DNA from: Natronoarchaeum mannanilyticum
GTDB lineage: Archaea; Halobacteriota; Halobacteria; Halobacteriales; Natronoarchaeaceae
DNA: 64,000 nt
NCBI RefSeq assembly: GCF_039522665.1
Contig: NZ_BAAADV010000004.1
Coordinates: 62,001 to 126,000 of the forward strand
Direction: 5' to 3'
The notes under the pieces were generated by a model, which did not search any database, had not been told where the DNA came from, and saw only the letters and a program-made list of their open reading frames with translations. The translations under genes and the position numbers were made by a program. How positions within the stretch are numbered: position 1 is the first letter of the stretch; each line of letters starts with the position of its first letter. Below, piece after piece: positions 1-64,000 of this stretch.

Positions 1-627
1 CGCGGCCGACGCGTTGAACCGGGCCGACTTCTCGGCGCTCAGCTCGGCGGTGGCGTCGGCCCGCGTCGCGGCCATCGACCGCTCGATCTCCGCGGATTGG
101 GCCTGGTAGGTCGACTGGTTGATCTCACCCTGCTGGTAGGATGCGTTGAGCTGATCGTACTGGCGCTGTAGTCCGACCGTCGTGTTGAGCGCGTCGCTCA
201 GCGGTGCAGTGCGAGCTTCCAACTCCGCAGCGCGCTCCTGACTGACCGCCGTGATCGCGATCAAGTTCGACACGCCGGTCGCCGGCTGGTCCTGATCGAG
301 CGTGGCGTTGACCGACTCGTTGTCGAGCAGCGACCGCTGGTAGCGCAAGGAGGACAGCAGCGAGTCCTTCGAGAGGACGTTGCCGCTCTCGTTCCTGACG
401 ATCACCTGCACCTGAGTGATGTTTTCCTCCCCCGGCGGGACGAAGTTCTCGTCGATGTAGCTCTGAGCGTCGACCTCCTCGTTGTCGCTCTGGAACTGAT
501 CGAGCGACGACGACTGTTCGACCATCCCGGCGCCGCTGCCGAGCGCGAGCGTCAACACGAGCATCGCCGCGATGGCGATCCTCGAATGGTTCGCGATCAG
601 CGACGCGAGACGTTCCGGGAGGCTCAC
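1..627 (-). CDS. RND/MMPL-family exporter, N-terminal part (runs off left edge)
   Basis: The first 209 codons of a minus-strand gene read through to base 1. The GTG start at 627 is preceded by GGAGGGGGT (632-640), a strong Shine-Dalgarno sequence. The product begins with a short cytoplasmic stretch, a single membrane segment (about residues 17-34, IAIAAMLVLTLALG) and then a large extracytoplasmic domain with a predicted coiled coil (SYQQGEINQSTYQAQ region). This matches the N-terminal layout of haloarchaeal MMPL/RND proteins, which usually have about 800-1000 residues and export lipids or drugs using the ion gradient. Only the first membrane segment and part of the first outer domain are visible, so the substrate cannot be inferred. 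An operator-like repeat cluster lies just upstream. Confidence 0.72.
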   Translation of the reverse strand, partial: MSLPERLASLIANHSRIAIAAMLVLTLALGSGAGMVEQSSSLDQFQSDNEEVDAQSYIDENFVPPGEENITQVQVIVRNESGNVLSKDSLLSSLRYQRSLLDNESVNATLDQDQPATGVSNLIAITAVSQERAAELEARTAPLSDALNTTVGLQRQYDQLNASYQQGEINQSTYQAQSAEIERSMAATRADATAELSAEKSARFNASAA

Positions 628-660
628 CGCGACCCCCTCCGGCGACCGTTCGGCGCGTTT

Positions 661-710
661 CTGTTAGTATCCTGCATACAACACCACTGTTGTTATGACG
701 CTACTAACAG
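661..710. promoter_or_regulatory. Nested inverted repeats, probable repressor operator of the MMPL gene
   Basis: CTGTTAGTA at 661-669 is inverted as TACTAACAG at 702-710. Inside it ACAACA (678-683) is inverted as TGTTGT (688-693). The half-site CTGTTrGTA therefore occurs three times within 50 bp (661, 687 and, reversed, from 710). The cluster lies 34-83 bases upstream of the GTG start of the exporter, where a TetR- or PadR-type repressor would block the promoter. No regulator gene is seen next to it in this window. Confidence 0.55.
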
Positions 711-825
711 TACGGCGGGTTTAATTGTGACGGTACGCGACCGAAGCGAAAATCGAGAGACGGCGGTCGCTTTGGCATCGCCTCGCCGTTCAGAACCAGC
801 CGCGCGGAGACGGCGCCGCGTCCCC

Positions 826-1560
826 TCAGTCGATCCGGACGGTCGTCAGATCCTCGGCGAACCGGACGTCGCCGTCGTAGTGGGTGCCGACGCTCTCGAG
901 CATCTCGTCGTGGCGCCCCTCGGTGTGCGGATAGAGGTGCGTGAGGTACACGCGCCCGATCTCGCGGCCCGAGAGCGCCCGCCCGAGCGACGACGGCGTC
1001 GGGTGGTTGTCGACCTCGACGTCGTCGGGGAACGAGCAGTCGTGGACCAGCAGCCCCGACCCCTCGGCGAACGACGCCAGTCCGGCGAACGCCTCGGTGT
1101 CGCCGCTGACCGTGAGCCGGTCGTCGAACCGGTAGGCGAGTCCGTACTTGGAGTGTCGGACCTCCCGCGCTCGCACGTCGAAGCCGGCGACCGAGAACTC
1201 GCCGGGGTGGACCTCGCGGACGCTCAGGTCGACCCGGCCGTCGAGGTAGTCGTGCACGTCCAGCAGGTCGTCGACCAGCGCCTTCGTCCCGGACGGCCCG
1301 ACGACCGTCAGCGTCTCCTCGCCGGCGAGCCAGCGTGCCTTCAGCAGGGGTAGCAGATCTGCGACATGATCGAGGTGGTGGTGGGTCAGCAGCACCGTCG
1401 ACACCGACTCGTAGCCGACGCCGCTCTGCTGGAGCCGGTGGAGGACGCCGCTGCCGCAGTCGACCAGCAGGGTTCGGCCCTCGTCCTGGACGAGCAGGCC
1501 CGACTGGAAGCGATCGCCCGTCGGCATCGCGCTGCCGGTCCCGAGAAAGGTGACGCGCAT
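826..1560 (-). CDS. MBL-fold metallo-hydrolase, RNase Z-like
   Basis: A 244-residue metallo-beta-lactamase-fold protein. It begins MRVTFLGTGSAMPTG and carries the metal-binding motif THHHLDH (about residues 66-72), a later histidine in VRHSKYG, an aspartate in VHDCSFP and a final histidine in YLTHLYPH. This set of ligands is typical of the RNase Z/arylsulfatase-like branch that binds two zinc ions. An upstream in-frame start at 1587 exists, but a TATA-like GGTTATGG sits about 26 bases before the ATG at 1560, so a leaderless transcript from 1560 is preferred. A tRNA 3'-processing role is possible, but many paralogues of this fold hydrolyse small phosphodiesters, so the function is left general. 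Confidence 0.82.
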   Translation of the reverse strand: MRVTFLGTGSAMPTGDRFQSGLLVQDEGRTLLVDCGSGVLHRLQQSGVGYESVSTVLLTHHHLDHVADLLPLLKARWLAGEETLTVVGPSGTKALVDDLLDVHDYLDGRVDLSVREVHPGEFSVAGFDVRAREVRHSKYGLAYRFDDRLTVSGDTEAFAGLASFAEGSGLLVHDCSFPDDVEVDNHPTPSSLGRALSGREIGRVYLTHLYPHTEGRHDEMLESVGTHYDGDVRFAEDLTTVRID

Positions 1561-1787
1561 ACTCGTCTCGCCGTCCCGAACCCCCATAACCGCTTTGCAC
1601 CCGCGGAACGATGTCCGATCGAGTCGCCCGACGCGAGCGTCGACGCCGAACGACGGCCGAAACAGTCAGTTCGATATCATTGATGCGTGGCATCGTGGCA
1701 CTGTCGTCCCCCGACTGAGACGCGACGGAACGCCGAACCGCGGTCGCGGGGACATGATTTATTTCGGATGCCCCCGTTGCAGGCCGT

Positions 1788-2063
1788 ATGGCCGACCTGC
1801 TATCCGACGACGAGATCGCGGAACAGTTGCCCGATGAGTGGGAGCGCGACGGCGACGAGATCGTGCGCGTCTACGAGTTCGACGACTACCTCCGCGGGGT
1901 CACGTTCGCGCAGATGGTCGGCGAGATCGCCGAAGCCGAGTTCCACCACCCGACGATCGAGATCCGCTACGAGGAAGTCGAGGTCCGCTTCACCAGCCAC
2001 GAGGAGGGCGGCATCACGGACCAGGACATCCACATGGCGGAGCTGATCGAAAACGAGACCTGA
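1788..2063 (+). CDS. 4a-hydroxytetrahydrobiopterin dehydratase (pterin carbinolamine dehydratase)
   Basis: A 91-residue protein of the PCD/DCoH family, about the normal length (90-110). The signature is EAEFHHPTIEIRY (residues 47-59), with the tandem histidines that bind the pterin, followed by EVRFTSHEEGGITDQD (residues 64-79). The enzyme dehydrates 4a-hydroxy-tetrahydropterin to the quinonoid dihydropterin. In haloarchaea a role in recycling pterin cofactor is inferred, because no aromatic amino acid hydroxylase is seen nearby. TTTATT at about 1757-1762 is a good TATA element for a near-leaderless start. The LWR-salt gene follows after three bases. Confidence 0.85.
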   Translation: MADLLSDDEIAEQLPDEWERDGDEIVRVYEFDDYLRGVTFAQMVGEIAEAEFHHPTIEIRYEEVEVRFTSHEEGGITDQDIHMAELIENET

Positions 2064-2066
2064 CCG

Positions 2067-2435
2067 GTGGACGCGACGTACGTCTTCTCCGTGCGCTTCC
2101 GGCTCTCGCCCGACGCCCCGGTGAGCGTCGAGCCCGCGACGTTCGAGACGACGCTGTACCGCGCCGCCGATCCGCCCGGCGAGGACGGCTGGCTGTTCTT
2201 CCGCGACAACCTCTGGCGGGGCGAGGTGAACGATCCAGTTCACGCCCGCGAGCTCGCCGAGGACGCGCTGGGCGTACCTGTCGAATCCGTCGAGTACCGG
2301 CGGTTCGACACCGATGAGGAGTACTACGACGCGCTCAAGGCGGCTATTTCGGAGGATCTGGAGTTGTTCAAGGCTGACAACGTCAGTGAGGCGCTCACCA
2401 AGTACTTCGGGAGTTCCGTGGAAGTCGAGTCCTGA
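2067..2435 (+). CDS. LWR-salt protein
   Basis: A 122-residue acidic protein starting at GTG 2067, three bases after the previous stop and so probably cotranscribed. It carries the LWR motif in FRDNLWRGEV (about residues 45-54) that names this haloarchaea-specific family. The C-terminal half is helical and acidic (ISEDLELFKADNVSEALTKYF). No catalytic motif is visible. The function is unknown; the family name comes only from the motif and the salt-loving hosts. Confidence 0.8.
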   Translation: MDATYVFSVRFRLSPDAPVSVEPATFETTLYRAADPPGEDGWLFFRDNLWRGEVNDPVHARELAEDALGVPVESVEYRRFDTDEEYYDALKAAISEDLELFKADNVSEALTKYFGSSVEVES

Positions 2436-2548
2436 ACTTTGAGGGGCGGTGGTACGATTCAGTCCCCTTTGATGCGTTCCCGGTTAGTGGTAGATGCAGG
2501 TCACGGATTGACCGATAGACCGATTTTTGTAGCACTGGTAGTGAGAGT

Positions 2549-2872
2549 ATGGTTGACAGGCAACTTGCATTTAGCATTCTGCAGTTAGTGGCGCTCTCAC
2601 TTCCTGCGTTCGCCATCCTTCTGCAGATGGTGGTCGAATCTGAGATGGCATATACGCATTGGGCAGTACCGATAACGACCGCCGGACTGGGGTTGTTTCT
2701 CATTGGCGGTGCTGTCGTTCTCGGACACCTCATGCTTGCCACGGCGACAATCACTACGACGATTGCATTGGGGTTCATCCTTCTTGGGATGCTAAGTATG
2801 CTCATTGGTGCCAGTCTTATCGGATTACAGACTGGAGCGAAACAGCGCCGTCTTCAAGATGATGAGGACTAA
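2549..2872 (+). CDS. Small hydrophobic membrane protein, unknown function
   Basis: A 107-residue protein with three predicted membrane helices (about residues 8-27, 42-62 and 70-95) and a short charged tail QRRLQDDED. Base composition is distinctly less GC-rich than the neighbours and codons ending in A/T are common, which suggests recent acquisition or weak expression. I recognise no family. TTTTTG just upstream at about 2523 may be part of the promoter. Confidence 0.55.
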   Translation: MVDRQLAFSILQLVALSLPAFAILLQMVVESEMAYTHWAVPITTAGLGLFLIGGAVVLGHLMLATATITTTIALGFILLGMLSMLIGASLIGLQTGAKQRRLQDDED

Positions 2873-2960
2873 CAGTCAAAGCAGACTGGGCAGAACGCAA
2901 CTCTCCCTAACGGTGGTTTCGCTGAACCTCAAGCGAATCTTTGGAAACTAGCCGACGCCC

Positions 2961-4199
2961 TCACTCCCGCCGGAGCGCCTCGATCGGATCGACCCGCGCG
3001 GCGTTCCAGGCCGGATACAGCCCCGCGAGGACGCCGACGCCGACGCCGACGACCACCGCGGCCGCGAACCACTCGGGCGCGAACGTCAGCGAGAGATCGA
3101 GGTAGTCCGTCGCGACGTAGCCGCCGGCCAGCCCCACGACGGTCCCGAGGACGGCGCCGGCGATACCCAGCAGCACCGACTCGACGAGAAAGAGCTGGAG
3201 CACGTCGCGGCGCCGCGCGCCGACGGCCTTCATGATGCCGATCTCGCGCGTGCGCTCGGTGACGCTGACCAGCATGATGTTGGCGATGCCGACGGCGCCG
3301 ACGATCAGCGAGATGACGGCGATTCCGGCGACGAACCCGGTGAACGTGCCGATCACCTCGCGGATCTGCTCGACGAGTTCCTCGTTGGTCTGGACCGAGA
3401 ACTCGTACTCGTCGGGCTTGAGCGAGCGGGCGTCCGAGTCGTTTCTCAGGTACGCCTGCACGTCGGACTGGACTGTGGGGACGCTCTCGTAGTCGCTCGC
3501 GACCACGGTGAGAGAGGGGTAGACGCGCTGGCGCTCGCCGGTCGCCGGGCTCTCCGCGGTCGTCTCGTAGAACGGATCGGTCGGCACGTACACCTGCGGG
3601 ATCGAGATGTCGCCGAAGGGACCATCCCCTCCGTTTTCGAGGACGCCGACGACCGTCGCCTCGCGGGTGCTGTTCGCGCCGCTTTGCAGGACGAGCGTGT
3701 CGTTGACCTCCAGTTCGGGGTCGAACAGCGAGGCGGCCTGCTCGTTGACGACCACTTCGTTGGCCCCCTGCTCGAACGGACCCCCGGACTCGAACTGCCG
3801 GTCCGCAAAGTAGCCCGGCGTCGTCGCCGTCGCGCTCTCCCAGGCGATCGATCGGCCCTCGTGTTCGAGCGTGGCGATCTGGACGGTCCCCTGCGGTATC
3901 GCTTGGCCGACGTTCGGGAGGTCCCGAATCTCCTCGACGTCGCGCTCGGTGAACGCAGGCACGGTCGACGCCCCCGGCGGGCCGCCCTCTTGCCCCTCGG
4001 GGCCGACAGTCGCCTGCATCTCCGGCGGCGCGTCGCCGGAGACCTCGCCGACGACCTCCGCCTGGAGGCTCGCCCCGAGCGTGACGAACGTGATCACCGC
4101 GGCGATGCCGATCGTGATGCCGACGACAGTCAGCGCCGATCGGAGCCCGTGCTCGCGGATCGCCCGCAGGCTCAGCTGGACGCTCTCGCGGAGTTCCAT
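2961..4199 (-). CDS. MacB/FtsX-type ABC transporter permease
   Basis: A 412-residue permease with one N-terminal membrane helix (about residues 19-43), a large extracellular MacB-like domain (residues 45-270) and an FtsX domain with three C-terminal helices. The conserved block after the second helix reads TERTREIGIMKAVGARRRDV. It ends with the typical NAARVDPIEALRRE. The start ATG overlaps the last base of the upstream ATPase stop (shared base 4199), so the two are translated together. Proteins of this layout act as mechanotransmitting exporters or lipoprotein/peptide extractors in pairs; the substrate is unknown here. Confidence 0.88.
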   Translation of the reverse strand: MELRESVQLSLRAIREHGLRSALTVVGITIGIAAVITFVTLGASLQAEVVGEVSGDAPPEMQATVGPEGQEGGPPGASTVPAFTERDVEEIRDLPNVGQAIPQGTVQIATLEHEGRSIAWESATATTPGYFADRQFESGGPFEQGANEVVVNEQAASLFDPELEVNDTLVLQSGANSTREATVVGVLENGGDGPFGDISIPQVYVPTDPFYETTAESPATGERQRVYPSLTVVASDYESVPTVQSDVQAYLRNDSDARSLKPDEYEFSVQTNEELVEQIREVIGTFTGFVAGIAVISLIVGAVGIANIMLVSVTERTREIGIMKAVGARRRDVLQLFLVESVLLGIAGAVLGTVVGLAGGYVATDYLDLSLTFAPEWFAAAVVVGVGVGVLAGLYPAWNAARVDPIEALRRE

Positions 4200-5044
4200 C
4201 AGCGATCCCCGTCTGCGCCGGTCGGTGAGTCCGAACCGTCCGGGGCGCCCGTGCCGGTCGGTGAGCCTCCCGGCCCGTCCGGAGCGTCCGCGACGGCCGC
4301 TCGACGCCGCTCCTCGATCTCCTCGATCCCCTCGATCTCGCCGTCACGGAGTTGGACGATCCGTTCCGCGTGCTCGGCGACGTGGCGCTCGTGGCTCACC
4401 AGCAACACCGTCGTCCCCGCTTCGTGGAGGCGCTCGAACTCCCCCAAGATCGCCCGTCCCGTCTCGGCGTCGAGATTCCCAGTTGGCTCGTCGGCGAGCA
4501 CGATCGCGGGGTCGTTCGCGAGCGCCCGCGCGATGGCGACGCGCTGGCGCTGCCCGCCCGAAAGCTCGTTGGGGCGGTGGTCCGTCCGATCCGTGAGTCC
4601 GACCCGGGCGAGCAGCTCGTCCGCCCGCTCCAGCCGATCGGCGCGGTCGACGCCCCGGAAGACCAGCGGCAGCGCGACGTTTTCCCGGGCGGTGAGCCGC
4701 GGCATCAGGTTGAACGTCTGGAACACGAACCCGACCTTCTGGCCTCGGATCCGCGCGCGCCCGTCGTCGGACAGCGCGGAGACATCCTCGCCGTCGACCA
4801 GCACGGTGCCGGCGCTGGGCGTGTCCAGACAGCCGACCAGGTTCATCAGCGTGCTCTTGCCCGAGCCGCTCGGGCCCATCACGGCGGTGTAGGACCCTCG
4901 CGGGAGGTCGAGCGAGACGTCGTCGAGCGCTCGTACGACCTCGCCGCCGCGCTCGTAGCGCTTGCCGACGCCGGAGAGCGATACCGCCGGCGGCGGGGTT
5001 CCGGTGGCGCCGTCGGCGTCGGCCGCGTCCGTGTGACCCGTCAT
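4199..5044 (-). CDS. ABC transporter ATP-binding protein, MacB/LolD type
   Basis: A 281-residue ATPase with Walker A GPSGSGKST (about residues 57-65), Q-loop in VFQTFNLMPRL, signature LSGGQRQRVAIARALA, Walker B IVLADEPTGNLD and the H-loop LLVSHERH. The residues TGNLDAETG mark the MacB/LolD branch. A low-complexity acidic tail of about 45 residues (GSPTGTGAPDGSDSPTG) follows the fold, which is unusual for bacterial homologues but common in haloarchaea. It forms an operon with the permease downstream and supplies the energy for that exporter. Confidence 0.9.
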   Translation of the reverse strand: MTGHTDAADADGATGTPPPAVSLSGVGKRYERGGEVVRALDDVSLDLPRGSYTAVMGPSGSGKSTLMNLVGCLDTPSAGTVLVDGEDVSALSDDGRARIRGQKVGFVFQTFNLMPRLTARENVALPLVFRGVDRADRLERADELLARVGLTDRTDHRPNELSGGQRQRVAIARALANDPAIVLADEPTGNLDAETGRAILGEFERLHEAGTTVLLVSHERHVAEHAERIVQLRDGEIEGIEEIEERRRAAVADAPDGPGGSPTGTGAPDGSDSPTGADGDR

Positions 5045-5127
5045 CAGTCGGATGGACGTAAGGGCTCCAGCCCCGTATTCCTCCGGGGAGAACGCTTATT
5101 GGCGACCGTCGCGTACTCGTGTGCCCC

Positions 5128-5760
5128 ATGGCCCTCCCGGACTACGACTTCTGGCTGCTCGACCTCGACGGCACGCTGGTCGACGTCGAGCCCACCTACG
5201 TCCGCGACGTGATGGGCGAGGTCGGCGACCGGCTGGGAGTCGAGATCACGGATCGGCAGGCCGAGGTGCTCTGGCACGGGTACGGCGGGCAGCGCGACCG
5301 CGTCATCGAGGGGATGGACGTCGACGCCGCGACGTTCTGGGAGACGTTCCACGAGGTCGAAGATCCGACCACGCGCTCGGAGTCGACGTTCCTCTTCGAT
5401 GACGCCGCCGTCGTCCCGGACCTCGAACGCCCGACGGGGCTGGTCACCCACTGCCAGCAGTATCTCACCGATCCGGTCCTCCGGCACCACGACATCGCCG
5501 ACTGGTTCGATACGGTTGTCTGTTGTACCGACGAGCTGGGCTGGAAGCCCGACCCGGCGCCGGTGCGGCGCGCCATGCGCGACCTCGGCGTCGCGCACAA
5601 CGGTCACGTCGGCGCGCTCGTCGGCGACAGCGCCGAGGACGTCGGTGCGGCCCGGAACGCCGGACTCGACGGCATCCACGTCCAGCGCTACGATCCCGAC
5701 GAGCGCGGCTTCGCGGTGTGGGGCGACCGGCGCATCCGGTCGTTCGACGAGCTGGGCTGA
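5128..5760 (+). CDS. HAD-superfamily hydrolase (phosphoglycolate phosphatase-like)
   Basis: A 210-residue HAD phosphatase. The nucleophile motif is DLDGTLVD (about residues 10-17), motif II is VTHCQQ, the lysine motif is WKPDPAPV and motif III is GDSAEDVGAARNAG. The alpha-helical cap lies between residues 20 and 90 (class C1). An upstream in-frame start at 5119 would add MCP, but the ATG at 5128 is preceded by CTTATTGG at about 5094-5101, a TATA element at the right distance. The physiological substrate is unknown; small phosphorylated metabolites are usual for this group. Confidence 0.82.
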   Translation: MALPDYDFWLLDLDGTLVDVEPTYVRDVMGEVGDRLGVEITDRQAEVLWHGYGGQRDRVIEGMDVDAATFWETFHEVEDPTTRSESTFLFDDAAVVPDLERPTGLVTHCQQYLTDPVLRHHDIADWFDTVVCCTDELGWKPDPAPVRRAMRDLGVAHNGHVGALVGDSAEDVGAARNAGLDGIHVQRYDPDERGFAVWGDRRIRSFDELG

Positions 5761-5799
5761 GCCCGCCGGAAGGCCGGCCCGGCCGTATCTAGGACCAAG

Positions 5800-5909
5800 G
5801 GTTCAAAGCCCTCAAAGGAAACACGGGGTATCCGAACCTGAACTAAAGGTTCTATATAAAATCCAAGGGAAACACGGCGGAGAACGGTGAACGCATGGTT
5901 CAAAGCCCT
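5800..5909. repeat. Interleaved short direct repeats at the edge of the AT-rich island
   Basis: GGTTCAAAGCCCT occurs at 5800-5812 and again at 5897-5909. Between them GGAAACACGG occurs at 5817-5826 and 5868-5877, within 15-mers that match at 13 positions. The sequence CTCAAAGGAAAC (5811-5822) has a near copy, CTCAAGGGAAAC, at 7583-7594 on the far side of the next gene. The repeats look like footprints of insertion or recombination. Confidence 0.5.
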
Positions 5910-5927
5910 TGACAGGCGATTGTGTGT

Positions 5928-7520
5928 TTATGCGCTTGTGGGTTCGAGTAGTTGGTTGGTGGTTTCGATTGATGCGGATGCTGTTCCTGAAACCATTTGT
6001 TCGTATATTTCTTCGTCCAGTTCCTCCACGTAATCAACGATGGTTTCTTCGGGGTTGTTCCAGGCTTTTTCTACCGTGCTTTGGTCTACTTTGGCGTAAA
6101 TCGGATTTTCGACCGTTCCGCCGACAAGGTAGTTTTCGTGTCCGTTTCTGAGTTTGTTGTATGCTTTGGACTGGTCTTTGATTTCTTGGAATAGTTCTTC
6201 GTCGTATTCGTCGTTCACGTTCCAGTTCCGGAGTTTATCCATAAGATCAGGTAGGTAGTTACCTACCGGAGCAATACCCGACTCAGCTGAATTCGTTGTT
6301 AGTTCTACATCTTCATCCTGCCCTGTTGCTATGCCTCTAAGAACGGTGGAAGCATAGAAATTTCCGTCTCTGAGGCTGAGAGAGTTTTTTCCTGTCTTTT
6401 CTCCGTTGAATCTGAGTGGGTGCCACCAGCTGCTGTATGCGTCGTGGTCTGGGTTGAGGTAGTTTGAGTTTTCGACCAGTGGGTGGTATTGTTCTCCGGT
6501 TTCGGGGCTCCATGTTTCTGGGGCGGATATTGTTTCCATGATTCGGAGTTCGTTGTTGGTTTGGTCGTAGACAAGTCCGTTTCCGTGTGTGCTGGCTGGT
6601 GCTTCCGGTAGGTCGAACGCCCAGAAATGCGACTCAATATCGGTATGTTGGTCGAGTCCTTCTTGTAGTACTGCTGCGTATAGTTCGTCTTCCGTGGAGA
6701 TCGGTCCGGGATCATCGAAGTTTCTCTGCCAGTTGAATAAGTAGGTCTGTAGCCAGTCTAATGCTTCTCCGACTGATTCTGAGCTGGAGAATTTTTGGTA
6801 GTCGAAGTGTCCGTACGTGTTGGATTTTCCTTCTTCGTTAGGGTATCTGACGCTTTCTGGCCGGGTTTTAGCTTGGTGTGATATGCTGTCTTCTGGTGTG
6901 TCTGTGCCGATTGATTGTATGAACTGGCTTCCTTCTTGGTGTTCGATGTTTTCGTAGTCGTTATCGTGCCAGTTTTCTAGTTTTTGGAGGTCGATGGTTA
7001 GTTGGTTGTGTTGTATCTGTTTTGGTGGTTGGTATGTGGTGAAGATGTTGCTGTCGGCGTTGTTTTCGTTAGCTGGTTGGAGGTTGAGTAGGTGGGTTTG
7101 AGGGGTTTCTTTGGTTATTCGGTGGCTGTCTTTGTTTCTGTTTGAGGTGAGTGTGAACGTGTTTTCTCCGTTCTGGAGGTCTCCTGGAGGCACTGTTATT
7201 TCTTGTTCGAGTGTACGACCTAGGTCGTTCCAGGACTGGTACTCTTCTCCGTTGCTTTCCAGTACTGCTTCTCCGAGTTTACTGTCTGCTTCTATCTCCG
7301 CAGTCAGAGTGGCTTGCACATCCTCCAAACTATCCTCATCGGTCCAGACTGAAGGTAGACGGATAGTATCTTCATGGGCTGAGAGATCGATTTTATTTAC
7401 ATTGACAGAATCATTGGCGTTGCTGCTAAGCGGATCCGCACATCCAGTTAAAAGTGTTGTCGCTATTGTAGTTCCTGTCTGCAATATTCTACGGCGGGAG
7501 TAGAGATCTTCGTCGGCCAT
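5928..7520 (-). CDS. AT-rich Tat lipoprotein, unknown function, probably acquired
   Basis: A 530-residue protein with a twin-arginine signal (SRRRILQTG, residues 8-16) and a lipobox LLTGC (cysteine about residue 26), so it is predicted to be exported folded and lipid-anchored. The mature part is rich in Asn, Gln, Thr and aromatic residues, and its codons are far richer in A/T than any neighbour. A central segment (about residues 275-360) contains DELYAAVLQEGLDQHTD, HFWAFDLPEAP and HGNGLVYDQ. It resembles the middle of transglutaminase-like or peptidase folds, but no full catalytic triad can be assigned. No operon partner. Atypical composition with flanking repeats suggests horizontal transfer. 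Confidence 0.75.
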   Translation of the reverse strand: MADEDLYSRRRILQTGTTIATTLLTGCADPLSSNANDSVNVNKIDLSAHEDTIRLPSVWTDEDSLEDVQATLTAEIEADSKLGEAVLESNGEEYQSWNDLGRTLEQEITVPPGDLQNGENTFTLTSNRNKDSHRITKETPQTHLLNLQPANENNADSNIFTTYQPPKQIQHNQLTIDLQKLENWHDNDYENIEHQEGSQFIQSIGTDTPEDSISHQAKTRPESVRYPNEEGKSNTYGHFDYQKFSSSESVGEALDWLQTYLFNWQRNFDDPGPISTEDELYAAVLQEGLDQHTDIESHFWAFDLPEAPASTHGNGLVYDQTNNELRIMETISAPETWSPETGEQYHPLVENSNYLNPDHDAYSSWWHPLRFNGEKTGKNSLSLRDGNFYASTVLRGIATGQDEDVELTTNSAESGIAPVGNYLPDLMDKLRNWNVNDEYDEELFQEIKDQSKAYNKLRNGHENYLVGGTVENPIYAKVDQSTVEKAWNNPEETIVDYVEELDEEIYEQMVSGTASASIETTNQLLEPTSA

Positions 7521-7791
7521 ACCAGTTATTATCTATATTTAGAAGACAGCTTTCAAATAATTACTGGACGGTAAACACATCTCTCAAGGGAAACTGCTTC
7601 ACTCCTCCACCTAGTTTCTTTTAAACCTCAAACGATACCTATTGTTTACAAAATCCAAATGAAGGGGGGAGAACCGGAAAGAACATCAATGGAAGACGGA
7701 TAACAGATAAGATCTAGCCCCGTCCGAGCGCCCGATCGACGCCATCCTGACAATGATACGATTTATTAGTTGCCGGAAATAACATCGCCCC

Positions 7792-8577
7792 ATGATCGCG
7801 AACCTCCCGCCGTGGCTGCTCGCCGTCGGCGTCGGCCTCGCGGCGCTGGTCGGCTGGCTGTGGTGGCACGCCGCAATCGAACTGTGGCAGGGCTGGACGC
7901 TGTGGCGCAACGATCCCGTGGCGGTGATGGACGTCGCGAACGTCACCGGCGCGGTCGAAGTCGAGGGGACGGCGGCGTCGGGCGGACGGACGCTGCAGTC
8001 GCCGTTCACGGGGACGCCGACGCTCGTTTGCGAGTACAAGATTCAGGAGTGGAAAAGTTCCGGGAAGAACAGCCACTGGGAGACGCTCCACGAGAACCTC
8101 AACGCCGTTCCGTTCCTGCTGGAAGACGACAGCGGCAGCGTCGCGATCGATCCCGAGGGCGCCGAGTACTCGCTGGAACGCGACGCCGAGATCGAGTCCG
8201 ACGGCGGCGAGACGCCGCCCGAGGAGATCCAGGAGTTTCTCGATAGCGTGGGCGTCGAGCGCGAGGAGGGCGGCGAGACCTCGATCGGCCCGCTCTCGAT
8301 CCACCACGGCGATCGGCGGCGCTACATCGAGCGGCGCATCGACGCCGGCGACGAGATCCACGTCTACGGACAGTCGCGACACGGGCGCTCGATAGGGGAC
8401 GTTTCCGGGTCCGTGAACGCCGTGATCGGCAGCGGGAAGGCGACGCCGCGGTTCCGCATCTCGAAGGGCTCCGAATCCGACGCGATCCGGCGGCAGGTCA
8501 AGTCCGGCGCGACGTACGCGATCTTCGGCGCCGTGATCGTCGCCATCGCCGGGGCCTTCGTCGTCGGCGGACTCTGA
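7792..8577 (+). CDS. GIDE-domain membrane protein
   Basis: A 261-residue protein with an N-terminal membrane helix (about residues 8-25), a soluble domain and a C-terminal helix (about residues 240-259, YAIFGAVIVAIAGAFVVGG). The soluble part follows the GIDE pattern known from the membrane side of eukaryotic MUL1/GIDE ubiquitin ligases: ALSPFTG-like block LQSPFTGTPTLVCEYKIQ, then E-rich and DAGDEIHVYGQ motifs. The RING domain of the eukaryotic proteins is absent, so ubiquitin ligation should not be inferred. TTTATTAG at about 7763-7770 is a TATA element at the right distance. Confidence 0.72.
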   Translation: MIANLPPWLLAVGVGLAALVGWLWWHAAIELWQGWTLWRNDPVAVMDVANVTGAVEVEGTAASGGRTLQSPFTGTPTLVCEYKIQEWKSSGKNSHWETLHENLNAVPFLLEDDSGSVAIDPEGAEYSLERDAEIESDGGETPPEEIQEFLDSVGVEREEGGETSIGPLSIHHGDRRRYIERRIDAGDEIHVYGQSRHGRSIGDVSGSVNAVIGSGKATPRFRISKGSESDAIRRQVKSGATYAIFGAVIVAIAGAFVVGGL

Positions 8578-8653
8578 TGCGGTTCCGAGAACCGATCGGA
8601 GCGCGCTGGCCGCGACCACGGGCTTTAACGCTCCCCGCTCCCAAGTGACGCGC

Positions 8654-9010
8654 ATGTCAGCGCTGCGCGAGGCCCTGCGCGACCTCCCCGACGCCGTGTT
8701 CGCCGACCTCCTCGAGAGCGACGAGGCGTACAAGCTGGTGATCGACCTGCCGGGCGTCACCGCCGAGACGCTGGACGTGCGCGTCGAGGACGGCCGCCTC
8801 GTGATCGAAGCGCGGCGCACGAAGTCCGCTCCCGCGGAGTTTCGCTACCTCCGCGAGGACCGATCCCTGTTTCTCGACGCCGAACTACCCCTGCCGCCGG
8901 ACGCCTCGGGCGAGGACGCCGAGGCCTCGATGTCGAGCGGCGTCCTCGAGCTCACCGTGCCCAAGCGGGGCCAGGACGTCGAAACTACCATCGAAGTCAC
9001 CGCCGAGTAG
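8654..9010 (+). CDS. Small heat shock protein, Hsp20/alpha-crystallin family
   Basis: A 118-residue protein with the alpha-crystallin fold: YKLVIDLPGVTAETLDVRVEDG (first half), LVIEARR, YLREDRSLFLDAELPLP and a terminal GVLELTVPKRG. It is short at both ends compared with classical Hsp20. GGCTTTAACG at about 8621-8630 is a TATA element for a leaderless start at ATG 8654; a GTG at 8645 is less likely. Such proteins hold unfolding clients in an ATP-independent manner. The AarF kinase gene follows after six bases and may be cotranscribed. Confidence 0.82.
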   Translation: MSALREALRDLPDAVFADLLESDEAYKLVIDLPGVTAETLDVRVEDGRLVIEARRTKSAPAEFRYLREDRSLFLDAELPLPPDASGEDAEASMSSGVLELTVPKRGQDVETTIEVTAE

Positions 9011-9016
9011 CGCGAG

Positions 9017-10690
9017 GTGGTGACGCTGGTGAACCTCAGGGCGTACTGGCGCTTTCTCGTCGTCGCCAGGCGCTTTCTGCCGCTGTTGCTCGCCTACGCC
9101 CGGGACCGCAACCGGTTCCTGCTGTTCGGCCGCGGTCGGCAGGTCGACGCCGAGACCCGACAGCAGCGCGCCGAGCACCTGCTCGACGCCCTGCTGACGC
9201 TGGGGCCGACGTTCATCAAGCTCGGCCAGCTGCTCTCGACGCGGCCGGACATCCTGCCCCCGGAGTACATCGAGGTGCTCTCCCAGTTGCAAGACGAGGT
9301 GCCGCCGGCGGAGTGGGAGCCAGCTCGCGAAGTGCTCGAAGACGAACTCGGGCCGATCGACGACCGGTTCGACGAGTTCGACACCGACCCGATCAGCGGC
9401 GCCAGCCTGGGGCAGGTGTACCGCGCGACGGTCGACGGCGACGACGTGGCCGTGAAGATCCGCCGCCCCGGCGTCGAGTCGCTCGTCGAGGCCGACCTGC
9501 GCGTGGTCAAGTGGTCGCTCCCGCTGCTGTTGCGCTTCGTCGGCGAGGGCCGCTCGTTCTCGCTGCGGAACCTCGCCGACGAGTTCGACAAGACGATCCG
9601 CGAGGAGATGGACTACCAGCGCGAGGCCGCGATGCTCACCGAGATCCGCGGGAACTTCTCGGACGACGAGGCCATCAAGATCCCGCCGGTCGTCGAGAGC
9701 CACTCCGGCCCGCGCGTGCTCACGATGGAGTACCTTCCGGGGACGAAGATCAGCCGCGTCGACGAACTCGACGAGCGCGGCGTGGACCGAGGCGCCGTCG
9801 CCGAAAACCTCCAGCGGGCGTACATGCAGATGATCATCGACGACGGCGTGTTCCACGCCGACCCCCACCCCGGCAATCTCGCGGTGCAGGACGACGGGAC
9901 GATCGTGTTCTACGACTTCGGGATGAGCGGGCGGGTCGACGCGTTCCTCCAGGAGAAGATCGTCGACTTCTACGTCGCCATCGCCAACCAGGACATCGAC
10001 GGCATCCTCGACGCGCTCATCGAGATGGGGACGCTCAGCCCCGACGCCGACCGGGCGGTGATGGCAGACGTGATGGAGCTGGCGATCGCCGACGCCCGCG
10101 GCGAGGACATCGAGCAGTACCGCGTCCAGCAGATCGTCGGCCAGATCGAGGACTCGATCTACGAGTTCCCGTTCCGCCTGCCGAAGAACCTCGCGCTCGT
10201 CCTGCGCGTCGCGACGGTCGTCGAGGGGGTCTGCGTCACCCTCGACGAGAACCACGACTTCATCTCCAGCGCGACGGAGTATCTCACCGAGCAGGGCTAC
10301 CGCGAGGAGACCGCCCGACGCTACGTCGCGGAGGCCGGCGAGCAGTTCCGCGAGTCGGCCGAGTCGGCCGTCCGCGTGCCGCCGAAACTCGAGAGCGCGC
10401 TCGACCGCGTCGAGCGCGAGGACTTCCATCTCCGGGCGGATCTGGAGGATTCGGACGACCTGCTGGACAAGCTGGCGAAACGGATCGTCCTCGGGATGCT
10501 GGGCGCCGCCGGAACGCTATCGACGGCGCTGCTGTACGCCTGGGGAACCATCCTCTCGGCGGCGATCGCCGGCGCGTTCACAGTGTTCGTCGTCGCGATG
10601 CTGTACCGCTCGTTCCGCAGCAGGCGCGGCATCCGCGCGAAGCCGCAGTTCACCCGCCAGAGCATGCGCCAGCGGCGCGGCGGCGACTGA
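9017..10690 (+). CDS. AarF/ABC1/UbiB atypical protein kinase-like ATPase
   Basis: A 557-residue ABC1-family protein. Family marks are the KxGQ motif in FIKLGQLLSTRPDILPPEY (about residues 72-90), the alanine-rich loop SGASLGQVYRA, the lysine VAVKIRRPG, and the catalytic and metal motifs HADPHPGN and YDFGMSG. Two membrane helices close the protein (about residues 493-540). Bacterial and mitochondrial relatives support quinone biosynthesis; haloarchaea use menaquinones, so a lipid or quinone handling role at the membrane is inferred. The GTG start is six bases after the Hsp20 stop. Confidence 0.85.
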   Translation: MVTLVNLRAYWRFLVVARRFLPLLLAYARDRNRFLLFGRGRQVDAETRQQRAEHLLDALLTLGPTFIKLGQLLSTRPDILPPEYIEVLSQLQDEVPPAEWEPAREVLEDELGPIDDRFDEFDTDPISGASLGQVYRATVDGDDVAVKIRRPGVESLVEADLRVVKWSLPLLLRFVGEGRSFSLRNLADEFDKTIREEMDYQREAAMLTEIRGNFSDDEAIKIPPVVESHSGPRVLTMEYLPGTKISRVDELDERGVDRGAVAENLQRAYMQMIIDDGVFHADPHPGNLAVQDDGTIVFYDFGMSGRVDAFLQEKIVDFYVAIANQDIDGILDALIEMGTLSPDADRAVMADVMELAIADARGEDIEQYRVQQIVGQIEDSIYEFPFRLPKNLALVLRVATVVEGVCVTLDENHDFISSATEYLTEQGYREETARRYVAEAGEQFRESAESAVRVPPKLESALDRVEREDFHLRADLEDSDDLLDKLAKRIVLGMLGAAGTLSTALLYAWGTILSAAIAGAFTVFVVAMLYRSFRSRRGIRAKPQFTRQSMRQRRGGD

Positions 10691-10714
10691 GGACGTTCGG
10701 CACCTCTCGGCTCG

Positions 10715-11104
10715 TCAGTACTCCCGGAACTGCGCCGACCCGACGTCGATCCGCACGAGCACGTTCTCGGCGTAGGCGTCCTCGCTCGCGCCGTACTTCG
10801 CGTTGATCCGACGAGCGGCCTCGCGCGTCGCCGCCTCGTCGTCGACGATCTCGGCGGTGCCGTGGAGCGCGACCATCCACTCGGCGTCGCCGCCGACGGC
10901 CTTCTGGACCGAGATCGCCACCTTCGGGTTCTCGCGGATATCTCGGAGTTTTCGGCCACCGGTCAGCACCTCGACGACGCCGTCGGCGTAGTCGTACCAG
11001 ACCGGCGCGACGTGGGGCCGGTCGTCGACGCTGGTCGCGAGGTGGGCCATCAGCGGCTCGCCGGTGAGCAGCGTCTCGGCTCGTTCGGGAACGGCGTCTG
11101 CCAT
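10715..11104 (-). CDS. Pyridoxamine 5'-phosphate oxidase-like FMN-binding protein
   Basis: A 129-residue split-barrel protein. The typical opening GEPLMAHLATSVDDRPHVAPVWYDYADG (given here in parts: MAHLATSVDD, HVAPVWYDY) is followed by KLRDIRENPKVAISV and a final VLVRIDV strand, the pattern of F420/FMN-binding PNPOx-like proteins. Length fits the single-domain class. Deazaflavin F420 is common in haloarchaea, so an F420-dependent reductase is as likely as an FMN enzyme. No operon partner. Confidence 0.75.
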   Translation of the reverse strand: MADAVPERAETLLTGEPLMAHLATSVDDRPHVAPVWYDYADGVVEVLTGGRKLRDIRENPKVAISVQKAVGGDAEWMVALHGTAEIVDDEAATREAARRINAKYGASEDAYAENVLVRIDVGSAQFREY

Positions 11105-11172
11105 AGCGGGCGTACGACCTCGACGCGGAAAACAGTCAGACTCGCCCTGCAGAGATCACCAGGATGCCGGAT

Positions 11173-11844
11173 CTAGTTCAGCCCGAGTCGCTCGGCGATC
11201 GCATCCGAAATGTCGTTCAGGTAGACGCCGCCCCACACCGCCACGATGACGGCGCCGACAGAGTTGTACAGGACGTCCTTCAGCGTGTCGTAGACGCCGT
11301 ACTGGGTGAGCACCGACGCGGTGCCGAACTCCGTGGCGGCGACGCCGATCCCGAACTCCAGCAGTTCCCACACCACCGCGAACGCCAGCACGAACAGCAG
11401 GATGATCACGCCCATGAACTTCGGCGGCAGGAACACCTTCTCGGAGTGCTGATCGACGGCCCGCGCCGTCGCGTAGCCGGCCGCCGCGACGACCGACGAC
11501 GAGAGGGCGTGTGTGATGTGGTCCCAGTATTCGCTGACCACCGGGACGCCGGAGTAGAAGTTCCCCTCCGTCACGCCCGGGATGCCGACGACGCCGACGC
11601 CGTGGAGGAATGCGGCGCTCGTGATCCACAGCGTGAGCCGGGGGTCCATCGGCAGATCGTAGTCACGTTCGAGGATCGGCGGGAGCTGGGTCACCGCCAG
11701 ACACATGCCGGCGTTGACGATGACGCCGACGCTGCCTCGTTCGAGACCGACGAACAGCAGGCCGACCAGACTGATCTCCATGAAGTACGACAGCTGGCGC
11801 TGGCGTCGCTTCGAGGGGAGCCCCCGAGAAAGCAGGTTGTTCAC
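11173..11844 (-). CDS. Polytopic membrane protein, YjdF/DUF2238-like
   Basis: A 223-residue protein with about six membrane helices. The conserved C-terminal block YDTLKDVLYNSVGAVIVAVWGG (split as YDTLKDVLYNS and GAVIVAVWG) and the acidic residue in AVVWELLEFG match the DUF2238/YjdF group. Its ATG overlaps the stop of the upstream gene by four bases (ATGA), so the two are cotranslated. Function unknown. The upstream gene has a similar helix pattern and may be a diverged paralogue. Confidence 0.65.
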   Translation of the reverse strand: MNNLLSRGLPSKRRQRQLSYFMEISLVGLLFVGLERGSVGVIVNAGMCLAVTQLPPILERDYDLPMDPRLTLWITSAAFLHGVGVVGIPGVTEGNFYSGVPVVSEYWDHITHALSSSVVAAAGYATARAVDQHSEKVFLPPKFMGVIILLFVLAFAVVWELLEFGIGVAATEFGTASVLTQYGVYDTLKDVLYNSVGAVIVAVWGGVYLNDISDAIAERLGLN

Positions 11845-12491
11845 AGGCGCTCACCTCGCTCGTCGCCGAGCACCTCGTCTTTCATCTCGGCGGGCACGCG
11901 ATCCTCCATGGTGATCCGGCGCCGGAAGTACAGCGTGAACACGCCGCCCGCGAACAGCCCCGCGAGAGTACAGTAGATCCACTCCCACATCAGGTTCGCG
12001 TTGGCCTGATCCGGGTCGTCGACGGGGGTGATGTAGCTGGTTCCCAGGTAGATGTCGAATCCCCACTGAACCACGCCCCACAGCGCCGCTGCGGCCATCG
12101 TCGACATGACGACGAGCACGACCGCGAAGCCGGGAGAGAGCCGGATCGACGTGAACGACTGGAGTTCGACGGCGATCACCAGCGCGATCGCGGCGACCGC
12201 GAAGTACGCCGCGAACTGGCTCGACAGTATCTCGGCGCCGAGTGCGAGTCCGACGACCGGTAGCGCGGCCATCAGCAACACCTCCCAGGGCAGCATTATC
12301 CGCGGCGTCCGGTAGGCTGCGGGCGGTATCAGCGCCAGTACGAGCAACACGAACGCGAACAGCGACCAGAGCGCGCCCGCTCTCACGACGACGCCCACGC
12401 TCGCGGCCGCCAGCAGCGCGACCAGCAGCCAGGCGATGACCGCGTTTCTGCGGCCGTCGTCGAGCATCTGATCGAGCTCGGAAAGAGACAT
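11841..12491 (-). CDS. Polytopic membrane protein paired with the DUF2238-like gene
   Basis: A 216-residue protein with six predicted membrane helices and a WEWIYCTLAGLFAG block near the C-terminus (compare WELLEFG in the partner), followed by a charged cytoplasmic tail. An upstream in-frame ATG at 12515 exists, but TTTTATG at about 12514-12520 is a TATA element 25 bases before the ATG at 12491, which is therefore the likely leaderless start. It is the first gene of a two-gene operon. Function unknown. Confidence 0.62.
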   Translation of the reverse strand: MSLSELDQMLDDGRRNAVIAWLLVALLAAASVGVVVRAGALWSLFAFVLLVLALIPPAAYRTPRIMLPWEVLLMAALPVVGLALGAEILSSQFAAYFAVAAIALVIAVELQSFTSIRLSPGFAVVLVVMSTMAAAALWGVVQWGFDIYLGTSYITPVDDPDQANANLMWEWIYCTLAGLFAGGVFTLYFRRRITMEDRVPAEMKDEVLGDERGERL

Positions 12492-12572
12492 AGCGACCGT
12501 AAGGACTTCCCACATAAAATTATGTGTGGCCGGCAGGCATCGGGGTGGGTCGGTCCGGCTCGCGACGCGGCG

Positions 12573-13568
12573 TCACGCCGCGACGACGAGGTACACCGCC
12601 GCGTACCCGACCAGCGCCGCGGTGATCCCCGTCAGCGCGGTGAACGTGATGCCCAGCAGCAGGGGATGACGCCCGAACTGCCGTCGAAGTTCTGCTGCGG
12701 TCGGCACCGCGGTCGGTCGGGTCGAGACGCCCGCACAGATCACGCCGACCGAGAGGATCGAGAACACGAAGTGATAGGACACCGCCAGCGTCGGCGGCGC
12801 CATCGCGACCGCTGCGACGCCGTACGCGGCGCCGGCGAGCGCCCGCAGATCGATCAGCTCTCCCATCGAGAACCCCGCGACGCGAGCGATCGTCACGGCG
12901 GCGAGCCACGCGACCGAGAGTTCGATCGCGAACGCGCCCAGCAGGTGGAGCGTGGGATCGCCATGGAGCAGCACACGACCGTCGAACACGCCGACGTCGA
13001 ACGGGTAGAACAGCCGGGGCGGCTCGCCGGTTACCAGATCGCCCCACGGGTGGGAGAGCAGCCCGGCGGTCGCCGCGAGCGCGACGGTCCGCGCCGGGAA
13101 GTCGGTCGCGATCCGGCACAGCGTCGCGACGCCGACGCCGGCGACCGCGAACAGCCCCATCACGACGCCGCCGAGCGGGCCGCTCACCGCGTAGGCGGCG
13201 CCGACCAGCGCCGCGAGCGCGACGGCGCTGACGCCCCGCCCCGCCGCTCGGGTCAGCTGCGAACCGGTTCGCTTGACCGCCCAGAGGCCGAACGCGGGAC
13301 CCGCAAGCAGCGCGACGACCAGCGAGTGGGTCATCGTCCGGTGGACGTCCCGCGTCGCGTCCCAGAACGTGCTGGGCTGTGTGATCGAGGCGGCGTTGAG
13401 TGCGTCGACGTCGATCGCCACCGCGGCGTACGCGACGTCGACGTCGGGGATCGCGGCGAACGCACCGGCGACCAGCCCGAGCGTCAGCGCCCGCCGAGCC
13501 GGCCAGCCTCGCCAGTCCGCGACCAGCGTCGCGAGGGCGAACGCCAGCAGCGCGTGTCCGAGAAACAC
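12573..13568 (-). CDS. Membrane-bound metal-dependent hydrolase, YdjM/DUF457 family
   Basis: A 331-residue membrane protein. It opens with MFLGHALLAFALATL, then IPDVDVAYA (about residues 40-48) and HRTMTHSLV (about residues 77-85), the conserved H/D/H set of the YdjM family, then HPWGDLVTG later (LLSHPWGDL). Longer than the bacterial members (about 170-200), because the C-terminal half adds extra helices. Members are induced with DNA damage in bacteria (YdjM) but the reaction is not known. No close operon partner. Confidence 0.75.
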   Translation of the reverse strand: MFLGHALLAFALATLVADWRGWPARRALTLGLVAGAFAAIPDVDVAYAAVAIDVDALNAASITQPSTFWDATRDVHRTMTHSLVVALLAGPAFGLWAVKRTGSQLTRAAGRGVSAVALAALVGAAYAVSGPLGGVVMGLFAVAGVGVATLCRIATDFPARTVALAATAGLLSHPWGDLVTGEPPRLFYPFDVGVFDGRVLLHGDPTLHLLGAFAIELSVAWLAAVTIARVAGFSMGELIDLRALAGAAYGVAAVAMAPPTLAVSYHFVFSILSVGVICAGVSTRPTAVPTAAELRRQFGRHPLLLGITFTALTGITAALVGYAAVYLVVAA

Positions 13569-13930
13569 GTCACCGCGGCTAGGTTAGGAGCGCGTATAAG
13601 CCCCTCGCCGGGCGTGTGCGGTGGTGACAGTGCTCCGGCCGCGCCGGTGCGGACGGTTTTAGTTCAGCGGGCGCGTACCGACGACCGGCCGATGACGACG
13701 GCTCCGCTCCGAGCCGGACTCGGCACCCGGCGACGACGAGCCCTATGAGTGCCGAGGCCGACTTTTCGACCTCTGGAATGTCGTCGAGCCCGCGGCCCAC
13801 ATTTCGAGAACCAATTTCCGTAATACACGTGGTATTATTCAGCGGTAGAGATGTGACGCAGTTAATATACGTAGCTGAAATTTAATTTTGCTAGATTTAA
13901 GCACCCGTTCGTTGACGTTCGAAATAGGCC
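13569..13930. other. Intergenic region with promoter elements of the IMPase-like gene
   Basis: No convincing gene in this 362-base gap. TTTAAG at 13896-13901 is a TATA element 30 bases before the next ATG. TAATAC (13821-13826) and GTATTA (13832-13837) form an inverted repeat around a CACGTG-like centre and may be an operator. Two short overlapping reading frames (18 and 46 codons) are seen but have no support. Confidence 0.5.
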
Positions 13931-14998
13931 ATGTCCAATGGCAATGGTGGTTACGAACGCGACAGCGGTACAGAGAGCGAAGCGCGCCGCCGGTTTCTCA
14001 AGCTGGCGGGCGTGACCGGGGCCGCCGGCATCGTCGGCTCCAACGGGATGCTCAGCGCGCTCGCTCAGGAGGGTGACGACGAGGGGGTCGAGATCGATGA
14101 CCTTCAGGGTCAGTTGCCGATCGAGGACCGATACCTCCGGATCGCGGTTCTGGCGACGGCGAAGGCGGCACAGCTCCACCAGAACTACTACGGCGAGATC
14201 GGACAGGCGGAGGAGAAAGATCCGCAGAACCTCCTCACCCAGGTCGACACGGAGGCCGAGACGCTGATCCGCGACACGATCAGGGAGGAGCTCGGCGACG
14301 ACTTCGAGGACGAGAACCACGCGCTGTACGGCGAGGAACAGGGCGGGCAGCTCGAAGGCGGGTACGTCTGGATCATCGACCCGCTCGACGGGACGACGAA
14401 CTTCGTCAAGGGGATTCCCCATTTCGGCGTCAACCTCGCGGTCACGAAGGACGGGGAGCTACACGCCGGCGTGATGTACTACTCGCTCTGGGACGAGGTG
14501 TACGTCGCGGTCAGGGACGAGGGCGCCTACAAGTTCCGGAGCGACGGCTACGACCTCGTCGCCGAGGACTCGGAGCCCGCGGAGCTGTCGGTCTCCGACA
14601 CCGAGGCCGTCGAGGACTCGTTCCACGGCGTCGGCTTCTACAGCCGCGCGACGGCGGACGACTTCGACTACATGGGGCTGTGGCGGTACCTGTTCGCGAA
14701 CACCCAGGGGACGCGACTGCTCGGGGCCGCCGCGCCCGACCTGGCGTTCGTCGCCGAGGGCGTGTTCGACACCGTCTCGGTGAAGGACCTGAAGCCGGTC
14801 GATGTCGCACCGGAGGCGCTGATCGTCCGCGAGGCGGGCGGCACGGTGACCGACTTCGAGGGGAACACCGACCTCGACAGTATTCTGGAGGGGAACGTCG
14901 TCGCCTCGAACGGCGAACTCCACGACGACTTCTTCGATCTGCTCGAAGACTCCGGGAAGGACTGGCTCACGAGGCCGATCGACACGCTCGAACGCTAG
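13931..14998 (+). CDS. Tat-exported inositol monophosphatase family protein
   Basis: A 355-residue protein with a twin-arginine signal (ARRRFLKLAGVTG, about residues 16-28) and cleavage near ALAQ-EG. The mature part is an IMPase-fold phosphatase: GEEQGG (Mg-binding glutamate), the signature DPLDGTTNFVKGIPHF (about residues 151-166) with two metal-binding aspartates, and GAAAPDLAFVAEGVFD. The late WDxAxG motif is replaced by VDVAPEALIVREAGG, keeping the aspartate. Most IMPases are cytoplasmic, so export is unusual. The following gene is an exported GDPD, which suggests a joint role in using external phosphoesters. Confidence 0.82.
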   Translation: MSNGNGGYERDSGTESEARRRFLKLAGVTGAAGIVGSNGMLSALAQEGDDEGVEIDDLQGQLPIEDRYLRIAVLATAKAAQLHQNYYGEIGQAEEKDPQNLLTQVDTEAETLIRDTIREELGDDFEDENHALYGEEQGGQLEGGYVWIIDPLDGTTNFVKGIPHFGVNLAVTKDGELHAGVMYYSLWDEVYVAVRDEGAYKFRSDGYDLVAEDSEPAELSVSDTEAVEDSFHGVGFYSRATADDFDYMGLWRYLFANTQGTRLLGAAAPDLAFVAEGVFDTVSVKDLKPVDVAPEALIVREAGGTVTDFEGNTDLDSILEGNVVASNGELHDDFFDLLEDSGKDWLTRPIDTLER

Positions 14999-15084
14999 CC
15001 CGCGGTTCCGGTCGTCCGGGGGATGCTTCCGCTGCCTTCGCTCGGGGCGGACAGCCGCCGGTGACAATAAACATATATTAAAAT

Positions 15085-15106
15085 TATTTTATAAAATATT
15101 TTATCA
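15085..15106 (+). promoter_or_regulatory. AT-only promoter with a 14-bp palindrome before the GDPD gene
   Basis: TATTTTATAAAATA at 15085-15098 is a perfect palindrome. It is followed by TTTTATC, which lies about 30 bases before the ATG at 15134 and can serve as the TATA element. The whole stretch 15064-15104 has almost no G or C, in sharp contrast with the rest of the window, so this is either a strong promoter or a regulated one. Confidence 0.5.
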
Positions 15107-15133
15107 TGGGGCTCGTTGTCACCGTTCCATGCA

Positions 15134-16126
15134 ATGTTCGAGATTCCCGACATCGACCGGCGAACCCTGCTGAAGGCGACGGGCGGCGCAGTAATAGGAT
15201 CGTACGTGGGAGGGGCAGCGAATGCAGAGGGACGCGACGACGGCGATTCGCGGGACGACGAGTCGACGACGCTGATCGCGCACCGCGGGTTCGCGGGCGT
15301 GTATCCGGAGAACACGGTCGCCGCGGTGGAGAACGCCTCGAGAGGGGGAAAAGGTCGCGGCGCGGCCCGGCGCGGCGCAGACATGATCGAGATCGACGTG
15401 GTGCCCTGCGGCGGACGCCCCCACGAGGGCGACGACTTCGAGGTCGTGGTCTTCCACGACGACCGGCTCGCTTCGCGCGACGGCGGAGAGCGGGGGGTCA
15501 CCGACCACGAGAACACGCTCGTGTGGGACACGCCCTGTTCGGAGGTGCGAAGCGCCGAGGTCCTCGACAGCGGTGAGACGGTGCCGACGCTGCGGGAGGT
15601 CCTGTCGGCGATCCCGCCGAGCGTGGCCGTCAACGTCGAACTGAAGAACCCGGGCGATGTCGACGTCCGGTTCGCCGAGAAGCTGGAAGGGGACGAACTG
15701 GAGGGCCGGAAGGACGTCTGGCGGCCGTTCGCGCGGCGCGTGCTCGACGTCGCGTCCGAGTTCGAGAATCACGTCCTCGTGTCGTCGTTCATGGAGGCCG
15801 CGCTCGCGACGACGCGGGAGTGCGACGCCGACGTTCCGATCGCGTTCCTGTTCTGGGACTCGATCGACGTCGGACTCGAGATCACCGACGAGTACGACTG
15901 CGAGGCGCTCCATCCGCCGTACAACATGGTCGAAGGGACGCCGTTCTTCAACGACTCCTACTACATCGACGATCCCGGATTCGCCGACATCGACCTGGTA
16001 GAGCGGGCCCACGACGAGGGGCGGGAGGTCAACACGTGGACGGTCGGTACCTGGTACCAGGCGGAGCAGCTCGTCGACGCGGGGGTCGACGGGATCATCG
16101 CCGACTATCCCGGCCTGCTCGCGTAA
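15134..16126 (+). CDS. Tat-exported glycerophosphodiester phosphodiesterase
   Basis: A 330-residue GDPD-family protein. The twin-arginine signal DRRTLLKATGGAV (about residues 8-20) is followed by the catalytic parts IAHRGFAGVYPENT (His, Arg, Glu), MIEIDV (Glu, Asp) and VVFHDDRL (second His). Late motifs VNVELKNPG and VNTWTVGT, and a final GVDGIIADYP, complete the TIM barrel. It starts at ATG 15134, where the signal begins; a TTG at 15116 is less likely. GDPDs release glycerol-3-phosphate from deacylated phospholipids; archaeal lipids are built on glycerol-1-phosphate, so the substrate is probably dissolved organic phosphate from other organisms. Confidence 0.85.
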   Translation: MFEIPDIDRRTLLKATGGAVIGSYVGGAANAEGRDDGDSRDDESTTLIAHRGFAGVYPENTVAAVENASRGGKGRGAARRGADMIEIDVVPCGGRPHEGDDFEVVVFHDDRLASRDGGERGVTDHENTLVWDTPCSEVRSAEVLDSGETVPTLREVLSAIPPSVAVNVELKNPGDVDVRFAEKLEGDELEGRKDVWRPFARRVLDVASEFENHVLVSSFMEAALATTRECDADVPIAFLFWDSIDVGLEITDEYDCEALHPPYNMVEGTPFFNDSYYIDDPGFADIDLVERAHDEGREVNTWTVGTWYQAEQLVDAGVDGIIADYPGLLA

Positions 16127-16468
16127 GTCGGCGACGCGGCGCCTCTGAGTCGGCGCTGCTGCTCTCTCGACACCGCCGGGTCCGATCTCGACCGCGAGAG
16201 TTTCCCCGTTCTGAACGGTGTCGCGTCGCATTACGGCCGATCCGGGAACAGCGTCAGATGGCCCACGATGATCCGGCTCTCTAGCCTGCCCTCGAGCGGT
16301 CCCGGCGGTTCGCTCTCGATCGCCGGGATTTCGTCGGCGATCCCCGGAGCTGCCGTCGGACGTCGACGCCGATCGGCGAGACCGACCGGCGCTCGGCGTC
16401 GAACTGGAACGGCGCCATCCCGTCGCCGTTCGCCGTCTCATCGCTATCTCTTCGTCGTCCGCCACCTC
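16127..16468. other. Intergenic region between convergent genes, nothing recognised
   Basis: Open reading frames here are extensions of shadows from the two flanking genes, and none has a start, promoter or composition that supports it. Transcription from both sides ends in this gap. No clear hairpin followed by T-rich sequence was seen. Confidence 0.4.
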
Positions 16469-17503
16469 TCAGCTCGGTCGACGAGCGTCGGTTGCGCTCC
16501 TCCCTGCGAGCGTCGAAGCGTGCGTTTCGGAGCCGGGAGCGCCGGTCGGTGCAGCGACGCGAGCCTCGGCGCCGCTTCCCGACGACGCGAACACGTCAGT
16601 CTCGAAGGTCCGGTTGTAGGAGACGAACTCCAGGGGCAGCTCGCGCTCGATCCCGGCGTACTCGACCGTCGCGTTGAAGTCCACCGAGAGTTGCGTCGTC
16701 TCGTCGTTCCGCAAGTGCGTGACCCACCACTCGTCCAGCTCGGAGTTGTCGATGGTCGCGTTCGCCCGAATCGTCCGGGTGCTCTCGGCTGGGATCAGGG
16801 TCTGCTGGCCGGCCTGCCCTTGCCCGACGACGACCCCGTTCATCCGGACGGTGTAGCTCACGTTCGTGATGGGGAGCGGCGCCGGGAGCGGGTTCGTGAC
16901 CGTCGCGGACGCGTTGATCGGCGTCCGCTCGGCCGTCGCGTGCCCCCACTGCGCGTCGGTCTCGTTGACGACGAGTGCCGTCCGATTGAACGCCGAGAAC
17001 TCGCGCGTTTGCTCCGTCTGCAGCGGTTCGAGGAGATCGGTGCGGAACGTCCGCTCGCGCGTCAACGAGTCCGCCGGGACGTCGACGCCGCCGTACTCCA
17101 GGGCGACCGTTGGATCGACTCGCACGGTCGTCGTCTCGTTCCGGTTGACGTGGGTCACCCACCAGTCCGGAATCTCGTCGTTGTCGACCCACGTTCGGAC
17201 CGTGACGACGTCGTCGCGGCCCTGTAGCTGCACTCGCTTTTCCCGCTCGTCGGCGACCCTGACGTCGTTCATCGCGACGGTGTACCTCACGTTCGCCGCA
17301 CCATCGCTGACGCGGAGCAACAACGGATTGTCGACGGCGATCTCCGTCTCGACCTCGCTCCGATTCTCCTCGACTGTGCCCCAGCTGTTGTCGACCGACT
17401 CGACGCGCGGTCTGTCGACCACCACGAGCCCGTACGCGACGATTCCACCGAGCAACGCGATCACGACGAGCGCGGCGACTCCCGATTTCCACCCGAGGGC
17501 CAT
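16469..17503 (-). CDS. LEA14-like (WHy-domain) membrane-anchored protein
   Basis: A 344-residue protein with an N-terminal membrane anchor (about residues 7-29, VAALVVIALLGGIVAYGLVVV) and two tandem LEA type 2 / WHy domains. The domains are marked by the repeated pair VDNPLLLRV...VRYTVAMNDV and VTNPLPAPLPITNVSYTVRMNG, each ending in an EWWVTHLRN- or DWWVTHVNR-like block. WHy domains occur in desiccation and stress proteins and bind or shield other proteins. The start at 17503 is chosen over 17557, because the residues before it are basic and unlike the protein. Located outside the membrane by inference. Confidence 0.72.
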   Translation of the reverse strand: MALGWKSGVAALVVIALLGGIVAYGLVVVDRPRVESVDNSWGTVEENRSEVETEIAVDNPLLLRVSDGAANVRYTVAMNDVRVADEREKRVQLQGRDDVVTVRTWVDNDEIPDWWVTHVNRNETTTVRVDPTVALEYGGVDVPADSLTRERTFRTDLLEPLQTEQTREFSAFNRTALVVNETDAQWGHATAERTPINASATVTNPLPAPLPITNVSYTVRMNGVVVGQGQAGQQTLIPAESTRTIRANATIDNSELDEWWVTHLRNDETTQLSVDFNATVEYAGIERELPLEFVSYNRTFETDVFASSGSGAEARVAAPTGAPGSETHASTLAGRSATDARRPS

Positions 17504-17674
17504 CGATAGTTGGTGACTCGACGGACGTGTCCTTTGACGCCGACGTGGCAGTTGCAAGCCCCTTACGTGCCCCTCGAACTGACCGTGCGCGTCGGATTAC
17601 CGCCCCGGTTTTAGTTCGCCTGCACACCCAACGTCCGCGCTCATTGACGGCGCCGTGGCAGCGGCTAGTGGATC

Positions 17675-18166
17675 ATGACTACCGAATCAACCGACGAACT
17701 GCTCGTACAGGGCCTCGAAGAGCTGTACTACACCGAACAGAAGCTGCTCGACGCGCTCGACACGCTGGCCGACCAGACCGACCACGAGGAGGTCAGTCAG
17801 GGATTCGCCGAGCACCGCGAGGAGACCGAGCAGCACGTCGAGCGCCTCGAAAAAGTGTTCGAGGAGATCGGCGAGGAGCCCCAGCGCCGCGAGGAGCGGG
17901 TCGTCGACGCGCTGATCCAGGAACACGAGGCGTTCGCCGGCGAGAACGACGGCGAGGTGCTCGACCGGTACAACATCTCGACGGGCCAGAAGACCGAGCA
18001 CTACGAGATCGCGATGTACGGGAACGTCACGTCGCTGGCGGGCAAGCTCGGCCACGACGAGGCCGCAGACATACTAGAGGAGACGCTGCGCGAGGAAGAG
18101 GCGGCGCTCGACGAACTCTCGGAGGCCGGCGAGCAGTTCGATCGGCAGCAAGTCGCCGGCGACTGA
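17675..18166 (+). CDS. DUF892 ferritin-like protein (YciE/YciF family)
   Basis: A 163-residue acidic all-helical protein. GLEELYYTEQKLLDALDTLA (helix 1), FAEHREETEQHVERLEKVF (helix 2), LIQEHEAF and EHYEIAMYGNVTSLA (helix 3) carry the Glu/His pattern of the four-helix ferritin-like DUF892 fold. Bacterial relatives are induced by stress; metal binding is likely but the role is not settled. GGTTTTAGTTC at about 17608-17618 is the promoter element. Confidence 0.85.
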   Translation: MTTESTDELLVQGLEELYYTEQKLLDALDTLADQTDHEEVSQGFAEHREETEQHVERLEKVFEEIGEEPQRREERVVDALIQEHEAFAGENDGEVLDRYNISTGQKTEHYEIAMYGNVTSLAGKLGHDEAADILEETLREEEAALDELSEAGEQFDRQQVAGD

Positions 18167-18237
18167 ATCGCCGAGGCGCCTCCGTGGCGGGCGGCTCCGG
18201 CGATCGATCGCACGCTGCTCACTACGCGAGCATCGCG

Positions 18238-18417
18238 GAAAATCGGCGACTATTCTTCGACAGCGTGTACTTCAGTACACCCGCGTTCACGACGCTTGGC
18301 ATGGACGACTACCAGCCGGTCGGGATCGCGCGGGTCCCGATGTCGATCCAGACGTCGCCGGGCGCGATCGTCGTCGCGATGCTGGTGTTCGTGATCGGCT
18401 ATCGTGCGACGCGGTGA
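18238..18417 (+). pseudogene. C-terminal remnant of a potassium-channel-like ion channel
   Basis: In one frame ending at TGA 18415-18417 the translation reads RRLFFDSVYFSTPAFTTLGMDDYQPVG, given here only in parts (SVYFSTPAFTTLG, MDDYQPVG), and then a membrane helix AIVVAMLVFVIGYRA. This is the pore helix, filter and last helix of two-TM haloarchaeal ion channels, in which the filter normally reads TTLGYGD. Here the key YG is changed to MD, and all upstream channel domains are missing. No start or promoter fits. It is a decayed fragment left between two intact genes. Confidence 0.6.
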
Positions 18418-18591
18418 CGCCGGGCGTGTCGAGACGGAGAGAGGTGCCCGGATCGTCGGGCGTCAGAGGCGGGAACGGATGCTAATCGGCAGCAGGCGAC
18501 GGGATCGGCTCCCAGCCGAACATCGGGATACAGAAGTACCTCAAATCCATTCGTCCAGTCAGAGCCGGTTCCAGCGACACAGGTGTCAGCT

Positions 18592-19983
18592 ATGACAGAG
18601 AAATACGACCTCATCATCGTCGGCGGCGGCATCAGCGGCGCGGCGCTGCTCTACACCGTGGCGAAGTTCACGGACATAGAGCGCGTGGCGCTCCTAGAAA
18701 AGGAAGACGAGATCGCGGCGATCAACTCCCACCACACCAACAACTCCCAGACGCTGCACTTCGGGGACATCGAGACGAACTACACCCTGGAGAAGGCCGA
18801 GGAGGTCAAGGAGGGCGCGGAGATGATGGCGGGCTACCTCGAGAACGAGGATCCCGACCGCGAGATGCACAGCAAGCGCAGCAAGATGGTACTGGCGGTC
18901 GGCGACGAGGAAGTTCAGAACCTCGAGGAACGCTACTACGAGGAGGGCTTCGGCGACCTGTTCCCCAAGCTCCGGGACATCGGTCGCGAAGAGATCGCCG
19001 ACCTCGAACCGAAGGTCGTCGAGGGTCGGGACCCCGATACCGAGATGCTGGCCCTGCAGACGCCCGACGGCTACGTCGTCGACTACGGCCAGACCGCCAA
19101 GTCGTTCGTCGAGAACGCCCGCGAGGAGGAGGGCGTCGACGTGTTCGTCGGCACCGAAGTCACGGACATCGAGGAGACCGACGACGGCTACGTCGTCGAC
19201 ACCGGCGGCCCGCAGTTCGAGTCCGACGTGGCGGTCGTCGCCGCGGGTTCCCACAGCCTCCAGATCGCCAAGGAGATGGGCTACGGCGAGAACAAGTCGC
19301 TGCTGCCCGTCGCCGGGAGCTTCTTCCTGGGCGGCGACATGCTCAACGGGAAGGTGTACACGCTCCAGATGAAGAAGCTGCCGTTCGCGGCGGTCCACGG
19401 TGACGCCGACGTCCACGACGACGGCGTCACCCGCTTCGGCCCGACCGCGAAGCTGGTGCCGACCCTGGAGCGGGGTCGGATCGAGACGATCGGCGACTTC
19501 GCCGACGTGTTCGGGATGAACGTGGACTCGTTCCTGAGCTACGCCAACATCCTCGCCGACCGCATCCTGTTCCCGTACGTCGTCCGGAACCTGATCTACG
19601 ACCTCCCCGTGGTCGGCAAGCGGGCGTTCCTGCCGAACGTCCAGAAGGTCGTCCCGACGGCCGACGTCGACGACATCGACCGCGCGAAGGGGTACGGCGG
19701 CGTCCGCCCGCAGATAGTCGACACCGAGGCCAAGTCGCTGGACATGGGCGAGGCCAAGATCACCGGCGACGGGATCATCTTCAACATCACGCCCTCGCCC
19801 GGCGCGTCGACCTGCGTCAAGAACGCCATGCGCGACACCGACCAGCTGCTGGACTTTTTCGACGAGGACTACGGGTTCGACGAGGAAGCGTTCCGCGAGG
19901 AGACGATCGAGAACTTCCCGCGGGCGGACTCGGACGACCCCGAGGAGGCCGAAGAGCCCGATCCGGTCCCCGCCGAGGACTGA
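18592..19983 (+). CDS. mqo: Malate:quinone oxidoreductase-like FAD protein
   Basis: A 463-residue FAD-dependent enzyme. The dinucleotide-binding motif is LIIVGGGISGAALLYTV (about residues 6-22), followed by the MQO-like block NSHHTNNSQTLHFGDIETNY. Near the C-terminus come YGGVRPQIVD and NITPSPGASTC, which close the active site. MQO oxidises malate to oxaloacetate and passes electrons to quinone at the inner membrane face, bypassing malate dehydrogenase. AGGTG nine bases before the ATG at 18592 is a good ribosome binding site and decides that start over 18583. An acidic tail (DSDDPEEAEEPDPVP) follows the fold. Confidence 0.82.
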   Translation: MTEKYDLIIVGGGISGAALLYTVAKFTDIERVALLEKEDEIAAINSHHTNNSQTLHFGDIETNYTLEKAEEVKEGAEMMAGYLENEDPDREMHSKRSKMVLAVGDEEVQNLEERYYEEGFGDLFPKLRDIGREEIADLEPKVVEGRDPDTEMLALQTPDGYVVDYGQTAKSFVENAREEEGVDVFVGTEVTDIEETDDGYVVDTGGPQFESDVAVVAAGSHSLQIAKEMGYGENKSLLPVAGSFFLGGDMLNGKVYTLQMKKLPFAAVHGDADVHDDGVTRFGPTAKLVPTLERGRIETIGDFADVFGMNVDSFLSYANILADRILFPYVVRNLIYDLPVVGKRAFLPNVQKVVPTADVDDIDRAKGYGGVRPQIVDTEAKSLDMGEAKITGDGIIFNITPSPGASTCVKNAMRDTDQLLDFFDEDYGFDEEAFREETIENFPRADSDDPEEAEEPDPVPAED

Positions 19984-20008
19984 TCGGCGCTCGGAGGGCG
20001 GGTGTCAC

Positions 20009-20620
20009 TCAGCGCTCGCTCGCCCGGAACACTCGCAGCGTGTCGCGCTTTGTCGGCCGTGTTTCGACCTGCTCGAAGCCGAACGCCTCGAAAATCTCGC
20101 GCCAGTCGCGGTAGAACAGCGGCAGCTCGTCGCGGACGTAGTTCACGTCCGGGTCGTCGTCGCGGTGGTCGCCCTCGTTCTCGACGGTGACGATTCGGTC
20201 GCTCGCGATCCGCGCGAGTTCCTCGAACACGTCGGTCGCGTCGGGGTGGACGTGCTGGAGCGTCTCCGCGGAGTAGACGGCGGCGAAGTGATCGTCGTCG
20301 AAGCGCTCGACGAGGTCCTCGATCGCCTCGACGTAGAACGTCCCGTCGTCGGCCAGCCCGGGGTAGGCGTCCTCCATGACGTCGAACGCGTCCGCGTTGA
20401 TGTCGACGCCGTGGAGGGTCTCGAACCCGTGCTCGCGGAGGTGCGCGAGATGACGCCCCGAACTGCAACCTAGTTCGAGCACGGGCGCGTCCGACGCCAG
20501 CCCGTCGAGCGCCTCGCGGATCGCCTCGCTCGTCTCGTCGGGGCCGTAGTGGGCGTAGTAGTCCGGCGAGTACTCGCCGCTCCGCTCGGCCCACTGGTCT
20601 CGGACGTCGGGAGAGTCCAT
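20009..20620 (-). CDS. Class I SAM-dependent methyltransferase
   Basis: A 203-residue Rossmann-fold methyltransferase: motif I VLELGCSSGRHL (about residues 47-58), the acidic end of strand 2 in GVDINADAF, motif II AAVYSAETLQHV (motif IV position) and a late FYRDWREIFEAFGF. These motifs match small-molecule methyltransferases of the Methyltransf_11/25 type. Substrate unknown. It faces the hpt gene across a 127-base divergent promoter region. Confidence 0.78.
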   Translation of the reverse strand: MDSPDVRDQWAERSGEYSPDYYAHYGPDETSEAIREALDGLASDAPVLELGCSSGRHLAHLREHGFETLHGVDINADAFDVMEDAYPGLADDGTFYVEAIEDLVERFDDDHFAAVYSAETLQHVHPDATDVFEELARIASDRIVTVENEGDHRDDDPDVNYVRDELPLFYRDWREIFEAFGFEQVETRPTKRDTLRVFRASER

Positions 20621-20747
20621 TACCCGGTAGTCGGCGCCGAGCCGTAAATCCCTCCCGGAGTGAGGACGCCGCCACGGGGCCGTGTCGAGTCGGGTCCGGC
20701 GACCGCGAGAACGAATCGCTTTTCCGCGGATCGGAGAAACGGGCGGT

Positions 20748-21293
20748 ATGGAACGGTTACAGCAGTCGCTTCACGAGGCCCCGATCGTCGACAAGGACGG
20801 CTACGAGTACCTGGTGCATCCGATCAGCAACGGCGTCCCGATGCTCGATCCCGCACTGCTCCGGGAGGTGGTCGTCGGCGTCACGCAGGCCGCCGACCTC
20901 GACGTCGACAAGATCGTCGCGCCCGAGGCGATGGGGATCCACATCGCGACCGCGCTGTCGCTCCAGACCGACATTCCGCTGGTCGTCATCCGCAAGCGCC
21001 AGTACGGCCTCGACGGCGAGGTCGCGCTCCACCAGACGACCGGCTACTCCGAGTCGGAGATGTACATCAACGACGTCGAGGAGGGCGACCGCGTGCTGAT
21101 CGTCGACGACCTGCTCTCGACCGGCGGGACGCTCGCGGCCGTCACCGGCGCGCTCGACGACATCGGCGCCGAAATATCGGATATCGTCGTGGTGATCCGC
21201 AAGGTCGGCAGTTCGGCGCTCGACGACACCGACTACGAGGCGACCAGTCTCATCGATATCACCGTCGAGGACGGCGAAGTCATCATCCACTGA
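20748..21293 (+). CDS. hpt: Hypoxanthine/guanine phosphoribosyltransferase
   Basis: A 181-residue type I phosphoribosyltransferase of the archaeal HGPRT group. The PRPP-binding loop is [13 protein letters not shown] (about residues 118-130), and upstream are [16 protein letters not shown] and [11 protein letters not shown]. The enzyme salvages hypoxanthine and guanine to IMP and GMP in the cytoplasm. The start ATG 20748 begins the conserved [12 protein letters not shown]; the earlier in-frame start at 20682 adds basic residues only. A nucleobase permease follows 188 bases downstream, a natural functional partner. Confidence 0.88.
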
Positions 21294-21385
21294 GCGTCAC
21301 GTTCTCAGTGGACATTCTCGGCTGGACGCCGATCCGAAGTTACTCGCCGCGAGCGAAATCGCGGTACGGCATCCCGACCCATGAA

Positions 21386-21403
21386 TATGCACGTGGGTGC
21401 ATA
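21386..21403. promoter_or_regulatory. 7-bp inverted repeat upstream of the nucleobase permease
   Basis: TATGCAC (21386-21392) is inverted as GTGCATA (21397-21403) with four bases between. A third half-site, GGTGCATA, directly precedes the ATG at 21481. The TATA element TTATTG at about 21449 lies between them. The arrangement suggests a dimeric regulator bound upstream and at the transcription start. Confidence 0.5.
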
Positions 21404-21480
21404 CTTCTCCGCCAGCTAGCATCGAGATGCGCTCGAACACGAAACTATTATTGAACCCGGGTAGCTGGTTGGGTGCATAG

Positions 21481-22857
21481 ATGGCGACAGATACGGAGGG
21501 CGAGATCGAGCTCGAATACGAACTCGACGAGCGGCCGCCGTTGCCCAGGTCGATCCTGCTGGGACTGCAACACGTCGCGGTGATGATCGTCCCGGCGACC
21601 GCGGTGGCGTACATCGTCGGCAACGCGGTCGGCGGCGTCGACGTGGCCTACATCGTCCAGATGGTACTCCTGTTTTCAGGACTGGCGACGGTCGTGCAGG
21701 CGTACACTGCGGGCCCGGTCGGCGCCAAGCTACCGATCGTGATGGGAACGAGCTTCACGTTCGTCGGCGCGGCGACGACGATCGGCGTCGACTACGGTCT
21801 CGGTGCCGTCCTCGGCGCGATTCTGGTGACGGGATTCACCGTGGAAGGACTGATCGGTTGGCAGTTCAAGCGGATCAAACCCTTCTTCCCGCCGCTGGTC
21901 ACGGGACTGGTCGTGGTCATCATCGGCCTGTACCTGATCCCCGTCGCGATCGACTACGCGGCCGGCGGCGTCGGCGCCGCCGACTACGGGGCGCTGCACA
22001 ACCTCGGGCTCGCCGCGCTCGTGCTGGGCGTCGCGGTCGTGCTCAACCTGTTCGCCGACGGCGTCGCGCGGCTCCTGAGCATCCTCGCGGGAATCACCGT
22101 CGGCTACGGAGCGGCCCTCGCGCTCGGCTACGTTGACTTCGGTGCCGTGTCCGCAGCCAGTTGGGTCGCGCTCCCGCGGCCCGGCGCCTTCGAACTCTCG
22201 TTTGAGCCGGTGCCGATCGTCACGTTCGCGTTCCTGTTTCTGGTCTCCGCGATGGAGACGGTCGGCGACATGTCCAGCGTCACCGCGGCCGAGGGGCGGA
22301 ACCCGACCGACGAGGAGTTCCGCGGCGGCCTGTTCACCGACGGCCTCCTGAGCTCGCTCGGCTCGCTGTTCGGCGCCTTCCCCGTGACCTCGTTCTCGCA
22401 GAACGCCGGCATCGTCAACTTCACCGGCGTGATGAGCCGCCACGTCGTCGGCATCGCCGGCGCCATGCTCGTCGTTCTGGGTCTGAGCCCCAAGGTCGGC
22501 GCTGCGGTCACGACGATCCCGCAGGCGGTCTTCGGCGGCGCCGTGCTGCTGATGGCCGGAATGGTCGCCGCCAGCGGTTTCCGCCTGATCACGCTGCACA
22601 CCGAACTCGACCGGCGGAACATGGTCATCGTCGCCGCCTCGCTCGGGATCGGGCTCGGCGTGACGACGCGTCCCGAAGCCCTCGCCCAGTTGCCCTCGGG
22701 CGCCGAAACGTTCTTCAGCGAGCCCGTCATCATGACGGCGCTGACGGCGCTGGTGCTCAACACGTTCGTTCCCGGCGAGCACAGTCCGCTGTTCGACGTC
22801 GCCCCCGAGGAATCGTCGGTCGAGACGCCGAACGTCGAAGCGCCGACCGACGACTGA
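21481..22857 (+). CDS. NCS2-family nucleobase (uracil/xanthine) permease
   Basis: A 458-residue permease with about 12-14 membrane helices. The conserved blocks LGLQHVAVMIVPATAVA near the N-terminus, GTSFTFVGAATTIG (about residues 88-101), the core AMETVGDMSSVTAAEGR with its substrate-binding glutamate, and FPVTSFSQNAGIVNFTGV are typical of the UraA/XanP group. It takes up uracil or purines with a cation. A 36-residue acidic head and acidic tail extend it. Together with hpt just upstream it forms a purine salvage unit. Confidence 0.88.
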   Translation: MATDTEGEIELEYELDERPPLPRSILLGLQHVAVMIVPATAVAYIVGNAVGGVDVAYIVQMVLLFSGLATVVQAYTAGPVGAKLPIVMGTSFTFVGAATTIGVDYGLGAVLGAILVTGFTVEGLIGWQFKRIKPFFPPLVTGLVVVIIGLYLIPVAIDYAAGGVGAADYGALHNLGLAALVLGVAVVLNLFADGVARLLSILAGITVGYGAALALGYVDFGAVSAASWVALPRPGAFELSFEPVPIVTFAFLFLVSAMETVGDMSSVTAAEGRNPTDEEFRGGLFTDGLLSSLGSLFGAFPVTSFSQNAGIVNFTGVMSRHVVGIAGAMLVVLGLSPKVGAAVTTIPQAVFGGAVLLMAGMVAASGFRLITLHTELDRRNMVIVAASLGIGLGVTTRPEALAQLPSGAETFFSEPVIMTALTALVLNTFVPGEHSPLFDVAPEESSVETPNVEAPTDD

Positions 22858-22915
22858 CGCGATTCGGTCGCTCTTTCTTTCGCTCTCTGCCCGTATATAG
22901 TCCGTCTGCCCGTAT

Positions 22916-23653
22916 TCAGGCGGTCTTTCCGTCGACCGACACCTTTCGGAGATCGGATTCCAGCTCCTCGACGTGTTCGTTGTACGCGTCGACGAACCCG
23001 GAGAACGCGGGGGCGTACTCCCGGATGTCGGCGGCCGACGGCGGTTCGTACTGCGAGAGCACGTAGACGCCGCCCGAGCCGCCGGCCCGGAGGTACTGCG
23101 TGCCGTCCGTGTCCCACTTGAGCTCCCAGCGCGTGCCGTCGACGCGGGTCACGAAGGTCCCGTAGTCGCCGCCCTCGTAGCGTTGGAGCTCGCCCGCGAT
23201 CACGTCGCAGAGTTCGCGGATGCGTCCGAGCACGCGATCGCGCTGGGCGACGACGGCGTCGGTCGTCTCGACGCTCGGGAACTCCGTCGACACGTCGTCG
23301 AGGACGCCGTCGAGCGAGTCGACGTGGTCGTTAAAGGCCGCTACGAACGCCTCGTAGTCGACCAGCGCCGTCGCCAGCGGCTCGGGCTCGGGCGGTTGCT
23401 TCGTCGAGACGACGTACGTCTCCGAACCCGACTTCGGATCGAATCGGAGGTACTCCAGATCGCCGGCCTCGTACTTCACCGTCCACTCGCCGCGCTCGGT
23501 GGCGAACGTCTCCTGCCCGTAGTCCCCGCCCTGGAGGCGGGCGAGCTGGTAGGCGACCCGGCCGGCGTGGTCCTCCACCGCGGCGACGACCTCGTCGCGC
23601 TGTTCCGCGACCGCTTCGGCGTCAGCGACGTCTACGTCTGGCCAGTCTGTCAC
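22916..23653 (-). CDS. Haloarchaeal protein with two copies of a GDYG domain, unknown function
   Basis: A 245-residue acidic protein. A domain of about 100 residues occurs twice: LQGGDYGQETFATERGEWTVKY and then a run ending in YVVSTKQPPEPEPL, versus YEGGDYGTFVTRVDGTRWELKW ending in YVLSQYEPPSAADI (each quoted in part in the sequence). Helical segments separate them. The start GTG at 23653 is preferred, because TTAAGC at 23680-23685 is a TATA element about 28 bases upstream. No catalytic residues can be named; the duplication suggests a binding protein. Confidence 0.6.
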   Translation of the reverse strand: MTDWPDVDVADAEAVAEQRDEVVAAVEDHAGRVAYQLARLQGGDYGQETFATERGEWTVKYEAGDLEYLRFDPKSGSETYVVSTKQPPEPEPLATALVDYEAFVAAFNDHVDSLDGVLDDVSTEFPSVETTDAVVAQRDRVLGRIRELCDVIAGELQRYEGGDYGTFVTRVDGTRWELKWDTDGTQYLRAGGSGGVYVLSQYEPPSAADIREYAPAFSGFVDAYNEHVEELESDLRKVSVDGKTA

Positions 23654-23727
23654 GCGCGAACGGAGGATCCGGGCGGGCTTAACGGGTGCGACTCCGACCC
23701 GCACGACGGGAGAACAGCGAGGAGCGC

Positions 23728-25194
23728 TCAGTAGTCGCTGTACTCCTGCGACGAGTAGTCGCCGCAGTCGTCGCCGTGAACCGTCGACGAGTCGCAATCG
23801 AAGTCGCCGTCGACGTAAGCGTGGTCCGAAACGGTGCTTCCGTCGATCCCGACGTCGCCGGTCCCGGCGACTGCACCGTCGACGTCGGCGGCGGATTGGA
23901 TCTCGACGTCGCCCCCTTCGACGGTTCCCGCGATCGTCGAACCGCTGACGCCGACCTCGCCGCCGGACAGATCGCCGTCGATCGACGAGCCGGTGTCGAC
24001 GGTTGCGTCGCCCGCGGTGTCGACGTCACCGCCGACGGTCGCGTTCGAGAACGTCACGTCCGAATCAGCCTCGACGCCGCCGCTGACCCGCGAGCTTCCG
24101 AGATCGACGGAGCTGGTAGCGTCGACCGCGCCGTCGATCTCTGAGCCGGTGACGGTCAGCGCGTTCCCCGCCACCGCGCCGCCGACCGCCGATCCGGTGT
24201 CGATCGTCACGTCGCTGTCGGCGTCGACCGGGCCGCCCACGTCGGTATCGGAGAGATCGAGGCTGCTATCGGCCTCGATCTCTCCGTCGACCGTCGAGGT
24301 AGTGAGGTCGATCTCGTCGCCCGCGATACCGCCGCTGACGGAAGAATCCGTATCGAGCGTCACGTCTCCGCCGGCGTCGACCGGGCCATCGACGCTGGCG
24401 TTCGTGAGGTCGAGATCGCTATCGGCGTCGACGGGACCGCCGGCGGTCGACGCGTCGAGGTCGACCTCGTCGCCCGCGACGGCGCCGTCGATCGAGGAGC
24501 CGGTGTCGAGAGTGACGTCGCCGTCGGCGTCGACCACGCCGGTGACGTTCGCGTCGGTGAGATCGACGTCTTGCGCGGCGTTCACGTCGCCGTAGACGGC
24601 TCCGTCGTCGAAGTCGAGTTCCTCCCCCTCTACGTCTCCGACCACCGATCCGCCTCCGATGACGTCGACGTCGCCGCTGGTGTCGACGTCGCAGGCGACC
24701 GTGATGCCGTCGACCGTGAGGTCGCCGGTGCCGCCGCTCGTCTCCGATTCGACCCACTCGCAGCCCTCGTCGGGGGTCGCCGGGATCGGATCGGCCTCGA
24801 ACGTATCGAGGACGTGGCTCTCGTCGGACTCGTCGGCGACCCAGACGATCTCGACTTCCTCCTCGACGGGGTACACCGTCACGGCGCTGTCGGCGCTGAG
24901 AGTCCCGCTCTCGACCACGTCGGGGTCGGCGACGCCGCGGACGACGATGCGGCCCTCCTGCTCGTCGAGGTTGTCACCGCCCTGGTGGACGAGTTCGTGG
25001 CCGGGACCGTCGTCCTGGGACTGCAAGTCGAGTGCGGTCTGAGGGGCAGACTCCGTCCCGTCGGTGAGACCGCCCAGCATGAACAGCGTGACCGCCGCCA
25101 GCGTGACGACGATAGCGATCAGGAGCCCGACGCCGACTACCGGCGCCACCGCGCGCTCGGCGTCGTCCGCCGCGGATCGGTCGAAACCGCGCAT
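23728..25194 (-). CDS. Archaeal pilin-like protein fused to bactofilin-like beta-helix repeats
   Basis: A 488-residue protein. Residues 13-42 carry the type IV pilin N-terminus of archaea (RAVAPVVGVGLLIAIVVTLA), with a class III-type cleavage region. After about 130 mixed residues there are some 17 imperfect repeats of 16-18 residues, such as VDADGDVTLDTGSSIDGA and VAGDEVDLDASTAGGP. They group in sets of three (18+16+17 = 51 residues). This is the pattern of a parallel beta-helix, as in bactofilins. The tail is acidic with paired cysteines (FDCDSSTVHGDDCGD). Predicted to be anchored by the pilin helix and to project or polymerise outside the cell. Confidence 0.75.
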   Translation of the reverse strand: MRGFDRSAADDAERAVAPVVGVGLLIAIVVTLAAVTLFMLGGLTDGTESAPQTALDLQSQDDGPGHELVHQGGDNLDEQEGRIVVRGVADPDVVESGTLSADSAVTVYPVEEEVEIVWVADESDESHVLDTFEADPIPATPDEGCEWVESETSGGTGDLTVDGITVACDVDTSGDVDVIGGGSVVGDVEGEELDFDDGAVYGDVNAAQDVDLTDANVTGVVDADGDVTLDTGSSIDGAVAGDEVDLDASTAGGPVDADSDLDLTNASVDGPVDAGGDVTLDTDSSVSGGIAGDEIDLTTSTVDGEIEADSSLDLSDTDVGGPVDADSDVTIDTGSAVGGAVAGNALTVTGSEIDGAVDATSSVDLGSSRVSGGVEADSDVTFSNATVGGDVDTAGDATVDTGSSIDGDLSGGEVGVSGSTIAGTVEGGDVEIQSAADVDGAVAGTGDVGIDGSTVSDHAYVDGDFDCDSSTVHGDDCGDYSSQEYSDY

Positions 25195-25295
25195 GAGCGG
25201 TTCGTATGGACTCGGAACGGTTGTAACTTTCCCGAGCTATTGCGGCGTCGACACTGTGCAGTCGGCGCGCGCGAAGATGCCTCGTAGAAATCGAG

Positions 25296-25580
25296 TTAGT
25301 CGATGTGGCCTTCCTGCCGGAGCTGCTCGGCGTCCTGGCTCGTGTACCGCCACTCGATGTTGGCCTTCTCGTCCTGGAAGTCCCAGGGCTCGACGACCAC
25401 GATGTCGTCTTGCTCGATCCAGGTGCGGTACTTCATGCGGCCGGGGATCCGGCCCATGCGCTCCTTGCCGTCCTCGCAGCGAACGCGGACGTGGTTCCCG
25501 CCGTTGTGTTCGGTCACGACCGCAAACAGCTCGTCGTCGTTGGGCATTCGGAGATTCCGACGCCCGCTTTCTTCACTCAC
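25296..25580 (-). CDS. eif1A: Translation initiation factor eIF-1A
   Basis: A 94-residue S1/OB-fold protein of normal archaeal length. [29 protein letters not shown], in parts [11 protein letters not shown] and VRCEDGKER, forms the OB-fold, then [19 protein letters not shown]. It binds the A site of the small ribosomal subunit and helps start-site selection. The promoter lies 30-40 bases before the ATG at 25580. It is divergent from the CapA gene. Confidence 0.93.
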
Positions 25581-25700
25581 AGCCGTAATAGGACCCGCGG
25601 ACGTTTAAGTGGTTGGTAAGAAACGGTACCACGGCTCACGACGCACGCGGTGGGGCACGTTTTTGTATCCGTCGCTGGATCGTACCGCCGTGACCGGACG

Positions 25701-26891
25701 ATGACGCGAACCCGCAGGGAGTTGCTCGCGGCCTCGCTCGTTCCCCTGGCGGGCTGTCAGGCGCCGACGGAGCGGTCTCCCGGCGAGCCGCTTCGACCGT
25801 CGTCGGCCGACCACCGCGTCGGTTTCGTGGGCGATCTGATGTTCGGCCGCGACGTCGACGCGGTTCACCGGGACGGTTCGCCCGCCGACGTCTGGGGGTC
25901 GATGCACGAGCACCTGCAGTCGCTCGACGGCGTCGTCGCGAACCTGGAGTGTTGCGTCTCCGAGCGCGGCGAGCGCTGGCCGGACAAGACGTTCTACTTC
26001 CGGGCCGACCCCGACTGGGCGGTGCCCGCGCTCGATGCCGGCAACGTGGCCGCGGTGAGCCTCGCGAACAACCACCTGCTCGACTTCGGCGAGACGGCGC
26101 TGCTGGACACGCTCGATCACCTCTCGGCGGGCGGGATCGCCCACGCCGGAGCGGGGGCGGACGTCGACGCCGCGCTCGAACCGACGGTCGTCGACGCCGG
26201 CGGGCTGCGCGTCGGCGTGCTGGGGCTGACCGATCAGTGGAGCCAGTTCGGCGCCGGTCCCGACAGCCCCGGGACGGCACACGTCGCGCTCTCGGCGGAC
26301 GATGAAGCGACCCGGCGCGCGGTCCGGAACGGCGTCGCGACGGCTCGAGAGCGCGGCGCCGACCTCGTCGTGGCGTCGCTGCACTGGGGCCCCAACTGGG
26401 AGGTCGAACCCTCGACCGATCAGCAGCGGTTCGCCCGCTGGCTGATCGACGAGGGCGTCGACGTCGTCCACGGGCACTCGGCCCACGTGATCCAGGGCGT
26501 CGAGACGTACCGCGGGCGGCCGATCATCTACGACGCGGGCGACTTCGTCGACGACTACGCGATCAAGGAGGGGCTGCACAACGACCGGAGCTTCCTGTTC
26601 GAGCTTGCGGTCGACGGCAGCGAGCTAACGGCCCTCGAACTCCGACCGATCGAGATCGCCGACAGACGTTCGGAGCGGGCCGGCGACGACGCCGCGGCGT
26701 GGCTCAGAGAGCGGATGCGAACGCTTTCGGCGCCGTTCGGAACGACCGTCGAGCGATCGGGCCGCGGCGTCCGGATCCCGCTCGGCGACGCCGAAGGCGA
26801 GGAAAGCGCGAGCGGAAGTGAGAGCGGTACGAACGAGAGCGCGAGCGGAAACCGGACCGGTACGAACGAGGGCGATCGAGACGGCGCGTAA
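25701..26891 (+). CDS. CapA-like metallophosphatase-fold lipoprotein
   Basis: A 396-residue protein with a twin-arginine lipoprotein signal (TRTRRELLAASLVPLAGC; cysteine at about residue 19). The mature part is a PGA_cap/CapA domain: VGFVGDLMFGRDVD (metal-binding), NLECCVS, LANNHLLDFG, SLHWG and HGHSAHVIQGVE. The residue set matches the calcineurin-like fold, used in capsule poly-gamma-glutamate synthesis in bacilli. Some halophilic archaea make this polymer, but no capB or capC gene is present here, so the role is open. The last 50 residues form an acidic SGNE-type tail. Confidence 0.78.
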   Translation: MTRTRRELLAASLVPLAGCQAPTERSPGEPLRPSSADHRVGFVGDLMFGRDVDAVHRDGSPADVWGSMHEHLQSLDGVVANLECCVSERGERWPDKTFYFRADPDWAVPALDAGNVAAVSLANNHLLDFGETALLDTLDHLSAGGIAHAGAGADVDAALEPTVVDAGGLRVGVLGLTDQWSQFGAGPDSPGTAHVALSADDEATRRAVRNGVATARERGADLVVASLHWGPNWEVEPSTDQQRFARWLIDEGVDVVHGHSAHVIQGVETYRGRPIIYDAGDFVDDYAIKEGLHNDRSFLFELAVDGSELTALELRPIEIADRRSERAGDDAAAWLRERMRTLSAPFGTTVERSGRGVRIPLGDAEGEESASGSESGTNESASGNRTGTNEGDRDGA

Positions 26892-26905
26892 CGCGACCGA
26901 CGCCC

Positions 26906-28099
26906 TCAGTTCGTCGTGACGACTTCGAGCACGTCGCGGTCGTCGAGTTCGTAGTCGGCGCCGCGCTGGCGGTTCGACCGGCAGTCGATCGCGTGGAGGA
27001 ACCCCTCGCCGATGTCGGAGTGGAGGCTGTACGCGAAGTCCTCCGCGGTGGAATCGGGGGGCAGCAGGTAGCAGTCGGGCAGCACCTCGCCGCGCTCGTT
27101 GCCCAGCCCGTTGGCGCCGCCGGGGAACACCGGCGTGACGCCGAGCACGTCGAACAGCGCGGCTTCCAGGGCGTCCTGGACGCCCGTCGAGCCAAAGTCG
27201 TCGAGGAACTCGCGGATCTGTTCGAGACCCGCTTCCTGTTCGTCGGAGACGTCGGCGACGATCTCGAACTCGCCGTCGCCGGGTCGGTAGTCGACCGCGC
27301 CGCCCTCGTCCGCGGACTTGAGGGCCTTCTCGGCGTGCGCGCTCGCCGGAACGAACGTGAGGTGGTCGTACTCGGGATCGTCGGTGATTTCCTCCCAGTT
27401 GGCCTGCGCTTCCGGCATGTCCATCTTGTTCGCGGCGATCACCAGTGGCTTGGTCTCCTTTCGGATCTCGCGGGCGAGCTCTAACTTGTCCTCGTCGTCC
27501 CACTCCCCGGGATCGAAGCCGACGCCGACGCGGCGGATCAGCAGCTTGATCTCGTCCTCGTTGGTCCGGAACGCGCTCATCTGCTCGGCCATCTCCTCCT
27601 CGATGTCGTCGTCCTCGGTGACGTGGCCGCTCCGGTAGCGCTCGATGCCTTTCTCGAGCACGTCGAGGTACCACTGGTCGAGTTCGGTTTCGAGGAAGTC
27701 GATGTCCTCGCGCGGATCGTGGTCCTCGGTGGGCTCGCCCTCGATGTCGGTCTTGCCCGAGAAGTCGACGACGTGGACCAGCACGTCGGTCTCGTTGAGG
27801 TCGGTCAGAAACTGGTTGCCCAGCCCGTTGCCCTCGTGGGCGCCGGGGATCAGCCCCGCGACGTCGACGATCTTCGTCGGCACGAAGCGGACGCCGTCGT
27901 CGCAGTAGCCGGTGTTGGGCGTGCAGGTCTCGTCGAACTCGGGGGCCGCGCACTGCACGCGCACGTACGCCTCGCCCACGCTCGGGTCGATCGTCGTGAA
28001 GGGATAGGCGCCTTCCGGCACGTCGTTCATCGTCGCCGCGTTGAAAAACGTCGACTTGCCCACCGAGGGCTTGCCGACGAGTCCGATCCGGTAACTCAT
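26906..28099 (-). CDS. YchF/Obg-type GTPase/ATPase with TGS domain
   Basis: A 397-residue P-loop NTPase. G1 is GLVGKPSVGKST (about residues 6-17), G3 is DVAGLIPGAHEGNGLGNQ, G4 is ANKMDMPEA, and a TGS domain (AEDFAYSLHSDIGEGFLHAID) closes the protein. The noncanonical G4 NKMD is as in archaeal members, so GTP or ATP specificity is not certain. It binds ribosomes or translation factors in known relatives. The start ATG at 28099 (MSYRIG) is where conservation begins. Confidence 0.88.
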   Translation of the reverse strand: MSYRIGLVGKPSVGKSTFFNAATMNDVPEGAYPFTTIDPSVGEAYVRVQCAAPEFDETCTPNTGYCDDGVRFVPTKIVDVAGLIPGAHEGNGLGNQFLTDLNETDVLVHVVDFSGKTDIEGEPTEDHDPREDIDFLETELDQWYLDVLEKGIERYRSGHVTEDDDIEEEMAEQMSAFRTNEDEIKLLIRRVGVGFDPGEWDDEDKLELAREIRKETKPLVIAANKMDMPEAQANWEEITDDPEYDHLTFVPASAHAEKALKSADEGGAVDYRPGDGEFEIVADVSDEQEAGLEQIREFLDDFGSTGVQDALEAALFDVLGVTPVFPGGANGLGNERGEVLPDCYLLPPDSTAEDFAYSLHSDIGEGFLHAIDCRSNRQRGADYELDDRDVLEVVTTN

Positions 28100-28205
28100 T
28101 GCCTGCAATCGTAGAGCGGGGCCTATACGGATTTCTCTCCGTCGGCGCTTCGGTATGCGTTGACGGGGCAGAGGCGGGCGAACGGGCTCCCGTCGCGTGT
28201 TCGGA

Positions 28206-29270
28206 CTACAGCACCCGATCGATGGCGTCCATCGTGCGCTCGACGCGGTCCTCGCGAGCGTTGTGGCCCATGTGCCCCACGCGGAGCACGTCGTCTTCCA
28301 GATCACCGAGCCCGGTCGCGAGCACGACGCCCTCTTCCTCCCGAAGCCGCTGCTGGAGTTCCTGTGCCCGCCCCTCGACGCGGAACGCGGTGACCGTCGG
28401 CGACGCCACGTCGGCGTCCGAATAGAGTTCCAGCCCGATCTCTCGACCGCGCTCCCGGCACAGCTCGGCGGCGGCGTCGTGACGCTCGAAGACGGCGTCG
28501 ACCCCTTCCTCGAGCAGCAGGTCGACGGCGGCGTCGAGCGCCTGCAGATTGTTGACGGGCATGGTGTAGGGGAACCACTCCTCGTCGGCGGCGGTCCTCC
28601 AGGGCGTCAGATCGGCGTAGTACGAGCGGACCTCGGTCGCCTCGATCTTTTCCCAGGCCGCATCCGAAATCGACAGCACCGCGAGCCCCGGCGGCGCGCT
28701 GAAGCACTTCTGGCTGGCGCCGATGCAGACGTCGATCTCGCCCGTTGGAACGGGCGTCCCGCCCAGCGAGGAGACGGCGTCGACGACGCTCAGCACGTCG
28801 TGGTCGTCGAGCAGGTCGAGCACCGGATCGAGATCGTTCAGCGTCCCGGTCGGCGTCTCGCAGTGGACCATCGTCGCGACGTCGAACTCCCCGTCTTCCA
28901 ACTCCTCGGCGACGGCGTCGACGTCGATCCCGCCCGTCGAGGGCGCGCGGCAGGTGACCGCCTCGCCGCCGTAGTCCTCGACGAAGTCGGCGAACCCGTC
29001 GCCGTACAGTCCGTTCGAGATACAGAGCGCGCGGTCGCCGTCCTCGACGAGCGAGGCGACCGCGGCCTCCAGTCCGAGAATGCCCTCGCCGCCCAGGATC
29101 GCGAGGTCGTCGTCGCCGTAGACGGCGGCCAGCTTGTCGGTCAGGTCGCGATAGAACTCGACGAACTCCGGTTCGACGTCCGGGTTCGGCGCGGGCTCGG
29201 CCATCCGGTCGCGCACCGCGGCGGGGACGGCCGTCGGCCCGGGCGTCATCAGCAGTGGGTCCTCGTCCAT
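28206..29270 (-). CDS. Class V aminotransferase (alanine-glyoxylate type)
   Basis: A 354-residue PLP enzyme. It opens MDEDPLLMTPGPTAVP, the hallmark of the serine/alanine:glyoxylate group. The active-site lysine lies in IGASQKCFSAPPG (about residue 189), and upstream ATMVHCETPTGT and VVDAVSSLGG bind the cofactor. It could transfer amino groups from serine or alanine to glyoxylate, or act as a phosphoserine or purine-catabolic enzyme. TTTATG about 25 bases upstream of ATG 29270 marks a leaderless start; the longer open frame upstream is a shadow. Confidence 0.85.
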   Translation of the reverse strand: MDEDPLLMTPGPTAVPAAVRDRMAEPAPNPDVEPEFVEFYRDLTDKLAAVYGDDDLAILGGEGILGLEAAVASLVEDGDRALCISNGLYGDGFADFVEDYGGEAVTCRAPSTGGIDVDAVAEELEDGEFDVATMVHCETPTGTLNDLDPVLDLLDDHDVLSVVDAVSSLGGTPVPTGEIDVCIGASQKCFSAPPGLAVLSISDAAWEKIEATEVRSYYADLTPWRTAADEEWFPYTMPVNNLQALDAAVDLLLEEGVDAVFERHDAAAELCRERGREIGLELYSDADVASPTVTAFRVEGRAQELQQRLREEEGVVLATGLGDLEDDVLRVGHMGHNAREDRVERTMDAIDRVL

Positions 29271-29451
29271 GCTTCGAGGGCGGGCCGCCGCGTGCATAAA
29301 TGCAGCCGAACTCGTCCGCGCTGGCGGGTCGTCGCGACGTGTCCGCCCCTCTCGGTCGCGGGACGATGCCGCCGTCGATCCCGGTGAAACAAGCCGAACG
29401 CAACCGTAACTATCGGGAACGCTCAAGGCAACCGAGGCCAAGTGCCGGAGT

Positions 29452-31599
29452 GTGCTACGCAGACGGGTCGTTCTCGCGACGCTGCTCGTCGTGACGCTAG
29501 TCGGCGGCGTCGCGGCGCCGGTGGCGTCGGCGCCGACGACCGCGGACATCGCGACGGCGTCGACGAGCGCAGACCGCGTGACTGCGTCGGCGTCCACGAG
29601 CGCGGATCGTGGGATAGCAGGAGGGAACGCCACGACGACCGCCGCCAGCGACGCCGACACGCTCGGCGCCGAAGCGCGGTTACACCGGCTCCCCGAGCGT
29701 CCCGGGACGATCGCAGTCGAGCTCCGGTACGCGACGCCGGACCGACTCGAGACGCTGAAGGTGCAGTTGTTCGACGATCCGACGGTCGAGTCCACCGACG
29801 GGTTCTCGACCGGTTCCGGCGGGAACCTGACGTGGGACGGGCGGACCGACGACCCGACGGCGACGTACACGCTCGCGGTGAACCGCACGCTCGACGAGAG
29901 CGGGCCGATCGCCGGATCGGGGTCGTACACGTTCGTCGATACGGGCGAGTGGGCGCTCGTCCAGCAGCCCCGACTCTACCACAGCTGGAGCTGGTCGGGC
30001 GGCGGACAGGTCGCGATCGATCGCGAGACGACCGTCGACGGATCGGGCGCCGTCGGCGGCCGGATCGCGTTCCTGGGCGCCCACGAGACGATCACGCACG
30101 ACGGAGATCGCCAGCAGTTTCGTCTGGTAGTCCCCGACGCGGCGACGATGGCCGAGGATCCCGAGGACGTGTTCGACTCGTTGAACCACGCGTCGGACGC
30201 GCTCCGGGTTGACGATCTCGACGACGAGGTGTTTCTGATCGCGGCGCCCACCGGCGACGTGGGCTGGGGCGTGCGCGGGCTCCAGACGGGCGACGCCGAC
30301 GGCTGGGTCCGGGACTCGGAGCGGGTCGACGAACCCGGAAACGTCTGGCTCCACGAGTACGTCCACACGCGTCAGGACTACGAGACCACGGAGGCGACGA
30401 GGTGGTTCACGGAAGCCGCCGCGACCTACTACGCCGCGTCGCTGACGCTCGAACAGGATCGGATCGAGTTCGAGCGGTTCCGGAGTCGTCTGTCTGCGGG
30501 CCGCAACAGCCGCTACGCCGACGCCGTGCTGTCGGAGCCGTCGACGTGGCCCGACGGCGCCAACTACGACAAGGGCGCGCTCGCGGCCGGCGAGATCGAC
30601 CGCCGGCTCCGGCTCGCGACCGACAGCGGCGCGACGCTCCAGACGCCGTTCCAACGGATGAACGAGCGCGGCGAGCCGATCTCTCAGGCGGCCTTCCTCT
30701 CGATGGTCGGCGACGCCGGCGGCGAGGACCCGAGAGCGACGGCTCGGCGGTACACCGAGACCAGCGATGCGCCCGCGCTCTGGTCGGCCGACGAGCACGA
30801 GAAAGCGTTCGGACAGCTGTCGGCGCGGATCAGCTACGAACTGCCCGACGTCGACAGCCCGGACGCGATCCGCGTCGACGGCGAGTACCGCCAGCGCTCG
30901 ATCGGCGGCGAGCGGCCGATCACGCTCGTCGCGGACGAGCGGCTCTCGCTCGACGCGACCGTCCGGAACGACGGCGGCACCGAGGGGACGTACGACGCCG
31001 CGTTCCGGGTCGACGGGACGGTCGTCGACCGACGAACCGGACGGCTGGACGCCGACGCGGAGCGGACGCTGACGTTCGATCGGACGTTCGACGAGCCCGG
31101 CGAGTACGAACTCTCCGTGGGCGGCGCCGAGCTTTCCGTGACGGTGCGCGAGCCGGCCGCCGCGCGCGTGACCGACGTGGCGCTCGACCGCGATCGCCTC
31201 GCGATGGGCGAGAACGTCACCGTGACCGCGACCGTGACGAACGACGCCGACTACCCCGGCCGCGCGACGCTGACGGTCAGCGCGGACGGCCAGCGGCGAG
31301 CGGAGCGCGACGTTCTGCTCGACGCCGACGGGCGACGGACCGTCGACGTGTCGCTGGCGTTCGAGGGCGCGGGCACCTACAGGATCTCGATCGACGACGG
31401 GCAGCGTCGCAGCGAATCGACCGTGCGCGTCGCCGAGTCCGGATCGATCGAGGGCGGGGCGGGTGACGGCGGCTGGACCAGCGGCGACGACGGGGCTGGT
31501 GGCGGCTGGCCTGGGAACGATACGCTCGGCACCGGGATCGCGGTAGTTGCGGCGTTCGCGCTGCTGGTTGGCGGCGCGTACGCGCTTCGACGCCCCTGA
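29452..31599 (+). CDS. Secreted zinc metalloprotease-like protein with CARDB-like domains
   Basis: A 715-residue protein with an N-terminal signal (LRRRVVLATLLVVTLVGGVAAPV), a Thr/Ser/Ala linker, a beta domain and a gluzincin core. The zinc site is VWLHEYVHTRQ (about residues 302-312), with the third ligand glutamate 15-20 residues on in WFTEAAATYYAA. Two immunoglobulin-like domains (residues 480-660) and a Gly-rich tail lead to a C-terminal helix GIAVVAAFALLVGGAYA and RRP, the pattern of a cell-surface anchor. It probably degrades external peptides. The GTG at 29452 starts the signal peptide. Confidence 0.75.
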   Translation: MLRRRVVLATLLVVTLVGGVAAPVASAPTTADIATASTSADRVTASASTSADRGIAGGNATTTAASDADTLGAEARLHRLPERPGTIAVELRYATPDRLETLKVQLFDDPTVESTDGFSTGSGGNLTWDGRTDDPTATYTLAVNRTLDESGPIAGSGSYTFVDTGEWALVQQPRLYHSWSWSGGGQVAIDRETTVDGSGAVGGRIAFLGAHETITHDGDRQQFRLVVPDAATMAEDPEDVFDSLNHASDALRVDDLDDEVFLIAAPTGDVGWGVRGLQTGDADGWVRDSERVDEPGNVWLHEYVHTRQDYETTEATRWFTEAAATYYAASLTLEQDRIEFERFRSRLSAGRNSRYADAVLSEPSTWPDGANYDKGALAAGEIDRRLRLATDSGATLQTPFQRMNERGEPISQAAFLSMVGDAGGEDPRATARRYTETSDAPALWSADEHEKAFGQLSARISYELPDVDSPDAIRVDGEYRQRSIGGERPITLVADERLSLDATVRNDGGTEGTYDAAFRVDGTVVDRRTGRLDADAERTLTFDRTFDEPGEYELSVGGAELSVTVREPAAARVTDVALDRDRLAMGENVTVTATVTNDADYPGRATLTVSADGQRRAERDVLLDADGRRTVDVSLAFEGAGTYRISIDDGQRRSESTVRVAESGSIEGGAGDGGWTSGDDGAGGGWPGNDTLGTGIAVVAAFALLVGGAYALRRP

Positions 31600-31655
31600 C
31601 GCCCGAGCCGGGACGCCGCGGCGTCGTCATCTGCCCGTTTCGAAGGGTATTCCTG

Positions 31656-31667
31656 CCAGTCGACTGG
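31656..31667. promoter_or_regulatory. 12-bp perfect palindrome in the NUDIX promoter region
   Basis: CCAGTCGACTGG at 31656-31667 lies about 80-90 bases before the NUDIX start, just after the TATA-like TATTCC. Its position over the presumed transcription start suggests an operator. Confidence 0.4.
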
Positions 31668-31677
31668 ACAGTACAGT

Positions 31678-31752
31678 ATGATCAGCCGCTCGCTCTCCCT
31701 CCGCCCCGTCACGCCGCCCGATCGCAGTTCCGTCCGCCAGCGTCGCCGATGA
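31678..31752 (+). CDS. Possible 24-codon leader peptide overlapping the NUDIX start
   Basis: ATG 31678 begins MISRSLSLRPVTPPDR and the frame ends at TGA 31750-31752, which overlaps the NUDIX ATG as ATGA. A TATA-like TATTCC lies about 30 bases upstream, so a leaderless mRNA would start at this ATG. The peptide is basic, unlike haloarchaeal proteins, so it could act only as a translated leader coupling ribosomes to the next gene. Support is positional only. Confidence 0.28.
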   Translation: MISRSLSLRPVTPPDRSSVRQRRR

Positions 31753-32312
31753 CGTCGTTCGACGACCTCTGGTATCTCGCGGACGAAGCGAACCAGTGCG
31801 CCGAGCAGGCGCGCCACCGGCTCGACCGGCGGTACGAGGACTACTTGGAGTTCGATCGCACGCGCCGGGTAAGCCGACCGCGCTTCCGAACGCTCGCCGA
31901 GCGCATCCGGGACAACGGGACGCCGTACGGCGCCCACACGATCGTCTACCGGCCGTCTGGGGAACTTCTGCTGGTACGCCACGAGGACGTCGACCTCTGG
32001 GTGCTCCCGGGCGGCGGCGTCCGCGAGGAAGAGACGTTCCGCGAGGCCGCCGAGCGCGAAGTCGCGGAGGAAGCCGGCGTCGAGGTCGACTACGACGGGC
32101 TGGCGATCCTCACCGACGTGCGAGTCGTCGCCGACGACTCCGAGACGTGGGGCGTGCTGCCGGTGTTCGCCGGCGAGGCCGAGACCACCGAGCCGACCGT
32201 ATCGGATCCCGACGGCGAAATTTCGGAAGCACGGTGGTTCGCCGAGCCGCCCGAGGACACCCGCGACCGCCGGGACATCCTCGCCTGGCGGGAGCGGGCA
32301 CTGTCGGTCTGA
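31749..32312 (+). CDS. NUDIX hydrolase
   Basis: A 187-residue protein with a helical N-terminal part (residues 1-60) and a NUDIX domain. The NUDIX box spans about residues 91-113, GGGVREEETFREAAEREVAE and EAGV, matching GX5EX7REUXEEXGU. The N-terminal helical segment resembles that of ADP-ribose or nucleotide pyrophosphatases, but the substrate is not defined. It is the only gene in its transcription unit. Confidence 0.85.
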   Translation: MTSFDDLWYLADEANQCAEQARHRLDRRYEDYLEFDRTRRVSRPRFRTLAERIRDNGTPYGAHTIVYRPSGELLLVRHEDVDLWVLPGGGVREEETFREAAEREVAEEAGVEVDYDGLAILTDVRVVADDSETWGVLPVFAGEAETTEPTVSDPDGEISEARWFAEPPEDTRDRRDILAWRERALSV

Positions 32313-32346
32313 GAGTCGGCGGGACGCCGACCGACGCCGCGGCGTC

Positions 32347-33171
32347 CTACTCGCCGTGGCTGACGCCGTCGTTGGACTCGGCTGTGAGCCTGCGCAGCGC
32401 CGCCCGCGCGTTGCTGGCGTCGTAGCCGAACAGCACCGATTCGCCGTACTCCCCGGCGACGTCGGCGGCCCGGAGCAGATCGTCGATGTCGACGTCGACG
32501 GCGTACAGTTCGACGCTGAAGGGCGTGTCCAGGCGGGACTGGAACCCCTTCGCGATCGTCTCGATCCAGTAGGTCGTCGCGTACGCCGTGTCGTACAGCG
32601 GGACGACGAACTCGTCGACGTGGGGCTCGATCGCCTCGACGTCGATCCCGGAGCGCTCGTAGAGGTGACCAGGGTAGGGATCGGGATGGAGCGTCAGGTA
32701 CGTGTCGCCCGGGACCCGATCGGCCGCCTCGGCGACGAACTCGGTGATCACGCTCGCCCGCCACGTCGGCCGATCGTCGTACTCGCTCGCGGCGAACCGC
32801 TCCTCGCAGACCTCGCAGTGGCAGTACTCGCCGCGCGGGAAGCCGACGTCGTCGAGCCGAACGTCCCCGCTCGCCGTGGCGGCGTCCTCGACCATCTCCA
32901 AGATGCCGGCGCGGTACTCGTCGCGATTGGGACAGACGTAGGTCCAGTCGAAGTACGGCCGCTCGCGGGTCGCGCGCTCGCCGTCCTCGCTGACGGGCAC
33001 CAGTTCTGGACGCGCGTCGGCCGCCGCGGTGTCGCCGAAACACGAGATCATGTTGACCGCGCCGGCGACGGGTTCGCTGGCCCGGCCGGTGACGTCCTTG
33101 ACCTCGTAGAACGACCGGTCGAACTCGCCCCACGCCAACTCCTCCTCGTTGCGCGTCACCACGCCGTACAT
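32347..33171 (-). CDS. Haloarchaeal TIM-barrel-like protein, unknown function
   Basis: A 274-residue protein with repeated strand/helix patterns. A distinct motif is GEYCHCEVCEERF (about residues 118-130), with three clustered cysteines and a histidine that may bind metal. Other blocks are FDWTYVCPNRDEY, DTYLTLHPDPYPGHLY and VVPLYDTAYATTYWIETI. The pattern resembles glycosidase-like TIM barrels of the DUF4015/GH type without clear acid pair. No operon partner. Function unknown. Confidence 0.6.
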   Translation of the reverse strand: MYGVVTRNEEELAWGEFDRSFYEVKDVTGRASEPVAGAVNMISCFGDTAAADARPELVPVSEDGERATRERPYFDWTYVCPNRDEYRAGILEMVEDAATASGDVRLDDVGFPRGEYCHCEVCEERFAASEYDDRPTWRASVITEFVAEAADRVPGDTYLTLHPDPYPGHLYERSGIDVEAIEPHVDEFVVPLYDTAYATTYWIETIAKGFQSRLDTPFSVELYAVDVDIDDLLRAADVAGEYGESVLFGYDASNARAALRRLTAESNDGVSHGE

Positions 33172-33225
33172 ACCCGATGCTGGGCGGGCAGAGGGGTAAG
33201 TGATTCGCTCCGAAAAGCGGCGTCG

Positions 33226-33330
33226 CTACGCGTCGTCGTACTCGACGTCGACCTCGGCGTCGGTCGACACCACTTTCCAGAGGGCGGCGATCACGAACAG
33301 TACGAGCAGGACCTTCACCAGTCGCTTCAT
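33226..33330 (-). CDS. 34-residue single-helix membrane protein
   Basis: ATG 33330 opens MKRLVKVLLVLFVIAALWKV, a positively charged start and one membrane helix, and the tail is STDAEVDVEYDDA. The stop is TAG 33226-33228. TTATAG at about 33354-33359 is a TATA element about 27 bases upstream. The basic head with an acidic haloarchaeal tail is coherent over the whole length. No family is recognised. Confidence 0.55.
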   Translation of the reverse strand: MKRLVKVLLVLFVIAALWKVVSTDAEVDVEYDDA

Positions 33331-33454
33331 ATTTCTAATTAGTTCGCGTTACACTATAATACTTTCCACTTGAAATTCTGACACTTGTCGCAAGGTCGGC
33401 GTCGGTCCCGCAGCGGCCCGACGTTGAAGTTCGAGACTGCCGCTACGTACATCT

Positions 33455-33844
33455 ATGTCGGGAGAATCAAATAGCGAGGAACTGGCAGAAGAACTCATCA
33501 GCGCGTGTCGGACGTCGATCGGCGACACGCTGCGCAGTATCACCCTCTTTACCGCGGAGGACTACGACCAGCTCTACATCCGCAGCGACCTCGAGCAGGA
33601 CGCCGAACTCGATCGATTCGTAGCCAACGAACGTCTCGGGTTCACGTCCCAGCAGACCTACGGCGACTCCGAACTCGGCGAGTACGAGTTCACGATCCGC
33701 GCGTTCGAGTACGGCTACGTCACCCGCGTCATCGTCGGCGATCGCGGCGTGTACGTGACGACCGACGAGATGCACATGGACGAGTTCGACGAGCTCGCGA
33801 CCGCCGTACGTGGGGTACTACGGGAGAACACCGGGGCCGCGTAG
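33455..33844 (+). CDS. Conserved haloarchaeal protein, unknown function
   Basis: A 129-residue acidic protein of alpha/beta pattern: AEELISACRTSIGDTLRSITLFT, in part SIGDTLRSITLF, then YDQLYIRSDLE and FEYGYVTRVIVGDRGVYVTTDEM. It resembles small haloarchaeal proteins found beside regulators. No catalytic motif is visible. The GC-rich context and regular codon use support a real gene. Confidence 0.6.
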   Translation: MSGESNSEELAEELISACRTSIGDTLRSITLFTAEDYDQLYIRSDLEQDAELDRFVANERLGFTSQQTYGDSELGEYEFTIRAFEYGYVTRVIVGDRGVYVTTDEMHMDEFDELATAVRGVLRENTGAA

Positions 33845-33966
33845 CGGTCGACGGTCCCCCGACCGAACGCACACTCATCTGTCACTCGTTTCCTCAAACA
33901 AATCCGTCCCGCGAAAGTGCTACCGGTATTTACCGCCGGCGTTCGAGGAGAGTACGCGAGGAGCAC

Positions 33967-34271
33967 ATGATCGATGACCATTTTGACGCACTTGCCGACG
34001 AGCAGCGGCGCGAGGTGCTGCTGGCGATCCTGGACAAAAACCCGGGCGACGACAGATCCGTGACCACTGCTGTTCGGACGGACGAAGAGCGATCGCGCGC
34101 GACGGAACTCCATCACGTCCACCTGCCGAAACTGGAAGACTACGGACTGATCGACTGGGATCGTGAGCGCCACGAGATCACGAAGGGACCGCTGTTCGAT
34201 CAGATCCGACCGTTGCTCGTCCTGCTCGAAAAAACCGGGACGAGCTCGTCGGAACGCTGCCGTCCGAATGA
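33967..34271 (+). pseudogene. Winged-helix regulator (DUF7344-like) with a frameshift
   Basis: The frame from ATG 33967 gives a helix-turn-helix protein (DDHFDALADEQRREVLLAIL, then LHHVHLPKLEDYGLIDWDRE) up to LLVLLEKT at about 34235. The continuation is unlike a protein, but adding one base to the A-run at about 34229-34234 restores LLEKNRDELVGTLPSE and a TGA at 34269-34271, the usual end for this family. So the gene is about 100 residues long with a one-base loss in the A-run. A sequencing error or a slippery site are alternatives to true decay. Confidence 0.6.
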
Positions 34272-34777
34272 CCGGTCGTCGCTTGCGCTCCTCCCGTCGC
34301 TACCGCGGCTGACGGTGCTTTCGGTCTCGTTCTCTCTGCTCCGATATCCGTGTCGCTCGCGGACGCCGTGCGTCCGTGATACTTCGCCGTTCGGCGTCCG
34401 GGGTCGTAGCACCACAGTTAGTCGAAACGTGTGATGCTCGGAGTTATAACCGTTCGTCGAGGCGCGTCATCGGCCGTTGACGCGGACGAACCGTCGCAGA
34501 AGATCAGTGGTCCGTCACAGTCCGAATCACGCCGAAAACTGCCGGAAATCGGCAGTTCGGCGCGGAGTGAGGTGGTTGGGACCAGTCCTTGCTCCGCGCC
34601 GGATGGGACTTCTCCCTCTACACGTATAATGGTACTGTGATTAATCGGGTGACAGCAGCGTTTCCTGTCACTCTTACACCTTCATCCGGCGAGTATCGCT
34701 TCCCGAGGGAGAACTGACTTCCGAGTGGGCACGTTAGTGTCGACAACACCGGTTCGCCGGTCGTGTGGTTGGGACCC
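34272..34777. other. Non-coding region with a cluster of four hairpins
   Basis: Hairpins: AACTGCCG/CGGCAGTT at 34537-34557; CGGCGCGGAG/CTCCGCGCCG at 34558-34601, with an inner GGA/TCC; GGGA/TCCC near 34605-34616; GTGACAG/CTGTCAC at 34649-34671. The first two are directly adjacent. GTGGTTGGGACC occurs inside the second hairpin (34572-34583) and again just before the next start codon (34765-34776). No protein gene is supported. The cluster may be a structured RNA or a regulatory leader. Confidence 0.5.
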
Positions 34778-35608
34778 ATGAAGGACATCTCGAGTCACGA
34801 ACAGTCGGTAGAGTTGCTCCAGCAGCTGGGGCTGAAAGAGTACGAGGCCAAGTGCTTCGTCGCGCTGTCGCGACTGCCGAAAGCGACGGCTAAAGACATC
34901 AGTGACGTCTCGGAAGTCCCGCGGACGCGCGTCTACGACGCCATCCGCGTGCTGGAGGCCAAGGGACTCGTCGAGATCCAGCACTCGAATCCCCAGCAGT
35001 ACCGCGCCGTCAAGATCGACGAGGCGGCGGCGACGCTCCGGGAGGAGTTCGAGTCCCGCACGGAGAAACTTGCCGACTCGCTGGCCTCGATCGACGCTGT
35101 GTCGCTGGAGGAGGACGAGGAAGAGGTCGCCCACGAGGTCTGGTCGCTCTCCGGCGAATCGGCGATCCGGAACCGGACGAAGTCGCTACTCGACGACGCC
35201 GACGACGAGATCGTGCTGGTCGTCGGCGACGAGAGCAAGCTTACCGAGGATCTTTTCGATCAGCTCCGGGCCGCACAGGATCGCGGAACGACCGTCCTCG
35301 TCGGCACAGTGTCGGATGATCTGCGCGACCGCGTCGTTGAGTCGATGCCGGACGTCGAGGTGTTCGTCTCGGAACTTGAGTGGCTCTCGGAGCTCGAAGA
35401 CGATCCGACCGACACCGTTTCTATCAGCCAGCTCCTGCTCGTCGATCGCAGCTCCATCCTGGTTAGTACGACCTAGCGACCGACGGTGCGCTCCGAACAG
35501 CGGGAGAAGGCCGTGTTCGGCAAGGGGTTCGAGAACGGCATCGTCGTGATCGCCCGCCGGCTGATGGCGACGGGCCTGGGGCGCGGCGCCGATCCCGAAA
35601 AGAACTGA
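34778..35608 (+). pseudogene. TrmB-family regulator interrupted by an in-frame TAG
   Basis: From ATG 34778 the protein has a TrmB winged helix (LLQQLGLKEYEAKCFVALS, then VPRTRVYDAIRVLEAKGLVEI) and an effector-binding half (EIVLVVGDESKLTEDLFDQL). The frame stops at TAG 35474-35476 after ILVSTT. The same frame continues without any shift as RPTVRSEQREKAVFGKGFE and NGIVVIARRLMATGL to TGA 35606-35608, the usual end of this family. So one base change broke the gene, giving a product about 44 residues short. TrmB proteins regulate sugar or metabolic genes; the target is unknown. Confidence 0.72.
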
Positions 35609-35723
35609 TCCGGCCTGCCGGTTGTGCCGTTGTCCCGTGGTGCTTCCGGAGCGGGCGACGGGCCGATATTTGCTACTGACGATCGGGCATAGTTGCTGAT
35701 CGAGCAGTGGCTCTCGACATAGT
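35609..35723. other. Spacer after the TrmB gene, nothing recognised
   Basis: GC-rich spacer with no gene. It leads into the first copy of the structured repeat. Confidence 0.4.
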
Positions 35724-35932
35724 ACCGGCGGAATCAGTTGGGCCGGCGGGGCTATCGGCCCGCCCACGGTCGAACCGTGTACTACGGCCGTACCACACTG
35801 TCTTCGGATACCAGTCAATGGACGCTCGGTCGGGATTCGGTCGGCGTGTGGTACACCAGCGTGCGCTGGTATTGACCTATAACGACTTGAGAATTATAAA
35901 TTCATGTATGCCATTGGTAATTAGCGTTAGAA
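35724..35932. repeat. Structured repeat, copy A
   Basis: A 209-base sequence repeated at about 37607-37820. In order it holds hairpin H1 (GGCGGG 35745-35750 / CCCGCC 35759-35764), H2 (CACGGT 35765-35770 / ACCGTG 35774-35779), a long-range stem TACCACAC 35791-35798 / GTGTGGTA 35846-35853 and H3 (ACCAGC from 35855 / GCTGGT to 35870). The end is AT-rich with TTGAGAATTATAAATTCATGTATG split over 35887-35910. Compared with copy B, H2 and H3 keep pairing through paired base changes. It may be a non-coding RNA transcribed on either strand or a mobile-element end. Confidence 0.6.
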
Positions 35933-36124
35933 ATACTAAATGTGTGAGGAGAAATTTCGTATCACCTCTATGCGGGTTGAGGGCACGCATCTACAGACAC
36001 AGGTAAAGACAGTGCATTAGGTCCAGTAAACTACTAGATCAGCGAACGGTAGTGTTCGGACTATCGCGAGATAGCAATTCACCAAGCTACCCAAACAGTC
36101 GACATTTGATGTGAAATAGGGATT

Positions 36125-36183
36125 CGCCGCGAGGGGGAACGTAACTCCCAGCTGAACCGGGTTTCTGCCCAGTACTCGCGGCG
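36125..36183. repeat. Imperfect long hairpin in intergenic DNA
   Basis: CGCCGCGAG (36125-36133) is inverted as CTCGCGGCG (36175-36183). The 41-base loop contains further short GC pairs. The surrounding DNA from 35933 to 36257 is less GC-rich and has no supported gene; it also contains CTATCGCGAGATAG at about 36060. Confidence 0.45.
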
Positions 36184-36257
36184 GTCGGTGAATACAATCA
36201 GAACAAATATTCACGCGTGGCAAGCGCGCGCTACGCAGGTCCGCCGAAAGGTAGTTG

Positions 36258-36321
36258 GTCGGAGAGATTTGAACCGCGAGGACTTCGTTTTGCTCGTCTT
36301 GCGCGGTTCAAACCCTCCGAC
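36258..36321. repeat. tRNA-Trp 3'-end-derived hairpin
   Basis: The left arm (36258-36278, GTCGGAGAGATTTGAACCGCG minus its last base in quoting) matches the complement of the tRNA-Trp 3' end (GGTCGGAGGGATTTGAACC) at 18 of 19 positions. The right arm (36302-36321) is its inverse with one small bulge. The loop holds GACTTCG and CTCGTCTTGCG, closely similar to the loop of the tRNA-Glu-derived hairpin at 44.7 kb. Confidence 0.65.
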
Positions 36322-36363
36322 GTGAATACCTCAGGCTCCTCACGTCCGTTTGTCGCCAGAGAG

Positions 36364-36379
36364 AGTGGGGTCGGAGGGA
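36364..36379. repeat. 16-bp copy of the tRNA-Trp 3' end (candidate att site)
   Basis: AGTGGGGTCGGAGGGA here is identical to 40038-40053, which is the 3' end of tRNA-Trp plus two flanking bases. It lies 60 bases from the 3' end of the integrase gene, the usual place for the distal attachment site of a haloarchaeal integrative element. Confidence 0.65.
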
Positions 36380-36439
36380 ACCCTCTCCTGAACTGCGATG
36401 GTCAGTCGGGCTGTACGAGCCGATTTTTGGGCGAATATC

Positions 36440-37147
36440 TCACTCATTGCTGTCTTCGATATCAAGTTTCAGGGTTTTCTCTGCGCGCAGTTCCTCGAAC
36501 CCCTCGCGCTCGGTCGCCTTGTAGTAGTGCCGGCGGATCGTCTCGAGCCGGGCGTTCACTCGCTTGGCGACCGTTTCGATATCGAGCCCACGTAGCAGCT
36601 GCCACGTGATCGATCCGGTGCGGATCGCGTGGGGTGACCGCGACGACGGGCACTTACTGGAGAAGTTCCGCCGGGTGTAATCGCACGTCGCGCGACGCTT
36701 CCCGTGAGGGCACGCCTCGACGACGCACGGCTGGGTGCCCATGTACGACCAGGCGCGGAACGTCGAATCGGACGGGCGTCCCTGCCGCCCGGAGAACAAC
36801 GGTTCTCGACCGTTGTCGTCTCGCTTCGCGAATCGCTCGCGTTCGATGTACGCCTGGAGCGCGTCGACGACGGACTCCGAGATCCCGACGATCCGCTCGC
36901 CTTCCGTCTTGTTCTTGAGAAGGGTCGGCGGTCGGTGACGGAATTCGAGCGTCTGTCGATCGGGATCGAAGTCCCGGAGGTCGAGCGCCCGAACGCCGCT
37001 CATTCGCGCTCCGACGTGCCACGCCACTTCGAGAAAGGCGTGCTTGGGTCGCCCGAAGTGCTTCTGCGACGAACGGTAGAACGACGGGAGCTTCGTCTCG
37101 TCCTCCGCTTTGAGTTTCTGGTCGTTCGACGACGCGCTGTACGCAGC
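36440..37147 (-). pseudogene. Tyrosine recombinase/integrase, N-terminally truncated
   Basis: The open frame (236 codons, first GTG at 37027) contains only the catalytic domain. The residues are Arg in VGARMSGVRALDLRDFD (box I), Lys in KNKTEGERIV, HAIRTGSITW (His-x-x-Arg, box II) and the tyrosine in RRHYYKATER. A cysteine segment (VVEACPHGKRRATCDY) is typical of haloarchaeal integrases. A TGA at 37148-37150 cuts the frame, and the N-terminal core-binding domain (about 150-200 residues) is missing. The gene is probably inactive but still beside its att site. Confidence 0.75.
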
Positions 37148-37169
37148 TCACGGCACCGAAATCACCTAG

Positions 37170-37601
<432 letters not shown>

Positions 37602-37606
37602 GAATG

Positions 37607-37820
37607 ACCGGCGGAACATGATGGTGAGGCGGCGGGGCTATCGGCCCGCCCACGACCGGGGTCGTGCATTACGCCTGTACCACACGACGGTAGATACCAG
37701 CGGATGGGATGCTCGATCGGGATTCGGCCCTCGTGTGGCACGCCAGCACTATGCTGGTATCGATCCTACGGGCTTGAGAAATATAAATTCATGTATGGTA
37801 TTGGCAATTGGTGTTGGCAA
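37607..37820. repeat. Structured repeat, copy B
   Basis: Second copy of the element at 35.7 kb, in the same orientation. H1 is GGCGGG 37631-37636 / CCCGCC 37645-37650; H2 is CACGAC 37651-37656 / GTCGTG 37661-37666; the long-range stem is CCACAC 37680-37685 / GTGTGG 37733-37738; H3 is CCAGCA 37743-37748 / TGCTGG 37752-37757. H2 differs from copy A at two base pairs and H3 at one, all with both partners changed. The distance between the long-range arms is 55 bases in both copies. Confidence 0.6.
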
Positions 37821-37864
37821 TTCGATATCTATGAAGTAATAGTTCACTACAGATGTGAATGAGT

Positions 37865-37960
37865 GGCGGGCACCCACCCGCCCACAGGAGCTCCCGTGTA
37901 TTACCCTCGGTATGCCAATGAATCGACGAGCGGCAGTTCCAAAACCACCGCGAAGTAATA
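37865..37960. repeat. Structured repeat, degenerate copy C
   Basis: GGCGGG (37865-37870) / CCCGCC (37877-37882) is followed at once by CACAGGAG/CTCCCGTG (37883-37898), the same H1-H2 order and spacing as in copies A and B. GTGTATTACC after H2 matches GTGTACTACG in copy A. The later parts are not clearly alignable. It begins 45 bases after copy B. Confidence 0.45.
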
Positions 37961-38122
37961 ATTCGTTCACATGTCCAAAAAGGTTGTCTTTGAGTTTGAT
38001 GTGAATGTTCATCCTCTCGTCTGTAATGAATTGGTTCTCTCGCCTGCCATGCTGTCCGGTGTTTCATTTGGAATCCCGCGGCGCGGAGTACTTTTTCCGC
38101 CGGGTTCCCTTCGGCACACTTC

Positions 38123-38446
38123 CTAAGGGGGATCTCCCGCACAGCGGGAATCGCCCGGCGTCAGCTCGGAGCCGATCGCGTCGACGCCGCTCGACGCAAG
38201 TATCCCTAACTTGTCCGTAACCACCCAAGAATAGCAACTGAACTTGTCGAAATCGGACCGTAGAACAGTGTTGCCACTACGAGGGGCCGCGCTACCGGGC
38301 GAGCGTCGATAGCTTCGAGCGGCGTCGATCACGTCGGCGATATAGGGGAACGACGTAGATTTGAGTTCGCCCAGGAGCGTGTCAATTCGGATCGTTCGCC
38401 CCGCGCGGTCCTCGTCGAACTCGAAGGTGGCGGCGTACTTCTGCAT
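38123..38446 (-). pseudogene. Degraded element gene, downstream part
   Basis: The frame from ATG 38446 gives MQKYAATFEFDEDRAGRTI and then GELKSTSFPYIADVIDAARS, a coherent protein stretch, before becoming low quality. It lies in a different frame from the gene just upstream (38382-38621), and the two overlap, so they look like parts of one gene separated by a frameshift. No function is recognised. Confidence 0.4.
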
Positions 38447-38621
38447 CCCTTCTGGAACGCGCTCGACGCCGCTTGCCGGGCGTCGACGTCCTCAACTCGC
38501 GAGCGTCGGCTTTCGGCAGCACGAGGCGGTGGTTGTAGCCCACGATATCTTCGTTCGGCCCGTCGTTGCTCGGCTTGTACACCGTGTTCGAGCCTTCCTT
38601 CTGCGCCAGGAGGACGTTCAC
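38382..38621 (-). pseudogene. Degraded element gene, upstream part
   Basis: GTG 38621 opens MNVLLAQKEGSNTVYKPSND and continues GPNEDIVGYNHRLVLPKAD, then turns into basic sequence. The GTG overlaps the stop of the zinc-ribbon frame before it (GTGA), a normal operon junction, which supports the start. The gene seems to continue in another frame at 38446. Function unknown. Confidence 0.45.
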
Positions 38622-38908
38622 GGCGATCGACCTCCGGCCCCGCTCTCATTCTTTACCTCCACTGCCGGGTACTCGTTTATCCGCATCACCCCGGTCAGCG
38701 TTCGGATCGGGTTCCACCACGTCGCCGTCTTACAGCGGTGACAGGCGTGTTTGAACGACGTAGGGTTCTCCGGGTCCTCGTCAGCGCGCTTGACCCGGAC
38801 CTGCCCGCACCCGGTACAGACCGCATCGAAGGATGCCTCGCTCGCCGGACTCCGGTGCGTCGAGTTCGGCGGTACGGTCGCGGTCGGCTGGCTCCCTCGC
38901 CACGCCGA
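38618..38908 (-). pseudogene. Zinc-ribbon protein without a clear start
   Basis: The open frame between TGA 38909-38911 and TGA 38618-38620 has no ATG or GTG before its conserved part. It contains two CxxC pairs, AVCTGCGQVRVKRADEDPEN and FKHACHRCKTATWWNPIRT, which should bind one zinc ion. Small proteins of this sort are common in haloarchaeal plasmids and proviruses. Either translation starts at an unusual codon or the 5' end has been lost. The stop overlaps the next gene's GTG. Confidence 0.5.
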
Positions 38909-39082
38909 TCACCCTCTGGGCCGGGACCAATCTTATCGGGATTCCTCTTCTCCTCGTAACCGATTACTGTTCCAGATGATGAACGGTACAAATCCTAAGT
39001 GTAGAGGCTCCCGGACAATGGAATACATAGCTATCTAGGGTGAACCTTTGAGACGCTCTGGTTGAACTACTATGAACAGACA

Positions 39083-39289
39083 ATGAGTGGTCGCTCGTCT
39101 GAGGAACGGAAGGATAATTATCAACACCATGGTGAACGGGTTGTCCAGCGCTATCTCCAAGAGGAGATACTGGAGGATGACGAACTCGAAGCGACCGTTG
39201 AGGATCTCTATTCGGACGGGAAGATCTGGGAAGCTGTCGATCTAATTCTGGAAGGCGTCGAGCAGCAGCGAGAGGAGCGGGTAAACTGA
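39083..39289 (+). CDS. Small acidic protein of the integrated element
   Basis: A 68-residue charged helical protein (SGRSSEERKDNYQHHGERVV, then LQEEILEDDELEATVEDLYS). The composition, with many Glu and Asp, is coherent over its length. An upstream in-frame ATG at 39062 would add seven residues; TATCTAGG near 39033 could be the promoter for either. No family is recognised. Confidence 0.5.
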   Translation: MSGRSSEERKDNYQHHGERVVQRYLQEEILEDDELEATVEDLYSDGKIWEAVDLILEGVEQQREERVN

Positions 39290-39309
39290 CTTCCGCACTT
39301 GCGTACCAT

Positions 39310-39732
39310 TCACTCGTCACGCCAATCACCTCCAGGGCCGGCGCCGATCTCGTCGAGCGAGGTCGCCGCGACGAACTTCAGCGCGAGGACCGATCGGTCG
39401 GGCGTCGGCTCACAGACCGCGAACAGATAGACGCCGGCGTCAGCACGAACCTGCTCGTGTTGCTCGCGTCGGAGGTAGAACCGCCCATGCCCACCGCTTT
39501 CGAGGCGGACCATCGCGCTCTTGATCTCGACGAGCGTTCCCTGTTCGACCACCGGCAGCGCGATGGTCGGCAGCCCGGCGCGGGGCGATATGGTAGTCTC
39601 GACCTCGGCGTCAGCGTGCTCGACCTCGGTATCCGGCAGGTAGGTGAGTTCGGATACCGCGTCGATCACGTTGGACTCCGCGCGCTCGCCCGCTCGCTTC
39701 GAGCTGGCCGATTGCATCGACGGCGTGCTCAC
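39310..39732 (-). CDS. PD-(D/E)xK nuclease-like protein of the integrated element
   Basis: A 140-residue protein. The core is VVEQGTLVEIKSAMVRLESG (about residues 65-84), followed by GRFYLRREQHEQVRADAGVY and LALKFVAATSLDEI. EIK with an upstream acidic residue resembles Holliday-junction resolvase or restriction-like nucleases. A related, broken gene lies at 37.2 kb. The GTG at 39732 overlaps the upstream zinc-finger gene's stop (GTGA), which decides the start. Confidence 0.6.
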   Translation of the reverse strand: MSTPSMQSASSKRAGERAESNVIDAVSELTYLPDTEVEHADAEVETTISPRAGLPTIALPVVEQGTLVEIKSAMVRLESGGHGRFYLRREQHEQVRADAGVYLFAVCEPTPDRSVLALKFVAATSLDEIGAGPGGDWRDE

Positions 39733-39980
39733 GCCGACCACCCCTCCGCCGGATCGTTCCCATGGCAACCGGGCGATGTTTCAGGGTCAGGCGTCCGGAC
39801 GTCGAGCCCGGCAGCGCTCCCTTCGAAGAGTCGCACCCAGGTATCGCACTGTGGGCAACGATGGGCCTGGTCGTCAGCGTCGCCGTAGACCCGCCGGAAG
39901 TCGGCTAAAACGTGAGCCTCGCAGTTGAGACAGTCGGTACTGGAGGGTGACGACCAGGGGGCGATCGTCACGCGGACCAC
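39729..39980 (-). CDS. Small zinc-finger protein of the integrated element
   Basis: An 83-residue protein with two CxxC pairs, TDCLNCEAHV and HRCPQCDTW, about 27 residues apart, and the link FRRVYGDADDQA. It belongs to small zinc-finger proteins common in haloarchaeal mobile elements. TTTTACC at about 40009-40015 lies 30 bases before GTG 39980. First gene of an operon with the nuclease-like gene. Confidence 0.62.
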   Translation of the reverse strand: MVRVTIAPWSSPSSTDCLNCEAHVLADFRRVYGDADDQAHRCPQCDTWVRLFEGSAAGLDVRTPDPETSPGCHGNDPAEGWSA

Positions 39981-40037
39981 CCCCTATAGAAGTTGTGTCG
40001 AGAACGTGGTAAAACCGTCCACGTCCTTTTTATTTCA

Positions 40038-40053
40038 AGTGGGGTCGGAGGGA
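40038..40053. repeat. tRNA-Trp 3'-end att site (right copy)
   Basis: AGTGGGGTCGGAGGGA is identical to 36364-36379. Here it is the functional 3' end of tRNA-Trp, restored by the element's own copy or the original host sequence. Confidence 0.65.
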
Positions 40054-40212
40054 TTTGAACCCCCGATCGACTGATATCTCCGAATCGCCTCGGTACTCCA
40101 GAGCGTCGTCAACGCGAGCGATGATCAGTCGCCCGCTCGGCATATCAGTGGAGTTCGTCACCGGGCGGATATCTCTGGAGTCAGTCGCCATCCCGGACTT
40201 GGCCACGACCCC
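40040..40212 (-). tRNA. tRNA-Trp (CCA) with an intron
   Basis: The 5' exon (40212-40175) begins GGGGTCGTGGCCAAG and ends with anticodon CCA in ACTCCAG. The 3' exon (40075-40040) is ATCAGTCGATCGGGGGTTCA followed by AATCCCTCCGACCCCA. Acceptor stem GGGGTCG/CGACCCC is perfect and TTCAAAT is the T loop. The 99-base intron sits one base after the anticodon, the usual archaeal place, and should be removed by the splicing endonuclease. CCA is not encoded. Confidence 0.9.
40076..40174 (-). ncRNA. tRNA-Trp intron with box C/D guide features
   Basis: The 99-base intron contains GTGACGA (40161-40155, box C), CTGA (40148-40145, box D' position) and CTGA (40128-40125, box D). In Haloferax volcanii the intron of this tRNA is a box C/D guide that directs 2'-O-methylation of the tRNA itself; the same role is inferred here from the boxes. 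Confidence 0.6.
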
Positions 40213-40258
40213 TCGGAATTTCGTTGGCCCGACCGCCCTAAAGTGGTTTCGATTCGGG

Positions 40259-40486
40259 TCAGTCCCGCTCGGTCTCGGCCCAGTCGCAGTCCTGGCATTT
40301 CCGCCCCGTGACGAGTTCGGTGACGCCGGGCATGTAGACGACTTCGAGGACGTCGCCGCCGCAGTCGGGACACTGGCGGTCGGCCTCCTCGATCGCCTCG
40401 GCGTCCATGACGTCGTCGTCTTCGATCAGTTCGGCGAGGCTCAGTGGCGTGACCATGCGACCCTGGACGACGCGATTATCGCTCAT
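40259..40486 (-). CDS. DUF5795 zinc-ribbon protein
   Basis: A 75-residue protein with zinc-binding pairs CPDCGGDVLEV and GRKCQDCDW, and an N-terminal MSDNRVVQGRMVTPLSLAEL. This is the haloarchaeal DUF5795 family. It is followed by the DUF5794 membrane protein further along in the same direction. Function unknown. Confidence 0.75.
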   Translation of the reverse strand: MSDNRVVQGRMVTPLSLAELIEDDDVMDAEAIEEADRQCPDCGGDVLEVVYMPGVTELVTGRKCQDCDWAETERD

Positions 40487-40556
40487 ACCTCACCGAAAGA
40501 AGGGCGCGCGTGTAAAGTCTTGGAACCGCGCCGCGGCGTCGTGACGCCGCCGCGTC

Positions 40557-41507
40557 TCAGAGCCAGGGTTCGCGGCTCTCGCCCGGTCCGTCTTCGGCGT
40601 CGTCCGCGCCGACGGTGTCCCATCCCCGGCTGCGGTCGCCGCCGTCGGGGACCTGCGGGTTCGCCGCGGCCAGCGGGTGGTCGTCGGTGCCACCGACTTC
40701 GGCGGGAGTCTCACGCGATCGTCGCTCCGTCCCGCCTTCGCTCGTCGACGCCGAACCGACCGCCGCGTCGCCCGGCGGTTCGGCGTTCGGGTCGAGCGCG
40801 AACAGCGTCGTCAGGCCGAGCACCGCCAGCGGCGCGTAGTCGCCGAACGGGTAGCCCAGCAGCGACAGCGGGAGCAGCCCCAGCGCGACGGCGCTACCGA
40901 AGCGGAACCGGTCGAGGTGGACCAGCTCGCGCAGCGTCGGCGCCAGCAGCGCGACGGCGAGCGCGAAGCCGACGCCGACGCCCGCCGCGGCGACGCCGCG
41001 GGCGACCAGCTCGGGGTCGGTCACCAGCGCGACCTGCAGGCCGCCGACGTCGAGGCTGGCGAACAGCCCGAGGCCGACGATGACCGCCGGTCGCGGCAGG
41101 AGCTCGCCGATGCGGGCGCTGGCGGTCTGGGCGGCGACTGCGAGGATCACCAGCGCGGCGAAGCGCTCGAAGATCACCATCTCGAGGACGCTCTCGATCG
41201 TCGGCGCCAGCGCCGCCTCGATCGCAGCGAGCGCGAGCAGCGGGACGCCGACCAATAACACGGTCGTCGCCTGCTCGCGCGGGCCGCCGTCCATCTCCGC
41301 GAGGATGACCGCGACGGTCGCGCTGCCGCCGAACACCAGCAGGCCGACCTGCAGGATGCCGGCGGTCGAGTCGAGGGCGCCCGCGAGCACGAGCGCGGGG
41401 AAGATGCCATCGAGCAGCGGCAGGAACATGACGGTCGCCAGGAGTCTGGTCGAGCCGCCGACCAGCTCTTCGATCTCCAGGGCGACCGGGTGTTGGGAGC
41501 TACTCAT
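40557..41507 (-). CDS. DUF5794 polytopic membrane protein
   Basis: A 316-residue protein with about seven to eight membrane helices in the first 235 residues (RLLATVMFLPLLDGIFPALV at the start) and a low-complexity acidic C-terminal tail of about 80 residues. It matches the haloarchaeal DUF5794 pattern. Its function is not known. The adjacent DUF5795 gene lies on the same strand. Confidence 0.72.
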   Translation of the reverse strand: MSSSQHPVALEIEELVGGSTRLLATVMFLPLLDGIFPALVLAGALDSTAGILQVGLLVFGGSATVAVILAEMDGGPREQATTVLLVGVPLLALAAIEAALAPTIESVLEMVIFERFAALVILAVAAQTASARIGELLPRPAVIVGLGLFASLDVGGLQVALVTDPELVARGVAAAGVGVGFALAVALLAPTLRELVHLDRFRFGSAVALGLLPLSLLGYPFGDYAPLAVLGLTTLFALDPNAEPPGDAAVGSASTSEGGTERRSRETPAEVGGTDDHPLAAANPQVPDGGDRSRGWDTVGADDAEDGPGESREPWL

Positions 41508-41510
41508 CGC

Positions 41511-41717
41511 TCACGTCGGGTGGCCGTGCCCCCTGGCCCGCGGGTGGTCGGCGCCGCGTTGCGGTCCCGCCCGGACGCCCGTTGCGCCGGCGAACCAGTT
41601 CGCGCCGTCCGTCCGATTTGTCGCCAGTTTGCTCTCCATCGCGGCTGTAAAGCAGTGGTCCGCGTCCGCGCGCGGCTGACCAGCGATGCTGGCTGCGATG
41701 GAACTGGCGACGTCCAT
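41511..41717 (-). CDS. Possible 68-residue small protein
   Basis: ATG 41717 gives MDVASSIAASIAGQPRADAD and continues to TGA 41511-41513, three bases before the DUF5794 start. TTTATG at 41742-41747 is a well-placed TATA element. The product is basic, unlike typical haloarchaeal proteins, so it may be only a translated leader of the DUF5794 gene. The remaining gap to guaB (41718-41956) holds only promoters. Confidence 0.3.
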   Translation of the reverse strand: MDVASSIAASIAGQPRADADHCFTAAMESKLATNRTDGANWFAGATGVRAGPQRGADHPRARGHGHPT

Positions 41718-41956
41718 ACTACATAATCTATCAGGTGGAGCCATAAACGTTCCGTGAGACGCGGACACACGCCCCGAAACGCCCGATACGGGCGAGTACA
41801 CTCGTCGATGTTCAACTTCGTACACCGATGCGTGGACGTTCGTCGACCGGGCTCTTGAGCACCCAATCGGGCGGCGAACGCCGCGCAGGCGTGACAGATC
41901 TCCCCAGTGGAGCGGCGTCTCGCAACGTTTTTGGGGCGGCGCGGCGGACCACTGAC

Positions 41957-43456
41957 ATGGCGAACGACGTTCCCGACGACGGTCCATTCTCGGAGAAACT
42001 TCGCGTACCGGAAGCGCTGACGTTCGACGACGTGCTGCTCCGCCCCAAGGAGAGCACGGTCGAACCGGACGAAGCCGATCTCGGCACGCGAGTCTCGCGT
42101 AACGTCGAGTTGAACGTCCCCGTCCTCTCGGCGGCGATGGACACCGTCACCGAGAGCGACATGGCGATCGCGATGGCGCGCCAGGGCGGACTCGGCGTCG
42201 TCCACCGCAACCTGGATCTCGACCGCATGGTCGAGGAGATCGAGAAAGTCAAGCGAGCCGACGAACTGATCATCCGCGACGTCGTCACGGCCGAGCCCGG
42301 TCAGACCGTCCGGGAGGTCGACGCGATGATGGAAGGGGAGGGCGTCAGCGGCGCTCCCGTCGTCGACGACGACGGCGAGGTGCTCGGGATCATCTCGGGC
42401 ACGGACATCCGCCCGTACCTCGAAGTCGGCGAGCACGACGAGGTCCGCGAGGCGATGACCGACGAGGTCATCACCGCGCCCCAGGACGTCACCGCGCGCG
42501 AGGCGCTCGAACTGATGTACGAGCACAAGATCGAGCGCGTCCCCGTCGTCGACGACGAGAACCGCCTGTCGGGTCTCGTCACGATGCAGGGGATCCTCCA
42601 GCGCCGCGAGTACGGCGACGCGGCCCGCGACGAGAACGGCCGCCTGCGCTGCGGCGTCGCTGTCGGCCCGTTCAACCTCGAGCGCGCCGTCGCCGCCGAC
42701 GAGGCGGGCGCCGACGTGCTCTTCATCGACACCGCCCACGCCCACAATCGGAACGTCGTCGAGGGATCCCGCGAGATCAAAGAGGAGGTCGACGCCGACG
42801 TCGTCGTCGGCAACATCGGCACGCGCGAGGCCGCCGCCGAACTCGTCGAGTTCGCGGACGGGATCAAGGTCGGCATCGGGCCCGGCTCGATCTGTACCAC
42901 CCGCGTCGTCAGCGGGGCCGGGATGCCCCAGATCACCGCGGTCACGCAGGTCGCGGACGTGGCCAGCCAGCACGACGTGCCCGTCATCGCGGACGGCGGC
43001 ATCCGCTACTCCGGCGACGCGATCAAGGCGATCGCGGCCGGCGCGGACGCCGTGATGCTGGGCTCGTACTTCGCGGGCACCGACGAGGCGCCGGGCCGCG
43101 TCGTCACGATGAACGGCAAGAAGTACAAGCAGTACCGCGGGATGGGGTCGGTCGGCGCGATGTCCGCCGGCGACGACGAGGACAACCGCTACCTGAAAGA
43201 GGAACCAGACGAGGAAGACGAGTACGTCCCCGAGGGCGTCGAGGCGGCGACGCCGTACAAGGGCAGCCTCGCCAGCGAGCTCCACCAGCTCACCGGCGGG
43301 ATGCAAAGCGGGATGGGCTACGTCGGCGCCGAGACGATCCCCGGCTTCAAGGAGCGCGCCGAGTTCGTCCGCGTCTCGGGCGCCGGCCAGCGCGAGAGCC
43401 ACGCCCACGACGTCGTCATCACGGACGAGGCGCCGAACTACAGCCCCGACGAGTAA
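41957..43456 (+). CDS. guaB: IMP dehydrogenase
   Basis: A 499-residue enzyme of normal length. ALTFDDVLLRPKEST opens the barrel; two CBS domains (about residues 100-215) follow; IGPGSICTTRVVSGAG is the catalytic cysteine loop and YRGMGSVGAM the flap. It converts IMP to XMP with NAD, the first step to GMP. The start ATG 41957 fits the length of relatives. The adjacent short zinc-finger gene converges on it. Confidence 0.95.
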   Translation: MANDVPDDGPFSEKLRVPEALTFDDVLLRPKESTVEPDEADLGTRVSRNVELNVPVLSAAMDTVTESDMAIAMARQGGLGVVHRNLDLDRMVEEIEKVKRADELIIRDVVTAEPGQTVREVDAMMEGEGVSGAPVVDDDGEVLGIISGTDIRPYLEVGEHDEVREAMTDEVITAPQDVTAREALELMYEHKIERVPVVDDENRLSGLVTMQGILQRREYGDAARDENGRLRCGVAVGPFNLERAVAADEAGADVLFIDTAHAHNRNVVEGSREIKEEVDADVVVGNIGTREAAAELVEFADGIKVGIGPGSICTTRVVSGAGMPQITAVTQVADVASQHDVPVIADGGIRYSGDAIKAIAAGADAVMLGSYFAGTDEAPGRVVTMNGKKYKQYRGMGSVGAMSAGDDEDNRYLKEEPDEEDEYVPEGVEAATPYKGSLASELHQLTGGMQSGMGYVGAETIPGFKERAEFVRVSGAGQRESHAHDVVITDEAPNYSPDE

Positions 43457-43564
43457 CTACTCGCAGGTCGGGCTGCAGGCCTGCTTTTCCGCGGCGTTGG
43501 CGTCCGGGTACGCTTTGAACTCGCTACCACAGGAGTCACAGTCGTACGTTTCGAAGTCGGACAT
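43457..43564 (-). CDS. 35-residue zinc-finger protein
   Basis: ATG 43564 to TAG 43457-43459 encodes MSDFETYDCDSCGSEFKAYP and ends AEKQACSPTCE. The CxxC and CxxxC pairs can bind one zinc ion. It lies directly after the guaB stop, on the opposite strand. Very short proteins of this type are widespread in haloarchaea; function unknown. Confidence 0.62.
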   Translation of the reverse strand: MSDFETYDCDSCGSEFKAYPDANAAEKQACSPTCE

Positions 43565-43660
43565 GCCAGTCCGAACTACTGTTCGGCGATCCAAAATGCC
43601 TTACGGCGTCGCGGTGCGTCGTCGGGAACCGTCGCTCGGATTCGCGTCGCTACCGCTCCG

Positions 43661-44041
43661 TCATTCGACCGACGCCAGCACTCGCCGGTCGAACTCCCGG
43701 GACGGCGAGTACGTGGTTACCCCCGCGTCGGAATCGTAGTCGACGACGCCGTACTCGTCGAGCATCGGGAGGTGTTTGTGGTGAAGCGAACACTCGACGC
43801 GTCGAACGACTTCGTCGGACGCCGCGTCGGCGCCGGCTTCCGCCGCCGCGATCCGACGGGCGATCTCGCGTCGGTCGAAGGTGCTCGCGTCGGCGTTTTC
43901 CAAGATCTGGATCATCCGACGCCGTCGTTCGTGGCCCAGCAGTTCGAGTTCTCGTTCCAGCACCGCCGCGTTCAGCGGCCGGTCGTCCGTCGCGCTCGAA
44001 CGCCTTTCGCCCCCGAGTACCGGACTATGGTCGTTAGCCAT
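43661..44041 (-). CDS. Winged-helix DNA-binding protein (DUF7344-like)
   Basis: A 126-residue protein with helices ELELLGHERRRRMIQILENA (about residues 32-51) and a recognition part VECSLHHKHLPMLDEYGVVD, the pattern of haloarchaeal DUF7344 regulators. TTATGT at about 44069-44074 supports a leaderless start at ATG 44041. It is the intact relative of the frameshifted gene at 34.0 kb. Confidence 0.7.
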   Translation of the reverse strand: MANDHSPVLGGERRSSATDDRPLNAAVLERELELLGHERRRRMIQILENADASTFDRREIARRIAAAEAGADAASDEVVRRVECSLHHKHLPMLDEYGVVDYDSDAGVTTYSPSREFDRRVLASVE

Positions 44042-44228
44042 TGCTATCGGATTCAACGACGAGCACCTACATAAGATTTGGTTGCTGTACCGGAAACTGC
44101 ATGCCCGTTTTATTACACTAATGTATAGCGGGATAATACCGGCGGGCGATTCTCGTGTCCGCTACACTGTACGACCGCATCGCACCGGTCGACAGTTGAT
44201 ACTACCACGTGAATGATCGCGGGAAAAG

Positions 44229-44302
44229 CGGGCCGGACGCGATTTGAACGCGCGACCGTCTGATTAAGAGTCAGACGCTCTGCCGGACTGAGCTACCGGC
44301 CC
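44229..44302 (-). tRNA. tRNA-Lys (CTT)
   Basis: The 74-base gene begins GGGCCGGTAGCTCAG at 44302, has anticodon CTT in ACTCTTAAT, the T arm GCGCGTTCAAATCGCG and acceptor CCGGCCC plus G. All stems pair. No intron and no encoded CCA. Confidence 0.95.
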
Positions 44303-44399
44303 TCCTGCACTTTCGGGTTACCGGGGTACAGTGAAATACGTTGTGTTTCAACTTCGTGATTGTGGAGCGGTGACGAACCGCCGCACCGACCGCCCGCGC

Positions 44400-44609
44400 T
44401 CACATCCCCCATCCGAACAGCACGCCGCCGACGAACAGGGCGGCGATGCCGACGCCGAGCTGTCCCGTCGCGAGCAGCCCCAGCGACCCGATGCCGAAGA
44501 CGGTCCCGATGAAGAGCGCGGCCCAGTGGGGCCCGCTCCGATCGTCTCGCCTGTCCAGCGCCGCATCGAAGATCGCGGAGCCGGCGATCTCGATGACGTC
44601 GTCGAGCAT
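44400..44609 (-). CDS. Small membrane protein, unknown function
   Basis: A 69-residue protein with two C-terminal membrane helices (ALFIGTVFGIGSLGLLATG and GVGIAALFVGGVLFGWGM) and an acidic head MLDDVIEIAG. ATG 44609 starts the conserved-looking part; the longer frame from 44648 adds unlike residues. No family recognised. Confidence 0.5.
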   Translation of the reverse strand: MLDDVIEIAGSAIFDAALDRRDDRSGPHWAALFIGTVFGIGSLGLLATGQLGVGIAALFVGGVLFGWGM

Positions 44610-44722
44610 GTCGAGACGTTTCCACTCCTCCGAAAAAGTAGTTATCACCCGATCGACCGGCGAAGCGCGCTCGGTGCGAGCAATAACTTTCCGGTGCGTG
44701 GTTCCACAGAAGGATGCTCCAT

Positions 44723-44782
44723 CTGGGATTTGAACTCGATGGCGAGACTCGCTCCGCTCGTCTCGCGTAGTTCAAATCCCAG
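44723..44782. repeat. tRNA-Glu 3'-end-derived hairpin
   Basis: CTGGGATTTGAACT (44723-44736) is perfectly inverted as AGTTCAAATCCCAG (44769-44782). Inside, GCGAGAC (44742-44748) pairs with GTCTCGC (44760-44766). The stretch 44715-44735 copies the complement of the tRNA-Glu 3' end at 20 of 21 positions. The loop, with CTCGTCTCGCG, is similar to that of the hairpin at 36.3 kb. Confidence 0.7.
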
Positions 44783-44851
44783 CGAGTTACATTCCTCTCG
44801 CAAACGTTGCTCGCGACACAGCGGTCGCTCGCCGGTTTGCATCGAGAGAAG

Positions 44852-44926
44852 TGCTCCGTCTGGGATTTGAACCCAGGTCATCGGCTCGAAAGGCCGAAAT
44901 GATTGGCCGGACTACACCAACGGAGC
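44852..44926 (-). tRNA. tRNA-Glu (TTC)
   Basis: The 75-base gene begins GCTCCGTTGGTGTAGTCCGG, has anticodon TTC in CCTTTCGAG, T arm CTGGGTTCAAATCCCAG and acceptor ACGGAGC plus A. All stems are complete. No intron. Confidence 0.95.
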
Positions 44927-45129
44927 GCCGCAGACCGCCTCGCGATCAGCGAAGCGTACTCTTGGGTATCCGGCTAATTCGCTTAAAGGTGTCGTTCCGA
45001 AGGCGCCGTGGGAAGGCGTTTCGGGGGCCGACTCATCAGCGGCATTCGGGCGAAAGCGGCGTCCCGACGCCGACGGAACGCGGTGCCGGATGTCGAACGT
45101 TTAACGCGCTGGCCGACCGACGACGGAGC

Positions 45130-45861
45130 ATGAAGTACGTACGCTTTCGGGACCCTGCGGGGTCCGTGCGACGCGGCGAGTACCGCGACGGGACGATCCG
45201 CTTCGGCGGCAGCGAGTACGACCCGGAAGACGTGGACGTGCTCCCGCCGACCGATCCCTCGAAGGTGGTCTGCATCGGCCGGAACTACGCCGAGCACGCC
45301 GACGAGCGCGACGAGGACGTACCGGATCGGCCGCTCCTGTTTCTGAAACCGCCGAACGCGCTGGCGGGCCACGGGGACGAGATCGCGCTCCCCGAGGGCA
45401 AAGAGCAGGTCGAACACGAGGCCGAACTCGGCGTCGTGATCGGCGAGCAGTGCCGGAACGTCGACGCCGACGACGCTCTGGACGTCGTCGAGGGGTACAC
45501 CTGCGTGAACGACGTTTCCAATCGCGACGACCAGCGGGTCGAACAGAACTGGGTGCGAGGAAAGGCGTTCGACGGCGCCGCGCCGATGGGCCCCGTCGTG
45601 GCGACGCCCGACGAGGTGCCCGACGACGCGAGCATCACACTTCGGGTCAACGGCGAGACGCGCCAGGACTCCTCGACGGAACTGCTGATCTTCTCGATCC
45701 CGGAGCTGATCGAGGAGATCACCGAGTACATGACCCTCGAAGCGGGTGACGTGATCGCGACCGGGACGCCCGCCGGCGTCGGTCCGCTCGCTGACGGCGA
45801 CACCGTCGAGGTCGAAATCGAGGGCGTCGGGACGCTCGAACACGACGTTCGCGCGCCCTGA
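45130..45861 (+). CDS. Fumarylacetoacetate hydrolase family protein
   Basis: A 243-residue protein of the FAH fold. VVCIGRNYAEHADE, the metal-binding EHEAELGVVIG, GYTCVNDVSNRDDQ, KAFDGAAPMGP and GDVIATGTPAGVG are family marks. Members cleave or decarboxylate beta-diketo acids or hydrate 2-hydroxydienoates in aromatic breakdown; the substrate here is unknown. The ATG is close to TTTAACGC at about 45099, a TATA element. Confidence 0.85.
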   Translation: MKYVRFRDPAGSVRRGEYRDGTIRFGGSEYDPEDVDVLPPTDPSKVVCIGRNYAEHADERDEDVPDRPLLFLKPPNALAGHGDEIALPEGKEQVEHEAELGVVIGEQCRNVDADDALDVVEGYTCVNDVSNRDDQRVEQNWVRGKAFDGAAPMGPVVATPDEVPDDASITLRVNGETRQDSSTELLIFSIPELIEEITEYMTLEAGDVIATGTPAGVGPLADGDTVEVEIEGVGTLEHDVRAP

Positions 45862-45898
45862 GCGGAGAGCGCCCGAACGGTCTCCGAACGAGCGCCGA

Positions 45899-46648
45899 TC
45901 AGTCCTGACGGGCGGCCTCGAACACGTCGCGGTGGAGCTCGTCGGTGACGGTCTCCATCAGCTCCTTGAGGTTGACGGCGTCGTCGCGGTTGTAGGATAC
46001 CAGCGTGTCCAACGCGTCGTCGTCGCCGTTCTCGTACTCGCGCCAGAGGCGGACGGCGTCGCGACCCGAGAGGTCCGGGCGGTCGCGCTCGATGCCGACG
46101 TCCTTCTCGACGGTCTTGAGCCCGCCCGAGTAACCCAGCTGCTTGCAGGTGTACATCAGATCGACGTGGGGCTTGTCCAGATCGAGGTCGAACGACGTCT
46201 CCAGGAACGGGACGTCGAAGCGCTTGCCGTTGAACGTCACCAGCAGATCGGCGCCCTCGAACTGGCGGGCGAGCGCGTCGGCGGTCAGGTTCTCGCCCTT
46301 GACGAGCGTCGTCGTGTCGCCGCCGCGGTGGAAGCTCACGGTCGTCACCGAGTCGCGGTCGTGATCGAGCCCGGTCGTCTCGATGTCGAAGAAGCAGGCG
46401 TCCGATCGGAAGTTCTCGTACAGCCGCCAGCGCTCGCCGGAGGGCAGCGCTCGGTCGAAGTAGCGGGCGTCGCCGCGGTCGAGGCGCTCGTAGGCCTCGG
46501 CGATGAACGACTCGATGGCCTCGGCGCGGGTCGGGCCCACGACGGAGCCGTCGAACTCGTCCCAGTGGGTCACCCCGGCGCGCCAGAGCTTTCGCTCGGT
46601 CGCCTCGCCGACGCCGCTGACGGGGATGAAACTGTTCTCGATGCGCAC
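45899..46648 (-). CDS. RNase H-like 3'-5' exonuclease domain protein (YprB-like)
   Basis: A 249-residue protein with a helix-hairpin-helix-type start (IPVSGVGEATERKLWRAGV) and an exonuclease domain. The DEDD-type motifs are FFDIETTGLDHD (about residues 86-97), VTFNGKRFDVPFLE and YNRDDAVNLKEL. It is predicted to bind and degrade single-stranded nucleic acid, perhaps in repair. It begins near a divergent promoter facing the PHP gene. Confidence 0.8.
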   Translation of the reverse strand: MRIENSFIPVSGVGEATERKLWRAGVTHWDEFDGSVVGPTRAEAIESFIAEAYERLDRGDARYFDRALPSGERWRLYENFRSDACFFDIETTGLDHDRDSVTTVSFHRGGDTTTLVKGENLTADALARQFEGADLLVTFNGKRFDVPFLETSFDLDLDKPHVDLMYTCKQLGYSGGLKTVEKDVGIERDRPDLSGRDAVRLWREYENGDDDALDTLVSYNRDDAVNLKELMETVTDELHRDVFEAARQD

Positions 46649-46902
46649 GTGTCGTCTGGAGCGCCGCTCGGTCGTAAACGTTCGCTTTCCGCGGGCGGGC
46701 GAGGGGTGGACGCCGCCGTCAAGCCGGACGCGCCGCGGCGGTCGGCGTCGGGATCGCGCGGCCGAGAATCGCGGACGAACGCGGCGCGAAAGGCGAACTT
46801 ACCGCGATAGGACTGGCGAGTCGCCGCTCCCGCGTCGCAGGGCTGCGCTACCCACCCCGACGACCGAGCAGTTAATGCGTCCCGAGGACGTTCGGATGGT
46901 AG

Positions 46903-47643
46903 ATGACAGAGGGGGTATCGATCGCGATCGATCCGCACGTCCACTCCGAGCAGTCATACGACGGCCGCGAACCGGTGGAGATGATTCTGGCGCACGCTCG
47001 CGCGATCGGGCTCGACGGCGTGGTGATCACCGATCACGACGAGATCGAGGCGTCGCGCCGGGCCGTCGAGCTGGCCGACGAGTTCGGCCTCGTCGGCATC
47101 CCCGGCGTCGAGGTCTCGACCGCGCAGGGCCACCTGCTGGCGATCGGCGTCGACAGCCGACCCGCCAAGGGGATGGACCTCGACAAGACGATCGAGGTCG
47201 TCCGGGACGACGGCGGCGTCGCGATCGTCCCCCACCCGTTCCAGCGCTCGCGCCACGGCGTCCGCAAGCGCAACCTCGACGACTGCGACGCGATCGAAGT
47301 GTTCAACTCGATGGTGTTCACCGGCTACCGGAACCGCCGCGCGCGGACGTACGCCCGCCGGCACGACTACCCGCCGATCGGCGCCAGCGACGCTCACTAC
47401 CTGCCGTTCGTCGGGCGCGCGTACACCGAGATCACGCTCTCGGACACCGAGATCGCGCGCCCCGACGTCGACGGCGAGGTCGTCGTCGACGCGATCCGCT
47501 CGGGCGCGACGAGCATCAGCGGCAAGCGAACGCCGATCACCCGCAGCGTCCGCCAGTACGCCAACGGCGCCCTCAAGAAGGCGGCCTACGGCGTCGCCGC
47601 CCGCATGCCCGGGCTCTCGGTATCGCCCTATAGCAGCGGGTAG
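46903..47643 (+). CDS. PHP-domain phosphoesterase
   Basis: A 246-residue protein. IDPHVHSEQSYDG (HxH motif, residues 8-20), VVITDHDEIEASRR, IPGVEVSTAQGHLL and GASDAHYL give the metal ligands of the PHP fold. It hydrolyses phosphoester bonds, as in histidinol phosphatase or the trans-acting nucleotide phosphatases of archaea. TTAATG at about 46872 is a TATA element. Confidence 0.82.
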   Translation: MTEGVSIAIDPHVHSEQSYDGREPVEMILAHARAIGLDGVVITDHDEIEASRRAVELADEFGLVGIPGVEVSTAQGHLLAIGVDSRPAKGMDLDKTIEVVRDDGGVAIVPHPFQRSRHGVRKRNLDDCDAIEVFNSMVFTGYRNRRARTYARRHDYPPIGASDAHYLPFVGRAYTEITLSDTEIARPDVDGEVVVDAIRSGATSISGKRTPITRSVRQYANGALKKAAYGVAARMPGLSVSPYSSG

Positions 47644-47644
47644 C

Positions 47645-48406
47645 TCACTCCGCGAACTCGCCTTCTTCGTCCAGGTCGTCTTCGTCACCCGTTTCGTCCT
47701 CGACCGGACTGAGCTGGCGCTCCCGGGTTCTGATCCTGGCCGACTTCGCTCGCCGCACCACGCCGGCGCGCCGCGAGGACCTGACGACGGCGACCGGGTG
47801 ACGAGCGCCCCGCTCCTCGGCGATTTGCAGGGTTCGCTCGAACAGCCGATCGGCGTCGGCGTCCATCCGAGCGCCGGAGTACGCGAGCAGGTACGCCGCG
47901 ACCAGCGCCAGCGCGGTCAGGAGAAACAGCGCGGTGCCGAGGCCGGGGAGAACGGCGACGCTCGCGAGCCCCGAAACCCCCGCGAGCGCCGCGATCCAGC
48001 CGCCGGCGCGCCACCGGATGGAGCTCTCGGACGCCGCGGCGAGCGGATGTCGACCCGACGCGACGACCGGCAGCCCGCGCTCCGCGGCGACGTCCTCGAC
48101 GGCGAGATGGACGAACCTTCTCCCCGCGGTTCCGTAGAACGCTCGATCTCGGAGGGCGCCGAGCGCGACGACGAGGCCCCAGAATAGCAACGCCGGATTG
48201 CGCAGGTAGCCGATCGTGCGCTCGTCGAGCGAAAGCTTCTCGGCCGGCCGATCCAGCACCAGCAGATCCGCGTCGTCGGGGAGTTCCGAACGGAGCGTCG
48301 CCGGGACGCCGTCGTCGGCCGGCTCGACGCCGAACACCGTCAGCTCGCGCGGCCGGTCGACGGTGTCGGCGTTCTCTGGCCAGGGGCCGTCGGCTGCTGT
48401 TGGCAC
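47645..48406 (-). CDS. Membrane protein of unknown function next to TraB
   Basis: A 253-residue protein. It has a soluble N-terminal part with DDADLLVLDRPAEKLSLDER, membrane segments (about residues 75-92 and 160-200) and a charged tail. The GTG start at 48406 fits a TATA element CAAGTATCC about 29 bases upstream. It is the same direction as the TraB gene before it and may be part of the same regulatory context. No family recognised. Confidence 0.55.
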   Translation of the reverse strand: MPTAADGPWPENADTVDRPRELTVFGVEPADDGVPATLRSELPDDADLLVLDRPAEKLSLDERTIGYLRNPALLFWGLVVALGALRDRAFYGTAGRRFVHLAVEDVAAERGLPVVASGRHPLAAASESSIRWRAGGWIAALAGVSGLASVAVLPGLGTALFLLTALALVAAYLLAYSGARMDADADRLFERTLQIAEERGARHPVAVVRSSRRAGVVRRAKSARIRTRERQLSPVEDETGDEDDLDEEGEFAE

Positions 48407-48495
48407 GAGTCGTCTGCAACTGTGAGTACCGGATACTTGAATGAACTGCAGGAGTTGCCCAGCGGGCACGCCGAAAACAGCGGAGAAAGCCCGGC

Positions 48496-49224
48496 TTACT
48501 CGTCGGCCAGCCGCTCGACGACGGGATCGAGGTGATCGCGGCCGACGACGGCGACGACGCTCTCCTCGTCGCTCCGGTCGGCGATCGCTTCGGCCATGGC
48601 GGCCTCGCGAGCGCGGTCGCGCAGCGCCGTGGCGCCGCCGCCGTCGAGCGCGCCCAGCAGCGCGACGCTGCGGCGGATCTGCCGGCGCTCGTCGGTCGCC
48701 TGCGCCTCGGGCGCGTCGGCGTCCGTACAGCCGTGGTCGGTCGGCGCGTCGAGCTCGAACTCGACGTCGGTCCGGTGGGCGACCGGCGCGGCGAGCCGGG
48801 ACGCGAGCGCGCGTTTGGTCACCGTCGCGAGGCCGCGGACCACGCGTTCGACCTCTTCGCGACCGACGTCCTCGGATCGGCTCTCGCGGACGAGTGCTCG
48901 CAGGAACCGGCCGCTGGGGGCGTCGATTCCGGCTATCTCCGCCCCGTCGGCGGCGTCGATCGCGGCGCTCATCTCGCCGCCGCGGTCGACCGACTGGTCG
49001 GGGTTCTCGACGTACGCTCGGTACAGCGGGACGGCGAGTTCGGGCAGTTCGAGCGCGACGACGTCGGGCGCGACGGCGTCGACGAGCGAGCGCACGCGGT
49101 GGACGCTGGCGGGGTGGTCGTGGACGACGCCGACGACGAACACGTCGCGCGCGCCGGGGACGCGGCGGACGTGCTCTGCGTCGAGGCGGGGATCGTCGGG
49201 GAGGCGGTCGATCGGCGAGGGCAT
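48496..49224 (-). CDS. TraB/PrgY-like protein
   Basis: A 242-residue protein. VFVVGVVHDHPASVHRVRSL (about residues 29-48) and VALELPELAVPLYRAY are the TraB domain motifs, with later GIDAPSG and a final VVAVVGRDHLDPVVERL. Bacterial TraB proteins inhibit pheromone production; archaeal members often lack the membrane part, as here. Reaction unknown. Confidence 0.75.
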   Translation of the reverse strand: MPSPIDRLPDDPRLDAEHVRRVPGARDVFVVGVVHDHPASVHRVRSLVDAVAPDVVALELPELAVPLYRAYVENPDQSVDRGGEMSAAIDAADGAEIAGIDAPSGRFLRALVRESRSEDVGREEVERVVRGLATVTKRALASRLAAPVAHRTDVEFELDAPTDHGCTDADAPEAQATDERRQIRRSVALLGALDGGGATALRDRAREAAMAEAIADRSDEESVVAVVGRDHLDPVVERLADE

Positions 49225-49427
49225 CCTGTCGTGTCGCTAGAGCAGACTACCGGGGATAAATCTGGCGCTAACCAGGTTTAGAGAGCGTATACTGTATGAT
49301 TTGGTTACCTGTGCGTCTGTGTATCTGTCCACGTGTCGACCGATGAGCGTCGGCGTCGAGCGGCGGTGCGGCACGCTTACCCGGCCCGAACTCCTCGCTT
49401 CGATCGAGTGATGCAGGTGACGACTGC

Positions 49428-49850
49428 GTGACGGACGAGGCCGACCGCGCGGCAGACGATGCGACCGAGAGCGCCGCAGACACAGCCGACAGCGACACTG
49501 ACGCTGCGTCCTGGTGGTCGATCGAAGGCGAGACGACCGGCGAGCGGGTCCGCGACGGGCTCCCCCAGCTCGCGATCATCGTCGTGACGGTCTGGCTGGG
49601 GACGTCGATCGCCTACAACGTGCTCTCGGCGGCGTTCGATCCGATCTCGGCGACGGCGTCGATCGCGATCGGTTCGCTGTACGTCGGTCTCCGGTTACGT
49701 CGGTGGCTGACCGTCGACGGCGGTGACGCCGAGAAACGCGAGGACGAGTCGAGCGGCGACGCCGCTGACGAACGCGAGAACGCGTCGGACGTAGACGCCG
49801 CTGACGAGCGCGAAGACGAACCGGACGCCGACGCGGCGCCGGCCGAATAG
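49428..49850 (+). CDS. Small acidic membrane protein, unknown function
   Basis: A 140-residue protein with an acidic low-complexity head, two membrane helices (PQLAIIVVTVWLGTSIAYNV and ISATASIAIGSLYVGLRL) and an acidic tail with repeats of DAADEREDE. The start is GTG. Such tails are common in haloarchaea. No family recognised. Confidence 0.55.
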   Translation: MTDEADRAADDATESAADTADSDTDAASWWSIEGETTGERVRDGLPQLAIIVVTVWLGTSIAYNVLSAAFDPISATASIAIGSLYVGLRLRRWLTVDGGDAEKREDESSGDAADERENASDVDAADEREDEPDADAAPAE

Positions 49851-49865
49851 AGAAAACGAGCGCCG

Positions 49866-50249
49866 TCAGGCGGACAGTTCGGATTCGCGGAGTTCGTCGG
49901 CGAGGTAGACCGCCGCCGGTACCTGCTCTTCCTCCTCGAAGCGGACGATCTCCTCGCCGTCGCGCTCGACGACGATCGTGGCGATCAGCTCGACGTCGTA
50001 CTCGTCGGTCAGCGGGCCGTTCTTGTCCTCGTCGACCGGGATCTCCTCGACGCGATCCGCCGGGAAGCCCGCAGCGTCGAGCGCGGCGCCGAAGTCGGGC
50101 AGCTCGGCGCGGCAGTCCTTGCACCAGTCGCCGCCCCACACTTTGATCGTAACCGATTCGTCCTCGGCGAGCTCCGCGAACACGTCGACCGTGTCCTCGT
50201 GGGCATCCTCGTCCCACGTCGGCGTGGGCTCCATCGTTTCGAGACTCAT
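49866..50249 (-). CDS. Thioredoxin-fold protein with CxxC
   Basis: A 127-residue protein. The active site is WGGDWCKDCRAELPDFGAAL (cysteines about residues 41 and 44), followed by cis-proline-like IPVDEDKNG and a C-terminal VPAAVYLADELRE. The residue pair between the cysteines is KD rather than GP, so the redox potential should differ from thioredoxin. Likely a cytoplasmic disulfide reductase. Confidence 0.8.
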   Translation of the reverse strand: MSLETMEPTPTWDEDAHEDTVDVFAELAEDESVTIKVWGGDWCKDCRAELPDFGAALDAAGFPADRVEEIPVDEDKNGPLTDEYDVELIATIVVERDGEEIVRFEEEEQVPAAVYLADELRESELSA

Positions 50250-50399
50250 ACCCGCCCGTTGGGTTCGAGGGGGCTTAACCGCCTCGCTCCCGGTATCGAT
50301 TCGCGGGCGGTAGGTGGTCCGCGAGCGGGGGCTGCGCGAGTGAGCGACGCGCGCACGGATCCATCAGTCGTTTACGTATCTGGCGCGTACGACGCGCCA

Positions 50400-51431
50400 A
50401 TGAAGCGTAGCATTCTGGACACCATCGGGTCGCCGCTGGTACAGGTCGAGTCGCCGGAGGGCGCCACCGTCGCCGCGAAGGTGGAGTCGTTCAACCCCGG
50501 CGGTTCGGCCAAGGACCGGCCGGCCCGCCAGATGGTGCTGGCCGCCGAGCGCGAGGGCGTCATCGAACCGGGCGACGAGCTCGTCGAGCCGACCAGCGGG
50601 AACACCGGCATCGGCCTCGCGCTGGTCGCCGCCGCGCGGGACTACGACCTGACGATCGTGATGCCGGCGGGCAAATCCGAGGAGCGCCAGCAGATCATGC
50701 GCGCCTACGGCGCCGACCTCGAACTGATCGACGGCGACATGACCGACGCCCGCGACCGGGCCGACGAGATCGCCGCCGAGGGCGCCGTCCAGCTCGGCCA
50801 GTTCACCAACGCCGCGAACCCCGAAGCCCACTACCGGACGACCGGCGAGGAGATACTCGAGCAGGTCGGCGACCGCGAGGTCGACGCCTTCGTCGCCGGC
50901 GTGGGAACGGGCGGAACGATCAGCGGCACCGGCCGCCGGCTGAAGGAGGAATTCCCCGAGATGGACGTGATCGCGGTCGAACCCGAGAGCAACGCCGTGC
51001 TCTCGACCGGCGAGTCGGGCGACGACGACTTCCAGGGGATGGGGCCGGGCTTCGTCTCGGAGAACCTCGACGTCGACCTGATCGACGAGATCGAGACGGT
51101 CCGGCTGGAGGACGCCGAAGACGAGTGTCGGCGTCTCGCCCGCGAGGAGGGGATCCTCGTGGGCCAGTCCTCGGGCGCGACCAGCATCGTCGCCCGGCGC
51201 GTCGCCGAGCGCATCGCCGAACCGGAGCGGGAGTGCCCGCCGTCGCCCTCGGAGCTGACGCCGGCGGCAGACGCCGGCGACGAGCGTGCGAGCGGTGTCG
51301 ACGACCAGCGCGCCGACGGCGGCGACCTCGATCCGACCGACGGCGCGTACGACGACTGCCCGCTGGTCGTCACCGTGTTCTGGGACAGCGGCGAGCGCTA
51401 CATGTCGACGGGTATGTTCGACGCCGAGTGA
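50400..51431 (+). CDS. Cysteine synthase-type PLP enzyme
   Basis: A 343-residue beta-family PLP enzyme. NPGGSAKDRPAR holds the PLP lysine (about residue 42), TSGNTGIGLALVAA binds the substrate and GVGTGGTISGTG binds the phosphate. It makes cysteine from O-acetylserine or O-phosphoserine and sulfide. An acidic insert of about 45 residues (ELTPAADAGDERASGVDDQ and on) sits just before the final strand, unlike bacterial CysK. The ATG at 50400 lies after the promoter TTTACG at about 50371. Confidence 0.82.
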   Translation: MKRSILDTIGSPLVQVESPEGATVAAKVESFNPGGSAKDRPARQMVLAAEREGVIEPGDELVEPTSGNTGIGLALVAAARDYDLTIVMPAGKSEERQQIMRAYGADLELIDGDMTDARDRADEIAAEGAVQLGQFTNAANPEAHYRTTGEEILEQVGDREVDAFVAGVGTGGTISGTGRRLKEEFPEMDVIAVEPESNAVLSTGESGDDDFQGMGPGFVSENLDVDLIDEIETVRLEDAEDECRRLAREEGILVGQSSGATSIVARRVAERIAEPERECPPSPSELTPAADAGDERASGVDDQRADGGDLDPTDGAYDDCPLVVTVFWDSGERYMSTGMFDAE

Positions 51432-51529
51432 CGGCGCCGTCGCTGATCCCCGCCTCGATAGTGTCGCTTTCGAGGTGATTCCGGATCGCTCCCGCGGAGA
51501 TGCAGTGTGACGTAATCCTTCATCAAAAT

Positions 51530-51537
51530 TTTTAATT
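51530..51537 (+). promoter_or_regulatory. TATA element that decides the amylase start
   Basis: TTTTAATT lies about 28 bases before GTG 51562 but only 4-11 bases before GTG 51541. With leaderless mRNA the start should be at 51562, which also places the twin-arginine motif at the very N-terminus. Confidence 0.5.
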
Positions 51538-51561
51538 ACCGTGGTGGCAGTTACCATCACA

Positions 51562-53757
51562 GTGCAACGACGTACGTTTCTGGCGAGCCTGTCCGCCGTC
51601 GCCGGCGCCGCGAGCGTCGGCGTCCCGGCGAGCGCGGAGCACGACGCCAACAAATCGGAACTCGATCTAGTGAGCGGTGACGGCTCCAGCCATCCCGGCC
51701 CGCCGCGGTTCACCTACGTCGGCCAGGGGTTCGTCAACCCCGACGGCCAGCAGGAGCAGACGCGCAACGACCTCGCGCCGTGGAATCCCGACGGCGACGC
51801 CGAGTACTCGTGGTCGGTCGTCGAGGCGCCCGAGGGCGCCACCGCCGAGCCGACCGACGCGCCGGTCGCCGAGTTCGAACCCGACGTCCCCGGCGAGTAC
51901 ACGCTCGCGCTCGACGCGCCGGACGGCACTCACAACCTCACCGTGCGGGTGTTCGACGAGGAGAACGACTTCATCGGCGGCGAGGGGATGGAACCCGGCG
52001 ACGCCGACACCGATCCGAGACCCCGGATCGACCTCGACGCGTCGGTGGAGGGCGAAGAAGTGATGCTCTCGGCGACGACCGAGATCGTCGAGGAGGCCGA
52101 CGCGAGCCCCGAGGAGCTCGACGTGGAGTTCTACGTCGACGACCGCGACCAGGTCGCGCTCGGCGAGGGACCGTCGGTCCCCGCCGACATCTCCGAGACG
52201 GTCCGGATCCACGCCGTCGCGGTCGGCGAGCGCCACTCCGTCGCCGACGCGATCGACGTCGTGCCGGGGGACGACGGCGTCCGGATCGAGCACCCCTACG
52301 AACCGCCCGAGTGGGCGAAAAACGCCGTCATCTACGAGATCTTCACGCGCCGGTTCCCCGACCAGGACGACCACACGTTCGACACGATCGCCGAGCGGCT
52401 CGACCACGTCGAGGAGATGGGCGCCGACGTGCTCTGGATGACGCCGTTCGTCGCGACGGATCGCGGCTACGGGACGCCCGAGAACCTCGGCGGTCCCCAC
52501 GGCTACCACACGACGGACTACTTCGAGGTCGATCCCGACCTCGGGACGATGGAGGACTTCGAGGCGATGGTCGACGCCGCCCACGAGCGCGACATCAAGG
52601 TCGTGTTCGACCTCGTGATCAACCACACCTCGCACCTGCATCCGTTCTTCCGGGCCGCGAGAAACGCCAACGCGGAGAACCACGAGAAGTACAAGGACTG
52701 GTACCGGTGGCGCGACTTCGAGCGGCGACAGCAGGACGTCTACTTCGGCTGGAGCGATATTCCGAACCTGAACCACGAGAATCCGGAAGTTCGGGAGTTC
52801 CTGCTCGACGTCATCGACTTCTGGGTCGAGAAAGTCGACGGGTTCCGCTGCGACGTCGCGTGGGGCGTCCCGATGAGCTTCTGGAAGGAGATCTACGACC
52901 GCGTCAAGTCCCACGATTCGGAGTTCTTCCTGCTCGACGAGACCTGGCCCTACGACATGGACATGGGCGAGGGGCAGTTCGACGTCCACTACGACAGCGA
53001 GCTGATCGAGGCACTCGTGAACGCCCCCGAGAACGCGGAGGGCATCCTCGACGCCGTCCACGAGCGCCAGTATCGGGGTGCACACCCCGACTCGGTGTTC
53101 ATGCAGTGGGCCGAGAACCACGACACCGACCGGTACAAGGAGCGAACGAGCAGGTCGGCGCAGATGGCCGCGGGCGCCGCGACGTTCACGCTGCCGGGCG
53201 TCCCGGTGATCTACGCCGGCCAGGAGACCGGCATGGACGAGGCCAGGACGCCGATGAACTGGGGCGACTTCGACCAGGAGCTCGTCGAGCACTACAAGAA
53301 CCTCGTCGAGCTCCGCAAGAGCCACGCCGCGCTGCAGACCGACGCCGAACTGGAGCGCATCGAGTACGGCGCCAACGCCGACGACGTCGTGGCCTACGCC
53401 CGTCACGACCCCGAGTCGGGCGAACGCGTCGTCGTCGCGCTGAACTTCGGGACGAGCGCGCGGAACGTCCGTCTGAGCGGCACCATCGGAGAAACGGACC
53501 TGATCACCGGCGACGGTGCGGACGTCGCGTCCGGCGACGGCCATGTCGACGTGACCGTCGACCACGCGGCGGTGCTCCAGGCCGACGAACTCGCCGACGA
53601 CTCTCTCGACGCGCCGCCCGAGGCGTCCGAGGGCGGCAATTCGATCCCCGGCTTCGGCGTCGCGGCCGGGGCGGCGGGCGCGGCCGGCGCTGCGGGTGCG
53701 GCGGCGCGGCTCGCACGTAACGGGACCGACGACGACAGCGACGGCGAAGGAGCCTGA
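51562..53757 (+). CDS. Tat-secreted GH13 alpha-amylase with a PGF-type C-terminus
   Basis: A 731-residue protein. The twin-arginine signal QRRTFLASLSAVAGAASVGV is followed by beta-sandwich domains (residues 45-230) and the GH13 barrel: AVIYEIFTRRFPDQDD, DLVINHTSHLHPF, DGFRCDVAW (nucleophile Asp), LLDETWPY (acid/base Glu) and ENHDTDR (third acid). After a beta domain the end is NSIPGFGVAAGAAGA and AARLARNG, resembling the PGF-CTERM sorting tail used by archaeosortase. It should cleave alpha-glucans outside the cell and stay attached to the surface lipid. Confidence 0.87.
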   Translation: MQRRTFLASLSAVAGAASVGVPASAEHDANKSELDLVSGDGSSHPGPPRFTYVGQGFVNPDGQQEQTRNDLAPWNPDGDAEYSWSVVEAPEGATAEPTDAPVAEFEPDVPGEYTLALDAPDGTHNLTVRVFDEENDFIGGEGMEPGDADTDPRPRIDLDASVEGEEVMLSATTEIVEEADASPEELDVEFYVDDRDQVALGEGPSVPADISETVRIHAVAVGERHSVADAIDVVPGDDGVRIEHPYEPPEWAKNAVIYEIFTRRFPDQDDHTFDTIAERLDHVEEMGADVLWMTPFVATDRGYGTPENLGGPHGYHTTDYFEVDPDLGTMEDFEAMVDAAHERDIKVVFDLVINHTSHLHPFFRAARNANAENHEKYKDWYRWRDFERRQQDVYFGWSDIPNLNHENPEVREFLLDVIDFWVEKVDGFRCDVAWGVPMSFWKEIYDRVKSHDSEFFLLDETWPYDMDMGEGQFDVHYDSELIEALVNAPENAEGILDAVHERQYRGAHPDSVFMQWAENHDTDRYKERTSRSAQMAAGAATFTLPGVPVIYAGQETGMDEARTPMNWGDFDQELVEHYKNLVELRKSHAALQTDAELERIEYGANADDVVAYARHDPESGERVVVALNFGTSARNVRLSGTIGETDLITGDGADVASGDGHVDVTVDHAAVLQADELADDSLDAPPEASEGGNSIPGFGVAAGAAGAAGAAGAAARLARNGTDDDSDGEGA

Positions 53758-53778
53758 GCGGCGACTGGCGGAACTCTC

Positions 53779-54708
53779 TTACTCGCTCAGAAACTCGCCG
53801 AGGATCTCGTTGAACCGATCGGGACGCTCTCGCGGGACCCAGTGGCCGCAGTCGTCGATCAGTTCGAGGCGAGCGCCCGGGATCGCGTCGGCTGCGACCT
53901 CGGACCACTCGGGCGGAACGAGCGAGTCCTGCGCGCCGTGGAGCAACAGCGTCGGCATCGACAGCTCGCCCAGCCTGTCCGAGTAGTCCGTCCGGACGCC
54001 GTTCGGCCGGAACTCGTCGCGCATGAACGCGAAGAACGCGTCGCCGGCGCCCGAGCGGCCGAGCCGCTCGTTGACCTCCGCGACGAACTCGTCCGAGAGG
54101 CCGGCCGGATCGTGGACGAACTCGCCGACGGCCATCCGGGTCGCGTCGGCCGACGAGCCGGCGAACTGGCGGCCGAACACGTTGGCGAACGGGGTGTTCG
54201 CCAGCAGGTACGAGCCGACGCCGCCGGGCACCGCGTCGCGCAGGCCGTAGCTGTCGACGAGGACGAGCCGTTCGACCAGGTCGGGCCGAACGAGCGCGAC
54301 GCCCAGCGCCGCGGCGCCGCCCATCGAGATGCCGACCAGCGCCGCGCGGTCGAGCGCGAGCGCGTCCAGAAACTCCGAGAGCACGCCGACGTAGTACTCG
54401 GTCGTCATCGCGCCGTCGGGAGCGTCGCTCTCGCCGTAGCCCGGCCAGTCGAGCGCGTAGACGCGGCGGCCCCGTTCCTCGGCGAGATATTCGATCGCGT
54501 GCTTCCAGGAGAGCGCGGCGTCGTCGATGCCGCTGCCGTGCAACAGGACGATCGGCGGCCGGTCGTCGGCGTCCGAACGCTCGCTGTCTTCGTCGTCCTC
54601 CTCGCCGCTACGGAGCATATCGACGCCGGCCTCCAGATAATGGACTCGCCGGTCGTCGACCGTGACGTACCGGGAGTTCGCTGTCGGGACGCGCTCGCTG
54701 CGGATCAC
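53779..54708 (-). CDS. Alpha/beta-fold hydrolase
   Basis: A 309-residue protein. The oxyanion block is PIVLLHGSGIDDAALSW, the nucleophile elbow LVGISMGGAAALG (Ser in GISMGG), the acid LLHGAQDSLVPPEW and the histidine in DDCGHWVPRERPDRF. It fits esterase/epoxide-hydrolase-like enzymes. An acidic insert (GEEDDEDSERSDADD) lies near the N-terminus. The start GTG 54708 overlaps the stop of the DUF5804 gene (GTGA), so both are translated together. Confidence 0.85.
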   Translation of the reverse strand: MIRSERVPTANSRYVTVDDRRVHYLEAGVDMLRSGEEDDEDSERSDADDRPPIVLLHGSGIDDAALSWKHAIEYLAEERGRRVYALDWPGYGESDAPDGAMTTEYYVGVLSEFLDALALDRAALVGISMGGAAALGVALVRPDLVERLVLVDSYGLRDAVPGGVGSYLLANTPFANVFGRQFAGSSADATRMAVGEFVHDPAGLSDEFVAEVNERLGRSGAGDAFFAFMRDEFRPNGVRTDYSDRLGELSMPTLLLHGAQDSLVPPEWSEVAADAIPGARLELIDDCGHWVPRERPDRFNEILGEFLSE

Positions 54709-55313
54709 GTCTCGAACTCCGACTCGGTCACCCTGACGACGACCGTTTCGTCGACGTCGCGCAGGTCGTACTCGGGAACAGAGCCGTCGGTCCGGCGGAC
54801 GTACAGCGGCTCGACGAGCTTGCCCGGTTCCGTCCGGGCGGCGCCGGCGTCCGGCTCTGACGCCGCGTCGGCGGCGTCCGCGCTCGACGCCGCTACGGGG
54901 CTGGAACCGCCGGTTCCGCCAGTCTCGCCCGGCGCGGTAGCGGCGTCGGGGCGTTCGGGGTCGGCAGCTCCATCGTCCTCGCGAGTGACGCCGTAGATCT
55001 TGAGGAACGTGCCGGTGTCGGCGGGATCGACGCCGTCGTTCCGGACCGCCTCGGCGAGCTCCCGGGAGAGCCACTCGTCGGCGTCGATCGACGGCTCGCG
55101 GACGAACGCGGCGTCGACGAACCGGGTGAGATACCAGTTGAGGTCGTTCAGAAGCGAGACGGCGGCGCCGACGCTGACCGTCTCCAGGGCGATCGCGTTC
55201 TCGAACGGCTCCGAGAGGTCGTACGTGGAAAGGGCCTCCCGGGCGGTCTCGCGGGAGAGCAGCTCGTAGCGCAGCACGACATCGGGCGAGCCGACGAGAC
55301 AGACGCGTGTCAC
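54705..55313 (-). CDS. DUF5804-like haloarchaeal protein
   Basis: A 202-residue protein. It opens MTRVCLVGSPDVVLRYELLS and has ETVSVGAAVSLLNDLNWYLT in the first half, then a long linker rich in Ala, Asp and Gly, and a final VDETVVVRVTESEFE. Family resemblance is to haloarchaeal DUF5804. Function unknown. The downstream hydrolase is translationally coupled. Confidence 0.65.
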   Translation of the reverse strand: MTRVCLVGSPDVVLRYELLSRETAREALSTYDLSEPFENAIALETVSVGAAVSLLNDLNWYLTRFVDAAFVREPSIDADEWLSRELAEAVRNDGVDPADTGTFLKIYGVTREDDGAADPERPDAATAPGETGGTGGSSPVAASSADAADAASEPDAGAARTEPGKLVEPLYVRRTDGSVPEYDLRDVDETVVVRVTESEFET

Positions 55314-55433
55314 GGTACCGATTGCGGTCCCCGTGGTATTGGGGATTTCGGCTCGACCGGGTCGACGACTACTCAGGTATCCCGGAGCCCGTGAGATACT
55401 TGTATCCTGAAATTGGAGGTCTGCACGAAACCG

Positions 55434-55661
55434 ATGGAGCTACCTTCGGATCCGAAACTGCGAACCGCAGTCGTCTACCTCGGCGTCGGAGCGGTGATCC
55501 TCGCTCTCGTGGTTCTGTCGGCGATCGTCGTCACGGGGCTGTACAGCCCGGAGTTCGCGACCGCACAAATCAGACGTGGCGTACTCGTCGGCGCGACGGT
55601 CGCGCTGGTGGCGCTGTACGCCGGAATCTACGCGGTCGGACGCCGGTTCGTGAACCGCTAG
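55434..55661 (+). CDS. Two-helix membrane protein, unknown function
   Basis: A 75-residue protein with helices AVVYLGVGAVILALVVLSAI and GATVALVALYAGIYAVG and a basic end RRFVNR. GGAGGT at 55415-55420 lies 13 bases before ATG 55434. It lies between the DUF5804 and methionine adenosyltransferase genes, on the other strand. No family recognised. Confidence 0.5.
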   Translation: MELPSDPKLRTAVVYLGVGAVILALVVLSAIVVTGLYSPEFATAQIRRGVLVGATVALVALYAGIYAVGRRFVNR

Positions 55662-55674
55662 CTGGCGTCCCGGT

Positions 55675-56880
55675 TTAGAACGTCGTCAGCTCGCCCTCGA
55701 TCACGCGCTGGGTGATGCCAGTTACGTCGGCGAGCTCGCGGTCGACGATCTCGGTGATCTCCCCTTCGACGTCGCCCAGCTCGACGCCGTCGTCGGTGAC
55801 GACGTGGACGTCGGCGACGTGCGGTTCGTCGATCGGGCGGCCGATCTGGCTGAGCAGGCGGATCCGCAGGTCGCGGATGCCGTCGACGTCGGCGACGACC
55901 TCCTCGGCGATCTCGGTCGACAGCAGATTGTAGATTTTCCCGATGTGGTTGACGGGGTTCTTGCCGCTGGTCGCCTCCATCGACATCGAGCGGTTGGGCG
56001 TGATCAGCCCGTTGGCGCGGTTGCCCCGACCCACGGAGCCGTCGTCGCCCTGTTCGGCGCTCGTGCCCGTGGTGGTGAGGTAGATCGAGCCCTCCTCGTA
56101 GTCGTCGGCGGTGTTGACGTGGACCGACACCTCGCGGTCGGTGCGCTCGGTCGCCAGCGCCTCGACGTGGTCGTGGACGGCCGTGACGGCCTCGTCGTAC
56201 TCGTCGAGATCCTCGACGTACCGGTCGACGATGGCGGCGGCGACGGTGATGTCGATCCGGTCGCCCTCGCGCTTGCCCATCAGCTTCACGTCGGGGCCGA
56301 GCTCGGGGTGTTCCTCGGCGTAGGGGCCGTTGAGGCTGCGCTCGGCTTCGAGGACGATCTGCTCGGTCTCGGTCAGGGGTGCGTGGCCGACGCCGAAGCT
56401 CGTGTCGTTGGCCATCGGCACGGTGGTACCCTCCTCGCCGAACACTTCCTGCAGGTCGCCGCTGCCCTCGCCGAGCTTGACGTCGATGACGACGTCCGTG
56501 CCGACGTCGAGCTGCGGGATGTTCTCCTGGAGGTACTCGCGGGCGGCCTCCAGCGCGATCGTCTCGGCGGGGATCCGGGTGCCGTCGTAGCGCTTGGTCG
56601 CGCGGCCGACGATCAAGAGGTAGATCGGCTCCTGGACCTCGCCGCCGCCGAACGCGGGCGCCGCGTTGCCCGCGACCAGCTGGGTTTCGTCGGTGTTGAA
56701 GTGCAGCACCTTGCCGACGCGGTCGATGTACTCGCGGGCCAGCGCGCCACAGACCGCCTCGGCGACGCCGTCGCAGATCGAGTCGGGGTGACCGATCCCC
56801 TTTCGCTCGACGATCTCGACTTCCTGGTCCTCGACTGCCCGCCGGTCGATCGGCTCGACCCTGATGTTCCGCTCTGTCAT
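55675..56880 (-). CDS. mat: Methionine adenosyltransferase (archaeal type)
   Basis: A 401-residue enzyme of the archaeal AdoMet synthetase family, which shares little sequence with bacterial MetK. Marks are [18 protein letters not shown] near the start, [53 protein letters not shown] and [14 protein letters not shown]. It makes S-adenosylmethionine from methionine and ATP. The start ATG 56880 is set by TTATAG about 30 bases upstream. Confidence 0.95.
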
Positions 56881-56996
56881 TACCGAGTAATTATCTTCGC
56901 CCCGTTCTATAACTTGCGGAAACCAGTACGGACGCAATCATGCCTGGTAGTTATCCGGGGTCGCAAAGATTCGCCCGGTTAATGGACGCCGTCCGT

Positions 56997-57467
56997 CTAC
57001 TGCTCGCGTAGCAATTCGATGCCGCGTTCGACGACGGCATCCGTGACGAAGAGGCTGGTTTCGCGCTGTAGGGTTCGCATGATCGTCGCCGCCTCGTCGC
57101 AGTCGAGATCGCCCCGAACATTCCCGAGCGCGACGACACCGATGGAGCCGTGGACCTCGACTCCGCGCTCGGTGGCTTGCTCTCGGGCGTCGAGATCGTC
57201 GGTCAACAGTACACAGTCACGCTCCCGTGCGATCGCCAGTGCAGCAGTTTCGCCGGGATCGAGATCGACCTCGGGCAGCGAGTCGAAGTCTGCGGTCACG
57301 ACGTTGAACTCCAGGTCGTCGAACTCCGCCGGTACGCCGCCGGCTTCCAGTTCCTCGATTACCGTTTGGGGGACGAAGAGACGATCCGGGAGAGATAGCA
57401 GTTCGAGCGCGCCGGCTTCGGAGAGATGGATCAGCGGCCCAGTGTCCGTCACCGCGACGACGGTCAC
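56997..57467 (-). CDS. PIN-domain toxin-like nuclease (DUF3368/VapC-like)
   Basis: A 156-residue PIN-domain protein. VTDTGPLIHLSEAGALELL (about residues 7-25, first acid), DPGETAALAIARERDCVLLT (Glu, Asp) and LTDDLDAREQATERG (acid pair) give the metal-binding site of an RNA-cleaving PIN toxin. The ATG overlaps the antitoxin stop by four bases. It is probably a tRNA or mRNA nuclease, kept in check by the upstream partner. Confidence 0.8.
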   Translation of the reverse strand: MTVVAVTDTGPLIHLSEAGALELLSLPDRLFVPQTVIEELEAGGVPAEFDDLEFNVVTADFDSLPEVDLDPGETAALAIARERDCVLLTDDLDAREQATERGVEVHGSIGVVALGNVRGDLDCDEAATIMRTLQRETSLFVTDAVVERGIELLREQ

Positions 57468-57715
57468 GCGTTGAGGCCCCAGTCGACGTCCTCCTCGACG
57501 ACTTCCCGCTCGCGTTCGGCGCGCTCGAGTTTGGCCCTGCCGACGAGCTTGACCGCTTCCTCGCGAGAGATGTCGTCCCGGAAGTACCGCGAGAGCACGA
57601 CGTCGTCCCAGAGTTCGTCAAGCCCACGCTCGAGAGCCCGCTCGAAGACCGCGGACTCGGGAACGTCCCGTTCCTCGGCGATCTCGCGGACCCGATCCGA
57701 TAGGTCGGCGGCCAT
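57464..57715 (-). CDS. Antitoxin of the PIN toxin
   Basis: An 83-residue protein with a likely ribbon-helix-helix-like head (DLSDRVREIAEERDVPESAV) and a helical tail that should wrap the toxin (AVKLVGRAKLERAERERE). TTTATG at 57740-57745 is a TATA element 27 bases before ATG 57715, but that same ATG 57742 could also start the gene, giving 92 residues. It ends by overlapping the toxin ATG. Confidence 0.75.
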   Translation of the reverse strand: MAADLSDRVREIAEERDVPESAVFERALERGLDELWDDVVLSRYFRDDISREEAVKLVGRAKLERAEREREVVEEDVDWGLNA

Positions 57716-57739
57716 ACCGTCCAGTTGTGCGTCATCGTT

Positions 57740-57745
57740 CATAAA
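57740..57745 (-). promoter_or_regulatory. TATA element deciding the antitoxin start
   Basis: TTTATG here is correctly spaced for a leaderless start at ATG 57715. If correct, the earlier ATG at 57742 is part of the promoter and not translated. Confidence 0.4.
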
Positions 57746-57779
57746 TCTGCGTCGGCCGACGACGGCTTCGGTTATCAGA

Positions 57780-58337
57780 TCACACGTCCTTCTCGGCCAG
57801 CAACAGTCCGAGATACGACGTCCGGATCTGCTCGTCGGCGTCCAGCCCGAGGTCGCCGAGCAGGTCGCGGGCTCCGTCGCGTGCCTCGGCGATATCGTCG
57901 GTCTCCCGTTCGGTCTCGACCTCGACGAACTCGCCCAGCCCGTCGACGGCGTCGAGCGTGACGTCGTACCCCGCCAGCTCGTAGCGCTCGCGATCCTTCT
58001 CGACCGTCGCGGCGGCCTCGAACCCCAGACGCTCGAAGATTTCGGTCGCCGTCGCGCCCTCGTCGACGCCGGTCTCGAACTCCTCGCGCGATTTCGACTC
58101 GGCGTCGAGCAGCGGTCCCTTGTAGGTAATCCGGGCGTCCTCCTCGCCCGCCCCGTCATCGGGTGCGCGGACGCGCCGAACTCGCAGCGCCTCGTCGGTC
58201 TCGGCGAACTCGCGGTGGGGCGCGTCGAAGTAGGTGTCGACCTGCCGGACCCGCTCCTGGCGGTCGGCGTCCAGTTCGGCCAGTCGCTCGCGGACCGCCT
58301 CGTGGTCGGCCCGAACCTTGATCTCGACCTCGTACAT
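57780..58337 (-). CDS. cyaB: CYTH-domain protein, class IV adenylate cyclase/thiamine triphosphatase-like
   Basis: A 185-residue protein. The opening MYEVEIKVRAD is the ExExK motif of CYTH enzymes, and VRQVDTYFDAPHREF, EALRVRRVR, ARITYKGP and FVEVETE follow. The family turns triphosphates, either ATP to cyclic AMP or thiamine triphosphate to the diphosphate. In archaea the physiological role is uncertain. TTTTGGAT (near 58363) is a possible promoter. Confidence 0.85.
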   Translation of the reverse strand: MYEVEIKVRADHEAVRERLAELDADRQERVRQVDTYFDAPHREFAETDEALRVRRVRAPDDGAGEEDARITYKGPLLDAESKSREEFETGVDEGATATEIFERLGFEAAATVEKDRERYELAGYDVTLDAVDGLGEFVEVETERETDDIAEARDGARDLLGDLGLDADEQIRTSYLGLLLAEKDV

Positions 58338-58455
58338 GCCAGAGACGTCGGCGCGGGGATCCAAAAGTGGCGTCGTCTCGGTTTCGGTGGCCGCCCCTGC
58401 GCCCGTCCGGGTCCAAAACGTGATTGTTTTAAGCCGAACGGGCGACGTTCGAGGT

Positions 58456-59400
58456 ATGAGCGACAATCAGGAGGCCGAGGCGGCCGACGAGCAGGAAGCC
58501 GAGACAGAAGAACAGCAGGAGGGGCTTCAGGACGGAGACTTCGTCCGACTGGACTACACCGCTCGCACCGTCGACGACGACCAGCTCGTCGACACGACCG
58601 ACCCCGAGATCGCCGAGGAGGAGGGCGTCGACGACCAGCAGCAGACGTTCGAGCCGCGCGTGATCGTCATCGGCGAGGGCCACATCTTCGGCGCCGTCGA
58701 GGACGACCTCACCGGCAAGGAAGCCGGCGACTCCGGCTCGGTCACCGTGCCCGGCGAGGAGGCGTTCGGCGAGCGCGACCCCGACGAGGTCCGCACCATC
58801 AGCGCCGAGAAGATCCCCGAGGACGACCGCTACCCCGGCGCTCACGTCGACGTCGACGGCGAGCACGGCCACGTCGAGGCGATCATCGGCGGCCGCGCGC
58901 GCGTCGACTTCAACCACCCGCTGGCCGGTCAGGACATCGAGTACGAGTACGAGATCCTCGACGAGGTCGAGGACGAGGTCGAGCAGGCCAAGGGCCTGAT
59001 CGGCATGTACGTCGACGAGGACCTCGAGATGTGGATCGAGACCGACGAGGAAGAGGAGGAGGTCGTCGTCGAGCCCGACGATGACGACGAGGACGCCGAG
59101 CCCGAGACCGAAACCGAGACCGTCGAGAAGGAGACGCTGTACATCGAGGCGACGCCCCAGCTCTCGATGAACCAGCAGTGGATGTTCTCCAAGCAGCAGA
59201 TCGCGCAGGACGTCACCGAGAAGCTCGGCCTCGACCGCATCATCGTTCAGGAGACGCTGGGCGAGGGCGCCGGCATGATGGGCGGCATGGGCGGCATGAT
59301 GGGCGGCGGCATGGGCGGCGGCGACATCGAGGACGCCCTCGAGGACGCCGACGTCGACGCCGACGAGATCGTCGACGAGCTCGAAGACGTCGAAGAGTAA
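58456..59400 (+). CDS. FKBP-type peptidyl-prolyl isomerase, SlyD-like
   Basis: A 314-residue protein with an acidic head (EAEAADEQEAETEEQQEG), an FKBP domain with DFVRLDYTARTVDDDQLVDT, VIGEGHIFGAVEDDLTGKEAG and a flap-insert domain (VRTISAEKIPEDDRYPGAHV and FNHPLAGQDIEYEYEI). The last 120 residues are acidic and then rich in methionine and glycine (MMGGMGGMMGGGMGGG), which could bind metal. It helps fold proteins. GTTTTAAG at about 58425 is the TATA element. Confidence 0.85.
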   Translation: MSDNQEAEAADEQEAETEEQQEGLQDGDFVRLDYTARTVDDDQLVDTTDPEIAEEEGVDDQQQTFEPRVIVIGEGHIFGAVEDDLTGKEAGDSGSVTVPGEEAFGERDPDEVRTISAEKIPEDDRYPGAHVDVDGEHGHVEAIIGGRARVDFNHPLAGQDIEYEYEILDEVEDEVEQAKGLIGMYVDEDLEMWIETDEEEEEVVVEPDDDDEDAEPETETETVEKETLYIEATPQLSMNQQWMFSKQQIAQDVTEKLGLDRIIVQETLGEGAGMMGGMGGMMGGGMGGGDIEDALEDADVDADEIVDELEDVEE

Positions 59401-59631
59401 CTCGATGCCGAGGCGGACGCGCCGAGCGTTCGCGCCGTCCGCGACGACATTTCTCGGCGGTTTCGCCGGCTGTGCCGCGTTTTCTTCCGACTCCGATCGG
59501 CCGACGAAGACCGCCTATTTTGCCGCCACCGATCGCGGGAGAGCGCGAAGCGTCGGACCGCTACGTGCGTTGATGAAATTGATCGACAGGCACCCCCGCC
59601 CTAAACGTGTCACGGGGTCCTACTGCATCCC

Positions 59632-60126
59632 ATGGGGGATTCGATTTCTCGACGGGCGGTCCTCGCGGCGAGCGCCGCGGGCGCGAGTGCGCTCGCCGGC
59701 TGCGGGGGACAGGGCGGCAACGGGGGAAACGGCGGCGGTGGCGACGACGCACCGCTGCTGTCGACGCTGCGGCTCGCGAACTCGACGGATCAGGCGCTGA
59801 CGGTGCATCTCGTCGTCGAGCGAAACGACGACTTCGTCCACTGGTCGACGCAGCGGCTGGGCCCGCAGAACGGCGGCGCCGACGCGGCGCCGGCGGAGAC
59901 GACGGTCGAGCGCACCTGGTCCGACGACACCGGGGAGTTCGTCATCAACGCCCGACTGGACCAGCGCTCCGAGGGACGGACCGTCGACCTGTCGGAGCTT
60001 TCGGGCGATCCGAACTGCTGGGGGATCGAACTCGAAGTGACCCGGAACGGCGACTTCAACGTCTGGACGACCGAGGACCCCGAGGGCTGTCCGATCGGCG
60101 GCGGGAACGGGAACAACGAGAGTTAG
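59632..60126 (+). CDS. Tat lipoprotein, unknown function
   Basis: A 164-residue protein with signal SRRAVLAASAAGASALAGC (cysteine at about residue 24), a Gly-rich linker and an acidic beta-sheet domain (TLRLANSTDQALTVHLVVER and IELEVTRNGDFNVWTTED). The domain pattern is seen in haloarchaeal exported lipoproteins with no known function. A final cysteine lies in EGCPIGGG. Confidence 0.65.
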   Translation: MGDSISRRAVLAASAAGASALAGCGGQGGNGGNGGGGDDAPLLSTLRLANSTDQALTVHLVVERNDDFVHWSTQRLGPQNGGADAAPAETTVERTWSDDTGEFVINARLDQRSEGRTVDLSELSGDPNCWGIELEVTRNGDFNVWTTEDPEGCPIGGGNGNNES

Positions 60127-60153
60127 TCGGAAAGCGGCGTCCAGCGCAGGTGA

Positions 60154-60780
60154 TCAGGCGATGTCGCGGCTCGTGTCGATGTCGACCTGGTCCTGCATCT
60201 CCAGCTTGATCGTCTCGGTGAGGGCCTGCCCGCCGCGGAACTTCGGCACCGACAGCCGGTTCTCGAGGTCGGTGCCGCGGACGGTCGTCGTCAGGTCGAA
60301 GATGATGTCGGCCATGTGCTGGGTGGTGTCCCTGTTGTCCGGGGGTGCGGTGCCGTCCAGACAGTGCAGGATCGCGAGCGAGCCGGTGTTGACCATGTGG
60401 TTCTGCAGATCGTTGATGAAGTTCCGGTAGCGGCTCTGCTCGCGCTGTTCGAGCACGTCGACCGGGTCGATGATCAGGTTCGCGCCCTCCGGGAGCGCGC
60501 GGATGAGGCGGTTGGCCTGGTCGAGCGGCTCGCTCCCGCTGATGTCCCTGACTGTGGGGCTCCCCGTCGGAGCCGCCGTCGACTCGATGGCGTCCCGTAC
60601 CGCCTGATCCGAGCGCTGGGTCGTCAGGTACAGCGACCCGCGGGCCGCGGTCAACTGGTACAGCAGAAGTTCGGACTGGCTCGCGGGCGACGCCGTGAAG
60701 GCGATGATGCTCCCCGGCGGGATCCCCCCGTCCAGCTTCCGGTCGAGGACGTCGATCCCCGTGTCCAGCCGACCTTCCAT
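60154..60780 (-). CDS. HTR-like RecA-fold protein lacking Walker A
   Basis: A 208-residue RecA/RadA-fold protein. It starts MEGRLDTGIDVLDRKLDGGIPPG like RAD55 (split here as GRLDTGIDVLDRKLDGG), but the P-loop position reads FTASPASQSELL with no GK[ST]. Walker B is present as NLIIDPVDVLEQ. ATP binding is therefore doubtful. In haloarchaea such HTR-like proteins may act as regulators or scaffolds. Not in an obvious operon. Confidence 0.7.
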   Translation of the reverse strand: MEGRLDTGIDVLDRKLDGGIPPGSIIAFTASPASQSELLLYQLTAARGSLYLTTQRSDQAVRDAIESTAAPTGSPTVRDISGSEPLDQANRLIRALPEGANLIIDPVDVLEQREQSRYRNFINDLQNHMVNTGSLAILHCLDGTAPPDNRDTTQHMADIIFDLTTTVRGTDLENRLSVPKFRGGQALTETIKLEMQDQVDIDTSRDIA

Positions 60781-60855
60781 GCGTTCGAGCCATCTATGTC
60801 GGATTGCTACATAATTGTTTGCCCCGGCTCCGGATCGTTCCAGCGTCGCCGAGAT

Positions 60856-61509
60856 TCAATCAACTGGCGTGCGGTTGGCGGAGCGATCTACGAGGTCGGC
60901 CAGCTCGGCGCTGGCCCGCCGGACGCCCTGATCGTCGAGCGGCGCATCGGCTTCCGGAACCGGGACGAGCCTGTCGGTGCCGAGCAGTCGGCTCGCTCCC
61001 CCCGGAACCGTCCGCGTGCGGGTGACGGCTGCGGCGAGGATCGGCGTCCCCAGCGTCTCGGCCATCGCCGCGGTCTTGGCGGCGTCGCGCAGGCTGGCGG
61101 GCGCGGCCGTCGAGACCAGCACGACGCCGTCGGCGACGCGCAGCGGACGAGCGGCGTCGCGCCCCGCACCCGCCGGGCAGTCGACCAGCACCGGCGCCCG
61201 CCTCGTCCGATCGCGCAGTGATTCGATCGTCCGAGCCTGTCGCGCCTCCGCCTCGCCAGTCGGCGCCGGGAGAACGCCGATCGGCGGGTCGCCCACGAAC
61301 TGTGCGACGGCGCGCGGCGACGCGGCGTCCCCGAGCGCCGCGAGCGACGGCGTCGATGTCGCGCCCGCAAGCGCGTGGAGGTTCGGCATGTCCCAGTCGG
61401 CGTCCGCGGCCAGCGGCGTCGCGTCGCGGCGCCGGGCGAGCGCGCGAGCCAGCGCTACCGTCGTCGTCGTCTTGCCACAGCCGCCCTTGCCGCCGGCGAT
61501 CGCGATCAC
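60856..61509 (-). CDS. MinD/ParA-type deviant Walker ATPase
   Basis: A 217-residue P-loop ATPase. The deviant Walker A is AIAGGKGGCGKTTTTVALA (residues 3-21), Walker A' is VLVDCPAGAG (with the aspartate), and the switch has DADWDMPNLH. It is shorter than typical MinD (about 260) and lacks a clear C-terminal membrane helix. Role in positioning or partition is only inferred from the family. The Lhr gene lies just before it in the same direction. Confidence 0.82.
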   Translation of the reverse strand: MIAIAGGKGGCGKTTTTVALARALARRRDATPLAADADWDMPNLHALAGATSTPSLAALGDAASPRAVAQFVGDPPIGVLPAPTGEAEARQARTIESLRDRTRRAPVLVDCPAGAGRDAARPLRVADGVVLVSTAAPASLRDAAKTAAMAETLGTPILAAAVTRTRTVPGGASRLLGTDRLVPVPEADAPLDDQGVRRASAELADLVDRSANRTPVD

Positions 61510-61551
61510 GCCGGGTCTGGCGCGGCATCGTACAAAAACGTCCGGGCGACG

Positions 61552-64000
61552 TTACTCGTCGGTCTCGACGGCGCCGAGGTCGCGGTCCGCGTCGCTCGAC
61601 GCCCTGTCGTCCGATTCGCGGTGACCGTCGCCGATCTCGTCGACGACGCGCTCGTGGAAGTTCCGGAGGACGGCGCTCTCGTCTTCCGCGAGCACGACGT
61701 CGCTGGCCATCAGCGTCGCGAGGCCGAACGCGCGGGGCGACGGCGAGTCGACCGGCCGTCGGACGACCTCGATCTCGCCGGCGCCGATCGCGTCCAGCAC
61801 GGTTTCGATCCCCGCGAGGTTCAGCTTGTCTTCGAGAATCTCGCGGTACGTCTCCTCGATCACCGCGAACTCCTCTAGCTCCTGTGCGAACCCCAGCAGC
61901 ATCTCGCTGGACACCTGCTGTTGGCTGGCGGACTTCTCGGTCCCCTTGTAGCGCTTGAGGATCATCAGCGAGCGGGTGGCGTTGATGCGGAAGTACCGCT
62001 GGAGCAGATCCGTGCCGTCGAGGCTCTTTCGCAGCAGTTCGCGCGCGTCGTCGGCGTCCAGGTCCTCGATGATCCCTTTGATGTCGATCTTCCTGTTCAG
62101 CGGCATCGAGAGCGTGAAGCCGTTGTCCGCGACCGCGACCGAGACGTTGGCGTTGGCCGCCTGCGCGCACCGGTAGGCCAGCAGGCGCGAGAGCCCCTCG
62201 TTGAACCGGCGGCCGTAGTTCGAATGGACGTAGTAGTTGCGCTCGTACTCGTCGCGGTCGCGCTCGACCTCGATGGCGAGCCGATCGGTCGTGCTGACGC
62301 TCTCGACGCCCGCATATCTGATCTGCTGGTCGAACATCCGGGCGAGCGCGCGGACGCTGTCGTCGTCCAGCGGGAAGTTCCGGAGCCAGCGCCGGACCGA
62401 CGCCGCGCCGCCCGCGTCGTAGCGATCGAGCAGTTCGCCCTGAAAGTCGAGAATCTCCCGGCCCAGATCGTACGCCAGCGGAAGCCGCTCGGAGTACCAC
62501 GAGGGGACCGTCGGCGCCGCCGACGTCCGGTCGACGTACACCTTCGAGCCGCGCCGATAGCGGTACTCGAAGTGGTCGCCGCCCAGTACGAACACGTCGC
62601 CCGCTTCGAGCGTGTCGAGGTACTCCTCGTCCAGTTGGCCGACCCACTCGTCGCCCGCGCGGGTGAACACGTCGCAGCTGAAGGAATCGGGGATCGTCCC
62701 GATGTTGGTCATGTAGATGACGCGCGCGAGGCGGCCGCGCTTGCCGATCAGCGGCTCGCCGACCGGGAACTCCTCGTAGTGGTGCTCGCCGCCGGGCGGG
62801 TCGTTCGTGTCCCGCCAGATCTTCGCGTACACGTTCCGGTCCTCCATCCCCTCGTAGTCGGCGGTGAGATACCGGGCGAGCTGCTCCCAGTCGGCGTCGT
62901 CGTAGTTCCGGTAGGGGTAGGCCCGCCGGAGAATCCCCACGACTTCGCTCTCCGGTCGGATCTCGGCGATCGCCATGCCGTACACCTGCTGGGCGGCGAC
63001 GTCCTGGGCGTTCTCGGGGATCGAGACGCCGTCGACGAACCCCTCGTCGGCCTTCTTGAGCATCACGGCGCACTCGACCAGTTCGTCGCGATCGAGCGCG
63101 ATCACCCGGCCGGTCACCGTCTCGCCGACGCGGTGGCCCGCGCGGCCGACCCGCTGGAGCAGGGCGGCGACGGACTTCGGGCTGCCGACCTGCACCACCA
63201 GGTCGACGTGGGGCATGTCGATGCCCAACTCCAGGCTCGTTGAGGACGTCACCACGTCGAGCGAGCCGTCCTTGAGCCGCTCCTCGACGTCCTCGCGGAC
63301 CTCCTTCGAGAGGCTGCCGTGGTGACAGCCCGAGTTGTCCTCGTCGTAGTCGTCGAAGCGCTCGCGCAGGTTGTGGAGGATGCGCTCGGCGCCCGAGCGG
63401 GTGTTCGCGAACACGAGCGTGTTCGTGTGGTCCCGGATCTGCTCGTGGAGGCGCTCGTAGAACCGCTCCTGAATCACGTCGCGGGGCGTGTGGATCAGGT
63501 CGTCGGTCGGGCACTGGAGTTCGACGTCGAACTCGCGGGCGAACCGCGCGTCGACGATCTCGTACTCCCGAGGCGAGCCGTTCGGTTCCTCGCGGCCGAC
63601 CAGAAACTCCGCGACGTCCTCCAGGGGCTCGATCGTCGCCGAGCAGCCGATCCGCGTCGGCGAACCCTCCGCGAGCGCCTCCAGGCGTTCGAGGCTCACC
63701 GAGAGGTGCGTGCCGCGCTTGCCCGCCGCCAGCGAGTGGATCTCGTCGACGACGACGTACTCGACCGTGCGAAGCTTCTCGCGGAACTTCGGCGAGTTGA
63801 GCAGGATAGCGAGCGTCTCCGGCGTCGTGTTGAGGATGTGCGGCGTCTCCTCGAGCATCCTCTGACGGTCGCTGTCGGAGGTGTCTCCGTGACGGATCGC
63901 GTGGCGGATGCGGTCGACCGCGGCGGCGTCGGCGGTGACGTCGTCGTCGGTGCCGCTTTCCGCGTCGTCACCGACACCGGTGCGACGCCGCTTTGCAATT
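61552..64000 (-). CDS. lhr: Lhr-type ATP-dependent DNA/RNA helicase, C-terminal part (runs off right edge)
   Basis: The open frame continues to base 64000 without a stop, so the true N-terminus with Walker A is outside the window. Visible are HGDTSDSDRQRM (motif Ib region), TTPETLAILL, motif II VVVDEIHSLAAGKRG, motif III GCSATIEPLED, motif IV NTLVFANTRSGAERI and motif VI LLQRVGRAGHRVGE, then the Lhr winged-helix and C-terminal domains. A 40-residue acidic insert precedes HGDTSD, which is unusual. Lhr unwinds branched DNA and RNA-DNA hybrids in repair. Confidence 0.88.
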   Translation of the reverse strand, partial: IAKRRRTGVGDDAESGTDDDVTADAAAVDRIRHAIRHGDTSDSDRQRMLEETPHILNTTPETLAILLNSPKFREKLRTVEYVVVDEIHSLAAGKRGTHLSVSLERLEALAEGSPTRIGCSATIEPLEDVAEFLVGREEPNGSPREYEIVDARFAREFDVELQCPTDDLIHTPRDVIQERFYERLHEQIRDHTNTLVFANTRSGAERILHNLRERFDDYDEDNSGCHHGSLSKEVREDVEERLKDGSLDVVTSSTSLELGIDMPHVDLVVQVGSPKSVAALLQRVGRAGHRVGETVTGRVIALDRDELVECAVMLKKADEGFVDGVSIPENAQDVAAQQVYGMAIAEIRPESEVVGILRRAYPYRNYDDADWEQLARYLTADYEGMEDRNVYAKIWRDTNDPPGGEHHYEEFPVGEPLIGKRGRLARVIYMTNIGTIPDSFSCDVFTRAGDEWVGQLDEEYLDTLEAGDVFVLGGDHFEYRYRRGSKVYVDRTSAAPTVPSWYSERLPLAYDLGREILDFQGELLDRYDAGGAASVRRWLRNFPLDDDSVRALARMFDQQIRYAGVESVSTTDRLAIEVERDRDEYERNYYVHSNYGRRFNEGLSRLLAYRCAQAANANVSVAVADNGFTLSMPLNRKIDIKGIIEDLDADDARELLRKSLDGTDLLQRYFRINATRSLMILKRYKGTEKSASQQQVSSEMLLGFAQELEEFAVIEETYREILEDKLNLAGIETVLDAIGAGEIEVVRRPVDSPSPRAFGLATLMASDVVLAEDESAVLRNFHERVVDEIGDGHRESDDRASSDADRDLGAVETDE

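Follow-up and report, generated by a model that had tools for sequence, protein, structure and literature searches.

Tandem genes for a predicted Tat-exported IMPase-fold phosphatase and glycerophosphodiesterase in haloarchaea: a candidate mobile unit for organophosphate scavenging

Two phosphoesterase genes in tandem

Two plus-strand genes for phosphoesterases lie side by side in Natronoarchaeum mannanilyticum, within a 64-kb stretch of DNA (G000:C4:62001-126000) that was analysed as a whole and that we refer to as the window. The upstream gene encodes an IMPase-fold phosphatase and the downstream gene a glycerophosphodiester phosphodiesterase (GDPD). The features of the locus are as follows.

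13855–13930, plus strand: leader and promoter region of the IMPase gene, rich in AT; the sister copy is homologous from about 13872 on
13872–16143, plus strand: two-gene unit common to the window and the pair locus of the sister species (83% DNA identity, 2300 alignment columns)
13931–14998, plus strand: Tat-signal IMPase-fold phosphatase, 355 amino acids (Pfam, TAT profile and alignment)
15073–15104, plus strand: A/T-only promoter tract of 32 bp that serves as TATA-like region for the GDPD gene; also kept in the sister species and on the Natrinema plasmid
15131–16126, plus strand: Tat-signal GDPD, 331 amino acids from ATG 15131

The IMPase matches PF00459 over residues 68–338 (Pfam; E = 3.1e-46, 158.5 bits against a gathering threshold of 27), its catalytic and metal-binding motifs are complete, and its best matches in the PDB are bacterial SuhB/IMPase proteins. 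The N-terminal signal region, around EARRRFLKLAG, carries the twin-arginine motif RRRFLK without a lipobox cysteine and scores 19.7 bits with the NCBIfam profile TAT_signal_seq (cut-off 16.7). The protein falls under every NCBIfam equivalog cut-off listed, including those for inositol-1-monophosphatase, HisN (124.9 bits, cut-off 275) and CysQ (59 bits, cut-off 228.8); the CysQ, HisN and FBPase/IMPase models match below threshold. Its predicted structure, made from a two-row alignment of the window and L011 sequences only, has a mean pLDDT of 33.8, too low for use.

The GDPD matches PF03009 over residues 51–328 (Pfam; E = 6.1e-24, 85.9 bits against 23.6). We prefer the start at ATG 15131 over TTG 15116 because homology to relatives begins at the ATG. 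From there, the protein reads DRRTLLK followed by a hydrophobic stretch ending in ANA-E. All four sets of catalytic residues (HRG, ExD, HD and ExK) are present in the 30 best GDPD loci, that of the window included. Besides the pair, the window genome encodes one other IMPase-family protein, which is cytosolic, and two other GDPDs, whose domains start without a preceding RR-hydrophobic signal when their open frames are inspected by eye.

The initial annotation of the window described both neighbours as proteins with twin-arginine signals and full catalytic motifs, a description that stands for the IMPase (profile score above cut-off, metal and catalytic motifs present) as for the GDPD (twin-arginine motif in all 30 best loci, four catalytic motifs). 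Both proteins are probably exported through Tat, as suggested by a profile match for the IMPase only and by the twin-arginine motif for the two enzymes alike.

The exported IMPase is the unusual partner

The IMPase superfamily is known mainly for cytosolic housekeeping enzymes. Export of an IMPase-fold enzyme had been called unusual at the outset, and the genome counts bear this out. A search of an order-level set of 392 genomes with the IMPase (E ≤ 1e-45) matched 16, of which 14, from nine genera, have the twin-arginine motif and a near full-length match, and two lack the motif; the exported type is thus found in 14/392 genomes of the order. A phylum-wide draw of 392 genomes gave six matches (E ≤ 1e-40), all from the same order, and seven genomes of the window's own family gave none at E ≤ 1e-30. 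Our literature searches found no description of an exported IMPase in print.

The GDPD query, by comparison, matched 194/392 genomes of the order at E ≤ 1e-45, and the twin-arginine motif is present in all of the best 30 of these matches. In a sample of 30 GDPD loci from different genera, the exported type makes up about two thirds (20/30 by a script rule which, on inspection by eye, had wrongly counted L117 as exported and wrongly rejected L097). These counts make an exported GDPD ordinary and the exported IMPase the unusual part of the pair.

The inositol contact is lost from the IMPase pocket

To our alignment of the 14 exported IMPases we added Escherichia coli SuhB and the cytosolic IMPase of the window genome. 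The metal-binding residues (E, E, D, D, T and K) and the third-site D are each kept in 14/14 exported proteins, which share the motif DPLDGT. At the position of human Glu213, the exported proteins have valine (10), cysteine (3) or methionine (1), and the tryptophan of the WDxA motif is valine in every one; the inositol-contacting glutamate is valine in the window protein too. The tryptophan is kept in SuhB, in the cytosolic IMPase of the window genome and in two haloarchaeal IMPases without a Tat motif. Since the Glu213 position is histidine in those two non-exported relatives and threonine in the cytosolic IMPase, loss of the glutamate alone is not unusual in the order; the combination of valine, cysteine or methionine there with loss of the tryptophan is.

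A published study states that Glu213 hydrogen-bonds the C3 and C4 hydroxyls of inositol, that Ins1P-specific enzymes have glutamate or glutamine at this position and dual or FBP enzymes aspartate, histidine, serine or threonine, and that SuhB is impaired by W234A (PMC2080633). Judged by its aligned residues, the exported IMPase branch fits neither the Ins1P-specific nor the dual/FBP class. Replacement of the inositol-contacting glutamate argues against inositol specificity and does not by itself give the true substrate.

Inositol phosphate as substrate of the IMPase, one of the options in the initial annotation, thus runs against the residues found in all 14 exported proteins. On an inositol-specific reading of that annotation, the GDPD would free inositol phosphate from glycerophosphoinositol outside the cell and the IMPase would then free inositol. 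Membership of PF00459 speaks for such a pathway, as do the inositol-catabolism-type genes with which haloarchaea are described in another report (PMC7760734). Against it stand both the pocket, which lacks the glutamate that marks Ins1P-specific enzymes in the study cited above (PMC2080633) as well as the WDxA tryptophan, and the scores below the inositol-1-monophosphatase and HisN equivalog cut-offs, and we regard an inositol-specific route as improbable.

The pair recurs in different genomic contexts

Because gene calling in our survey of neighbours was crude and overlooked several IMPases, presence of the pair was re-checked by tblastn. An intact tandem pair is found in 3 of the 14 genomes with an exported IMPase, which represent two genera: the window genome (G000), its sister species in the same genus (G008) and G276, a member of another family. 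Relative to the window proteins, the IMPase and GDPD are 90% and 88% identical in G008 and 77% and 79% identical in G276, where 18 bp separate the genes; gaps between the genes of the pair copies are short throughout (about 18 to 140 bp). Two further loci carry remnants. In G318 (locus L057, 7147–7647), the GDPD behind the IMPase matches only as far as residue 136 and breaks off directly ahead of a tRNA-Asp gene, and on plasmid NZ_CP100757.1 of Natrinema gelatinilyticum an intact, 87% identical GDPD follows an IMPase remnant that matches only residues 1–65 and 288–355, in two frames.

The flanks of the pair differ each time, even between the two species of the window's genus, which indicates that the two genes are not adjacent merely through inheritance of their surroundings. 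Between the window and the pair locus of the sister species, nucleotide homology is limited to 13872–16143; the one further match is 80 bp of tRNA-Glu at another place in the window. The left flank of the pair in the window (7774–13762) is collinear with G008:C1:973842-979863, about 0.8 Mb from the sister's own pair, and the 20-kb G008 region there holds no IMPase or GDPD match. The trees group the window genus with members of another family: with G276 and G318 for the IMPase (85/80) and with G276 and G220 for the GDPD (100/100). These groupings across families, together with the seven same-family genomes without an IMPase match, would fit joint transfer of the two genes, followed by loss of either partner.

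Other features of the surrounding DNA also vary. Between the collinear flanks, the region 13763–18218 spans about 4.5 kb in the window, carrying the IMPase–GDPD pair, a LEA_2-domain protein and a DUF892 protein, and is occupied by about 9.9 kb of other DNA in the sister genome. Further left, positions 5764–7773 form a stretch of some 2 kb with a low GC content (49% over 6001–8000), where the otherwise collinear sister has only about 46 bp; this stretch contains a 530-aa open reading frame on the minus strand (5928–7520) that bears RRRILQTGTTIATTLLTGC. In G008, a tRNA-Glu gene is located some 0.3 kb from the pair and, with the GDPD of G318 truncated before tRNA-Asp, a tRNA-linked insertion is possible.

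The two genes might share no biochemical task and travel on one mobile stretch owing to its insertion site. Proximity to a tRNA gene in G008 and truncation before one in G318, the location of the Natrinema copy on plasmid DNA, and the fact that two of the five loci have one gene of the pair broken would all agree with hitch-hiking of this kind. A random passenger pair, however, would not be expected to show homology limited to two genes and their leaders, with such short gaps between the genes, and we consider the explanation unlikely. Persistence of the pair in varied genomic surroundings makes a functional link likely by our reasoning; such a link, suggested in the initial annotation from the window alone, is plausible and better supported than could be known at that point.

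As a description of how the two genes usually occur, the linked unit stands in part: tandem copies recur in different contexts, but tblastn found no GDPD within about 8 kb of the IMPase in 10 of the 14 exported-IMPase genomes, and most GDPDs in the order-level set occur without this IMPase. Co-occurrence of an exported IMPase with any related GDPD, counted with GDPDs lacking a Tat signal and with the truncated G318 copy, is weak (p = 0.005 by genome, 0.095 by genus). In view of those 10 genomes, the IMPase has a use without this GDPD. Its substrate may be an extracellular phosphomonoester of another kind (nucleotides, sugar phosphates or PAP-like compounds), and the enzyme may belong to a general phosphate-scavenging set that the GDPD joins only sometimes. 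IMPases without a GDPD nearby, such as those encoded by Natronorubrum aibiense and Halostagnicola larsenii plasmids, point in this direction, as does the broad substrate range of the superfamily, reflected in the sub-threshold CysQ, HisN and FBPase/IMPase matches. Repetition of the tandem with a GDPD in four genera, counting remnants, weighs on the other side and leaves this explanation rather doubtful.

Each gene has its own AT-rich leader in the window and the sister species

The A/T tract at 15073–15104 is the sole A/T run of at least 20 bp in the 64-kb window, and within it, at 15091–15104, lies the perfect palindrome ATAAAATATTTTAT, which 100 shuffled versions of the window failed to reproduce. 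The initial annotation placed an AT-only palindromic promoter before the GDPD gene. Tract and palindrome are indeed there, but the palindrome is perfect in just two of three related copies (the window's own and that of Natrinema). A conserved palindromic operator is rejected in view of one mismatch in the sister species and the absence of the palindrome and A/T promoter between the IMPase and GDPD genes of G276. The conserved element looks instead like an extended AT-rich, TATA-like region, kept in the sister species and in Natrinema. Because each gene has its own AT-rich leader, co-transcription would not be required in the window's species and its sister.

A perfect 9-nt inverted repeat, CGGTGACAA/TTGTCACCG (15059–15067 and 15116–15124), flanks the promoter tract and is not conserved in the sister species. 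A literature search found no Pho-type box consensus for haloarchaea.

Some related GDPDs lie near phosphate genes

Neighbours of related GDPDs were surveyed by scanning 30 of them against Pfam. In Halapricum desulfuricans, the GDPD adjoins a Tat-signal alkaline phosphatase, and in Haladaptatus salinisoli it lies next to a metallophosphoesterase with a Tat signal, PhoX being encoded two genes further along. Elsewhere, a related GDPD has a HAD-IIA hydrolase and ugpBAEC-like transporter genes of the sugar/G3P ABC type beside it (Haloarcula sinaiiensis, pHsi540), or a divergent PstS-like gene (L103). In 22 genomes, among the matches listed, the distance from a related GDPD to a UgpB-like gene is at most 5 kb. 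The phosphate neighbourhood is a tendency and not a rule, since many other GDPDs adjoin genes with no such connection, for example those for an IclR regulator, replication factor C or deoxyhypusine synthase. A study of Haloferax volcanii reports that phosphate starvation induces a GDPD and a G3P transporter, with the same classes in Halobacterium salinarum (PMC6560208).

Further content was noted at two loci. The Haladaptatus salinisoli plasmid cluster (L135, 986–8028) encodes, in all, an endonuclease/exonuclease/phosphatase-family protein, the Tat-signal metallophosphoesterase, the GDPD, a hypothetical protein and PhoX. At L114 (4190–8245), a GDPD without an export signal lies between a CDP-glycerol glycerophosphotransferase and a long open reading frame, whose start resembles a nucleotidyltransferase and which matches the HAD query; this arrangement may point to a pathway for a cofactor or a glycerol-phosphate polymer.

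With four candidates scored per genome, no UgpB-like protein matched at E ≤ 1e-60 in G000 or G008, and matches of 35–40% were found in G276, G318 and G267. Members of the glycerol kinase family are present in all 15 genomes tested, in 14 of them over the cut-off. Replacement of PhoA by the IMPase found no support, as PF00245 also occurs in the window genome and in the exported-IMPase genomes G267, G116 and G224. With an alkaline phosphatase encoded elsewhere in the window genome, the IMPase is not the sole phosphatase candidate there.

A possible two-step extracellular route

The reading we prefer, to which we give a probability of about 0.5, is that the pair is a small, horizontally spreading unit for organophosphate scavenging. 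Best supported is a two-step extracellular route from phosphodiester to phosphomonoester to phosphate and alcohol, with which the gene identities, Tat motifs, intact metal sites, lost inositol contact, repeated tandem arrangement and presence of glycerol kinase are consistent; activity, substrate, order of steps, regulation and transport are predicted from the sequences. Both enzymes would pass through Tat in folded form. The GDPD would act outside the membrane on glycerophosphodiesters that stem from dead cells, from their lipids or their glycerol-phosphate polymers, and would cut them into a glycerol phosphate and an alcohol. The IMPase-fold enzyme would then free phosphate from the phosphomonoester, as a phosphomonoesterase that depends on Mg and whose altered pocket is not of the inositol type. 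Phosphate transporters could take in the phosphate, and the glycerol could be taken in and phosphorylated by glycerol kinase.

More tentatively, we suggest that the exported IMPases are a separate branch that lost inositol recognition and became an extracellular glycerol-phosphate (or general) phosphomonoesterase of haloarchaea, and that this enzyme forms with the Tat-exported GDPD a 2.2-kb horizontally moving unit that replaces import of glycerol-3-phosphate by dephosphorylation outside the cell.

If this is true, an extracellular branch is added to the IMPase superfamily, and the pair suggests how haloarchaea could feed on the phosphate and glycerol in the debris of other organisms; to our knowledge, the haloarchaea's own ether lipids are not deacylated. 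The two-gene unit would also be simple enough for testing in Haloferax volcanii.

Comparison with known systems

Compared with PF00459 proteins of the SuhB/IMPA1 type, the window IMPase shares the fold family (E = 3e-46), the lysine, the Glu-Glu pair, DPxDGT and the third-site aspartate, and differs in its Tat signal and, like all 14 exported proteins, in having valine, cysteine or methionine for Glu213 and valine for the WDxA tryptophan. The window GDPD resembles the exported haloarchaeal GDPD of the ugp–GDPD locus on Haloarcula sinaiiensis pHsi540 in family, catalytic motifs and Tat-type signal; unlike that enzyme, it is partnered with an IMPase-fold phosphatase and does not lie beside ugp. 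The loci of Halapricum desulfuricans and Haladaptatus salinisoli likewise place a GDPD next to a Tat-signal phosphatase, but the phosphatase has a different fold. In the Pho regulon of Bacillus subtilis, GlpQ/PhoD and alkaline phosphatases carry out extracellular scavenging by phosphodiesterase and phosphatase. The logic proposed for the pair, a diesterase followed by a monoesterase outside the cell, is the same, whereas the fold of the phosphatase differs and the pair is archaeal and predicted to be exported through Tat. Organophosphate scavenging is itself of a known kind, and the pairing of an exported IMPase with a GDPD is a variant of it.
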